Below, one piece after another: positions 1 through 38,769 of a stretch of DNA of 38,769 nucleotides. A program made the position numbers and the translations under genes. Each line of letters begins with the position of its first letter. Positions within the stretch are counted from its first letter, which is position 1. The stretch is from a virus. The notes under the pieces were generated by a model. That model ran no database searches. It had not been told where the DNA came from and saw only the letters and a program-made list of their open reading frames with translations. Where the stretch lies: the IMG/VR virus record IMGVR_UViG_3300032242_002394, positions 1 through 38,769 of that record; one strand, 5' to 3'.

Positions 1-567
1 GCTCCAATTTCATCGCCAGTTGCCTCAAGCGTTAAAGCATTGTATGGTTATAGAAACGGGGCTGATACGCTACCTTATTTGTATTGGGTTTATAGCGGAG
101 GTGTGTCGTTTGGTGGAGATATTACAAACTATCTAATTTCTAACGTTCAATTATCGTTGAACGTTTGGACACATATTGCTGTTGTGCGTATCGGAACAGC
201 AATGAATATGTATATCAACGGAACTTCTGTTGTTTCTAACTCGAGCGTTACGCAAAATTTTAGCGATTCGACAAACGTAAGATATCTTGGGTTTTTTAAC
301 GGATTAAACCCATATTATTTCGCCGGAAATATATCAAATTTCCGCGTAGTTAAAGGCATTGGCATTTATACAGGTAACTTTACCCCTTCAAAATCTTCTT
401 TACAAACCATTCAGAATTCCGGATTGAACGTTTCTGCTATCGGAGATCCAACGACTGTAGGTTTGCTGACTTGTCAAAATGCCACTATCGTAGATAACTC
501 TACTTACGCAACAACTATAACTAATACGGGCGCAGCGACTGTTTTGACAACAGTCGCGCCGTTCTAA
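1..567 (+). CDS. Partial LamG/concanavalin A-like virion protein (C-terminal part)
   Basis: The reading frame is open from the first base of the window, so only the C-terminal 188 residues are present and the true start lies upstream. The middle of the fragment has the pattern of a laminin-G / concanavalin A-like jelly roll: LNVWTHIAVVR, then MYINGTSV, then FAGNISNFRVVKG. This fold is common in phage tail and fibre proteins that bind sugars. The last 60 residues are rich in Thr, Asn and Ser and look like a fibre tip or linker. It is followed by fibre-like genes, which supports a distal tail or adhesin role. The domain call comes from motif recognition; the exact virion position is inference. 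Confidence 0.7.
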   Translation, partial: APISSPVASSVKALYGYRNGADTLPYLYWVYSGGVSFGGDITNYLISNVQLSLNVWTHIAVVRIGTAMNMYINGTSVVSNSSVTQNFSDSTNVRYLGFFNGLNPYYFAGNISNFRVVKGIGIYTGNFTPSKSSLQTIQNSGLNVSAIGDPTTVGLLTCQNATIVDNSTYATTITNTGAATVLTTVAPF

Positions 568-573
568 TAAATA
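566..573 (+). promoter_or_regulatory. Possible T4-type late promoter (AATAAATA)
   Basis: AATAAATA overlaps the stop codon of the upstream gene and lies 20 bp before the ATG at 594. It differs by one base from the TATAAATA boxes found elsewhere in this window. Relaxed first positions occur in late promoters of marine T4-like phages. Confidence 0.4.
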
Positions 574-593
574 CATAAAACATAGGTTGACAA

Positions 594-1550
594 ATGGCAA
601 AACTTCAAAGTGGCACAAGAATATACGGTACGGCAAACGTCGATACCTCTATTTTAACTGGCACCAGTAACACAACGACTGGCACTGGCGGCGTTCTTGC
701 AAACGTAACGACGATTTTTGTCGGTAACAATACCACAAACGCTTATTTGAATACTATTGGTTTGAATATCAATGCCGCTACTATCGCCAATACAACTGGT
801 GTTTACACTGGTGTTGTGAATGCCGCTTCTCATACAGTTGGCGCAACGTTTACCGCTAACGCTACTCTTGTCAATACTGCCGCTATCAACGTTACTGGAC
901 AGACAAACACTGCTACATTGTATGTAACCACATCAGCTAACGTAGGTACAGCTGTTATTGCTAACGCCACTGGTTTGTATACAACTGGTACAATTAATGC
1001 CGCTTCTCATACAGTCGGCGCAACGTTTACTGCGAATGCTACCCTTGTAAATACTGCAGCAATCAACGTTACTGGACAGACAAACACTGCTACATTGTAT
1101 ATCACAACGTCGGCTAACGTAGGTACAGCTGTTATTGCAAACTCTTCTGGCATAACAACAACTGGTTCTATAAACGTTTCAGGTAATACGATTACCAATT
1201 ATACTGAATTTGCCAACGCTTTTATCAACAGCGGTTCTGCACAAACAATATCATCGAATACTAACGTTGTTAGATATACACTAACAGCAAACTGCGTGTT
1301 GACTTTACCGTTAGGTTCCGGTGTAACTGTTACAAACTCTTTGAGAAACATTGTTGTGTTCGTGAAACAAGACGCGACCGGCGGTAGAACTTTATCGTTC
1401 GCGAACCAAGCGGGCGACACTGTTCTTTATAACAACTCGTTGACGTTTCCGCCGCCAAACACTACCGCAAACAAAGTTACGATTTACACTTGTCAGAGGT
1501 ATGATGGCGATACTAACTGGTATATTTCAATGTCATTCATTGGCGCATAA
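594..1550 (+). CDS. Repeat-containing tail fibre-like structural protein
   Basis: A 318-residue protein dominated by Asn, Thr, Ala, Val and Gly, as in phage fibre shafts. It carries two copies of a 59-residue unit, NAASHTVGATFTANATLVN followed by TAAINVTGQTNTATLY and TSANVGTAVIAN. The C-terminal part (about residues 200-318) resembles the C-terminus of the next protein (1592-2239): both have NVVRY, LTLP, VKQD, GGRTL, FANQAGDT and YDGDTNWY or FDGDTNWY. This suggests a shared trimerisation or capping domain. There is no recognisable enzyme motif. The start is an ATG after AGG at about 584. Late transcription is likely from the AATAAATA box upstream. A fibre or decoration role is inferred from composition, repeats and neighbours. 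Confidence 0.65.
   Translation: MAKLQSGTRIYGTANVDTSILTGTSNTTTGTGGVLANVTTIFVGNNTTNAYLNTIGLNINAATIANTTGVYTGVVNAASHTVGATFTANATLVNTAAINVTGQTNTATLYVTTSANVGTAVIANATGLYTTGTINAASHTVGATFTANATLVNTAAINVTGQTNTATLYITTSANVGTAVIANSSGITTTGSINVSGNTITNYTEFANAFINSGSAQTISSNTNVVRYTLTANCVLTLPLGSGVTVTNSLRNIVVFVKQDATGGRTLSFANQAGDTVLYNNSLTFPPPNTTANKVTIYTCQRYDGDTNWYISMSFIGA
822..1140 (+). repeat. Two tandem copies of a 177-bp intragenic repeat
   Basis: The block starting GCCGCTTCTCATACAG at 822 recurs at 999, a period of 177 bp (59 codons). The two copies encode almost the same peptide but differ mainly at third positions, so the duplication has been kept by protein-level selection. The second copy decays after about 1140. 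Confidence 0.75.
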
Positions 1551-1554
1551 TTTT

Positions 1555-1562
1555 TATAAATA
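1555..1562 (+). promoter_or_regulatory. T4-type late promoter TATAAATA
   Basis: An exact TATAAATA box lies 5 bp after the stop of the upstream gene and 29 bp before the ATG at 1592. A strong Shine-Dalgarno region (AAGGGGAAAGGGAA) follows. The box matches the consensus used by the gp55 late sigma factor, whose gene is in this window. Confidence 0.8.
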
Positions 1563-1591
1563 AATAGCAATAGCAAGGGGAAAGGGAACCT

Positions 1592-2239
1592 ATGGCTAAT
1601 TCAGATTTTCTAGTAAAAAACGGTCTTCAAGTTTTAGGCGGAAACGCAAACGTTTCTGGCAACCTAGCTATTACAGGCACATTCATAATCGCTAACACGA
1701 TTGCTGCTAACGGTACTTCAAACGTCGGTACAGCTGGTTATGTGCTAACTTCAGGTGGTGCAGGTTCAAACGTTTTCTGGAGCCTTGCTTCTGCTGGCGT
1801 AAATACTGCTGCTCAGTATACCTTCAGCAACACAATTACATTCACGAACGGTATCAACCTTTCTGCAAATACAATTCAAAATTATATTGAATACGCAAAC
1901 TCAACTGTTACTATATCTTCCACTAGTCCAGTATCTATCCCAGCTAACAGCAATGTTGTAAGATATTTGTTGAGTAGCAACGCTACGCTAACTCTTCCGC
2001 AAGGAACTGTATTGCCAACAAACAGCGCAAAAGCTCTTACAGTTTATGTAAAACAAGATGGAACAGGCGGTAGAACCCTTGCTTTCGCTAACCAAGCTGG
2101 TGATACGTTACGTTATAACAATTCATTAACTTTACCGCAGCCTGCAACGTCTGCGAACTTTGTATCAATTTATAACTGTCAGAGATTTGACGGAGATACA
2201 AATTGGTACGTTTCACTTTCATATCTTGGCGCAGCTTAA
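1592..2239 (+). CDS. Tail fibre-like structural protein, shares C-terminal domain with upstream gene
   Basis: A 215-residue protein. The N-terminus (MANSDFLVKNGLQVLGGNAN, then VSGNLAITGTF) has the pattern seen at the start of many phage fibre and structural proteins of marine T4-like phages. The last 120 residues are clearly related to the end of the upstream protein: NVVRYLLSSNATLTLPQG, then VKQDGTGGRTLAFANQAGDT, then QRFDGDTNWYVSLS. It lacks the 59-residue repeats, so it is a shorter version of the same architecture. It has its own late promoter and a strong ribosome binding site, suggesting high late expression. Its exact place in the virion is not known. Confidence 0.65.
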   Translation: MANSDFLVKNGLQVLGGNANVSGNLAITGTFIIANTIAANGTSNVGTAGYVLTSGGAGSNVFWSLASAGVNTAAQYTFSNTITFTNGINLSANTIQNYIEYANSTVTISSTSPVSIPANSNVVRYLLSSNATLTLPQGTVLPTNSAKALTVYVKQDGTGGRTLAFANQAGDTLRYNNSLTLPQPATSANFVSIYNCQRFDGDTNWYVSLSYLGAA

Positions 2240-2254
2240 TAAGGAGTAATAACA

Positions 2255-2593
2255 ATGGCAACACCAATCAGATACGATGATCTTTATATGCACGGTAAAA
2301 AGAATCAAACATTGACTGTTAATGTTAAGAAGTTTTTGTTTGATAACAATATCGCGTTCAACGACCTTGTTTATACAGACGACAACAAAGCAGAAACAAT
2401 TGCTGCTCTTTCAACTTGGTTTGAAGACACAGCAGGAAATAAGATCATATTTTCTGATCTACCAATATTGACGTATGACGAAATTTATTGGGAATCAGAA
2501 GACAAAGCTCATAAGTACGCTGTACGTAAATACGCTTTGCAGGTAAGTGACCTACCATCAGACTTCACGACGCTTGCTGTAAAAAACTCATAA
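2255..2593 (+). CDS. Hypothetical protein, 112 aa
   Basis: A small, fairly charged protein (MATPIRYDDLYMHGKK at the N-terminus, YWESEDKAHKYAVRKYALQ near the C-terminus) with no signal peptide or membrane segment. I do not recognise the family. It sits 15 bp after a fibre gene, behind a GGAG ribosome binding site, and 9 bp before a glycine-rich adhesin gene. It is therefore co-transcribed with tail genes and might be a small structural or fibre-assembly protein; that role is a guess from position. Confidence 0.6.
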   Translation: MATPIRYDDLYMHGKKNQTLTVNVKKFLFDNNIAFNDLVYTDDNKAETIAALSTWFEDTAGNKIIFSDLPILTYDEIYWESEDKAHKYAVRKYALQVSDLPSDFTTLAVKNS

Positions 2594-2602
2594 GGTAATT
2601 AA

Positions 2603-4027
2603 ATGTTCGGACTAGCCCAATCAATAATACGAGCTATTCAACCAGCTGGTTCGACGACGTTTAATTCGCCTGGTACATACACTGTACCTTACGGTGTGCG
2701 TACAATTTCAATCACTGGGGCTGGTGGTGCTGGTAATTCAGGCGGCGCTGGCAACCCAGGTAATAACGGTGCCGCTGGTGGTTCTGGTAACCCAGGTAAT
2801 GCTGGAAACTCTGGCAATCCAGGTAACAACGGTGCTGCTGGTGCCGCTGGTAACCCAGGTAATGCTGGAGGAACTGGTAACCCAGGAACTGGCGGTACTG
2901 CTGGCGGCGGTGGTAATGGTGGTGCTGGTGGCGGTGGCGGTAATGCTGGTAACCCTTCGATATGTTGTCACAATAAAGTTAAGTTTTCCGTTGCTTACAA
3001 CTTTCATTACGGAAGTCCTGGAACCACTGGTTCTCCAAATATTGGCGGTGGTTACGGTGGCGGTAATGGCGGTGGCGGAGGACCTCGCGCAGGTAACGGA
3101 GGCGCTGGTGGATCGGGCGGCGCAGGCAGCGGTGGTGGTAACGGAGGCGCTGGCAATCCTGGTACTGCTGGCGCTGCGGGTACTGCTGGTACTGGCGCAA
3201 CAGCTGGCGGCACTGGGGCGAGTGGAAATCCAGGAACAGCTGGATCAGCTGGTAGCGGCGCAGGGGCTGGCGGTACAGGTTCTGCAGGAACTGTCGGCGC
3301 GGCTGGTACAACAGGCACGCCAAGCACTTTCATAAACAATACTTATTTTTCAGTTACGTTTCCGGGCGGTAATGGAGGTACTGGTGGTAACGGTGGAACA
3401 GCTGGCAATGCAGGTAATCCAGGTAACAACGGTGCTGCTGGCACTGGCGGTACAGGCGGCGGTGGCGGCAACGCAGGGAATCCTGGCAACAACGGTGCTG
3501 CTGGCACTGGCGGGACGGCTGGTTCTGGAAACCCAGGAAACGCAGGTTCTCCGGGCGTAGGAGGTTCCGGCGGTGGCGGTGGCGGCGGTGGCGGCTGGTG
3601 TAATTGCGGTTTTTTTAATGCGGGCGGCAGTGGAACAGCTGGTGGTGGTCCGATTGGCGGTAATGCTGGAGACGGCGCTGGAACGCAATATTATTCGTCT
3701 CCATCAAACCCAGGCGGTGCTGGTGGCGGCGGAAACATAGGTTATAGCGGTAATCCAGGCACTTCAAACCCAGGTGGCGCGGGTAATCCTGGCAGCGCTG
3801 GCGCTGCAGGTACTGCTGGTACTGGTGCTACTTCTGGTAACCCAGGCAACCCAGGAACTGCAGGTTCAGCCGGAACAGCTGGCACTGGCGCTACTTCTGG
3901 CAATCCCGGTAATCCAGGCAACACGCCTTCGAATTCTACAAATTCCGCTAATACAGTTTCTCTTATTTCTTATGCTGTAACAGTTGCTCCGGGAACTTCG
4001 ATGGTTGTTTCATACGCACAACAATAA
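2603..4027 (+). CDS. Glycine-rich adhesin-like tail protein, copy 1
   Basis: A 474-residue protein. Residues about 18-40 form the leader seen in bacterial and phage glycine-rich proteins (TFNSPGTYTVPYGVRTISIT, then GAGGAGN). The body consists of GNPGNNGAAG, GTAGTGAT and poly-Gly runs. This resembles glycine-rich adhesins such as gp38 of T2/S16-type phages, where Gly-rich strands pack as polyglycine-II helices, although no homology to gp38 can be claimed from composition. Two non-repetitive islands interrupt the Gly-rich part: one with ICC and HNKVKFSVAYNF, one with WCNCGFF. They probably form exposed loops or disulfides. The C-terminus (SLISYAVTVAPGTSMVVSYA) is a beta-rich cap. The next gene is a close paralogue. 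A receptor-binding role is inferred. Confidence 0.7.
   Translation: MFGLAQSIIRAIQPAGSTTFNSPGTYTVPYGVRTISITGAGGAGNSGGAGNPGNNGAAGGSGNPGNAGNSGNPGNNGAAGAAGNPGNAGGTGNPGTGGTAGGGGNGGAGGGGGNAGNPSICCHNKVKFSVAYNFHYGSPGTTGSPNIGGGYGGGNGGGGGPRAGNGGAGGSGGAGSGGGNGGAGNPGTAGAAGTAGTGATAGGTGASGNPGTAGSAGSGAGAGGTGSAGTVGAAGTTGTPSTFINNTYFSVTFPGGNGGTGGNGGTAGNAGNPGNNGAAGTGGTGGGGGNAGNPGNNGAAGTGGTAGSGNPGNAGSPGVGGSGGGGGGGGGWCNCGFFNAGGSGTAGGGPIGGNAGDGAGTQYYSSPSNPGGAGGGGNIGYSGNPGTSNPGGAGNPGSAGAAGTAGTGATSGNPGNPGTAGSAGTAGTGATSGNPGNPGNTPSNSTNSANTVSLISYAVTVAPGTSMVVSYAQQ
2972..2997 (+). repeat. 26-bp exact repeat shared with the paralogue (other copy at 4458-4483)
   Basis: The 26 bases from AATAAAGTTA to CGTTGCTTA in this gene occur unchanged at 4458-4483 in the downstream paralogue. 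They encode the conserved NKVKFSVA island. Identity at third positions over this stretch suggests recent duplication or gene conversion between the tandem adhesin genes. Confidence 0.75.
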
Positions 4028-4040
4028 TTAGAGAGTTATA

Positions 4041-5648
4041 ATGCCTGGATCAGCTTTAGCTTTATTATTACACTCAATTCAACCAGCTGGGTCTACAACG
4101 TTCAACTCATCGGGAACATACACAGTTCCTTACGGTGTTAGAACAATTTCGATTACAGGCGCTGGCGGTGCAGGTAATCCAGGAGCGGCTGGTAACCCAG
4201 GTGCAAACGGAACAGCTGGTGCTGCTGGTACTGCAGGTAATCCAGGCAACAACGGTGCTGCTGGTGCCGCTGGAAATATCGGCGCGAAAGGAAACAACGG
4301 CAATCCAGGTAATAATGGCGCTGCTGGCGCTGCTGGCAATCCAGGAGCAGCAGGCAATTCAGGTAATCCTGGTTCTGCTGGAACTGGCGGTGGTGCTGGT
4401 AATGGCGGTGGTGGAGGCGGCGGAGGTTACGCTGCTAATCCAGGGTTGTCCTGCGCTAATAAAGTTAAGTTTTCCGTTGCTTATAACTATTATTACGGAG
4501 CTCCGGGCAACACTGGTTCCCCGAATTATGGCGGTGGTTACGGTGGTGGTTCTGGTGGCGGTGCTTCTGGTCGAGGCGGTAACGGTGGCAACGGTGGCGG
4601 TGGAGCCGGAGGTAATGGAGGCGGTGGTGGTAATCCAGGTGCTGCAGGCACTGGCGGAAACCCAGGAGCTTCCGGGACTGGCGCAACAGCTGGCGGCACT
4701 GGAGCTGCAGGTACAGCTGGGACTACAGGCGCTGCAGGCACAGGAGCAACTGCAGGAACTCCAGGAGCAGCGGGAACTGCAGGCACGGGCGCAACCGCTG
4801 GCGGCACTGGTTCTGTAGGTACAGCAGGAACTAATGGAACAGCGGGAACGCCCAGCAGTTTTATAAACAATACATATTATTCAGTTACATTCCCAGGCGG
4901 TAACGCTGGCACTGGCGGTACTGGCGGTTCGGCAGGCACAGCAGGTAATCCAGGAAATAATGGCGCTGCTGGTGCAGCCGGAACCATTGGTAATCCAGGT
5001 AATAATGGCGGCGGTGGTACTGGTGGAACAGCTGGTGCTGCTGGTACTGCAGGCAACCCAGGCAATAACGGCGGTGGCGGAACTGGCGGCACTGCTGGCG
5101 CAGGAAATCCCGGTAATGCTGGCAACCCAGGCAACGCTGGTTCCGGTGGCGGCGGAGGCGGTGGCGGCGGATGTTTATGTAACGGTTATTTCATCGCAGC
5201 TGGTAACGGAAACGGCGGTGGTGGACCAAGCGGTGGTGGTGGTGGAGCGGGTGCGGGTCAACAATATTACGCTTCTCCCGCAAACCCAGGAGGCGGCGGC
5301 GGTAACGGAAATTCTGGCAGCGGTGGGAATCCAGGTTCAGCTTCTGGCGGCGGTGGTGGTAATCCTGGCAACGCTGGCGCTGCAGGCACCGCTGGTGTCG
5401 GCGCAACGGCAGGTGGCACTGGTAACCCAGGAAATCCAGGTGCTGCTGGTACTGCGGGTACTGGTGCTACTGCAGGTAATTCAGGAGCTGCTGGCACAGC
5501 TGGCACGGGCGCAACTTCCGGAACAGCTGGTAACCCGGGAACAACGCCTTCAACTTCAACAAACTCTACGACAACAATTTCTCTTGTATCTTATGCAGTA
5601 ACGGTTGCCCCAGGAACCTCTATGGTAGTTTCTTACGCTCAACAATAA
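4041..5648 (+). CDS. Glycine-rich adhesin-like tail protein, copy 2
   Basis: A 535-residue paralogue of the upstream protein. It has the same leader (TFNSSGTYTVPYGVRTISIT), the same two Cys-containing islands (LSCANKVKFSVAYNYYYG and CLCNGYFIAAG), the same SFINNTYYSVTFPGGN island and the same C-terminal cap (SYAVTVAPGTSMVVSYAQQ). The Gly-rich segments differ in length and order, so copies diverge mainly by gain and loss of short GNPGNNGAAG-type units. The start at 4041 follows an AGAGAG site. Tandem, unequal copies of an adhesin suggest alternative or hetero-oligomeric receptor-binding tips. This is inference; no structure is known to me for this exact family. Confidence 0.7.
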   Translation: MPGSALALLLHSIQPAGSTTFNSSGTYTVPYGVRTISITGAGGAGNPGAAGNPGANGTAGAAGTAGNPGNNGAAGAAGNIGAKGNNGNPGNNGAAGAAGNPGAAGNSGNPGSAGTGGGAGNGGGGGGGGYAANPGLSCANKVKFSVAYNYYYGAPGNTGSPNYGGGYGGGSGGGASGRGGNGGNGGGGAGGNGGGGGNPGAAGTGGNPGASGTGATAGGTGAAGTAGTTGAAGTGATAGTPGAAGTAGTGATAGGTGSVGTAGTNGTAGTPSSFINNTYYSVTFPGGNAGTGGTGGSAGTAGNPGNNGAAGAAGTIGNPGNNGGGGTGGTAGAAGTAGNPGNNGGGGTGGTAGAGNPGNAGNPGNAGSGGGGGGGGGCLCNGYFIAAGNGNGGGGPSGGGGGAGAGQQYYASPANPGGGGGNGNSGSGGNPGSASGGGGGNPGNAGAAGTAGVGATAGGTGNPGNPGAAGTAGTGATAGNSGAAGTAGTGATSGTAGNPGTTPSTSTNSTTTISLVSYAVTVAPGTSMVVSYAQQ

Positions 5649-5661
5649 TGAAAGGTTAGTT

Positions 5662-6354
5662 ATGTTTTTTGGTGATGATAAGATAAAGTTTTTATGCGAT
5701 CCTTCTTTGGTTGATGTTATACCTCATCCTTACCCCGCCCGTAAATATATGCCTGACTGGTATAAAAAACTAGCAATGCATACAACTGATGGGGATGGTA
5801 TGGAAATACCAACTTTGAAAAGGTGTCCGCCATTCCTTGACGCGATGGCATCTGGTTGGATTATACCATTAGCAGGGGATGTTGTTTTCAAAGTTGTTGA
5901 TGATGGGGCTGGCGTTAGTTGGAAAACTGATTTCGCTCCGGGGTTGGTAAGTCATCATAATATGAAACAAATATCGACACACCCGAATGTACCAACTGTT
6001 CCGATAAAAGTGTTGAATCACTGGATTATTCAAACCCCGCCAGGTTGGTCTTGTATGTTCGTTCCGCCTTTGAATAGAACAGATGATGTATTTGATTTGA
6101 TGAGCGGTGTCGTCGAAACAGATAAATTTTGGGAGCACGTAAATTTTCCTGGGTTTTTGAAAATAAAAGAAGGAACATTTACCGTTCGTCAAGGTCATCC
6201 TTTGATGCAGGTTATACCATACAAAAGAGGGTTCAAAAAAGAAGCTACGGTTCGCGCACTAAATAATAAAGAATTAGAAAAAGTTAAGCTTCACAGAGCC
6301 AGACACTCAGCTAACTTCAGTCAGTACAGAAACAATATGTGGGAAAAAAAGTAA
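5662..6354 (+). CDS. DUF6065-like protein of unknown function
   Basis: A 230-residue soluble protein. The N-terminal pattern (KIKFLCDPSL, then PYPARKYMPDWYKKL, then LKRCPPFLDAM) is typical of a family seen in cyanophages and other marine T4-like phages that I believe is DUF6065. Other conserved-looking parts are GWIIPLAGD, HPNVPTVPIKVLNHWIIQTP and VRQGHPLMQVIPYKR. Its function is unknown. It opens a run of accessory genes between the adhesins and the neck genes and ends directly before the next ATG (6355), so it is translationally coupled to the PP-loop gene. The family name is from memory and should be confirmed with a profile search. Confidence 0.6.
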   Translation: MFFGDDKIKFLCDPSLVDVIPHPYPARKYMPDWYKKLAMHTTDGDGMEIPTLKRCPPFLDAMASGWIIPLAGDVVFKVVDDGAGVSWKTDFAPGLVSHHNMKQISTHPNVPTVPIKVLNHWIIQTPPGWSCMFVPPLNRTDDVFDLMSGVVETDKFWEHVNFPGFLKIKEGTFTVRQGHPLMQVIPYKRGFKKEATVRALNNKELEKVKLHRARHSANFSQYRNNMWEKK

Positions 6355-7101
6355 ATGACAACGGTTATATCAGTATCAGGCGGTATCAACAGCGCATACC
6401 TTTTATGGAATGCTGCGAAAAACAGCAACGATGATATTGTTGCTGTTCATTTTGATATCAAAAGTTACGCTATGAGCGATAGGAACGAATATCATAATTA
6501 CCCAAAAGCAAATACTTCTGCTGCTAATAGCGTTGTTACTTGGGTTAGTGAAAACATTAGACCCGTTACCTACCATTATTTGACATTGGCTGAATACACT
6601 CCTAAGTACGGCGTTTTGGGTTTCCTAGAAACTGCAAACTATAGTTTGTCTATTGCTAATGTAAGTTCGGTTGTGCTTTCCGACGGTTTGGAAAGTTCAG
6701 ACGATAATTCAGTAAAAATAAGATCAGCTGTTACTCAAATAGCTAACAATGTTTTTTTCCCGTTGATTCAACAAAATTTATCTACAGCCGATTGTATAGA
6801 CGCTTTGCCAGCAACCCTACTCAATATTTGCCATAAAAATCAATATTACAAAGGTATTATGGCAATGAAAGCCGCCAACAATACCAACCAGCAAATATTG
6901 ACTGAAATTCATAACATTATCGGTAACGGACCAACTCCATATCAGAAAACTTTGAGTAACGATTACTATGTTGATAGTAAAAACAACTCGAAGAAATTTT
7001 TAGATAACAAGCACTTTTGCGATTCGAGCGAATATTTCGGTTCAATAACGTTTGAGTACCCAATACAATATCTTGCACCTCATGTAAAAATTATCAGATA
7101 A
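6355..7101 (+). CDS. Degenerate PP-loop ATPase-like protein (QueC-like paralogue without zinc site)
   Basis: A 248-residue protein starting MTTVISVSGGINSAYLLW, a PP-loop of the N-type ATP pyrophosphatase superfamily, followed by IVAVHFD. The usual SGGxDS motif reads SGGINS, with Asn in place of Asp. It resembles the protein at 8525-9385 (compare DALPATLLNICH with TSLPSDLLNMVSLC) but lacks that protein's CxxCxxC cluster, keeping only isolated Cys. It may therefore bind a nucleotide without the standard adenylation chemistry, or act on another substrate. The gene begins immediately after the stop of the DUF6065-like gene and is followed by an oxygenase gene. The superfamily call is fairly safe; the function is unknown. 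Confidence 0.6.
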   Translation: MTTVISVSGGINSAYLLWNAAKNSNDDIVAVHFDIKSYAMSDRNEYHNYPKANTSAANSVVTWVSENIRPVTYHYLTLAEYTPKYGVLGFLETANYSLSIANVSSVVLSDGLESSDDNSVKIRSAVTQIANNVFFPLIQQNLSTADCIDALPATLLNICHKNQYYKGIMAMKAANNTNQQILTEIHNIIGNGPTPYQKTLSNDYYVDSKNNSKKFLDNKHFCDSSEYFGSITFEYPIQYLAPHVKIIR

Positions 7102-7115
7102 AAAGGCGATACATT

Positions 7116-7652
7116 ATGATTTCTGAACCGTTGTATTGGATGTGGAAAAACGAACTACCGCCCAACCTCTGTAAAACTATAATTGAAGAGGGTTTGAAAC
7201 TACAAGTAGAAGAAGCAAGCGTTGGTGACGAAGGAAGGGTTGATAAAGAGATTAGAGAGTCAGCTGTTTCTTGGTTCGATAATAATTCTTGGGTTTCTGG
7301 TTTGATTGCTCATTACGCTTATACAGCAAACAAACAAGCTTGGAATTTTTCTTTGACTGGTAATCAAAACCCTCAGTTCACCGTTTATAACGAAGGCGGG
7401 TTTTACAACTTTCATGAAGACTGTTCGCTTTTGTCTGATCAGATGAGAAAACTAAGTGCTGTGATTGTAATTGCCGACCCCAACGATTATGAAGGCGGCG
7501 ATTTTGAATTTGAAGATGGCACTCGCCCAGACATAAAAGGTCAAGGTTCTATCCTCGTTTTCCCTTCATTCATCAAACATAGAGTTACGCCTGTAACGAG
7601 CGGAACGCGATATTCATTGGTTTCTTGGTTCGTTGGTCCAGCGTTTTCATGA
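7116..7652 (+). CDS. 2-oxoglutarate/Fe(II)-dependent oxygenase (prolyl 4-hydroxylase-like)
   Basis: A 178-residue double-stranded beta-helix oxygenase. The iron ligands are visible as HxD at H100/D102 (YNFHEDCS) and a distal H155 (FIKHRVTPV), with R165 (GTRYSLVSW) placed to bind 2-oxoglutarate. The intervening RKLSAVIVI and YEGGDFEF are typical of the prolyl-4-hydroxylase-like phage oxygenases common in cyanophages. The substrate cannot be read from sequence; tail or adhesin proteins, host proteins or small molecules are possible. The stop overlaps the start of the next gene (ATGA), so the two are translationally coupled. Confidence 0.8.
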   Translation: MISEPLYWMWKNELPPNLCKTIIEEGLKLQVEEASVGDEGRVDKEIRESAVSWFDNNSWVSGLIAHYAYTANKQAWNFSLTGNQNPQFTVYNEGGFYNFHEDCSLLSDQMRKLSAVIVIADPNDYEGGDFEFEDGTRPDIKGQGSILVFPSFIKHRVTPVTSGTRYSLVSWFVGPAFS

Positions 7653-8506
7653 AGAAAATATTACTGTTTTTATTTCTCTCGCTCGCGAGTGCGCATGCTG
7701 ATGAATTGAAAATTGTTACGACTAGCGGTGGCGTTGCGGTAAATGCTAGGTTAGTTGGTAAGTATATCAACAAATATTTGCCTAATACGCCAGCAGTGAT
7801 TGTTCAGCAAATGCCAGGCGCTGGAGGTTTATCCAGCGCAAATTATTTGTTCAATGTTGCTAAAAAAGACGGTAGTGAAATAGGAACAATCAATAAGTTA
7901 GTTTTACAACAGCGCAACAACGAAAACGCTAGGTTCAAACTAAACGAATTCAACTGGCTCGGCTCTTCGTCTGATGGTAGAGAAGATAGTATTGTACTTT
8001 GGACTAATACAGACAAAAAAGATAATTTGATTATTGGCGTTGAGGGTTCTGGAGAAGGTAATCCTATCCTATTAGCTTCGAAAGTATTGAACCTGAATAT
8101 CAAAATAATAAATGGTTACGCTGATTCGAATGCAGTCAAAATGGCTCTACAACGTGGAGAAATAGACGGCGCTGTGTACAATTATATGGGCGTGAGAACG
8201 ACGAACCCAGAGTGGTTGACTGGAAATAAAATACGTCCGATGTTTCAGTTTGGTCACGCCCTAAAAGATGTTCCTTCGATAGACATTGAGGAACTAGGGC
8301 AGATGAATATAGAGTCAACAATGTCAAGGTTGTTTGCTTTACCCCCAGGTGTCCCACTCGATAGAGTTGAAATTATGAAGAAAGCTTTTGATCAAACAGT
8401 GCATGATCAAGGGTATATTGATGAAGCTGAAAAATTAGGAATCGACGTAAAATTTATAGATTCAAAAGAGGTAAATGCTCTTATTGATAAATATTTAAAA
8501 TTCTAG
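7649..8506 (+). CDS. Secreted TctC/BUG-family solute-binding protein
   Basis: The start is the ATG at 7649, which overlaps the upstream stop (ATGA). An upstream TTG at 7625 is inside the previous gene and would spoil the signal peptide. The 285-residue product begins MKKILLFLFLSLASAHA followed by DELKIV, a classic Sec signal peptide with an AHA cleavage site. The mature part has family marks of tripartite tricarboxylate transporter receptors (TctC/BUG): QMPGAGGLSSANYL, then KKDGSEIGTI, VPSIDIEELGQ and LPPGVPLDRVEIMKKAF. These proteins bind carboxylates in the periplasm and feed TctA/TctB membrane partners. No such partners are in this window. The protein may load a host transporter or have been repurposed. 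Carriage by a T4-like phage is unusual. Confidence 0.8.
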   Translation: MKKILLFLFLSLASAHADELKIVTTSGGVAVNARLVGKYINKYLPNTPAVIVQQMPGAGGLSSANYLFNVAKKDGSEIGTINKLVLQQRNNENARFKLNEFNWLGSSSDGREDSIVLWTNTDKKDNLIIGVEGSGEGNPILLASKVLNLNIKIINGYADSNAVKMALQRGEIDGAVYNYMGVRTTNPEWLTGNKIRPMFQFGHALKDVPSIDIEELGQMNIESTMSRLFALPPGVPLDRVEIMKKAFDQTVHDQGYIDEAEKLGIDVKFIDSKEVNALIDKYLKF

Positions 8507-8524
8507 TCAAAAGGGTAACATAAA

Positions 8525-9385
8525 ATGAAAACACTTATAGCAGTAACGGGTGGAGTTGATAGCACCTACGTGCTTTGGAAATACCTTTCAACCACTCAAG
8601 ACGAAGTTACAGCTATTCACTTTGACACGGAATACGTCGATCAAAGAACATATAGAATCAGAAATATGTGGCGTCCAAAGGCATCAGTAATTCAAAAAAA
8701 GAGTTTGAACGATATTGTTCCTTGGTTACAACAGAATGTTCGTTCTTTCGAATACGTTGAACATGTAACCGATCCATCAAAATTTTCTTCTATGACAATC
8801 TGGCCAGAGTATATGGGCGCGTATGCTGTAGAACATATCAACAACGGAACATACGACAATTTTGTTACAGGTCATTGCAAAGCGAACGAGGGCTACGGTG
8901 CTGGTAGTTCTGCTGCAGGCGTAGTGAAACAAGGTCACTATGTGATGTGGGAACAGTTCAAAGCCGACGCAACAAGAGGTCAAATCACCTTCCCGTTGTT
9001 TGACGTTCCTTACGATAGGTCCGTTGCGTTGACTTCTTTGCCGTCAGACCTATTGAACATGGTTTCTTTGTGCGACGATCAGCTTTGGAATCACGATACA
9101 AATTCTTTAGAGGATTGCGGTCATTGCACTAAGTGTGCTTTGAAGTATTTTTACAACGGTCAAATTGCTTCTGGTAAAACATCAGATCAAATTATGACAT
9201 ACGTAAACGAGTTGAGCGCAGGACCAAACGGTTCTTATATCCCACAAAAATATTGGTTGCAAGCTCAAGTTGCAAACACTGAAACGTATTTCGTTGTGCC
9301 TCCAAGAAATTTTGTCGAAAACGATGATATTACTCAACCTTGGCCACAGCCAATTTGGCCAAGCAGTTATAAAGTAGGTCAATAA
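8525..9385 (+). CDS. QueC-like PP-loop ATPase with four-cysteine zinc motif
   Basis: A 286-residue protein. The PP-loop is TGGVDS (residues 8-13) followed by VTAIHFD, as in ATP pyrophosphatases. Four cysteines at 183, 198, 201 and 204 (SLC, then DCGHCTKCALK) match the zinc-binding arrangement of 7-cyano-7-deazaguanine synthase (QueC). QueC makes preQ0 from carboxy-deazaguanine with ATP and ammonia. Some phages use this pathway to put deazaguanines in DNA, but no QueD, QueE, FolE or DpdA-like gene is visible here. It could therefore use host intermediates or modify something else. The C-terminal 80 residues are not QueC-like to my eye. The stop overlaps the gp13 start (TAATG). Confidence 0.65.
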   Translation: MKTLIAVTGGVDSTYVLWKYLSTTQDEVTAIHFDTEYVDQRTYRIRNMWRPKASVIQKKSLNDIVPWLQQNVRSFEYVEHVTDPSKFSSMTIWPEYMGAYAVEHINNGTYDNFVTGHCKANEGYGAGSSAAGVVKQGHYVMWEQFKADATRGQITFPLFDVPYDRSVALTSLPSDLLNMVSLCDDQLWNHDTNSLEDCGHCTKCALKYFYNGQIASGKTSDQIMTYVNELSAGPNGSYIPQKYWLQAQVANTETYFVVPPRNFVENDDITQPWPQPIWPSSYKVGQ

Positions 9386-10122
9386 TGTCAGTACCAAGAA
9401 CAAGGCAGCAGTTCAAAGATTATTGTTTACGTAAGCTCGGCGCTCCCGTAATCGAAATCAACGTTGACGATGATCAGGTGGATGATCGCGTTGATGAAGC
9501 CATTCGTTATTTCTGGGACTATCATTTTGACGGCGCTGAGAAAATTTATTACAAGTATCAGGTAACGCCTAATGATATTCAAAACAAATTTATTCCAGTG
9601 CCAGACAATATCATCGGCGTTGTGAATTTGTTTCCTATCGGTCAGGCGTTGAATACAAACAACCTATTCAATATCCGTTATCAGATAGCTTTGAACGACC
9701 TTTATACGCTAACGTCTGTTTCTATGGTTCCATTTTATATGGCGCTGCAGCATATTCAGTTTCTAGAAGAAATGTTGGTAGGTAAACAGCCTCTACGTTA
9801 CAACCGTATGATCGGCAAGCTTTACATCGACATGGACTGGAACATCGTAAACGTTGGCGATTTTATTATCGCTGAAGCATATCAGGTTGTTGACCCAGAC
9901 GTATACACAAAAGCTTTTGGCGAACGTTTGTTACAGAATCACGCTACAGCTTTGATCAAACGTCAGTGGGGTAACAACCTGAAGAAGTTCAATGGTATGC
10001 AGCTACCAGGCGGTCTTACATTCAACGGTCAGCAGATATACAATGAAGCCGAACAGGAAATCAAAGAAATAGAAAAGATGATTGCTGACAGTAGCCTACC
10101 AGCTACAGATATGATCGGGTAA
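9385..10122 (+). CDS. gp13: Neck protein gp13
   Basis: A 245-residue protein (T4 gp13 is about 309). The N-terminus (RQQFKDYCLRKLGAPVIEIN, then VDDRVDEAIRYFWDYHFDG) is the hallmark of gp13 in marine T4-like phages, and the FIPVPDNIIGVVNLFPIG segment follows. gp13 and gp14 form the neck that closes the filled head and accepts the tail. It is the first gene of the conserved block gp13-gp14-gp15-gp16-gp17. Its ATG overlaps the stop of the upstream PP-loop gene, so this accessory island is translationally linked to the structural operon. Confidence 0.85.
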   Translation: MSVPRTRQQFKDYCLRKLGAPVIEINVDDDQVDDRVDEAIRYFWDYHFDGAEKIYYKYQVTPNDIQNKFIPVPDNIIGVVNLFPIGQALNTNNLFNIRYQIALNDLYTLTSVSMVPFYMALQHIQFLEEMLVGKQPLRYNRMIGKLYIDMDWNIVNVGDFIIAEAYQVVDPDVYTKAFGERLLQNHATALIKRQWGNNLKKFNGMQLPGGLTFNGQQIYNEAEQEIKEIEKMIADSSLPATDMIG

Positions 10123-10124
10123 TT

Positions 10125-10850
10125 ATGGCAACCAATTTTTACTTCAACAACTATAGGAACTCTGGCGAACAAGATTTGCTGGAAAGCCTAATTGTTGAAG
10201 CCATCAAGATATATGGCGAGGATATGTATTACATAACTCGTAATATCAATTCCCTCGATAAACTTTATACAGCTGACGATCAATCATCATATACCAACGC
10301 TTACCTTTGCGAGTTTTATATCAAGTCAGTTGACGGGTTCGGCGGCGACGGTAATTTCATGTCTAAGTTTGGTCTTGAAATTCGCGATCAAGTTGTATTC
10401 TCTATTGCACAAAGAACATTCAGCAGAGAAATCGGCTCTTATACAACGCTGATTAGACCAAACGAAGGTGATCTGATTTATTTCCCTTTGAACAATAAAT
10501 GTTTTCAGATAAAGTTCGTAAATAAGTTCGAAATGTTTTATCAGCTCGGCGCATTGCAGACATGGGAAATGACTTGCGAGTTGTTCGAATATGCCGACGA
10601 AGTATTCAATACGGGTATACCAGAAATCGATCGTATTCAAAAGAGTTTCAGCACTAATATTCTTGACTATACAATTGAGGACGAGCAAGGCAACTGGCTC
10701 ACAGACGAAAACGATAATTACATCGTTATGGAGTCTTACAATTTAGATACTATATCGGGAACTGGAACCAATCAGGATTTCGCAGCAGAATCATCTACGT
10801 TCATTGACTTCTCTCAAACTGATCCGTTCTCTGAAGGAGTCGACGTATAA
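10125..10850 (+). CDS. gp14: Neck protein gp14
   Basis: A 241-residue protein (T4 gp14 is about 256). The N-terminus NFYFNNYRNSGEQDLLESLI, then EAIKIYGEDMYYITRN, and the stretch YIKSVDGFGGDGNFMSKFGL are typical of gp14. The protein joins gp13 in the neck at the head-tail junction. It lies 2 bp after gp13 and overlaps gp15 by one base (TAATG), keeping the T4 order. Confidence 0.85.
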   Translation: MATNFYFNNYRNSGEQDLLESLIVEAIKIYGEDMYYITRNINSLDKLYTADDQSSYTNAYLCEFYIKSVDGFGGDGNFMSKFGLEIRDQVVFSIAQRTFSREIGSYTTLIRPNEGDLIYFPLNNKCFQIKFVNKFEMFYQLGALQTWEMTCELFEYADEVFNTGIPEIDRIQKSFSTNILDYTIEDEQGNWLTDENDNYIVMESYNLDTISGTGTNQDFAAESSTFIDFSQTDPFSEGVDV

Positions 10851-11680
10851 TGTTCGGTCAAACGTTTTATTTTCAAACTATCCGTAAATACGTCACGCTT
10901 ATCGGAACTTTGTTCGATGATATTTCTATCGTTAGAACAGACACGAGCGGTAATATGACAGCACTTATCAAGGTGCCGATTACGTATGCTCCAAAAGAAA
11001 AAATGTTAGCTCGTCTACAACAAGACCCTAATATTGACCGCCCAACCGCCGCTGTAACTATGCCTGTTATGTCGTTTGAAATGACGACCATCAGATACGA
11101 TGGTTCTAGAAAGCTTCATACAGTCGGTAAAGTTGCACACGGTAATACTTCGCCAGGTAGTTTGAAGTATCAGTACAACCCTGTACCGTACAATATAGAT
11201 TTCCAGCTTCATGTTCTTGTTAAAAATTCTGAAGATGGCACTAAGATCATAGAGCAAATACTTCCTTATTTCACTCCTGATTTTACGGTGAGCGTAAACC
11301 TTATTCCTGAAATGGGAATATCGATGGAAATACCTGTAGTTATGACAAGTATTTCTCAAGAGGATAGTTATGACGGTTCTTTTATAGAACGTAGGTCTTT
11401 GACTTGGACTTTGAACTTCACAGTAAAAGGATACCTTTACGGTCCTGTAAAAACAAGTGCTATCATCAAATACGCCAACACTGTTTTTTATACGCCTTCT
11501 GTTGTGGACGGAATGTTACCCACAGCTGTCGGAAATACGCCAGCAGTTGCTTGGATACAAACACAACCAGGCGAATTAGCTAACGGTTCGCCAACTTCTA
11601 ATTCAGCCGCTTCTATACCCGTTTCAAGTATATTAGCAACTGACGATTACGGTTTCGTCAATACAATTACAGAAAAATAA
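10850..11680 (+). CDS. gp15: Tail terminator / sheath completion protein gp15
   Basis: A 276-residue protein, close to the 272 of T4 gp15. The start MFGQTFYFQTIRKYVTLIG, then LFDDISIVR, and the segment LIKVPITYAPKEKMLARLQ are clear gp15 marks. gp15 forms the hexameric ring on the end of the tail that stabilises the sheath and connects to the neck. The C-terminal 50 residues are Ala/Ser/Pro-rich and probably flexible. The start overlaps the gp14 stop. Confidence 0.88.
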   Translation: MFGQTFYFQTIRKYVTLIGTLFDDISIVRTDTSGNMTALIKVPITYAPKEKMLARLQQDPNIDRPTAAVTMPVMSFEMTTIRYDGSRKLHTVGKVAHGNTSPGSLKYQYNPVPYNIDFQLHVLVKNSEDGTKIIEQILPYFTPDFTVSVNLIPEMGISMEIPVVMTSISQEDSYDGSFIERRSLTWTLNFTVKGYLYGPVKTSAIIKYANTVFYTPSVVDGMLPTAVGNTPAVAWIQTQPGELANGSPTSNSAASIPVSSILATDDYGFVNTITEK

Positions 11681-11683
11681 CCA

Positions 11684-12112
11684 ATGACACAATCTAATAA
11701 TGATCCTTTGAGTTCAGCTTTGAATCTTACGCCAATGACAAAAAACGATCCCGTAAAGGCATTGGTAGCATCCGCACATGATGACAGCGCGAAAAACGAC
11801 TTCGAGCTCGCTCGCGCGAACATACATGAAATAATTCAGAACGGCAGTTACGCTATCGAAAAGCTTGCTCAAATAGCAGATAGTTCTCAGCACCCTCGCG
11901 CTTTCGAAGTGCTTGGTACGCTAATGAAAACAATGCTTGATGCCAATAAAGACCTGTTAGACATTCAGAAAAGAATTCGAGAAATCAGTGCTGCTGATAC
12001 TCCAACAAACGAACAAGCGCAACAAGTAACAAACAACCTATTTGTAGGCTCTACCGCAGACCTTCAGAAAGTCATTGAGGACATGAAGAATGGTGGATCT
12101 AAGCAAACTTAA
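11684..12112 (+). CDS. gp16: Small terminase subunit gp16
   Basis: A 142-residue protein (T4 gp16 is about 164). Its helical middle (NIHEIIQNGSYAIEKLAQIA, then FEVLGTLMKTMLDANKDLLD) forms the coiled-coil oligomerisation region of T4-type small terminases. The N- and C-termini are polar. It lies directly upstream of gp17 with a 23-bp overlap, as expected for the pair. It recognises DNA and regulates gp17 during packaging. Confidence 0.85.
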   Translation: MTQSNNDPLSSALNLTPMTKNDPVKALVASAHDDSAKNDFELARANIHEIIQNGSYAIEKLAQIADSSQHPRAFEVLGTLMKTMLDANKDLLDIQKRIREISAADTPTNEQAQQVTNNLFVGSTADLQKVIEDMKNGGSKQT

Positions 12113-13739
12113 AGGTTACAACGGTAATCAAAACCTAAAACGTTCGAATCAAAAATTTGAGTGGACAGCAGAGCTTGTAGAAGAGTACATGAAGTGCTCC
12201 GACGATCCAATTTATTTTATTGAATCGTATATGAAAATTATCAACATCAATAAAGGGTTGGTGAGTTTCAAACTATATGACTATCAAAAAGAAATGGTGT
12301 TGGCGATGAAAGAAAATCGTTTCAACGTCATAGCAACAGCCCGACAGGCTGGTAAATCAACCGTTACCTGCGGTTTTATTCTTTGGTATATTATATTTCA
12401 CTCTGAAAAAACTGTTGCGCTTCTGGCAAACAAGGGCGAAACTGCCCGTGAAATTCTAGGCAAGGTTCAACTCGCTTATGAACATTTACCCCGTTGGTTA
12501 CAGCACGGCGTTAGAGAATGGAACAAAGGTTCGTTCGAACTTGAAAATAACTCTCGTGTTATCGCCACTGCTACCTCCGCTTCTGCTATCCGTGGTTATG
12601 CTATCAATCTACTATTCATCGACGAAGCAGCGTTTATTGAAAACTGGGAAACTTTCTTCACCTCAGTTTACCCAACTATTTCTTCGGGCGAAGAATCAAA
12701 AATTATTCTCGTTTCAACGCCAAACGGTTTGAATCATTTTTATTCTATTTGGCTCAACGCAAACGAAAAAAGAAATAATTATAATCCAATCAGAGTATCT
12801 TGGGAAGCTGTTCCTGGTCGTGATGAAAAATGGAAAATGGACACTCTTGCTTCAATGAACTTTGATACAGAAAAGTTTCAGCAAGAGTATTGTGTTGAGT
12901 TTATGGGCAGCTCCGGCACGCTTATTGCTGGTTGGAAACTGAAAGAGCTTGTTCACCAAACGCCTCTAAATACAAAAGATGGTTTGTCGGTTTACGCCAA
13001 TCCTATCCTTGGTAATAGGTATATTATTGTAGTAGACGTTTCTGAAGGGAGAGCGTTAGACTACTCAGCGTTTCACGTTGTTGATGTATCACAAATGCCT
13101 TATAAGCAAGTTTGTGTTTACCGTAACAATTTGATCACGCCGTTAGACTACGCCGAAGTTGTTCATCGTGTAGCGATAGGTTATAACAGAGCTCCTGTGC
13201 TTGTTGAAGTGAATAATATGGGCGCTCAGGTGAGTCAATCGCTTCATTACGATTTTGAATACGATAATATTTTGTTTACTGAAAACAACGGTAGGAACGG
13301 TAAAAAGATCAGCGGCGGTTTCGGCACGGGTATTGATATGGGCGTAAGGACCACAATGCCTGTGAAAGCGAACGGTTGTTCATTATTGAAACTTTTGATT
13401 GAACAAAACCAACTTATTATAAACGATTTTCACACTATTGAAGAACTATCTCGTTTTTCCCGTAAAGGTAAAAGCTACGAAGCTGAAGAAGGCGCTCATG
13501 ATGACTTGGTTATGGGGCTTGTTTTGTTTGGTTGGTTGTCAGAACAGCAATTTTTCAAAGATTATACTGACATAAATACACTTATGAGACTAAGAGATAA
13601 AACAGATGAAGAAATTATGCAAGATCTTTCTCCCTTTGGCTTTGTGGATAACGGTATAGATGATCCATACGAGGCTTTGGATATTCCACAAAACGGTCGT
13701 GGAAGTTGGATGTTTGAAATAGAAAATGATAAATTATAA
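12090..13739 (+). CDS. gp17: Large terminase subunit gp17 (packaging ATPase and nuclease)
   Basis: A 549-residue terminase (T4 gp17 is 610). The ATPase domain has Walker A RQAGKS (about 85-90), Walker B LLFIDEAAF (174-182) and coupling motif VSTPNG. The C-terminal RNase H-fold nuclease shows the acidic residues expected in VDVSEGRALDYSAF and in HDDLVMG near the C-terminus. It cuts concatemeric DNA and drives it into proheads through the gp20 portal. The ATG at 12090 lies in the end of gp16 behind a GAGG site. The gene ends inside the late promoter that serves gp18. Confidence 0.95.
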   Translation: MVDLSKLKGYNGNQNLKRSNQKFEWTAELVEEYMKCSDDPIYFIESYMKIININKGLVSFKLYDYQKEMVLAMKENRFNVIATARQAGKSTVTCGFILWYIIFHSEKTVALLANKGETAREILGKVQLAYEHLPRWLQHGVREWNKGSFELENNSRVIATATSASAIRGYAINLLFIDEAAFIENWETFFTSVYPTISSGEESKIILVSTPNGLNHFYSIWLNANEKRNNYNPIRVSWEAVPGRDEKWKMDTLASMNFDTEKFQQEYCVEFMGSSGTLIAGWKLKELVHQTPLNTKDGLSVYANPILGNRYIIVVDVSEGRALDYSAFHVVDVSQMPYKQVCVYRNNLITPLDYAEVVHRVAIGYNRAPVLVEVNNMGAQVSQSLHYDFEYDNILFTENNGRNGKKISGGFGTGIDMGVRTTMPVKANGCSLLKLLIEQNQLIINDFHTIEELSRFSRKGKSYEAEEGAHDDLVMGLVLFGWLSEQQFFKDYTDINTLMRLRDKTDEEIMQDLSPFGFVDNGIDDPYEALDIPQNGRGSWMFEIENDKL

Positions 13740-13742
13740 ATA
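13735..13742 (+). promoter_or_regulatory. T4-type late promoter TATAAATA upstream of gp18
   Basis: An exact TATAAATA box overlaps the gp17 stop codon and lies 45 bp before the gp18 ATG. It fits strong late expression of the sheath and tube genes. A GGAAGGAGA ribosome binding site follows at 13772-13780, next to a 10-bp palindrome (TTCCATGGAA, 13766-13775) that could partly pair with it. Confidence 0.82.
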
Positions 13743-13787
13743 ATTAAAGAAATTTCAAATACCTTTTCCATGGAAGGAGAATATTAA

Positions 13788-16334
13788 ATGGCATCGATTA
13801 CAAATACTCTAATCAGCCCAGGTATAAACGTAGCAGAAATTGACCTTACAGCTGTTGTTCCTAGACTTGGCACAACTGTAGGTGCGATTGCTGGTATTTT
13901 CAACTGGGGTCCGGTTGGCGAACGCATGCTTATCAGCAGCGAAGCAAATCTTCTTAACACTTTTGGTAAGCCAAATTCGAACAACGCCGAAACATGGTTC
14001 ACAGCTGCAAACTTCCTAACCTACGGTAACACGCTTTGGGTTGTTCGCGCTGCTAACACAACTTCCGGCGACGCTAACGCAGCTTTGAGTGCTATCGGCA
14101 ACTCAGCCGCTGTTGCTAACATTGCAGCCGCAACCGTTCTAAACGAAATTGATTTTGCTAACAAGAAAGCAAACAGCTATTCATTCGACGCCAACGCTAT
14201 GTTTGTTGCTAAGTTCCCAGGCGCTCTTGGTAACTCAATCAAAGTTTCTGTTTGCGATAGCGTAAATGCTTTCAGCTCAAACGTGAACGTTACAAACGCA
14301 ACGCCTGCAAACGTTATTGCTTATCCTTCTTACTCAAATACGTTTTTGGCAAACTCAACAGGTTTTGCTAACGGATCAGTTGCTGGTTCTGGCAACAGTG
14401 CGTTTTTCATTACTTCTGCAAACACTTACTATCCAGCAAACACTCGCGTTTATTACGCTGTGCCGTCAGCAAACACACCAGTTGCTCCTTTGACTGGTAA
14501 CACTTATTACTACGTGTCGTTTTCTAACTCGACAGTTCTTAAACTATCTTCTACCCTTGGTGGCGCTAACATTAACATCACCGATACACGTGTAACTGGC
14601 GCTGGTGAAACACATACCTTCACAAGCGACGCTGCAACTGGCACGCCAAACACTGTTACTGGTTCTTTCTACATCGGTTTTGGTAACAGCTCGGCTAACT
14701 TGTTTGTTACTATTACTAACAGCGTAATGCTTGCGAATGCTTCTTACTCAGCAAACGTAATCGCAGCAACAAACGCTTGGGCAACATCTGTTAGCAGCAG
14801 CTTTGCTGTTGGCGATATTGTTGTTATGGGTAACAGCGCGATCGGTTATCAGTATAACAAGATCAAAGCGATTGGTCCAATTTCAGCAAACGCGACTGGT
14901 ACAATCCTTCCGTTCGTTTTCACCGACAATTACAAAAACGCTACTGACTATCAGGTAACGCCTGGCATCAACGCCAATGGTACTGTAGGTTACTTACAGC
15001 GTTATTGGGAATTCCAGAACGTAATCAGTGTACCACCACAAACATCTCAGTATGTTTTCCTAAACGGTAATACACAAAACTGGGCTTCAAACACTGCAAA
15101 TACGCCAGTTGACGGTATGCACGTTGTTATTACAGACAACCTTGGTTCTTTCACAGGAACTCCGGGCGCTGTTCTAGAAGTTTACCCTAACGTTTCTCGC
15201 GCTAACGATGCTATCGGACAGAGCGGTTCTTCTATTTTCTGGCAGAACGTTCTAAACGCTCAGTCAAACTATGTTTGGGCATTGAATCAGCGTCCAGATA
15301 AAACAGCTAACACAGGTAACTCTGCAACTATCCTTTCTGGTTCTAATAACGCTCCTCTTCCATTGGTATTCAATGGTGGACAGGACGGTATCAATGAAGC
15401 TAACGTTTCTCTAGCAACTGTCGCTTCTGCTTATAACCTATTTCAGAATCCTACAGACGTTCAGATCAACCTTCTTATGCAGGGCAAGCCAATCGGCGGA
15501 ACTTACACAAGCGGTACACCTGGTTCTATCACAGCAAACAACTTCAATCTTGCCAACTACTTGATTGATAACATTGCTACAACCCGTAAAGACTGCGTTG
15601 TATTCATTACGCCAGATGACGCTATTGTTTACAATAACAAGGGTGCTGAAGCAGCCGCTCTTGTAACATGGAGAAACGTACTTCATAGCACTTCATACGC
15701 CGTGATGGACTCTGGTTACAAGTACATGTACGACCGTTACAACGACGTATATCGTTATGTACCAACAAATGGCGACATTGCCGGTCTTTGCGTTGCAACC
15801 GACCTTTCAAACGAGCCTTGGTATTCACCAGCTGGTTTCAACCGTGGTCAGATCAAGAACCTTATCAGAATGCGTTACAACCCAGGACCAACTGATAGAG
15901 ACTTGTTGTTCTCTAACGGTATCAACCCAGTTGTTACGTTCCAGGGTCAGGGTACTATTTTGTTCGGCGATAAAACGCTTACTTCAAAAGCAAGCGCATT
16001 CGACCGCATCAACGTACGTCGCCTATTCATCACAATCGAACAGGCTATCAGAATAGCTTCTGACGGTGTACTATTCGAATTCAATGATGCGTTCACAAGA
16101 GCAAACTTCGTAAACTTGATTACTCCTTACCTAAAGAATATCAAGTCACTTCGTGGTGTCACTGATTTCTATATCGTTTGTGACGAATCAAATAATACTC
16201 CACAAAGAGTTGACTCAAATCAATTCTGGTGTGACATCTATATCAAGCCAGCTCGTTCTATTAACTTCATCCAGTTGAACTTCGTTGCTGTTGCATCTGG
16301 TGTTCAGTTCACAGAAGTTCTTGGACAATACTAA
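13788..16334 (+). CDS. gp18: Contractile tail sheath protein gp18
   Basis: An 848-residue sheath protein, about 190 longer than T4 gp18 (659). The N-terminus (NTLISPGINVAEIDLTAVVP, then GTTVGAIAGIFNWGPVGE) and the C-terminus (CDIYIKPARSINFIQLNF, then GVQFTEVLGQY) are the conserved sheath core. Between about residues 140 and 480 there is a Ser/Asn/Thr/Ala-rich region (for example AFFITSANTYYPANTRVYYA) that looks like an inserted surface domain. The sheath polymerises around the gp19 tube and contracts at infection. It has its own late promoter and a strong ribosome binding site. Confidence 0.93.
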   Translation: MASITNTLISPGINVAEIDLTAVVPRLGTTVGAIAGIFNWGPVGERMLISSEANLLNTFGKPNSNNAETWFTAANFLTYGNTLWVVRAANTTSGDANAALSAIGNSAAVANIAAATVLNEIDFANKKANSYSFDANAMFVAKFPGALGNSIKVSVCDSVNAFSSNVNVTNATPANVIAYPSYSNTFLANSTGFANGSVAGSGNSAFFITSANTYYPANTRVYYAVPSANTPVAPLTGNTYYYVSFSNSTVLKLSSTLGGANINITDTRVTGAGETHTFTSDAATGTPNTVTGSFYIGFGNSSANLFVTITNSVMLANASYSANVIAATNAWATSVSSSFAVGDIVVMGNSAIGYQYNKIKAIGPISANATGTILPFVFTDNYKNATDYQVTPGINANGTVGYLQRYWEFQNVISVPPQTSQYVFLNGNTQNWASNTANTPVDGMHVVITDNLGSFTGTPGAVLEVYPNVSRANDAIGQSGSSIFWQNVLNAQSNYVWALNQRPDKTANTGNSATILSGSNNAPLPLVFNGGQDGINEANVSLATVASAYNLFQNPTDVQINLLMQGKPIGGTYTSGTPGSITANNFNLANYLIDNIATTRKDCVVFITPDDAIVYNNKGAEAAALVTWRNVLHSTSYAVMDSGYKYMYDRYNDVYRYVPTNGDIAGLCVATDLSNEPWYSPAGFNRGQIKNLIRMRYNPGPTDRDLLFSNGINPVVTFQGQGTILFGDKTLTSKASAFDRINVRRLFITIEQAIRIASDGVLFEFNDAFTRANFVNLITPYLKNIKSLRGVTDFYIVCDESNNTPQRVDSNQFWCDIYIKPARSINFIQLNFVAVASGVQFTEVLGQY

Positions 16335-16364
16335 ATAGATAAAACTCACGAAGGAGTAAAATAA

Positions 16365-16991
16365 ATGGCTTTTAATATAGACGCATTCAAATCAAATGGT
16401 TTGATTCTTGGCGGTGCACGTTCAGCTCTGTTTAGTTGTTCAGTTACATTGCCACAGACAATCCCAACAACAGGTGGCACGGGAGGTGTAGCTCAAAAGT
16501 TTACTTACACCTGCCGCGCTGCGGAACTACCAGCTATGACAATCGGCACTGTTGAAGTACCTTACTTTGGTCGTAGAATTAAAATTGCTGGTGACAGAAC
16601 ATTTGCTGATTGGACAGCAACTGTAATGAACGATGAAGACTGGGCAGTAAGATCAGCATTCGAAGCATGGCAAAACGGCATCAACGAAATGATTCAGAAC
16701 GTAAGATCATTCATAAATGAACAGCCAACTTCTAATAATCTTGCTAGCTATAAGCAAACCGTAACAATTACACAGTATGCTAAAACTGGCGCTATTATCG
16801 CTCAGTATAATTTGATCGGTGCTTATCCAACAGATCTTGGCGCGATTGCCCTTGACTGGGATAATCAGAATCAGATTGAAACGTTCCCTGTTACGTTCGC
16901 CTATGATTACTTCGTTCCAATTCCTGTATTGACAGTAAATCAGACTACAGGCATCGGTGTACCAGCTACAGACTATTCTGGCGCTGTATAA
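16365..16991 (+). CDS. gp19: Tail tube protein gp19
   Basis: A 208-residue tube protein (T4 gp19 is 163, so this version is somewhat longer). Characteristic parts are CRAAELPAMTIGTVEVPYFG, then RRIKIAGDRTFADWTATVMN, and the C-terminal GAYPTDLGAIALDWDNQN. It forms the inner tube inside the sheath. It lies 30 bp after gp18 behind a GAAGGAG site. The same fold occurs in the protein at 25782-26309. Confidence 0.93.
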   Translation: MAFNIDAFKSNGLILGGARSALFSCSVTLPQTIPTTGGTGGVAQKFTYTCRAAELPAMTIGTVEVPYFGRRIKIAGDRTFADWTATVMNDEDWAVRSAFEAWQNGINEMIQNVRSFINEQPTSNNLASYKQTVTITQYAKTGAIIAQYNLIGAYPTDLGAIALDWDNQNQIETFPVTFAYDYFVPIPVLTVNQTTGIGVPATDYSGAV

Positions 16992-17012
16992 GTGTACTAT
17001 TGAATTATGGTA

Positions 17013-17032
17013 GGGGAGGCTTAGTCCTCCCC
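17013..17032 (+). terminator. GC-rich hairpin between gp19 and gp20, without U-tract
   Basis: GGGGAGG (17013-17019) can pair perfectly with CCTCCCC (17026-17032) around the loop CTTAGT. No T run follows, so it is not a standard intrinsic terminator. It ends 6 bp before the AAGGA ribosome binding site of gp20. It could attenuate readthrough, protect the abundant gp18-gp19 message from 3' decay, or mark an RNA processing site. Confidence 0.5.
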
Positions 17033-17049
17033 GAATTGAAGGAAAAGAA

Positions 17050-18795
17050 ATGGCAGAATTATTCGGGTTCGAATTCAAACGTAAAGTTGTTACTGATGTA
17101 GCACCATCATTCGCTCCAAAAGAGACAGAAGATGGTGCAGTAGTTGTCGCCGCTGGAGGTAGTTACGGTACTTATGTTGACCTTGACGGCACGGTTCGAA
17201 CAGAAGCAGAGTTAGTTACAAAGTATCGTGAAATGGCGTTACAGCCAGAGTGTGATGCTGCTGTAGATGAAATTGTAAACGAAACTATGGCGATTGACGA
17301 AAAAGATATCGTCAAAATCAATTTAGATAATCTTAAGATACCCGATCGCCTCAAAAAAGCTATTCACGAAGAATTCGACAACATTATCAATATTTTGGAT
17401 TTCCGCCGTTACGCTTATGAAATTTATCGCCGTTGGTATATTGATGGTCGCCTTTATTATCACGTAATCATCGATGATAAAGATCCAAAGCAGGGTATCA
17501 AAGAAGTTCGTTATATCGACCCACGCAAAATCCGTAAGATACGTGAAATCGTAAAGAAAAGAGTCAAGGGTGGCGAAGGCGGCGAAGCTGTTATCACTAA
17601 AACTCAGAACGAATATTATATTTTTAATGACAAGGGGTTCAATTACGGTAACAAAACCGTTGGACCCGCAACTAACGGTTTGAGGATTGCCAAAGATTCT
17701 ATCCTTCACGTTACTTCTGGTTTAACCGACACAAACGGTACGATGGTTCTTGGATACCTTCATAAAGCTATCAAATCTTTGAATCAGTTGCGCACCCTTG
17801 AAGATTCGCTTGTTATCTACCGCCTTGCCCGTGCACCAGAACGCCGTATTTGGTATATCGACGTTGGTAATCTTCCTAAGTTGAAGGCGGAACAATACGT
17901 TCGCGATATTATGGTAAAGCATAAGAACCGTTTGATTTATGATGCCGAGTCTGGCAACATAAGGGATGACCGCAAATTCATGACTATGTTGGAAGACTAT
18001 TGGCTTCCGCGTCGTGAAGGAGGCAAAGGTACGGAGGTTACTACCTTGCCTGGCGGTCAGACACTCGGTCAGATGGATGACGTATTATATTTCCAAAAGA
18101 AATTTTATGGCACGTTGAACGTTCCTATCAATCGTTTGAACTCTGATGCGTTATTTTCTCTTGGTCGCGCAACAGAAGTTACTCGCGATGAACTAAAATT
18201 TGCTCGTTTTATCTCTCGCCTTCGCGCGAAGTTTGCTATGTTGTTTACCAAAATGCTCGAAAAGCAGTTGGTACTCAAGCAAATTATGACTGTTGAAGAT
18301 TTCAATAACATCGCTGCTGACCTTCGTTTTGACTTTGAAAAAGATAACTATTTCAATGAACTCAAAGAAGGCGAAATTCTCGACAACCGTATCAACCTTG
18401 CTCGTAACATGCAGGATATGATCGGTAAATATTATTCGAATGAATGGCTACGTAAAAATATCCTCAAACAAAATGATGATGATATTGAAGAACAGGATAA
18501 GGAAATTCAAGAAGAAACTGATTCTGGCGATCCTCGTTGGATCAACCCTATGCTACAGCAAAATCAAATGGGTCAGATGGAAATGGACGGTATGCAACCT
18601 CCAGAAGGCGATACCGAACAAAATCCATTAGCTAACGACGAAGATACAGACGCTACGCCGGAAACAGATCAACAAAATAAAAAATTGCAATCAGCAAAGG
18701 CAACCTACGACCTTCTATCGAAAAAGAAAAATAGGACTTTGACTGACGAAGCAAAATTGAAATCAGCAAGCCAAATATTGGCGAAAAATAAATAA
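17050..18795 (+). CDS. gp20: Portal vertex protein gp20
   Basis: A 581-residue portal (T4 gp20 is 524). Diagnostic parts include YREMALQPECDAAVDEIVNE, then DLDGTVRTEAELV upstream, RWYIDGRLYYHVIID, and GNLPKLKAEQYVRDIM with PERRIWYIDVGN. The C-terminal 100 residues are acidic and Gln/Asn-rich. The dodecameric portal starts prohead assembly, holds the gp17 motor and later joins the neck. It is preceded by a hairpin and an AAGGA site and followed by the prohead core genes, as in T4. Confidence 0.95.
   Translation: MAELFGFEFKRKVVTDVAPSFAPKETEDGAVVVAAGGSYGTYVDLDGTVRTEAELVTKYREMALQPECDAAVDEIVNETMAIDEKDIVKINLDNLKIPDRLKKAIHEEFDNIINILDFRRYAYEIYRRWYIDGRLYYHVIIDDKDPKQGIKEVRYIDPRKIRKIREIVKKRVKGGEGGEAVITKTQNEYYIFNDKGFNYGNKTVGPATNGLRIAKDSILHVTSGLTDTNGTMVLGYLHKAIKSLNQLRTLEDSLVIYRLARAPERRIWYIDVGNLPKLKAEQYVRDIMVKHKNRLIYDAESGNIRDDRKFMTMLEDYWLPRREGGKGTEVTTLPGGQTLGQMDDVLYFQKKFYGTLNVPINRLNSDALFSLGRATEVTRDELKFARFISRLRAKFAMLFTKMLEKQLVLKQIMTVEDFNNIAADLRFDFEKDNYFNELKEGEILDNRINLARNMQDMIGKYYSNEWLRKNILKQNDDDIEEQDKEIQEETDSGDPRWINPMLQQNQMGQMEMDGMQPPEGDTEQNPLANDEDTDATPETDQQNKKLQSAKATYDLLSKKKNRTLTDEAKLKSASQILAKNK
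18787..18794 (+). promoter_or_regulatory. Possible late promoter AATAAATA upstream of gp67
   Basis: AATAAATA overlaps the end of gp20, 17 bp before the ATG at 18812. One base differs from the exact box. The spacing to the start is short, so support is weaker than for the exact boxes. Confidence 0.35.
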
Positions 18796-18811
18796 ATGAT
18801 TGGAGATAAAA

Positions 18812-19045
18812 ATGGATAATGAAACAACCTTTTCCGTTCAAGATTTAGTAAAGTACTCTTATGAACAGAAGCCAGTTGAATTTGAACAAACGTTTAACTC
18901 GCTTCTGAGTGATAAAATTGCATCGGCTATTGACGCTAGGAAATTAGAGGTAGCTCAGTCGATGTTTAATGATTACTCTGAAGAAGAAATAAATACTGAA
19001 CAGGAATCAGATACAGAGGAATCAACTGATGGCGAAACAGCTTAA
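18812..19045 (+). CDS. gp67: Small acidic prohead core protein gp67-like
   Basis: The ATG at 18812 follows TTGGAG with good spacing; the TTG at 18800 is part of that ribosome binding site and is not used. The 77-residue product is close to T4 gp67 (80 residues). It has a helical N-terminal half (FSVQDLVKYSYEQKPVEFEQ, then TFNSLLSDKIASAIDARK) and a very acidic tail (EEEINTEQESDTEESTDGE). T4 gp67 is an internal core protein that gp21 degrades to small peptides. Position directly after gp20 matches T4. The assignment rests on size, charge and position. Confidence 0.75.
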   Translation: MDNETTFSVQDLVKYSYEQKPVEFEQTFNSLLSDKIASAIDARKLEVAQSMFNDYSEEEINTEQESDTEESTDGETA

Positions 19046-20744
19046 AGACATTTTAGCAGGAACAAAGTCAGTAAAGACGGTTCCAGGAAACCTTGGTAAA
19101 GACCCAGGCGTAGATTACGAACCAAAAGCTGGTGACGAGCAGAAGTTTGCTGCTTTGCACGTACATCAGAAGCACGATTACCCTCATGATAACGAGGCTA
19201 TGTTTACTGGTAAAAATATCCCTTATTCTTTAGACAATAAAGGAAAAGAATCACGTCATGGTCATAAAAAGGGCGATGACGAAAAGGCATACTTTGCTCC
19301 AGTGAAAGAAGAAAAAGAAACCGAAAGCGTTGTGTGCAACGAAACTCCTAAAGGAGTTAAGTGTCCCGTTCACGGAATGGTCGAGTGCTGGTCTGCTCCT
19401 GGGAAAAAAATGAACGAAGCTATGTCTCCCAAGCAAAAGCAACATGCTAATAGAGTAAAAACAATGCCTGGTAAAAAAGGGCATGTTATGGGCGCTGCTT
19501 CAAATTTCGAAGCACCATTTCATAAAGTTCATGCTACCGTTACAAAAAATGGCGGCGCTAAGGAAGTTGTAAAGCACGAACTTCAGGCTAAAGATAAGCA
19601 TGATGCAATTTTCAATGTTCAGATGATGCATCATAAAGCCGGTCATAAGATTCATGACGTCAAGCATAAGGGTTTGGTCAAAGAAGAAGTAGAACAGATT
19701 GACGAACTATCAACTGACCTTCTACACCGTGCAGCTCATAAGGCAGCTAAGGTTGCTATGACCGACGTTCAGGGTCGTTCTGGTCCTATTTTTAAGAAGC
19801 GTGCAGCTCAGGCTAATAAGTTCCGTGCTAAGGGTATGGAACAGGAAAAGAAAGAAAGAGCTATGAAAGAAGAAGCTCTTGACGAAGCTACTGATCCACG
19901 CGATTCAAGACCAGAGACATATAGACCAAATAATACTGGATATGCTTGGGATAGATTAGCAACAAGATCTAAATCAGATCCTAAAGATAGCAAAGCAACT
20001 AAAAACGGAAAACAGGCTGGTCTAAAGCATTCAATAAAAGGTGCATTAGGTAAACATGGACCAAAAGGAAAGTTACCTGAAGAAACTATCGACGAGGTTC
20101 TAACTAAGTCAACAACCGCTGGCGAAACAATTCACGACTTCGTTCATTCAGACAATCCTAAGTTCAAAGGTAAGTCAAAAGAAAAGCGTAAGGAAATGGC
20201 GCTTGCTGCTTACTACGCAAAACAGCGTAATGAAGAAGTAGAAATTTTAGAAGACGCTCATGAAATTGCTAAGAAGTATAAAGATTATGTAACTGGCGGC
20301 GGATCAACAGAAACTGCCAGCCGTTATAAGTCACATGTGAATATGCTTTCGAAAAAAACTGGTGAACATCCAGACGATATCAATAAGCAAGTTAGAAAAC
20401 ATGTAAAGGCTATGAAGGAAGATTTAGCTCAACCTCTTCTTGGTTCAGTACATGGCTCTCATGATATTGCTAAGTATAAAACAAATGACACTGAAGAAGA
20501 AATTGATATGGTTCGCACTGAATTGAAGGCAATTGCTAATAAGACAATGCATATGCTTTCTAACATGCCAGCTGATCATCACATTGAACCTTGGGTTCAG
20601 GCTAAAATCGCAGCTGCAAAAGAAATGATTAGCGCTGTTCACGATTATATGATGTATAGCGATAATGAAGAAGACGAACAAACAGACACTCCAATGACGT
20701 TCCCTAATATGGCGAACGATAGCGCATCAGGGATTAACGTATAA
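19029..20744 (+). CDS. Large prohead core-like protein with possible zinc site
   Basis: A 571-residue, Lys/His/Glu-rich protein overlapping the gp67 end by 17 bp. Where T4 has gp68 (141 residues), this phage has a much larger protein. It contains a CxHC-type cluster (C103, C112, H115, C120; the segment VKCPVHGMVECW) that could bind zinc. It has acidic linkers such as KEEVEQIDELS and EEALDEATDP; LDE followed by Ala at 284-287 fits the gp21 cleavage rule (L/I-x-E before A/G). The C-terminal segment WVQAKIAAAKEMISAVHDYM is a helical motif I associate with T4-like phage core and head proteins. It is likely an internal head or core protein processed by gp21; this is inference. Confidence 0.6.
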   Translation: MAKQLKDILAGTKSVKTVPGNLGKDPGVDYEPKAGDEQKFAALHVHQKHDYPHDNEAMFTGKNIPYSLDNKGKESRHGHKKGDDEKAYFAPVKEEKETESVVCNETPKGVKCPVHGMVECWSAPGKKMNEAMSPKQKQHANRVKTMPGKKGHVMGAASNFEAPFHKVHATVTKNGGAKEVVKHELQAKDKHDAIFNVQMMHHKAGHKIHDVKHKGLVKEEVEQIDELSTDLLHRAAHKAAKVAMTDVQGRSGPIFKKRAAQANKFRAKGMEQEKKERAMKEEALDEATDPRDSRPETYRPNNTGYAWDRLATRSKSDPKDSKATKNGKQAGLKHSIKGALGKHGPKGKLPEETIDEVLTKSTTAGETIHDFVHSDNPKFKGKSKEKRKEMALAAYYAKQRNEEVEILEDAHEIAKKYKDYVTGGGSTETASRYKSHVNMLSKKTGEHPDDINKQVRKHVKAMKEDLAQPLLGSVHGSHDIAKYKTNDTEEEIDMVRTELKAIANKTMHMLSNMPADHHIEPWVQAKIAAAKEMISAVHDYMMYSDNEEDEQTDTPMTFPNMANDSASGINV

Positions 20745-22375
20745 TGTCTAATACATATCCAGTTAGTACAAACAATTATACAATGAAAACGACTCGCCCA
20801 GAGTCGTTCCTCCTTCCTTCGCGCGTTCGTGACGTTGTTGGTAGAATGAAGGTTTCACTTCATCAAAATATTTACGAAGCCGACTTTGAATACGGTACTC
20901 AGCCAATGCGCTGGGAAAATTATACCGCAAATACGGGGTCAGCTGGTTCTTACGCTAACGTTGTTCACGTTGCTGGTATTGGCGGCGTGCGTATGTTGGT
21001 TGGTAATAACGCTGGTGACTTGACAGTCCGTCAGTCTCGTCCATATCACCGTTATCAGCCAGGTAAAACAATGTACATGGCGACTGCTATGAATTTCGGC
21101 GGACCAGCTGCAAACAACGTTCAGCGTGTTGGTTTCTTTGATGACGGCAACGGCGTATTTTTCGAACAGGGCGCAGTAACAACGGCAAACCCATATGGAA
21201 TGTACTGCGTTATTCGTTCTGATGCTGGTACAGTTAATTTCAATGACGGCACTTCAACCTCTTCGCTCCCGGTTGATACTAAGTTTTCTTTCGAAAATTG
21301 GTACGGCGACCCAGTTGCTTCGCTGATCGACTGGACAAAAATTCAGATGCTTTGGATTGAATACGCTTGGTACGGCGCTGGCGCTATCCGTTGGGGGTGT
21401 CAGATAAATGGCGAACCATATGTTCTTCACGAAGTAGGAACAGGTAACTCAAATTATCGCGGTGTATCGCAGGTGTTTCCTTGGGCACGTACAGGTAACT
21501 TGCCAGTTCGTTACGAACAGCGTAATATCGGTGCCACGACAGCTAACTCTGTTCTTGCCCACTTCGGCGTTTCCGTTGTTGTTGAAGGTCGCCGTGACGA
21601 ACAGCGTGGCTTCACTTATTCTTACGGTTTGCCAGCTGGTACAAATAAAAGAAACGTTCCTGCCGCTAATACACGTTTCCCGCTCGTTTCAGTTCAAATG
21701 ACTCAGATGGGTAAAGTTGATTTCACCGGTAACAGCTCTTCAAATACTATTATCACAGCTTCTTCGAATACAACTTATATTCAGGTTGCCGGAACGCCAT
21801 TCACGCCAAACGCTTATGTTGGTCGTGCTATTTCTTTCCAGGGTGCTGGTTCTAATACAGCTAACGTTTTTGTTGGACGTATCGCTAATAACTCTGCAAA
21901 CGGTATTTACTTCACAGACATTATTTCTAACACATCGCCAGTTTCTGGCACGCCAAACAGCTCGTTTACGTATCAGGTTGGTCTTGTAAACCGTGGTCAG
22001 ATTCTTCCACAATCTTTGGTTGTTTCTTCTGATCAGGCTTGCCTTGTTGAACTTATCGTGAGTTCCGCATCTAACCCAGTAACGCTAACTGGCGCATCGT
22101 TTGTTCCGATGAACACACTTGGTTCACAAAATTCACTTGCTTCTCGCGATGTTTCCGCCACTACTATTTCGCCAAACACAGGTGAAGTGGTTTACGCTTT
22201 CTCTGCTCCTGCTGGTGGTTCTGGTCTTCAAACATTCGACTTGTCAAACTTGTTTGCTCTTTATAATAACATTAGAGGCAACCTACCGGACATTCTTACT
22301 GTTGCTGTTTCTACAAACAGCTCGTCTTCGTCGAACGTTGCTGCTCACTTGATTGCTCAAGAAGCGATGTCATAA
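20744..22375 (+). CDS. Virion structural protein of unknown role, 543 aa
   Basis: A beta-rich, Asn/Ser/Thr/Ala-rich protein whose ATG overlaps the previous stop by one base. The N-terminal two thirds contain non-repetitive segments (LPSRVRDVVGRMKVSLHQ, then NIYEADFEYGTQPMRWEN, and QMLWIEYAWYGAGAIRWGCQ). The last third is low in charge and fibre-like (SANGIYFTDIISNTSPVSG). It sits between core and protease genes, where T4 has nothing of this kind. Position and composition suggest an abundant virion protein, perhaps a head decoration or internal protein. I do not recognise a named family with certainty. Confidence 0.6.
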   Translation: MSNTYPVSTNNYTMKTTRPESFLLPSRVRDVVGRMKVSLHQNIYEADFEYGTQPMRWENYTANTGSAGSYANVVHVAGIGGVRMLVGNNAGDLTVRQSRPYHRYQPGKTMYMATAMNFGGPAANNVQRVGFFDDGNGVFFEQGAVTTANPYGMYCVIRSDAGTVNFNDGTSTSSLPVDTKFSFENWYGDPVASLIDWTKIQMLWIEYAWYGAGAIRWGCQINGEPYVLHEVGTGNSNYRGVSQVFPWARTGNLPVRYEQRNIGATTANSVLAHFGVSVVVEGRRDEQRGFTYSYGLPAGTNKRNVPAANTRFPLVSVQMTQMGKVDFTGNSSSNTIITASSNTTYIQVAGTPFTPNAYVGRAISFQGAGSNTANVFVGRIANNSANGIYFTDIISNTSPVSGTPNSSFTYQVGLVNRGQILPQSLVVSSDQACLVELIVSSASNPVTLTGASFVPMNTLGSQNSLASRDVSATTISPNTGEVVYAFSAPAGGSGLQTFDLSNLFALYNNIRGNLPDILTVAVSTNSSSSSNVAAHLIAQEAMS

Positions 22376-22386
22376 GGAAAAAAACA

Positions 22387-23067
22387 ATGAAACTTATTAC
22401 AGAACTTTTTGAAAATATGGAATATATCACTGAAGCTAAAGAAAACGGTGAAAAAGAACATTATATTCACGGTATTTTTTTACAGGCTAATAAAAAAAAT
22501 CGTAACGGTCGTATCTACCCATTACATATTATGGAAGGCGAAGTCAACCGTTATATGAACGAAGTTGTGAAAAACAATCGCGCTTACGGTGAGCTCGGTC
22601 ACCCAGCTGGACCAGCAATCAACCTTGATCGTGTATCGCATATCATCACAGAACTAAAACGTGATGGTGATAACTTCGTTGGTAAAGCAAAACTAACAGA
22701 CACTCCAATGGGTAACATTGCTAAGGGCTTATTGAAGTCTGGCGCTAACCTTGGTGTATCTTCTCGCGGTCTCGGCTCTTTAAAACCAACTAAAGACGGC
22801 GTGATGGAAGTACAAAATGACTTTCACCTAGCAACTGCTGCTGATATCGTAGCCGATCCTTCAGCTCCAGACGCTTTTGTTAAAGGTGTTATGGAAAATG
22901 TTGAATGGGTTTATGATCCAGTAAAAGATTCATGGCACGAAGAAAAACTTGATAATATGAAAAAAATGATGCATAAAATGACTATGGATCAGCTAGAAGA
23001 AAATAAATTCGCTATTTTAGAGGGCTATCTTAACTCTCTAGCATTAAATTCAAGAAATTATAAATAA
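22387..23067 (+). CDS. gp21: Prohead core protease gp21
   Basis: A 226-residue serine protease (T4 gp21 is 212). The N-terminal half has YIHGIFLQANKKNRNGRIYP, the catalytic His in AYGELGHPAGP, and the Ser in LGVSSRGLGSL. This is the herpesvirus-type assembly protease fold of phage heads. It cleaves scaffold, core and capsid proteins during maturation. It lies after an AAGGAAA site and is followed by gp22 with a late promoter at its end. Confidence 0.93.
   Translation: MKLITELFENMEYITEAKENGEKEHYIHGIFLQANKKNRNGRIYPLHIMEGEVNRYMNEVVKNNRAYGELGHPAGPAINLDRVSHIITELKRDGDNFVGKAKLTDTPMGNIAKGLLKSGANLGVSSRGLGSLKPTKDGVMEVQNDFHLATAADIVADPSAPDAFVKGVMENVEWVYDPVKDSWHEEKLDNMKKMMHKMTMDQLEENKFAILEGYLNSLALNSRNYK
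23059..23066 (+). promoter_or_regulatory. T4-type late promoter TATAAATA upstream of gp22
   Basis: An exact TATAAATA overlaps the gp21 stop and is 29 bp from the gp22 ATG, with GGGAGA as ribosome binding site between them. Confidence 0.82.
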
Positions 23068-23095
23068 TTCTAAATTCCATAACGGGAGACCTTAA

Positions 23096-24148
23096 ATGAC
23101 AGATAAAGCAAAAAATACTGAAGTGCAGGAAGAAACATTAGCTGCTTCTTCACTTCATCCAGCGGCAAAAGATATCGCCGATCCTAAGTCAAAGATCGAA
23201 ATGATTTCTCATGCTATCGGCGCAATGCATGCTATGAAGAGCGATGAACTTACAAAGTGGTTCAAAGAAACTATGGCTATGATCGGTAAAGAAGCTTCAC
23301 ACCTTCCAGGCGGCGCTAACGAACATGGCAACGAAGCTTCAATTCGTATGAAGCCATCTCATGCTGTTGGTCATAAGGGTGCTTCTGCTAATGATCCAAT
23401 GCCAAAGCTTTCTGTCAAGGAAGACGTTGAAGAAATGTTTTCCGGTCAGGATCTTTCTGAAGAATTCAAAGAAAAGGCAACTACAATTTTCGAAGCTGCT
23501 GTAACTGCACGCGCCATGTTGGAAATTGTTCGTCTTGAAGAAGAATATGAAACAGCTCTTGAAGAAGCTGTAAACGAAATCAACGAAGAACTAACATCCA
23601 AGCTTGACACATATCTTGATTATGTGACTGAACAGTGGATGGAAGACAATGAAGTTGCTATCGAATCAACTCTACGTAACGAAGTTATGGAAGAATTTAT
23701 TGATGGTCTAAAAACCCTATTCACAGAACACTACATCGAAGTGCCTCAGGATAAGGTTGACGTAATCGAGTCTCTTGCAGCCAAGGTTGAAGAGCTCGAA
23801 GAAAAGCTTGACGAACAGATCACTGAAAATGTTGAAATGAAGAGAGCTTTTGTTGAAGTAGAAAAAGAAAATGTATTAGAATCATACGTTTCAGAACTTG
23901 CACTTTCCCAGCAGGAAAAGTTCAAAGCACTAGCTGAAGGCGTTGATTTCGATGGCGATGTAGAAGTTTATTCACGTAAGCTCTCAATCATCAAAGAAAA
24001 GTATTTCACCGAACAGAAATCAGCTCCAGTTGATACAAACATCACTGAAGAAACTTTTGAAGGTGAAACAAATTCAACAGATACAGTATCATATGATCCA
24101 TCTGTTAAGCGTTACGCAGACCTAATTTCAAGAACTCTTAAAAAGTAA
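23096..24148 (+). CDS. gp22: Prohead scaffolding core protein gp22
   Basis: A 350-residue, highly acidic, mostly helical protein (T4 gp22 is 269). The C-terminal two thirds show the scaffold pattern: ELTSKLDTYLDYVTEQWMED, then NEVAIESTLRNEVMEEFIDG, a coiled coil with VIESLAAKVEELEEKLDEQI, and YSRKLSIIKEKYF. It forms the prohead core and is digested by gp21. The first 110 residues are an additional His/Ala-rich part (KLHPAAKD-like, MISHAIGAMHAMKSDEL) that T4 gp22 lacks. The gene lies in the T4 order between gp21 and gp23. Confidence 0.92.
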   Translation: MTDKAKNTEVQEETLAASSLHPAAKDIADPKSKIEMISHAIGAMHAMKSDELTKWFKETMAMIGKEASHLPGGANEHGNEASIRMKPSHAVGHKGASANDPMPKLSVKEDVEEMFSGQDLSEEFKEKATTIFEAAVTARAMLEIVRLEEEYETALEEAVNEINEELTSKLDTYLDYVTEQWMEDNEVAIESTLRNEVMEEFIDGLKTLFTEHYIEVPQDKVDVIESLAAKVEELEEKLDEQITENVEMKRAFVEVEKENVLESYVSELALSQQEKFKALAEGVDFDGDVEVYSRKLSIIKEKYFTEQKSAPVDTNITEETFEGETNSTDTVSYDPSVKRYADLISRTLKK

Positions 24149-24153
24149 TTTGT

Positions 24154-24161
24154 TATAAATA
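24154..24161 (+). promoter_or_regulatory. T4-type late promoter TATAAATA upstream of gp23
   Basis: An exact TATAAATA lies 5 bp after the gp22 stop and 33 bp before the gp23 ATG, with AAAGGGAGA as ribosome binding site. T4 gp23 is likewise driven by a strong late promoter. Confidence 0.87.
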
Positions 24162-24194
24162 ATAAACAAACCCAGTATAGAAAGGGAGACTAAA

Positions 24195-25643
24195 ATGTAT
24201 CTAGCTGAGGAAATTCAAAGAAAGTGGACTCCAGTATTGGACCACGCCGATCTTAATCCAATCAAGGATCAGACTCGTCGTTCCGTAACAGCTGTTGTTC
24301 TAGAAAACACAGAACGTGCTCTTCGTGAGTCAGCATCTCACGGTCAGTACCAGACACTTATGGAAACAGGTTATGGTGTTGAACCAGTTCCTGCCAACTT
24401 CATGGGTACTTCTTCTTCAACTCAGGGCGCTGGTGGTATCGACACCTTCGACCCAGTATTGATCAGCCTTGTACGTCGTGCAATGCCAAATCTTATCGCT
24501 TACGACATCTGCGGCGTTCAGCCAATGACTGGTCCAACTGGTTTGATTTTCGCAATGCGTTCACAGTACAACAACCAGACAAACGGTTCTGCTGCTAGCT
24601 ACGCTGGTAACCAGACTCAGGAAACCTTCTACAACGAAGTTAATACTGCGTTCTCTTCTGTTATCGGTAACAACACAACTGCTAACGCAACCCTTGGTAC
24701 AGGTAACACAACTTCTGCTGCGTTCACTGGCACCATCCCTGGTTACACAAACACTTCGCCATTCCCAGCTGCTCCAAACACTGCTGGCTACTCTGCCTAT
24801 AACACTGGCACAGGTATGTCAACAGCTCAGGCTGAAGCTCTTGGTGCTTACCAGAACACTGACTTCGCTCAGATGGCTTTCTCGATTGAAAAAGTTACTG
24901 TAACTGCTAAGTCACGTGCTCTAAAGGCAGAGTACACAATGGAATTGGCACAGGACTTGAAGGCAATTCATGGTCTTGACGCTGAAACAGAATTGGCAAA
25001 CATCTTGTCTGCTGAAATTCTTGCTGAAATCAACCGTGAAGTTGTTCGTACAATCAACATCACCGCTGTTCCAGGTGCTCAGGAAAACACAACAACTGCT
25101 GGCGTGTTCGACCTTGACACCGACTCAAACGGTCGTTGGTCAGTTGAAAAGTTCAAGGGTCTTATGTTCCAGCTTGAACGCGAAGCTAACCAGATTGCTA
25201 AGCAGACACGTCGTGGCAAGGGTAACATCCTAATCTGTTCTTCAGACGTTGCTTCTGCTCTTCAGATGGCTGGTGTTCTTGACTACGCTCCTGCTCTTAA
25301 CTCAAACAACCTACAGGTAGACGATACTGGCAACACCTTCGCTGGTGTTCTAAACGGTCGCCTACGTGTTTACATCGACCCATATGCGATCGGTGGCAAC
25401 TATCTAACTGTTGGCTATAAGGGCTCTTCAGCATTCGACGCTGGCTTGTTCTATTGCCCATACGTTCCTCTACAGATGGTACGTGCAGTTGATCAGTCAA
25501 GCTTCCAGCCAAAGATCGGCTTTAAGACTCGTTACGGCATGGTAGCCAACCCATTTGCCGAAGGTCTTTACAAGGGTCTTGGCGAACTTGTTATCAACAC
25601 TAACAAGTACTATCGTCGTGTTATCGTAAACAACTTGATGTAA
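24195..25643 (+). CDS. gp23: Major capsid protein gp23
   Basis: A 482-residue HK97-fold capsid protein (T4 gp23 is 521). Diagnostic parts are RKWTPVLDHADLNPIKD, DPVLISLVRRAMPNLIAYDI, GVQPMTGPTGLIFAMRSQY, KSRALKAEYTMELAQDLKAI, and the C-terminal YYRRVIVNNLM. gp21 cleavage near LRE (43-45) or LME (55-57) would remove an N-terminal propeptide. Codon choice is noticeably uniform (GGT, AAC, GTT, CGT), as expected for the most abundant protein. It is driven by its own late promoter and followed by a strong terminator. Confidence 0.96.
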   Translation: MYLAEEIQRKWTPVLDHADLNPIKDQTRRSVTAVVLENTERALRESASHGQYQTLMETGYGVEPVPANFMGTSSSTQGAGGIDTFDPVLISLVRRAMPNLIAYDICGVQPMTGPTGLIFAMRSQYNNQTNGSAASYAGNQTQETFYNEVNTAFSSVIGNNTTANATLGTGNTTSAAFTGTIPGYTNTSPFPAAPNTAGYSAYNTGTGMSTAQAEALGAYQNTDFAQMAFSIEKVTVTAKSRALKAEYTMELAQDLKAIHGLDAETELANILSAEILAEINREVVRTINITAVPGAQENTTTAGVFDLDTDSNGRWSVEKFKGLMFQLEREANQIAKQTRRGKGNILICSSDVASALQMAGVLDYAPALNSNNLQVDDTGNTFAGVLNGRLRVYIDPYAIGGNYLTVGYKGSSAFDAGLFYCPYVPLQMVRAVDQSSFQPKIGFKTRYGMVANPFAEGLYKGLGELVINTNKYYRRVIVNNLM

Positions 25644-25678
25644 GTCAAGAAGAAGACGGTTTCAAGCCGCAAACTTAG

Positions 25679-25703
25679 AGGGGAGCTTCGGCTCCCCTTT
25701 TTT
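25679..25703 (+). terminator. Intrinsic terminator after gp23
   Basis: GGGGAGC (25680-25686) pairs perfectly with GCTCCCC (25691-25697) around a TTCG tetraloop, with an extra A-T pair at the base and six T at 25698-25703. This is a textbook Rho-independent terminator 36 bp after the gp23 stop. It separates the structural operon from the recombination operon. Confidence 0.95.
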
Positions 25704-25704
25704 A

Positions 25705-25733
25705 TTGACTTTTTCTACGTTCACCAGTATAAT
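25705..25733 (+). promoter_or_regulatory. Sigma70-type promoter (TTGACT, 17 bp, TATAAT)
   Basis: TTGACT at 25705-25710 and a perfect TATAAT at 25728-25733 are separated by 17 bp. The -35 begins immediately after the T-run of the terminator. It can be used by host RNA polymerase early or middle in infection to transcribe the tube-fold gene and the uvsY-uvsW operon. Confidence 0.8.
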
Positions 25734-25751
25734 CATATATGCGACAGTGAT

Positions 25752-25759
25752 AATAAATA
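25752..25759 (+). promoter_or_regulatory. Possible late promoter AATAAATA
   Basis: AATAAATA lies 22 bp before the ATG at 25782 and 18 bp after the sigma70 -10 box. Together they would allow both early and late transcription of the tube-fold gene. Confidence 0.4.
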
Positions 25760-25781
25760 GTAACAATCATTGGAGATAGTA

Positions 25782-26309
25782 ATGGCTGCTTTAGACAACA
25801 CCCCTGTAAACAAAAATTTCCTCAACCCTCTGAATTTTAAGTTTCAGATAAAGCGTGCGCCTAATGTAAACTTTTTCATACAGAAAATCAATATTCCATC
25901 GCTTTCTTTGCCAAACATTGATATACCAACATTGTTTGTTCCTATCCCAGTTCAGCAAACGCATATGATCTATGGCGACTTGACAGTTTCGTTCAAGATA
26001 GATGAAGATTTACAGAACTATTTTGAAATTCATAACTGGATTCGTGCCCTTGGGTTTCCTTCGCAGTTTGGTGAATATTCTAGCATATTTTCGAAACCAC
26101 TAATTAGCGGTGAGTCATTGACTTCAGAAATATCCCTAACTATATTGAACGCATTGAAAAACCCTACCTATGAGTTCGTATTTCACGAAGCATTCCCAAC
26201 CTACCTTTCAGAAATTGATTTTGATACAACTTATGATACCGTCGATTACGTATCAGCCTCTGCCACATTCAAATACAAATTGTTCGATATTTCGCAAATC
26301 AACGCTTGA
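25782..26309 (+). CDS. Tail tube-fold structural protein (gp19/gp54-like)
   Basis: The ATG at 25782 follows TTGGAGATA; the TTG at 25770 belongs to that ribosome binding site. The 175-residue product has the pattern of tail-tube-fold proteins of marine T4-like phages: NKNFLNPLNFKFQIKRAPNV, FFIQKINIPSLSLPN, MIYGDLTVSFKIDEDLQNYF and EIHNWIRALGFPSQFG. A tube initiator, tube-related baseplate protein or tail completion role is possible. T4-like cyanophages commonly have gp3 (tail completion, about 175 residues in T4) after gp23, so that is an alternative by size and position. I favour the tube fold from sequence but cannot fix the name. Confidence 0.65.
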   Translation: MAALDNTPVNKNFLNPLNFKFQIKRAPNVNFFIQKINIPSLSLPNIDIPTLFVPIPVQQTHMIYGDLTVSFKIDEDLQNYFEIHNWIRALGFPSQFGEYSSIFSKPLISGESLTSEISLTILNALKNPTYEFVFHEAFPTYLSEIDFDTTYDTVDYVSASATFKYKLFDISQINA

Positions 26310-26334
26310 TTTATAGAGTAACATAAAGTATACT
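26306..26334 (+). promoter_or_regulatory. Sigma70-type promoter for uvsY (TTGATT, 17 bp, TATACT)
   Basis: TTGATT at 26306-26311 and TATACT at 26329-26334 have 17-bp spacing. The expected start of transcription (about 26341) gives a very short leader to the uvsY ATG at 26357. The -35 overlaps the stop region of the upstream gene. Confidence 0.65.
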
Positions 26335-26358
26335 ATGATTACGTTGAGAGGTAATCAT
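26335..26358 (+). promoter_or_regulatory. Inverted repeat enclosing the uvsY ribosome binding site
   Basis: ATGATTAC (26335-26342) is a perfect inverted repeat of GTAATCAT (26351-26358). The 8-base spacer GTTGAGAG holds most of the Shine-Dalgarno sequence and the right arm includes the first two bases of the ATG. In a readthrough transcript it could fold and hide the start. At DNA level it lies at the expected transcription start and could be an operator. Confidence 0.6.
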
Positions 26359-26791
26359 GAAAATAGATGCAATTTACGAAGAGTGGAACAAAGATTCAGA
26401 CATTGATAAAACTGAGTTGGGCGAAGAGGCGCTAAAGATACCTAAGCTGCATCATAAGTATTTTCAGATATATTCAGCTGAAAAGCTTTTGCTTAGGAAA
26501 TACGAAGCTGAAATGAAGTCGTTGAAGCTCGCCAAGTACGAGTTTTACACTCAAGGTCCGACAAAAGAAACGCAGGAACTGGGTTGGGTCCTTCCCGCGA
26601 GAGGCATGATACTGAAGCAGGAAATGCCTATGTATATGGAAGGCGACAGAGAACTTATTGACCTTTCATTGAAAATTGGTATGCAGCAAGAAAAAGTTGA
26701 ATTGTTAGAGTCAATTATCAAAAGCCTAACTAATCGAGGGTTTCAAATTAAGTCAGCTATTGATTGGTTCAAATTTACTATGGGAGCGTAA
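26357..26791 (+). CDS. uvsY: Recombination mediator UvsY
   Basis: A 144-residue protein (T4 UvsY is 137). It shows the family pattern through most of its length: IYEEWNKDSDIDKTELGEEA, IPKLHHKYFQIYSAEKL, then LRKYEAEMKSLKLAKYEFYT, and the C-terminal IKSAIDWFKFTMGA. UvsY loads the UvsX recombinase on gp32-coated single-stranded DNA. It overlaps uvsW by one base (TAATG), preserving the T4 pairing. Its start is set by GAGAGG and lies in an inverted repeat. Confidence 0.93.
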   Translation: MKIDAIYEEWNKDSDIDKTELGEEALKIPKLHHKYFQIYSAEKLLLRKYEAEMKSLKLAKYEFYTQGPTKETQELGWVLPARGMILKQEMPMYMEGDRELIDLSLKIGMQQEKVELLESIIKSLTNRGFQIKSAIDWFKFTMGA

Positions 26792-28239
26792 TGGATATAA
26801 TAGAAGTTTCGAAACACGACGAAACGTACAATAAAATTACATGCGACCCTGGTATCGGGTTTGAACTGAACGATTATTTCACGTTTGAAGTTCCTGGTGC
26901 TAAGTTTATGCCTGCCGTCAGAAATAAATTCTGGGACGGTAAAATTCGTTTGTATAACGTTATGTCTTGCCTGCTTTACGCTGGGCTGAACGAATACGTC
27001 AAAGAATTTGCCGAGAAACGTAACTATCAGATAATTTACAAATCTGATTTTTCGGCTGACGAGTTTTCTCTAAAAGAAGCCAACGACTTTATTGACACGC
27101 TGAATATACCTTCTAAATACGAACGTAGAGATTATCAAGTCGAGGCTTTCACGTATGCTGTACGTAACCGTAGAGCACTTATGCTTTCGCCAACCGCATC
27201 TGGTAAATCATTTATCATCTATCTTTTAGCAAGGTACTACAATGCACGCACTCTTATTATTGTGCCAACTACTTCTCTGGTTAGTCAACTTGCCAGTGAC
27301 TTTGCTGATTATGGTTTCTTATCTGATCGGTTCGTTCATCGAATTTTTGCTGGGCAAGATAAACAGACAGATAAGCCAATTACCATCTCAACCTGGCAGT
27401 CGATATACAAACTTCCTAAAGAATATTTCGAACAATTTGACGTAGTGATAGGTGACGAAGCGCACCTATTCAAAGCAAAGTCTTTAACAAGTATCATGAC
27501 TAATCTCAATACCTGCAAGTACAGGTTTGGGTTTACAGGTACACTCGACGGAACTCAAACTCATAAGCTCGTTTTAGAAGGTTTATTCGGACCTGTAAAA
27601 AAGGTAGTTACTACTGCTGAGTTGATCGATCAGAAACATTTATCGAATTTTATCATCAAATGTATCGTATTGAAATACCCGGATGAAGACCGCAAATTAC
27701 TGAAAAGCTACGATTATCAGGCTGAAATGGATTGGCTTGTTCGTAACGAAGCCCGAAACCGTTTCATAAAAAACCTCGCTTTGTCGCTCAAAGGTAATAC
27801 ACTTTTGCTGTTTCAATATGTTGAAAAACACGGCAAAGTATTATATGATATGATTAAAGATCAGGGATTACCCGTTCACTTTGTTCATGGAGGAGTCGAT
27901 GGTGAAGACCGTGAAGAAATACGCCGTATCGTGGAGCAGTCGCCATCCAGTATTATTGTCGCTAGTTACGGAACTTTTTCTACCGGAGTTAACATTCGTA
28001 ATTTGCATAACGTTATATTTGCTAGTCCTTCAAAATCCAAAGTGAGAAACCTACAGTCTATTGGGCGTGGGTTACGTAAATCCGATAACAAAGAGGTAGC
28101 TACCCTTTACGATATATCTGACGACCTCACTTGGAAAACTAGAAAGAACTTCACCATTATGCACTTCGTTGCTCGCATGACGATTTACAATGAAGAAAAA
28201 TTTGATTATAAAATTTACCCAGTCAATTTAAAGGTATAA
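26791..28239 (+). CDS. uvsW: Recombination helicase UvsW
   Basis: The ATG at 26791 overlaps the uvsY stop; a TTG at 26764 lies inside uvsY and is less likely. The 482-residue superfamily 2 helicase has Walker A SPTASGKS (133-140), DEAH (222-225), RFGFTGTLDG (motif III region) and QSIGRGLRKSD (motif VI). The N-terminal 100 residues (FTFEVPGAKFMPAVRNKFWD, then GKIRLYN) are the substrate-recognition domain typical of T4 UvsW (502 residues). It remodels forks and branched DNA and unwinds R-loops, helping the switch from origin to recombination-dependent replication. Confidence 0.95.
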   Translation: MDIIEVSKHDETYNKITCDPGIGFELNDYFTFEVPGAKFMPAVRNKFWDGKIRLYNVMSCLLYAGLNEYVKEFAEKRNYQIIYKSDFSADEFSLKEANDFIDTLNIPSKYERRDYQVEAFTYAVRNRRALMLSPTASGKSFIIYLLARYYNARTLIIVPTTSLVSQLASDFADYGFLSDRFVHRIFAGQDKQTDKPITISTWQSIYKLPKEYFEQFDVVIGDEAHLFKAKSLTSIMTNLNTCKYRFGFTGTLDGTQTHKLVLEGLFGPVKKVVTTAELIDQKHLSNFIIKCIVLKYPDEDRKLLKSYDYQAEMDWLVRNEARNRFIKNLALSLKGNTLLLFQYVEKHGKVLYDMIKDQGLPVHFVHGGVDGEDREEIRRIVEQSPSSIIVASYGTFSTGVNIRNLHNVIFASPSKSKVRNLQSIGRGLRKSDNKEVATLYDISDDLTWKTRKNFTIMHFVARMTIYNEEKFDYKIYPVNLKV

Positions 28240-28240
28240 C

Positions 28241-28804
28241 ATGAGCGTATCAAAGCCGAGAGCTAAAAAGCATTATGTAAACAACAAAACGCTTTACGAA
28301 GAAATGGTGAAGTTCAAACAGAAAACTAAAGAAGCTGAGGCTGCTGGTAGACCTTTGCCTCGAATACCGAACTACGTCGGCGAATGTTTTTTGATGATAT
28401 GCAACAAGCTTTCGACTAAACCGAATTTTATGGGGTACTCATACCGCGATGAGATGATAGCCGACGCAATCGAAAACTGCGTATCGGCTGCTCATAGTTT
28501 TGACCCTGAAAAATCCTCTAATCCTTTCGCGTATTTCACTCAGATAGCTTGGAACGCTTTCATTAGACGTATCACGAGCGAAAAAAAACAAACCTATATC
28601 AAACACAAAAACTTCATTCATAGCAATTTGATCGAAGGTTTGATTGAAGAAAGCAAAGCAACAGGGCAACCTATTCATAACGAATATTCTGATGATATCA
28701 TTCGAAGCTTCGAAGATAAAATAGTGAAAAATTCTAAAAAACCTAAAAGCGGTTTGGAAAAGTTTATCGAAGAGGATAAGCATGAAAATAGCACTAATAA
28801 CTGA
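28241..28804 (+). CDS. gp55: Late-transcription sigma factor gp55
   Basis: A 187-residue protein, nearly the size of T4 gp55 (185). Recognisable parts are RIPNYVGECFLMICNKLSTK, YRDEMIADAIENCVSAAHSF, DPEKSSNPFAYFTQIAWNAF and IRRITSEKKQTYIKHKNF. These form the minimal sigma-region-2-like part that recognises TATAAATA promoters. The presence of such boxes in this window agrees with the assignment. The co-activator gp33 and clamp gp45 are not in this window. It overlaps gp47 by 23 bp. Confidence 0.93.
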   Translation: MSVSKPRAKKHYVNNKTLYEEMVKFKQKTKEAEAAGRPLPRIPNYVGECFLMICNKLSTKPNFMGYSYRDEMIADAIENCVSAAHSFDPEKSSNPFAYFTQIAWNAFIRRITSEKKQTYIKHKNFIHSNLIEGLIEESKATGQPIHNEYSDDIIRSFEDKIVKNSKKPKSGLEKFIEEDKHENSTNN

Positions 28805-29852
28805 TACGCACTGGGGTATTCGCAATGACAACGTTGCGTTCATGGATAATAGCAAAAGGTTTCTAGACGATGTGTTTTTTCCCTACCTCGATAAGCACAA
28901 TGTTGATACAGTTTGCCACCTTGGGGATTTGGTTGATCGGCGTAAGTATATTAACTTTAATACTGCGCTTCGCTTGCGGCAAGATTTTCTACAACCCCTC
29001 TTTGAGCGAAATATTGTATTACATATCATTGCTGGTAATCATGATACCTACTTTAAAAATACTAACCGAGTCAATGCACTTCGTGAACTAGTTGAACGTA
29101 AGTATGCTGATCAATTTATAATTCATGATCAGCTCCCGCGAGAAGTTGAATTTGATAGCGCAACTATATTAATGTTACCATGGATATGTGATGAAAACAG
29201 ACAACTTTGCCTCGACAAAATCCGCTCTACGCCGTCTCAAATCGTCATGGGGCACCTTGAACTTGCAGGGTTTGAAATGTATCGTGGATCAATCGTCTCT
29301 CATGGAGACGATCGTAAGCTCTTTGATCGTTTTGATATGGTTCTCAGTGGGCATTATCATCATCGTTCCAGTGATGGTTCTATACATTATTTGGGTAGCC
29401 ATGCTGAGTTTACTTGGAGCGACTATGATGATCGTAAAGGCTTTCACATCCTGGATACAGAAACCAGGAACTTGACTTTTATCGAAAATCCATATACAAT
29501 GTTCGCTAAGGTTTGGTATGATGACGCGACTCCTGGGCGCGAACCAGAAGGTATTGATCTTAGTTCGTTGAAAGGTAAAATTGTTAAGGTTATCGTCAAG
29601 CAGAAAACTGACCCCTACAAATTCGATATGTTTATAGAACAGATAGAAAAGGTTGGTGTAATTGAAATGCAAATCGTAGAGGATCACCTCAACCTTGGCG
29701 TTTCTGAAGATGAAGATATTGTAAACGAAGCCGAATCTACGATCAGTATTTTTAAAAAATACATCAATCAAATTGATACAGAAGAAAAGATAAAAGTTAA
29801 GATTGAATCTACTATTACAGAGCTATATAATGAAGCTTTGACGTTGGAGTGA
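28782..29852 (+). CDS. gp47: Recombination endonuclease subunit gp47 (Mre11-like)
   Basis: A 356-residue metallophosphoesterase (T4 gp47 is 339). Phosphoesterase motifs are in order: ITDTHWG near the N-terminus, HLGDLVDRR, AGNHDT, GHLELAG and SGHYHHR. This is the Mre11-like nuclease that works with gp46 to process DNA ends for recombination. The ATG at 28782 follows GAGGATAA within the end of gp55. In T4 genes 46 and 47 are close neighbours; here one oxygenase gene lies between them. Confidence 0.95.
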   Translation: MKIALITDTHWGIRNDNVAFMDNSKRFLDDVFFPYLDKHNVDTVCHLGDLVDRRKYINFNTALRLRQDFLQPLFERNIVLHIIAGNHDTYFKNTNRVNALRELVERKYADQFIIHDQLPREVEFDSATILMLPWICDENRQLCLDKIRSTPSQIVMGHLELAGFEMYRGSIVSHGDDRKLFDRFDMVLSGHYHHRSSDGSIHYLGSHAEFTWSDYDDRKGFHILDTETRNLTFIENPYTMFAKVWYDDATPGREPEGIDLSSLKGKIVKVIVKQKTDPYKFDMFIEQIEKVGVIEMQIVEDHLNLGVSEDEDIVNEAESTISIFKKYINQIDTEEKIKVKIESTITELYNEALTLE

Positions 29853-29855
29853 TTT

Positions 29856-30503
29856 ATGGAATACAGCTGGCAAAATTTTTCTGACATAGGCTACGTACAC
29901 ACAAAGTTTACCGATCAAGAGTTAGCTCCTCTAAAAGAAGAAATAAAGTTTATCGAGAATAATTTTGAAACTTCTGAATCTTTTACTGGAGGGCTAGCTG
30001 GTCATTTGCGTAAAGAATACCTTTTGTCTAAGTGTAAAGATTACTTAGAAAATTTGATTTTGCCGCTGGTTGTAGCGCACGAAACAGAATATCCTAACTA
30101 TAAATCAGAAGTCAAAAGGGTTATTTCCGCTGACACGAACTATCAATTGAGTAAACTGTGGGTCAACTTTCAAAAGAAAAACGAGTTCAACCCCATACAT
30201 ACTCATTCCGGAGTTTATAGTTTTGTTATTTGGATAAAAATACCTTACGACCTAAAAGAGGAACTAAATTTATTCCCTCAATTTGAAGAAAACGGTAAAC
30301 TATCTGAAAACAAAACTTCTTGTTTCGAATTTCTATATTTGAACAGTTTGGGTAAAATTTCTCAACACACCCTTCAGGTCGATAAAAATTACGAAAACGT
30401 TTGCGTTTTGTTTCCAGCTAATATGCCTCACCAAGTGTACCCATTTTTTACAAGCGACGAATACAGAATAAGCGTATCTGGAAATTTTTCTCTCAAGGTA
30501 TAA
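29856..30503 (+). CDS. Putative 2-oxoglutarate/Fe(II) oxygenase between gp47 and gp46
   Basis: A 215-residue protein. The segment LWVNFQKKNEFNPIHTHSG, then VYSFVIWIKIPY, resembles the H-x-H containing core of a phage oxygenase family (the putative 2OG-Fe(II) oxygenase family TIGR02466). Candidate ligands are H115/H117, distal H192 (ANMPHQVYPF) and R204 (DEYRISVSG) for 2-oxoglutarate. The usual HxD is not obvious, so the metal site may be unusual or inactive. It is placed between the two subunit genes of the Mre11-Rad50-like complex, 3 bp after gp47 and 1 bp before gp46, so it is made together with them. The substrate is unknown. Confidence 0.6.
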   Translation: MEYSWQNFSDIGYVHTKFTDQELAPLKEEIKFIENNFETSESFTGGLAGHLRKEYLLSKCKDYLENLILPLVVAHETEYPNYKSEVKRVISADTNYQLSKLWVNFQKKNEFNPIHTHSGVYSFVIWIKIPYDLKEELNLFPQFEENGKLSENKTSCFEFLYLNSLGKISQHTLQVDKNYENVCVLFPANMPHQVYPFFTSDEYRISVSGNFSLKV

Positions 30504-30504
30504 T

Positions 30505-32211
30505 ATGATATTTTTCAAAAAGCTTAGATGGAAAAACCTGTTATCTACAGGTAACGTGTTCACTGAAGTTGATCTAGCTAAATCAAACAACACGCTGATC
30601 GTGGGCGAGAACGGGGCAGGTAAGTCAACGATTCTCGACGCATTGGCGTTTTCTTTGTTTGGCAAACCGTTCCGTAAAATCAACAAACCTCAGCTTATGA
30701 ACACGATAACGAAAAAAGATCTCGTTGTCGAAGTTGAGTTTAGTATTTCTAGTAACGAGTATAAAATTGTTCGCGGTATAAAGCCAACGTTGTTTGAAGT
30801 TTACCAAAACGGTAAGCTACTCAATCAATCTGCCGAAATGAAAGATTATCAGGAAATACTTGAAAAGCAAATTTTGAAGTTCAACTTCAAATCGTTCTGT
30901 CAAGTTGTTGTCCTTGGTTCGGCTTCTTTCGTGCCGTTCATGCAACTTTCTTCAAGTCAGCGTAGAGAAATTATTGAAGATCTTCTTGACCTTCAAATTT
31001 TTACGACGATGAATTTGTTGTTGAAAGATAAAATGCAATTCAACAACGGAGACCTTGCTGACATCGCTACAGATCAAAAAGTGGTGATGGAAAAGATAAA
31101 AATCATCAAGCAGCATCTTCAAGAAAAACAAAACAACAACGAAAAACTTGTCGCCGAAAAGATAGACCTTATTGAAGATACAGATAAAAAAATAACTGAC
31201 CTGACGGCGTTATACCGTATTATTGCTGACGAAATCGAGGCTCTTCAAAAAGCTATCGAAGATCAGCCTAAAATAAGCAAAAAAGTCAATCAGCTTTCGC
31301 AGCTGCGTCATAAGATAGAAGCTAAACGCGCAGTGATTGATAAGGACATTAAGTTTTTCGAAAAACACGAAAACTGTCCAACTTGCACGCAGATTATCAG
31401 CTCTGATTTTCGTGAAAAAACAGTTTTCAATAAAAATAATGAAATTGAAAACATTGATACTGCACTCGAAGATCTCGTAAAGCAATACGAAGAAGCTAAC
31501 TCAAGCCTCGAAAATATGATGAAAATTCAGGGCGAGATAAACGATAAAAGAATCAAGCAAACGGTTCAATCATCTAATATCAAATCTCTCGCAAATTATC
31601 GTAATCAGCTCGAAAAAGAAATCAATCAGATCAATAGGGTTCAAGAGGCTGACGAAGAAGATAAAATGTCAGAGCTTGAAACTGAGTTGAATGCTGTCGC
31701 CGTGAGGTATAATGACGCTATGGACAAAAAGCAGATTTATACCGCTGCTGCTACGTTGCTAAAAGATGGCGGTATCAAAGCGAAAATTATCAAACAGTAT
31801 GTCCCTGTTATCAACAAGCTTATTGGTAAGTACCTAAGTGCTATGGACTTTTTCGTACAGTTCGAACTTGATGAAGAGTTCAACGAAACTATCAAGTCTC
31901 GTTTTAGAGATGAGTTTAGTTATGCTTCGTTTTCCGAAGGCGAAAAGATGCGAATCAATCTTGCTATTTTGTTCACATGGCGTGCTGTAGCTAAGTTGCG
32001 TAACTCTGTAAGTACCAACCTTCTTATCCTAGACGAAATCATGGACTCTTCGATGGATTCTAACGGTACAGACGAGTTTTTGAAGATACTAAACAACTTG
32101 ACTTCTGACACCAATACGTTTATCATTAGTCATAAGACTGATCAGATGTATGACAAATTTGCGAACGTAATCAAGTTTGAGAAACATAAAAACTTCAGTA
32201 GGATTGCATAA
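30505..32211 (+). CDS. gp46: Recombination endonuclease subunit gp46 (Rad50-like ATPase)
   Basis: A 568-residue SMC-type ATPase (T4 gp46 is 560). It has Walker A GENGAGKST (34-42), a coiled coil with the zinc-hook motif CPTC (291-294), the ABC signature SFSEGEK (475-481) and Walker B LLILDEIMD (506-514). It pairs with gp47 to resect DNA ends and is required for recombination-dependent replication. Its stop overlaps the start of the next oxygenase gene (TAATG). Confidence 0.95.
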   Translation: MIFFKKLRWKNLLSTGNVFTEVDLAKSNNTLIVGENGAGKSTILDALAFSLFGKPFRKINKPQLMNTITKKDLVVEVEFSISSNEYKIVRGIKPTLFEVYQNGKLLNQSAEMKDYQEILEKQILKFNFKSFCQVVVLGSASFVPFMQLSSSQRREIIEDLLDLQIFTTMNLLLKDKMQFNNGDLADIATDQKVVMEKIKIIKQHLQEKQNNNEKLVAEKIDLIEDTDKKITDLTALYRIIADEIEALQKAIEDQPKISKKVNQLSQLRHKIEAKRAVIDKDIKFFEKHENCPTCTQIISSDFREKTVFNKNNEIENIDTALEDLVKQYEEANSSLENMMKIQGEINDKRIKQTVQSSNIKSLANYRNQLEKEINQINRVQEADEEDKMSELETELNAVAVRYNDAMDKKQIYTAAATLLKDGGIKAKIIKQYVPVINKLIGKYLSAMDFFVQFELDEEFNETIKSRFRDEFSYASFSEGEKMRINLAILFTWRAVAKLRNSVSTNLLILDEIMDSSMDSNGTDEFLKILNNLTSDTNTFIISHKTDQMYDKFANVIKFEKHKNFSRIA

Positions 32212-32792
32212 TGTTCGAGACAGTAGTATTCGATAACCTGATCACTGAAAAGGATCAGGTTCATCTACATGATATGATTATGTATCATTCTCAATGGAAA
32301 TTCCTAAAGGACGTAAGCGGTAACGAAAATCAACCTTATCCTTCTTATGGGTTTGTTCATGTCATAAATCATCCAGAAAAAGAAAGTACATTTGATTCTG
32401 AAATGCGTTACGCCATTCACAATATGTTCAAAGATAAATTCGATAAATTTGTTCCTGAATATAAACAAATTTACTACAACCGTATTTTCCTCCAGCTCCC
32501 TCTAGCCCCGCAGTTTAAAAAGGAACACAATGGAGTACATGTCGATCTTCCTCCTCATATCCCTCATGTTGCTTGTGTTTATTACTGTAATGATTCTGAT
32601 GGAGACACTATCATCTATGAGCAGACAATTAATGATACTCCAGGAGGGTCTCAAAACGTACAACTCAAAGAACACAAGAGGGTTACACCGAAACGTGGCA
32701 GAGCAGTATTTTTTGATGGCTCTCGATATCATTGCAGCAGTCAGCCTAGTAGGAATTACCGTGCCATTATTAACTTTGATTTAACGGTGTAA
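32211..32792 (+). CDS. 2-oxoglutarate/Fe(II)-dependent oxygenase
   Basis: A 193-residue oxygenase with a clear metal site: H110 and D112 (GVHVDLPPH), distal H174 (SRYHCSS) and R184 (NYRAIINFD) for 2-oxoglutarate. The segments HVACVYYCNDSDGDTIIYE and PKRGRAVFFDG are typical of small phage oxygenases of this fold. Its ATG overlaps the gp46 stop by one base, so it is translationally coupled to recombination genes. The substrate is unknown; hydroxylation of a protein or of a base are both possible. Confidence 0.75.
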   Translation: MFETVVFDNLITEKDQVHLHDMIMYHSQWKFLKDVSGNENQPYPSYGFVHVINHPEKESTFDSEMRYAIHNMFKDKFDKFVPEYKQIYYNRIFLQLPLAPQFKKEHNGVHVDLPPHIPHVACVYYCNDSDGDTIIYEQTINDTPGGSQNVQLKEHKRVTPKRGRAVFFDGSRYHCSSQPSRNYRAIINFDLTV

Positions 32793-32794
32793 AT

Positions 32795-33337
32795 ATGCAA
32801 CTTGTAAAAACAGACGACCCTATCCTAACAACAAAAATCGAAAATTTCGATTTCAGTAACCCTCCGACAGACCCCTACGAGCTCGCGCAGGATTTGGTAA
32901 AATTCATGTACGATAACAACGGTATTGGTCTAGCGGCTAATCAGTTGGGGTTGCCTTACCGAGCTTTTGCTATGCGAGGGCATCCTCAAAATTTTGTTTG
33001 TTTTAATCCGCGTGTTGTACAACCGAGCGAACAGCAAGTGATACTTGAAGAAGGGTGCTTGACTTACCCCGGATTATTAGTTAAGATAAAAAGACCTCAG
33101 CACGTGAGGGTTCGTTTTACTATGGCTAACGGGGAAACTCGAACAGATACGTTTACCGGAATGACAGCTCGTATTTTTCAGCACGAGCTAGATCACCTTG
33201 ACGGTATAAAGTTTTTTGACAGAGCGAACCGTTATCATAAAGAACAAGCTTTGAAAAAGTGGAAGCGTGGAGACGTTTCTACTATGAGAGTTAAAACAAA
33301 TACCGGAGATTACAGTGAACATCTTTTACGTGGATGA
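32795..33337 (+). CDS. def: Peptide deformylase
   Basis: A 180-residue protein with all three deformylase motifs: GIGLAANQ (43-50), EGCLT (86-90, metal ligand C88) and HELDH (130-134). It removes the formyl group from nascent protein N-termini. Phage deformylases are known from cyanophages and other marine T4-like phages, where they may favour synthesis of particular proteins during infection. The usual EGCLS reads EGCLT, as in some phage versions. It overlaps the next gene by 23 bp. Confidence 0.93.
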   Translation: MQLVKTDDPILTTKIENFDFSNPPTDPYELAQDLVKFMYDNNGIGLAANQLGLPYRAFAMRGHPQNFVCFNPRVVQPSEQQVILEEGCLTYPGLLVKIKRPQHVRVRFTMANGETRTDTFTGMTARIFQHELDHLDGIKFFDRANRYHKEQALKKWKRGDVSTMRVKTNTGDYSEHLLRG

Positions 33338-33857
33338 AAGCCCTATCGATGCAGCTTGGGCGCTCGTTGATAAACATGTAGTCAAAATGATTCTCGAGAG
33401 CGCGCAGTTGCTCTCGACAGCTCATAGAATTCTTGACGGCGAAGAAATTGAAGGTCAGTCAAAAACTGGTCGTAAAGCAAAACGTTGGAAATTGTTTGAT
33501 GCCCGCGAAGATGTTTTGTATCAGGCTACGCACGTCAATCATCCTTCTGCTGTTTGGTGCCGTCAGTCGGTAGAAAACTACAACTGGCTAGTAGATCATT
33601 TTTACGAACTTGGTTACGAATATACTCATCGTTACGGTAAAATACATAAATGTTTGCAAGGCGATCTTGCGTATATGTTACAATCTCCTCCGAAAAATTT
33701 GACAGAATATCACTGGACGCCTATGCCTTCTTGTATGGCGGAGGAGTATATTGTTTCAGAAGACCCCTTGACAAATTACCGAAACTATTATAGAATAGGA
33801 AAGTTGAATCTTCATAAGTGGACTAACAGACAACCTCCGGAGTGGATCAATGGGTAG
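33315..33857 (+). CDS. Conserved phage protein of unknown function, 180 aa
   Basis: The GTG at 33315 follows GGAG with good spacing. The product begins MNIFYVDESPIDAAWALVDK, then HVVKMILESAQLLSTAHRIL. This beginning is one I associate with a family frequent in T4-like and other marine phages. It also has NHPSAVWCRQSVENYNWLVD and HYEL-type helices, then YEYTHRYGKIHKC. Conserved His, Cys and Trp suggest an enzyme or nucleic acid-binding role, but no function is established to my knowledge. It lies in a chain of overlapping genes with deformylase and a MazG-like enzyme. Confidence 0.65.
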   Translation: MNIFYVDESPIDAAWALVDKHVVKMILESAQLLSTAHRILDGEEIEGQSKTGRKAKRWKLFDAREDVLYQATHVNHPSAVWCRQSVENYNWLVDHFYELGYEYTHRYGKIHKCLQGDLAYMLQSPPKNLTEYHWTPMPSCMAEEYIVSEDPLTNYRNYYRIGKLNLHKWTNRQPPEWING

Positions 33858-34053
33858 ATTTGAATGGGACTGGTTTATTGGATGGACTTGCGCGACGGTG
33901 ATGGTTCTAGGTATTGTAAGTATGATTTACTTTGGCGTTCAAAGTACGAACGAAAAATATTATGCATCTATGGATAAGTGTATCGCTGCTGGCGGTTCGT
34001 TTATCCCTCAATCTCAAGGTAATGCGATTTGTATGATGGGAAATAAGCAATGA
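33850..34053 (+). CDS. Small single-pass membrane protein, 67 aa
   Basis: The ATG at 33850 lies in the end of the upstream gene behind GGAGTGGA. The product has one clear membrane segment (about residues 8-29: FIGWTCATVMVLGIVSMIYF) followed by a polar tail with two Cys (MDKCIAAGGSFIPQSQGNAI, then CMMG). The tail is probably periplasmic. Small membrane proteins of this kind are common in phage genomes. No function can be assigned. It ends with an ATGA overlap to the next gene. Confidence 0.6.
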   Translation: MGRFEWDWFIGWTCATVMVLGIVSMIYFGVQSTNEKYYASMDKCIAAGGSFIPQSQGNAICMMGNKQ

Positions 34054-34463
34054 CTATGTTTACAGATGTTCGTGATTTTCATCAGGCTTTCGGGCAGCGT
34101 ATTGGCGGAGTCCCAGGGTTCCCTGATGACGATGAACGCAAGCTTAGAGTGAAACTTCTTAGGGAAGAATTTCGCGAATACTTGGATGGAGAATCATTCA
34201 ATGATATTGTTGAAGTCGCTGATGCACTCGCTGATATTATTTACATCGCTTGTGGTACTGCCGTTTCTTATGGGATTCCTCTTGATGATGTTTTTGCTGA
34301 GGTGCATAGAAGTAATATGGCAAAGCTTGTAGACGGCAAAGTGCTACGTCGCGAAGATGGTAAGATTCAAAAGCCAGAAGGTTGGACGCCTCCTGATGTA
34401 AAGGGTGTGTTAGAAAAGTCGCTAGACGAATATAATTGTAAAATTGCTTCAATCACGCTATAG
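34050..34463 (+). CDS. MazG-like nucleotide pyrophosphohydrolase
   Basis: A 137-residue all-alpha NTP-pyrophosphatase-like protein. It has the metal-binding signature of the family: LREEFREYLD (E39/E40 and E43 region) and EVADALADIIYIACGTA (E55, D58, D62). This arrangement is closest to the MazG/phosphoribosyl-ATP pyrophosphohydrolase-like group found in many phages. The enzymes convert (d)NTPs to monophosphates. In a phage with modified DNA, one possible role is removal of an unwanted dNTP. It directly precedes the base-modification cassette. ATG at 34050 (ATGA overlap); another ATG at 34056 is possible. Confidence 0.8.
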   Translation: MTMFTDVRDFHQAFGQRIGGVPGFPDDDERKLRVKLLREEFREYLDGESFNDIVEVADALADIIYIACGTAVSYGIPLDDVFAEVHRSNMAKLVDGKVLRREDGKIQKPEGWTPPDVKGVLEKSLDEYNCKIASITL

Positions 34464-34495
34464 TATTTGCATATATAACGTTGTGATGTTTTTTT

Positions 34496-34502
34496 GAGGA
34501 GG
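34496..34502 (+). promoter_or_regulatory. Strong Shine-Dalgarno site deciding the TET/JBP-like start
   Basis: GAGGAGG lies 6 bp before the ATG at 34509. It shows that the ATG, not the overlapping TTG at 34494, is the start. The 45-bp gap in front of this gene is one of the few gaps in this part of the genome and contains an AT-rich stretch (TATATAAC, 34472-34479), but no convincing -35 is visible. Confidence 0.75.
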
Positions 34503-34508
34503 TCAGCT

Positions 34509-35813
34509 ATGATTGAAGTTCTAATTCGAAAAAAGATAAATTCAGAAGAAACTCTCGGTACATTCATCAGTAATGAATATTACGATCGTGTCATCGAGTC
34601 TGATTGCGACTTGTACGCAATGGATCCCCTTGATCCATCGTTGATGGGCGAAAACAATATTATTTTCAAGTACCGTAAAAACGTATTCACCAAAGAAGAG
34701 CAGGATTCTGCTTACGCTGGTCTTCGAGCTGCTGCCACGGAATCTCAAAACCGTGGTTTGGCGGCTGGACCTCGTGGCGATCAGCTTGGTCAGGAAGGTC
34801 GTGGTAATCGCGACTGGGTGACTGCAGAACAAGAAGACGTTATTTCTTTCTTGAAAAGACCGTTCAATACTATTGAAGACGGCACAACGCTTGAATCAAT
34901 CATTGCTATGAGCGATTCTTCCAACAAAGAAGAAACTCGTGGTAGAGTTTGGTTACGTTCTGAGGTAGTAAAAGTTTACCCTGAATATCACGGCTGGTTT
35001 GATCAGTGGTTGAATAGGGTAAAGGTTCTCGCCCGCGAAGAACAAATTAAAGAAGCACATAAGATTGACGATTTTATTTCTGAAACCAACTATGCTCAGT
35101 CGGTTATGTCTGGTATTGCTGGATACTTTGATCGTTATCCTCGTATCCCATATGGTCGTGAAACTTCGTACACCGAAAAGAACCGCGAAAAGTTTTCGCT
35201 TTGTTACCCTTACCTTCACAAGCTGAACTCTCAGTTTCGAGAACTAATCCCTGGTAGATGGAATGCTCAAAATGCCCAAGCAAATAAACTTGATAGCAGG
35301 TTCCGCATCGATGGTACTGTCTTCACTACTCTTACTGTTAACCATAACTGGCGCACTGCCTGTCACCGCGACGCTGGCGATCTCACTACTGGTTTCAGCA
35401 ATATTTGTGGTGTTACTGGTCCTGATGGAAAGGGATGGCGTGGCGGTCAATTTATTCTTCCTGAGTACAGGATCGCTATTAATCTTCAGCCAGGGGATAT
35501 GTTACTTGTTAACAATCATGAGGGTATTCACGGCAATGATGCACTGATTGGCGACGACAACGACCGTATGACAATCGTTGCTTACTTCCGCGACAAGATG
35601 GTTGACCTTCAATCATGGGATTATGAGCAGCTTCGTAAAAAATATATTTTCGAGCGTCACCTGAATAAAGATCATAAGTATTACCGCCCGCAGTGGAACG
35701 GTGTTTCTCCCAATATGTGGGAAGAGCAAGAATGGTATGACTATATGAAAGCTCATAATATTTCCGACCCTTACAAAAAAGAACAAGCTGCAGATTTGAG
35801 TGACTTTTTATAA
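34509..35813 (+). CDS. TET/JBP-like DNA base dioxygenase (putative)
   Basis: A 434-residue protein. The C-terminal half is a 2-oxoglutarate/Fe(II) oxygenase domain: LTVNHNWRTACHRDAGD with H286 and D288, then GGQFILPEYRIAINLQPGDM, distal H341 (or H337) in NNHEGIHGN, and R353 in NDRMTIVAYF. The HxD followed by GD and the LPEYRIAINLQPGD strand match the pattern of TET/JBP enzymes, which oxidise the methyl of 5-methylcytosine or thymine in DNA. The first 200 residues are not recognised, though a Gly/Arg-rich part (GLAAGPRGDQLGQEGRGN) and helices may bind DNA. Its stop overlaps the next start (TAATG). A generic prolyl-hydroxylase-like enzyme is the alternative; the gene neighbourhood favours DNA. 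Confidence 0.65.
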   Translation: MIEVLIRKKINSEETLGTFISNEYYDRVIESDCDLYAMDPLDPSLMGENNIIFKYRKNVFTKEEQDSAYAGLRAAATESQNRGLAAGPRGDQLGQEGRGNRDWVTAEQEDVISFLKRPFNTIEDGTTLESIIAMSDSSNKEETRGRVWLRSEVVKVYPEYHGWFDQWLNRVKVLAREEQIKEAHKIDDFISETNYAQSVMSGIAGYFDRYPRIPYGRETSYTEKNREKFSLCYPYLHKLNSQFRELIPGRWNAQNAQANKLDSRFRIDGTVFTTLTVNHNWRTACHRDAGDLTTGFSNICGVTGPDGKGWRGGQFILPEYRIAINLQPGDMLLVNNHEGIHGNDALIGDDNDRMTIVAYFRDKMVDLQSWDYEQLRKKYIFERHLNKDHKYYRPQWNGVSPNMWEEQEWYDYMKAHNISDPYKKEQAADLSDFL

Positions 35814-36850
35814 TGATCATACCTAATGATAAAGGCGGAGACTGGCGTGCGCGTAAGTTCGTTGAATATGCGAACTTTGTGCCGCCAGTTCATCAGGCGT
35901 TTCTTCTTGAATATGCTAAACGTAGGAAACTAACTGAAGATCAGTGTATTTTCCTAGCGTTCATTATGGGTAACGTTTATTCAGAACTGACGTCAATTTT
36001 TATCCTCGAAGAGTGGGATTACAAAGTTCCGAACCTCGTAACAGTCAATGAATTTTTAACCGAATGGAACCCGAAAATTATTTACGGTACAGCCCGTAAG
36101 TGGACAAGGTACGGCGGTAGAGCTTGGTCAACATTCAATTGGTTCGTTGAGCAAACGGAAGGCGATGTAGGTGCTTGGTTCAAAACCATCGCTACAGGTA
36201 ATACAGAACGGGAAGTTTATGACAACGTTATAGCTGGTGCCCTCAAGTGCCCAGGCTATGGACGTTTTTCAACAGACCTATTCAATGAGATATTGATGTT
36301 ATTCAGCAAATCAGGTATGATTAGTGTTAAGTTGAGGTCTGATGAAAGCATCAACTTCTATCACGGCGCTAATTTGACTTCTGGTTTGTTCAACATATGT
36401 TATATGGATGAACGTGCTGATAAATTTGACCGTGATAATATTCTTAGCGATGAAGAAGCAGAGTTCCTAACTCAAAAGTTACTTTGGGTCAAATCAATCT
36501 ACGAAGAAATGTATCCGGGAAAAGAAATTGACGTACCTTTATTCGTTACAAAGGTGTGTAGTTTCCGTAACTGTTTCAAGGGTAAAAGAGGCGGCGGGTA
36601 TCATCACTACCGTCAACTGAAATATTTGCGTGAGTTTGAGTTGTTAGCCCCAGAAAAACAAAAGCTATGGGACGAGTGTTATGATATACGTCAGACAGTT
36701 TATCCTTCTATTTTGCGTGGCGAAAATCACGGCATTGAAGGTATACCGCCTGAAATTTCAAAGTGGTGGATAAATCATGGTTGGGTTGGTTGTGAGCCAG
36801 AAGCTTTGGCTTCTATTAGAAAAGTGACAATAGAAAGGTTTTTTGAATGA
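35813..36850 (+). CDS. aGPT-pyrophosphorylase / amino acid:DNA transferase-like protein (putative)
   Basis: A 345-residue, mostly helical protein. It resembles the alpha-glutamyl/putrescinyl thymine pyrophosphorylase group, DNA-glycosylase-fold enzymes proposed to replace an activated pyrophosphate on a hydroxymethyl base in DNA with an amine or amino acid. Supporting segments are VYSELTSIFILEEWD, KCPGYGRFSTDLFNEILM and the C-terminal signature KVCSFRNCFKGKRGGGYHHY (248-267), where these proteins usually carry a C-x-F-R followed by an aromatic/basic helix. It is sandwiched between a TET/JBP-like oxidase and a P-loop kinase, the expected partners. Family membership is from pattern recognition and context and needs a profile search. 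Confidence 0.55.
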   Translation: MIIPNDKGGDWRARKFVEYANFVPPVHQAFLLEYAKRRKLTEDQCIFLAFIMGNVYSELTSIFILEEWDYKVPNLVTVNEFLTEWNPKIIYGTARKWTRYGGRAWSTFNWFVEQTEGDVGAWFKTIATGNTEREVYDNVIAGALKCPGYGRFSTDLFNEILMLFSKSGMISVKLRSDESINFYHGANLTSGLFNICYMDERADKFDRDNILSDEEAEFLTQKLLWVKSIYEEMYPGKEIDVPLFVTKVCSFRNCFKGKRGGGYHHYRQLKYLREFELLAPEKQKLWDECYDIRQTVYPSILRGENHGIEGIPPEISKWWINHGWVGCEPEALASIRKVTIERFFE

Positions 36851-37395
36851 AGGTAATTGCTATCGGCGGTAATCCAGGCAGCGGTAAAACAACGCTGATG
36901 AAAATGCTTATTGATTGGTTGAAGGTCGAACCAAAGTACGATGCGTATAAGTTGGTGCCTTACCTTCAAAAGAACAACATTTATATTCTAGGCAAGTATG
37001 AAGAAGGCGAAACGTTCGCTGGTACTGACCGTATGTCTATGGCGGTACAACCAGAGGCTATTAAATTTTTAGCTTGCCTTCCAAGTAATTCTGTAGTATT
37101 ATATGAGGGTGATAGATTATTCACTTCCTCGTTTTTAGAGGATTGCGCTGAAAAATACGAACTTGAGATCATTCACCTATCGACAACTTCTGACGTCAGG
37201 GAAGAACGATACAAAGAACGTGGCAGCAATCAAAACGCTACTTGGCTAGCTGGTCGTGAAAGTAAAATCAATAACATTCTGTCAAATTTAACTTTGTTAT
37301 TTCACGTTCAAAGTTTCCCCAATAACAATAAGCAAGAACAACTCGCAGTTTTCGATAAAATTATGGAGATAATTAATGACGGCGTTTCCGTGTGA
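36847..37395 (+). CDS. P-loop kinase, candidate hydroxymethyl-base DNA kinase
   Basis: A 182-residue P-loop kinase with Walker A GGNPGSGKTT (7-16), a Walker B-like VVLYEGDRLF, and an Arg-rich lid (SDVREERYKERGS). Small P-loop kinases of this kind accompany aGPT-type proteins in phages and include the 5-hydroxymethyluridine DNA kinase of hypermodified phages. It would phosphorylate the hydroxymethyl group made by the oxidase. The segment ETFAGTDRMSMAVQPEAIKF may recognise the substrate. The start overlaps the upstream stop (ATGA) and the end overlaps the next gene by 20 bp. A nucleoside monophosphate kinase role is the alternative. Confidence 0.65.
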   Translation: MKVIAIGGNPGSGKTTLMKMLIDWLKVEPKYDAYKLVPYLQKNNIYILGKYEEGETFAGTDRMSMAVQPEAIKFLACLPSNSVVLYEGDRLFTSSFLEDCAEKYELEIIHLSTTSDVREERYKERGSNQNATWLAGRESKINNILSNLTLLFHVQSFPNNNKQEQLAVFDKIMEIINDGVSV

Positions 37396-37786
37396 AGACT
37401 ATTACTGCCAATTGAACGAACTTAATAAAAACAACAAAGAAGTTATTTACGACGAGTCTGGTTTAGTTATAGGGACTGTAGATAAATTGAAACAGCCTAA
37501 GCAAGAAGAAAAAATTAGCTACAAGTATGCTGAAGATCGCATTATTGCCGACCTCAAAGCCTATATAGATAAAACATACGGACAACATTATCAGACAGAA
37601 AATAATGTTCAATGTTTTGATGCTTGGATTGCTCTCGACGACGCAACTCCAACCTTCCGTAACACAGGTATAAAATACCTCTGGCGCTACGGTAAAAAAA
37701 GCGGTAACAACAAAGATGACTTGATGAAAGTCTTACATTACACAATGATGTGTTTGTATAACGACCACTATAAGGATGTTAAGTAA
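37376..37786 (+). CDS. DUF3310 protein (T7 gp1.7 nucleotide kinase-like domain)
   Basis: A 136-residue protein. The C-terminal 65 residues have the DUF3310 pattern: HYQTENNVQCFDAWIALDD, then FRNTGIKYLWRYGKKSGNNK and DLMKVLHYTMMCLYN. In phage T7 gp1.7, a protein with this domain, acts as a dGMP/dTMP kinase. The N-terminal 70 residues are an unassigned extension. In this cassette it may supply or adjust nucleotide pools for modified DNA. The ATG at 37376 follows TGGAGATAA; its end overlaps the next gene (TAATG). Confidence 0.75.
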   Translation: MTAFPCEDYYCQLNELNKNNKEVIYDESGLVIGTVDKLKQPKQEEKISYKYAEDRIIADLKAYIDKTYGQHYQTENNVQCFDAWIALDDATPTFRNTGIKYLWRYGKKSGNNKDDLMKVLHYTMMCLYNDHYKDVK

Positions 37787-38670
37787 TGGAAATTAAGATT
37801 GATATGGAAAAGTTGCGCGAACAAGGTTTGTTTGTAGCAACGCCGATGTATGGCGGCATGTGCGCTGGTATGTTTGCTAAGTCTTGTGCTGACTTGTCTA
37901 CTATCTGCACTCAGTACGGTATTCCCCTTCAGTACTACTACCTATTCAACGAATCATTGATTACTCGCGCGAGAAACTATTGCTGCGATGAGTTTATGCG
38001 TTCGACTTCTCAGCACATGATGTTCATCGACTCTGACATCGGGTTCAATCCGCAGGACGTTATCGCTTTGATGGCGCTTCAGGCTAATGAACCAGAAAAG
38101 TACGACATCATCGGCGGTCCTTATCCTAAGAAGTGCATCAGCTGGGAAAAGATCAAGCTTGCCGTCGACAAGGGTATTGCTGACTCTGATCCGAACGTTC
38201 TTGAAAAGTTCGTTGGTGACTACGTGTTCAACCCGAAGGGCGGTCAGCAGTCTATCAAGATTGATGAGCCAGTTGAAGTTCTTGAAATCGGTACAGGTTT
38301 CATGATGGTAACTAAGAAGGCTATGCAGAAGTTTCAGGATACGTATCCTGAGTATATGTACAAGCCTGATCACGTACGCACGGAACACTTTGACGGTTCG
38401 CGCGAAATCATGATGTTCTTTCAGGCGGAAGTCGACCCTGTTTCGAAGCGTTACCTTTCAGAAGATTATTGGTTCTGCCAGAAGGCACAACAGGCTGACA
38501 TCCGCACTTGGTTCTGCCCTTGGATGAAGCTACAACACGTTGGTTCTTATATTTTCGGTGGTTCACTTGCTGACCTTGCTTCTATTGGCGCAGCGGCAAC
38601 TGCTGATCCAGGTTCCCTTGGTGGGAAGAAAAAGGTTGCTCCCCCAGCACCAGCTCTAACTAAGAAGTGA
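37786..38670 (+). CDS. GT-A family glycosyltransferase
   Basis: A 294-residue protein with GT-A fold marks: LFVATPMYGGMCAGMFAKSC at the N-terminus, ITRARN, and the metal-binding DSD at 82-84 (MFIDSDIGFNPQD). Later parts are IIGGPYPKKCISW, EVLEIGTGFMMVTKKAM and LSEDYWFCQKAQQ, typical of the glycosyltransferases found in many marine T4-like phages. The C-terminus is an Ala/Pro/Lys-rich tail. Candidate acceptors are the hydroxymethyl base made by the upstream enzymes, or host or virion surface sugars. Its start overlaps the DUF3310 stop, which supports membership in the modification cassette. Confidence 0.8.
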   Translation: MEIKIDMEKLREQGLFVATPMYGGMCAGMFAKSCADLSTICTQYGIPLQYYYLFNESLITRARNYCCDEFMRSTSQHMMFIDSDIGFNPQDVIALMALQANEPEKYDIIGGPYPKKCISWEKIKLAVDKGIADSDPNVLEKFVGDYVFNPKGGQQSIKIDEPVEVLEIGTGFMMVTKKAMQKFQDTYPEYMYKPDHVRTEHFDGSREIMMFFQAEVDPVSKRYLSEDYWFCQKAQQADIRTWFCPWMKLQHVGSYIFGGSLADLASIGAAATADPGSLGGKKKVAPPAPALTKK

Positions 38671-38681
38671 GGTAAGCGTAT

Positions 38682-38769
38682 ATGATGATTCAGTTGACGC
38701 ATCCAGAACCCAACTACGAGTTTTGGATTGATGCTATGGAAATTACCGTGATGGAAAGGTATACAAGAC
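38682..38769 (+). CDS. Partial gene at window end
   Basis: An ATG at 38682 (with a second in-frame ATG at 38685) follows GAGGTAAG at a suitable distance. The frame (MMIQLTHPEPNYEFWIDAM and on) stays open to the window end, 29 codons. It is the next gene of the same operon. Too little is visible to name it. Confidence 0.55.
   Translation, partial: MMIQLTHPEPNYEFWIDAMEITVMERYTR

Follow-up and report, generated by a model that had tools for sequence, protein, structure and literature searches.

Why would a virus with T4-like genes carry, in the midst of its structural genes, a gene for an exported solute receptor, and what could such a receptor do during infection? The question is raised by a reading frame of a 38,769-base virus record, analysed here over its whole length and called the window, whose neck, terminase, sheath and replication genes are T4-like. 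The initial annotation described the product as a phage-encoded periplasmic receptor of the TctC/BUG type, which serves tripartite tricarboxylate transporters (TTT). Its gene does lie in the structural region, as had been stated, between collagen-like/fibre-like genes and the neck gene gp13 (Table 1). The ATG at 7649 is preferred as start codon over TTG at 7625, which would give a longer frame, because it marks the beginning of the signal peptide and forms a 4-nt ATGA overlap with the stop, at 7652, of the 2OG-Fe(II) oxygenase gene directly upstream; the reported coupling to an oxygenase is thereby recovered. The Sec signal claimed earlier (AHA then DEL) is likewise seen, on heuristic grounds: the N-terminus, MKKILLFLFLSLASAHA followed by DEL, has an n-region rich in Lys, then a hydrophobic core whose mean Kyte-Doolittle value over 10 residues is 3.0, and ends in AHA, a cleavage-type site; equivalent Sec-type features are found by heuristic in 17/17 phage BUG proteins.

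Table 1. Features of the receptor locus in the window and of the PP-loop family encoded in related contigs
Feature	Position	Strand	Evidence and remarks
DUF6065 protein, PHROG 7084	5662..6354	+	Pfam, PHROG; upstream end of cassette
PP-loop ATPase-like protein 1, SGGINS motif	6355..7101	+	Pfam ATP_bind_3 E 0.001, under cutoff
2OG-Fe(II) oxygenase (2OG-FeII_Oxy_3, PF13640; PHROG 61)	7116..7652	+	Pfam E 5e-13, 50.3 bits, cutoff 27; PHROG E 3.9e-40
BUG/TctC-type solute-binding protein (BUGa)	7649..8506	+	285 aa; AlphaFold2, Foldseek, 16 phage homologues
Sec-type signal peptide, 17 aa, AHA/DE site	7649..7699	+	heuristic
First pincer (ligand) loop TTSGGVAVNAR	7718..7750	+	retains GG but not the hallmark Asp; Asn32 invariant in phage clade
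Second pincer loop GVEGSGEGN	8036..8062	+	Glu132 invariant in phage clade
PP-loop protein 2, QueC-like, CGHCTKC Cys cluster	8525..9385	+	PHROG 1550 E 8.6e-5; motif read from sequence
gp13-like neck / head-tail adaptor	9385..10122	+	PHROG 211 E 6.5e-40; right flank of cassette
PP-loop ATPase family members	L027:340-1542, L027:2857-4068, L004:96-1136 and others		alignment A4

Searches with single sequences place the protein loosely. Pfam TctC matches the window BUG alone at 13.7 bits (E 0.046), under the cutoff of 27, against which the other phage BUGa siblings score 23.6-24.9 bits or give no match; a PDB sequence search reaches Bug27 weakly, at E 0.54, and neither a single-sequence viral scan nor tblastn against GenBank phages returned a homologue. 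Weak Pfam matches to other families (Prolactin_RP, GAPDH and similar) were dismissed as chance, and Padloc assigned no defence family to the protein. The AlphaFold2 model (pLDDT 80.7) shows the two-domain BUG/TctC fold. In a Foldseek search of the PDB, its first 16 matches are all BUG/TctC, with E values of 7.6e-13 to 1.5e-8 and TM (query) of 0.59-0.70, and include TBP (8hk9, E 7.6e-13), TphC, TctC (4x9t), BugD, Bug27, MatC and AdpC; none of these 16 is the match to a non-BUG family that the initial annotation had named as a counter-argument. Homology is also shown transitively, since bacterial proteins above the TctC cutoff match the phage BUG profile at about E 1e-65 to 1e-71 (G001:C43, for example, scores 40.5 bits with TctC and E 1.3e-71 with the phage profile). 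Judged from the model and the profiles, the window protein is a true but divergent homologue of the TTT receptors, and its description as an exported, phage-encoded TctC/BUG-type protein is borne out by fold, profile, tree and signal features.

Homologues in other phages were reached via TerL relatives of the window, which were then searched for the window proteins. Eight of these relatives encode a full-length or near-full-length BUG (35-38% identity, E about 1e-56 to 1e-61), and a profile scan of viral contigs yielded 16 BUGa loci (35-40% identity), all on T4-like contigs and most of them beside the neck gene 13, so that related phages carrying the gene, for which the initial annotation had proposed to look, do exist. 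This recurrence at the same site in independent contigs, together with a flat GC content (about 36-42% over 5.6-14 kb of the window), rules out the chimeric assembly join that had been considered. In a quick maximum-likelihood tree, drawn from the 17 distinct phage BUGa proteins of alignment A2 (the window's included) and bacterial receptors, as had also been suggested, 17/17 phage proteins group together (SH-aLRT 99), and the group falls within an alphaproteobacterial BUG clade, with a sister-group support of 96. Matches to the phage profile, down to E 1e-74, occur in 9/289 genomes sampled from the class to which the Rhodospirillaceae MAG belongs, and several of the matching proteins exceed the TctC cutoff. 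The bacterial gene is directly beside TctA in G467:C192 and G558:C40 and near it in G561:C67, while TctA is absent from the contigs of the bacterial sisters G001:C80, G503:C26 and G406:C8. G001, the Rhodospirillaceae MAG of L097, has 77 TctC-like matches in ~3 Mb, an extreme expansion of TTT receptors. On the viral side, TctA was found neither in the window, where the earlier statement that no transporter membrane genes are nearby thus stands, nor in five relatives (G003-G007, a 167,756-base record included).

The window TerL is nearest to those of Sinorhizobium phages (57%); together with the alphaproteobacterial donor clade of the BUG gene, this makes an alphaproteobacterial host no more than a guess. 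Between close phage BUG pairs, dN/dS is 0.06-0.14, and by this measure the phage clade is under purifying selection. Compared with L083/L085/L092, the window shows 90-91% identity in TerL and about 92% in gp13 but only 36% in BUG, which indicates that the cassette is exchanged faster than its neighbours.

The ligand site was compared in the two pincer loops. The TTT signature loop P-F-X-A-G-G-X-X-D, almost ubiquitous though not absolute, coordinates the ligand carboxylate (PMC5812351), which it helps to clamp via two waters (PMC5812351, PMC8556258). The window BUG retains only the GG of this signature, and Asp at the aligned signature position is found in 0/17 phage BUGs versus 32/41 bacterial relatives. 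At the positions of the invariant Asn32 and Glu132 of the phages, bacteria mostly have Tyr and Thr/Ser, respectively. The alignment points to pocket loops that were rebuilt in the phages and then conserved. The family motifs cited in the initial annotation fare unevenly in this light, as PGAGG and LPPGVP are common to the clade while the signature loop itself is degenerate. Because the signature Asp is lost in 17/17 proteins and the second pincer loop carries an invariant Glu, carboxylate binding cannot be assumed, and the earlier proposal that the protein boosts carboxylate uptake is weakened.

In the window, the oxygenase-BUG pair is flanked on both sides by PP-loop ATPase-like genes, the downstream one matching Pfam QueC at E 0.015, under cutoff. 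Two long Gly-rich collagen-like proteins, probably fibre proteins, are encoded directly upstream of the cassette, at 2603-4027 (Pfam Collagen E 0.001, under cutoff) and 4041-5648. Further along, 2OG-Fe(II) oxygenase-like genes recur at 29856-30503 and 32211-32792 (the latter just under the Pfam cutoff), a phage peptide deformylase is present at 32795-33337 (Pfam E 1.6e-39), and three consecutive genes at 34494-37395, for a Tet/JBP-type oxygenase (Pfam E 5.1e-19), a protein of 345 aa and a kinase of the P-loop nucleotide type (E 1.2e-11), look like a DNA base hypermodification cluster. Counting the Tet/JBP type, the window holds at least four 2OG-Fe(II) oxygenase-like genes.

The pairing with an oxygenase recurs in the relatives. 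In 15/15 relatives whose contig continues past BUG, the next gene, at -8 to +7 nt, encodes a 2OG-Fe(II) oxygenase (2OG-FeII_Oxy_5 or _3), and a second 2OG gene usually comes after it; L017/L090 was left out of this count, as its contig breaks off within BUG. The BUG start lies next to gp13, on the opposite strand, in most relatives and a few genes away in a small number of them. Gene order is inverted in the window, where the oxygenase precedes BUG, and the window oxygenase groups with a non-island enzyme of L068 (support 98; long branches), so the BUG-2OG pairing may have arisen at least twice. Since the relatives owe their coupling to common inheritance of one arrangement, only about two independent pairings can be counted. 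In L088, L090, L091 and L086 (contigs of L013, L017, L027 and L023), the stretch separating gp13 from BUG contains a TATAAATA late-type element on the strand of BUG; it precedes the BUG operon in 4/16 relatives, all four from a single lineage, hinting at late expression of the operon there.

The islands of the relatives also hold, further along, a second phage BUG family, BUGb (L027:1526-2431, L027:4077-5006, L096:13975-14901 and others; alignment A3), which matches TctC at up to 49 bits, above cutoff, and a PDB TTT receptor at E 2.8e-12. BUGb proteins have two conserved cysteines near the C-terminus, and up to two copies occur per island. Their genes are coupled, by an overlap or a few nt, to those of PP-loop ATPases about 400 aa long that share a YSGGSDS motif (about 350-400 aa and SGGSDS across alignment A4). 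Scanned members of this family match nothing in Pfam or PHROG, and GenBank phages hold no match either; nor do the seven genomes searched for a bacterial source, a negative that says little by itself. A carbapenam-synthetase-like reading of this family was too weak to keep (Foldseek E 1.2e-3, TM 0.32), GMP/NAD synthetases and LarE being about equally close. Among islands that extend 4 kb or more ahead of gp13, PP-loop genes are present in 12/13 BUG-positive and 0/18 BUG-negative islands (Fisher p 9e-8), and 2OG genes in 13/13 and 3/18 (p 3e-6), p values that overstate independence since the contigs are related. The family of alignment A4 is itself tied to the BUG-positive islands.

These observations lead us to favour, tentatively and at somewhat less than even confidence, a reading in which the phage has domesticated an exported orphan BUG/TTT receptor that feeds a re-specialised ligand, via a host permease, to the coupled enzymes. 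During infection, the BUG protein would be secreted to the periplasm, where its pocket, re-specialised away from the usual carboxylate-clamping loop, would capture a small molecule and hand it to a host TctAB-type permease on which it is presumed to dock. In the cytoplasm, the translationally coupled oxygenase and the flanking PP-loop enzymes, of adenylating/amidating type, could then work on the imported molecule. The orphan-receptor reading draws on the fold, on the single nested phage clade and on the bacterial members of the wider clade beside TctA, and equally on the conserved BUG-2OG coupling, the BUGb-PP-loop coupling, the co-occurrence of PP-loop genes and the low dN/dS. It also has bacterial precedent, as orphan BUGs without adjacent TctAB and BUGs beside an enzyme using the substrate are both known (PMC5812351). 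Against it, the lost Asp and the fixed Glu mean that the protein may have given up both carboxylate binding and productive docking; TctA is absent from the phage records searched, the independent BUG-2OG pairings are only about two and 2OG genes are frequent in these phages; and the window cassette runs in the direction of the late structural genes, later than expected for nutrient uptake. A broader version is possible, though doubtful: a "capture-and-tailor" island, in which two phage-specific BUG families, each with a translationally coupled enzyme of its own (2OG oxygenases for BUGa, the new PP-loop ATPase family for BUGb), would import a non-standard ligand via a host permease and convert it, e.g., into a group that modifies surface molecules of the phage or the host.

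The Sec-type export features would also suit a role in conflict between phages. A secreted BUG could act in periplasmic superinfection exclusion or as a decoy, binding a factor of the incoming phage or masking a host receptor or permease, and its replacement at a much faster pace than its neighbours is as expected for a gene in such conflict. This reading is nevertheless unlikely, for it leaves the tight coupling to metabolic-type enzyme genes unexplained, and invariant N32/E132 with low dN/dS speak for a ligand that has stayed the same, not for an arms race. Quite unlikely, too, is a classical auxiliary metabolic gene, i.e., a carboxylate receptor raising host TTT uptake for energy or for 2-oxoglutarate supply. 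The coupled oxygenase belongs to a class that consumes 2-oxoglutarate, itself a dicarboxylate, which would fit such a role, but this compound is already plentiful in cells. Carboxylates are also the usual ligands of BUG family proteins (PMC5812351), yet none of the 17 phage proteins keeps the clamping-loop signature, and their second pincer loop has a fixed Glu.

The remaining alternatives turn on genomic position. With collagen-like/fibre genes on one side, the neck gene on the other and the orientation of the structural genes in the window, and with the late-type element ahead of the BUG operon in the one lineage of relatives, the cassette might be a virion-associated or tail-fibre-maturation one, its oxygenase and PP-loop enzymes modifying collagen-like fibres or surface glycans and BUG serving as a structural or periplasmic accessory. 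We consider this improbable: a Sec signal is unexpected on a virion part assembled in the cytoplasm, and neither the model nor the Foldseek matches reveal a fibre-like or anchor domain in the BUG protein. The site is also hypervariable, BUG being absent from 18/31 comparable islands, as would suit passenger cargo with no role in infection; such a role-less passenger is highly improbable given the dN/dS of close pairs, the monophyly and the conserved coupling.

Taken together, a phage-specific clade, a rebuilt ligand loop, tailoring-type enzymes and fast swapping suggest that infecting phages import one particular small molecule. Cassettes of this kind recur in related viruses near the same position, which suggests that these viruses capture a small molecule and process it chemically. 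The locus also draws attention to a family of PP-loop ATPases whose tested members have no match in Pfam, PHROG or isolate phages. No paper describing phage TctC/BUG receptors was found in the open-licence literature, in which one paper reports a tctA domain match on SUP05 viral contigs (PMC4164917); automatic database names aside, phage-encoded TTT receptors appear to be undescribed in the literature searched.

The closest named entries are BFVD proteins of uncultured Caudovirales phages, automatically annotated as "PBP2_Bug_TTT domain containing protein" (A0A6J5T247, A0A6J5M1T7 and others), on which no paper was found; their fold matches that of the window BUG (E 1.1e-10) with just 13-15% identity in structural alignment. 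With the TTT BUG/TctC proteins (Bug27, BugD, TphC, the terephthalate-binding TBP, AdpC, MatC), the window BUG shares the fold, the export-signal features and the clade-wide PGAG..AN, DG and PPGVP elements. It differs from the solved structures by an identity of about 15%, a degenerate P-F-X-A-G-G-X-X-D loop and a shortened stretch (residues about 119 to 128), as well as by being phage-encoded and coupled to a 2OG oxygenase gene. Another precedent is the PstS encoded by cyanophages and soil phages, where the phage contributes just the periplasmic binding component and the host the rest of the importer. The likeness would be one of concept only, PstS belonging to an ABC-type phosphate system and the present receptor to the TTT type; phage P-acquisition genes are the subject of PMC10987575. 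Like the orphan BUGs of Bordetella and other proteobacteria, the phage BUG has no adjacent TctAB; unlike them, it belongs to a monophyletic phage clade located in a phage enzyme island.
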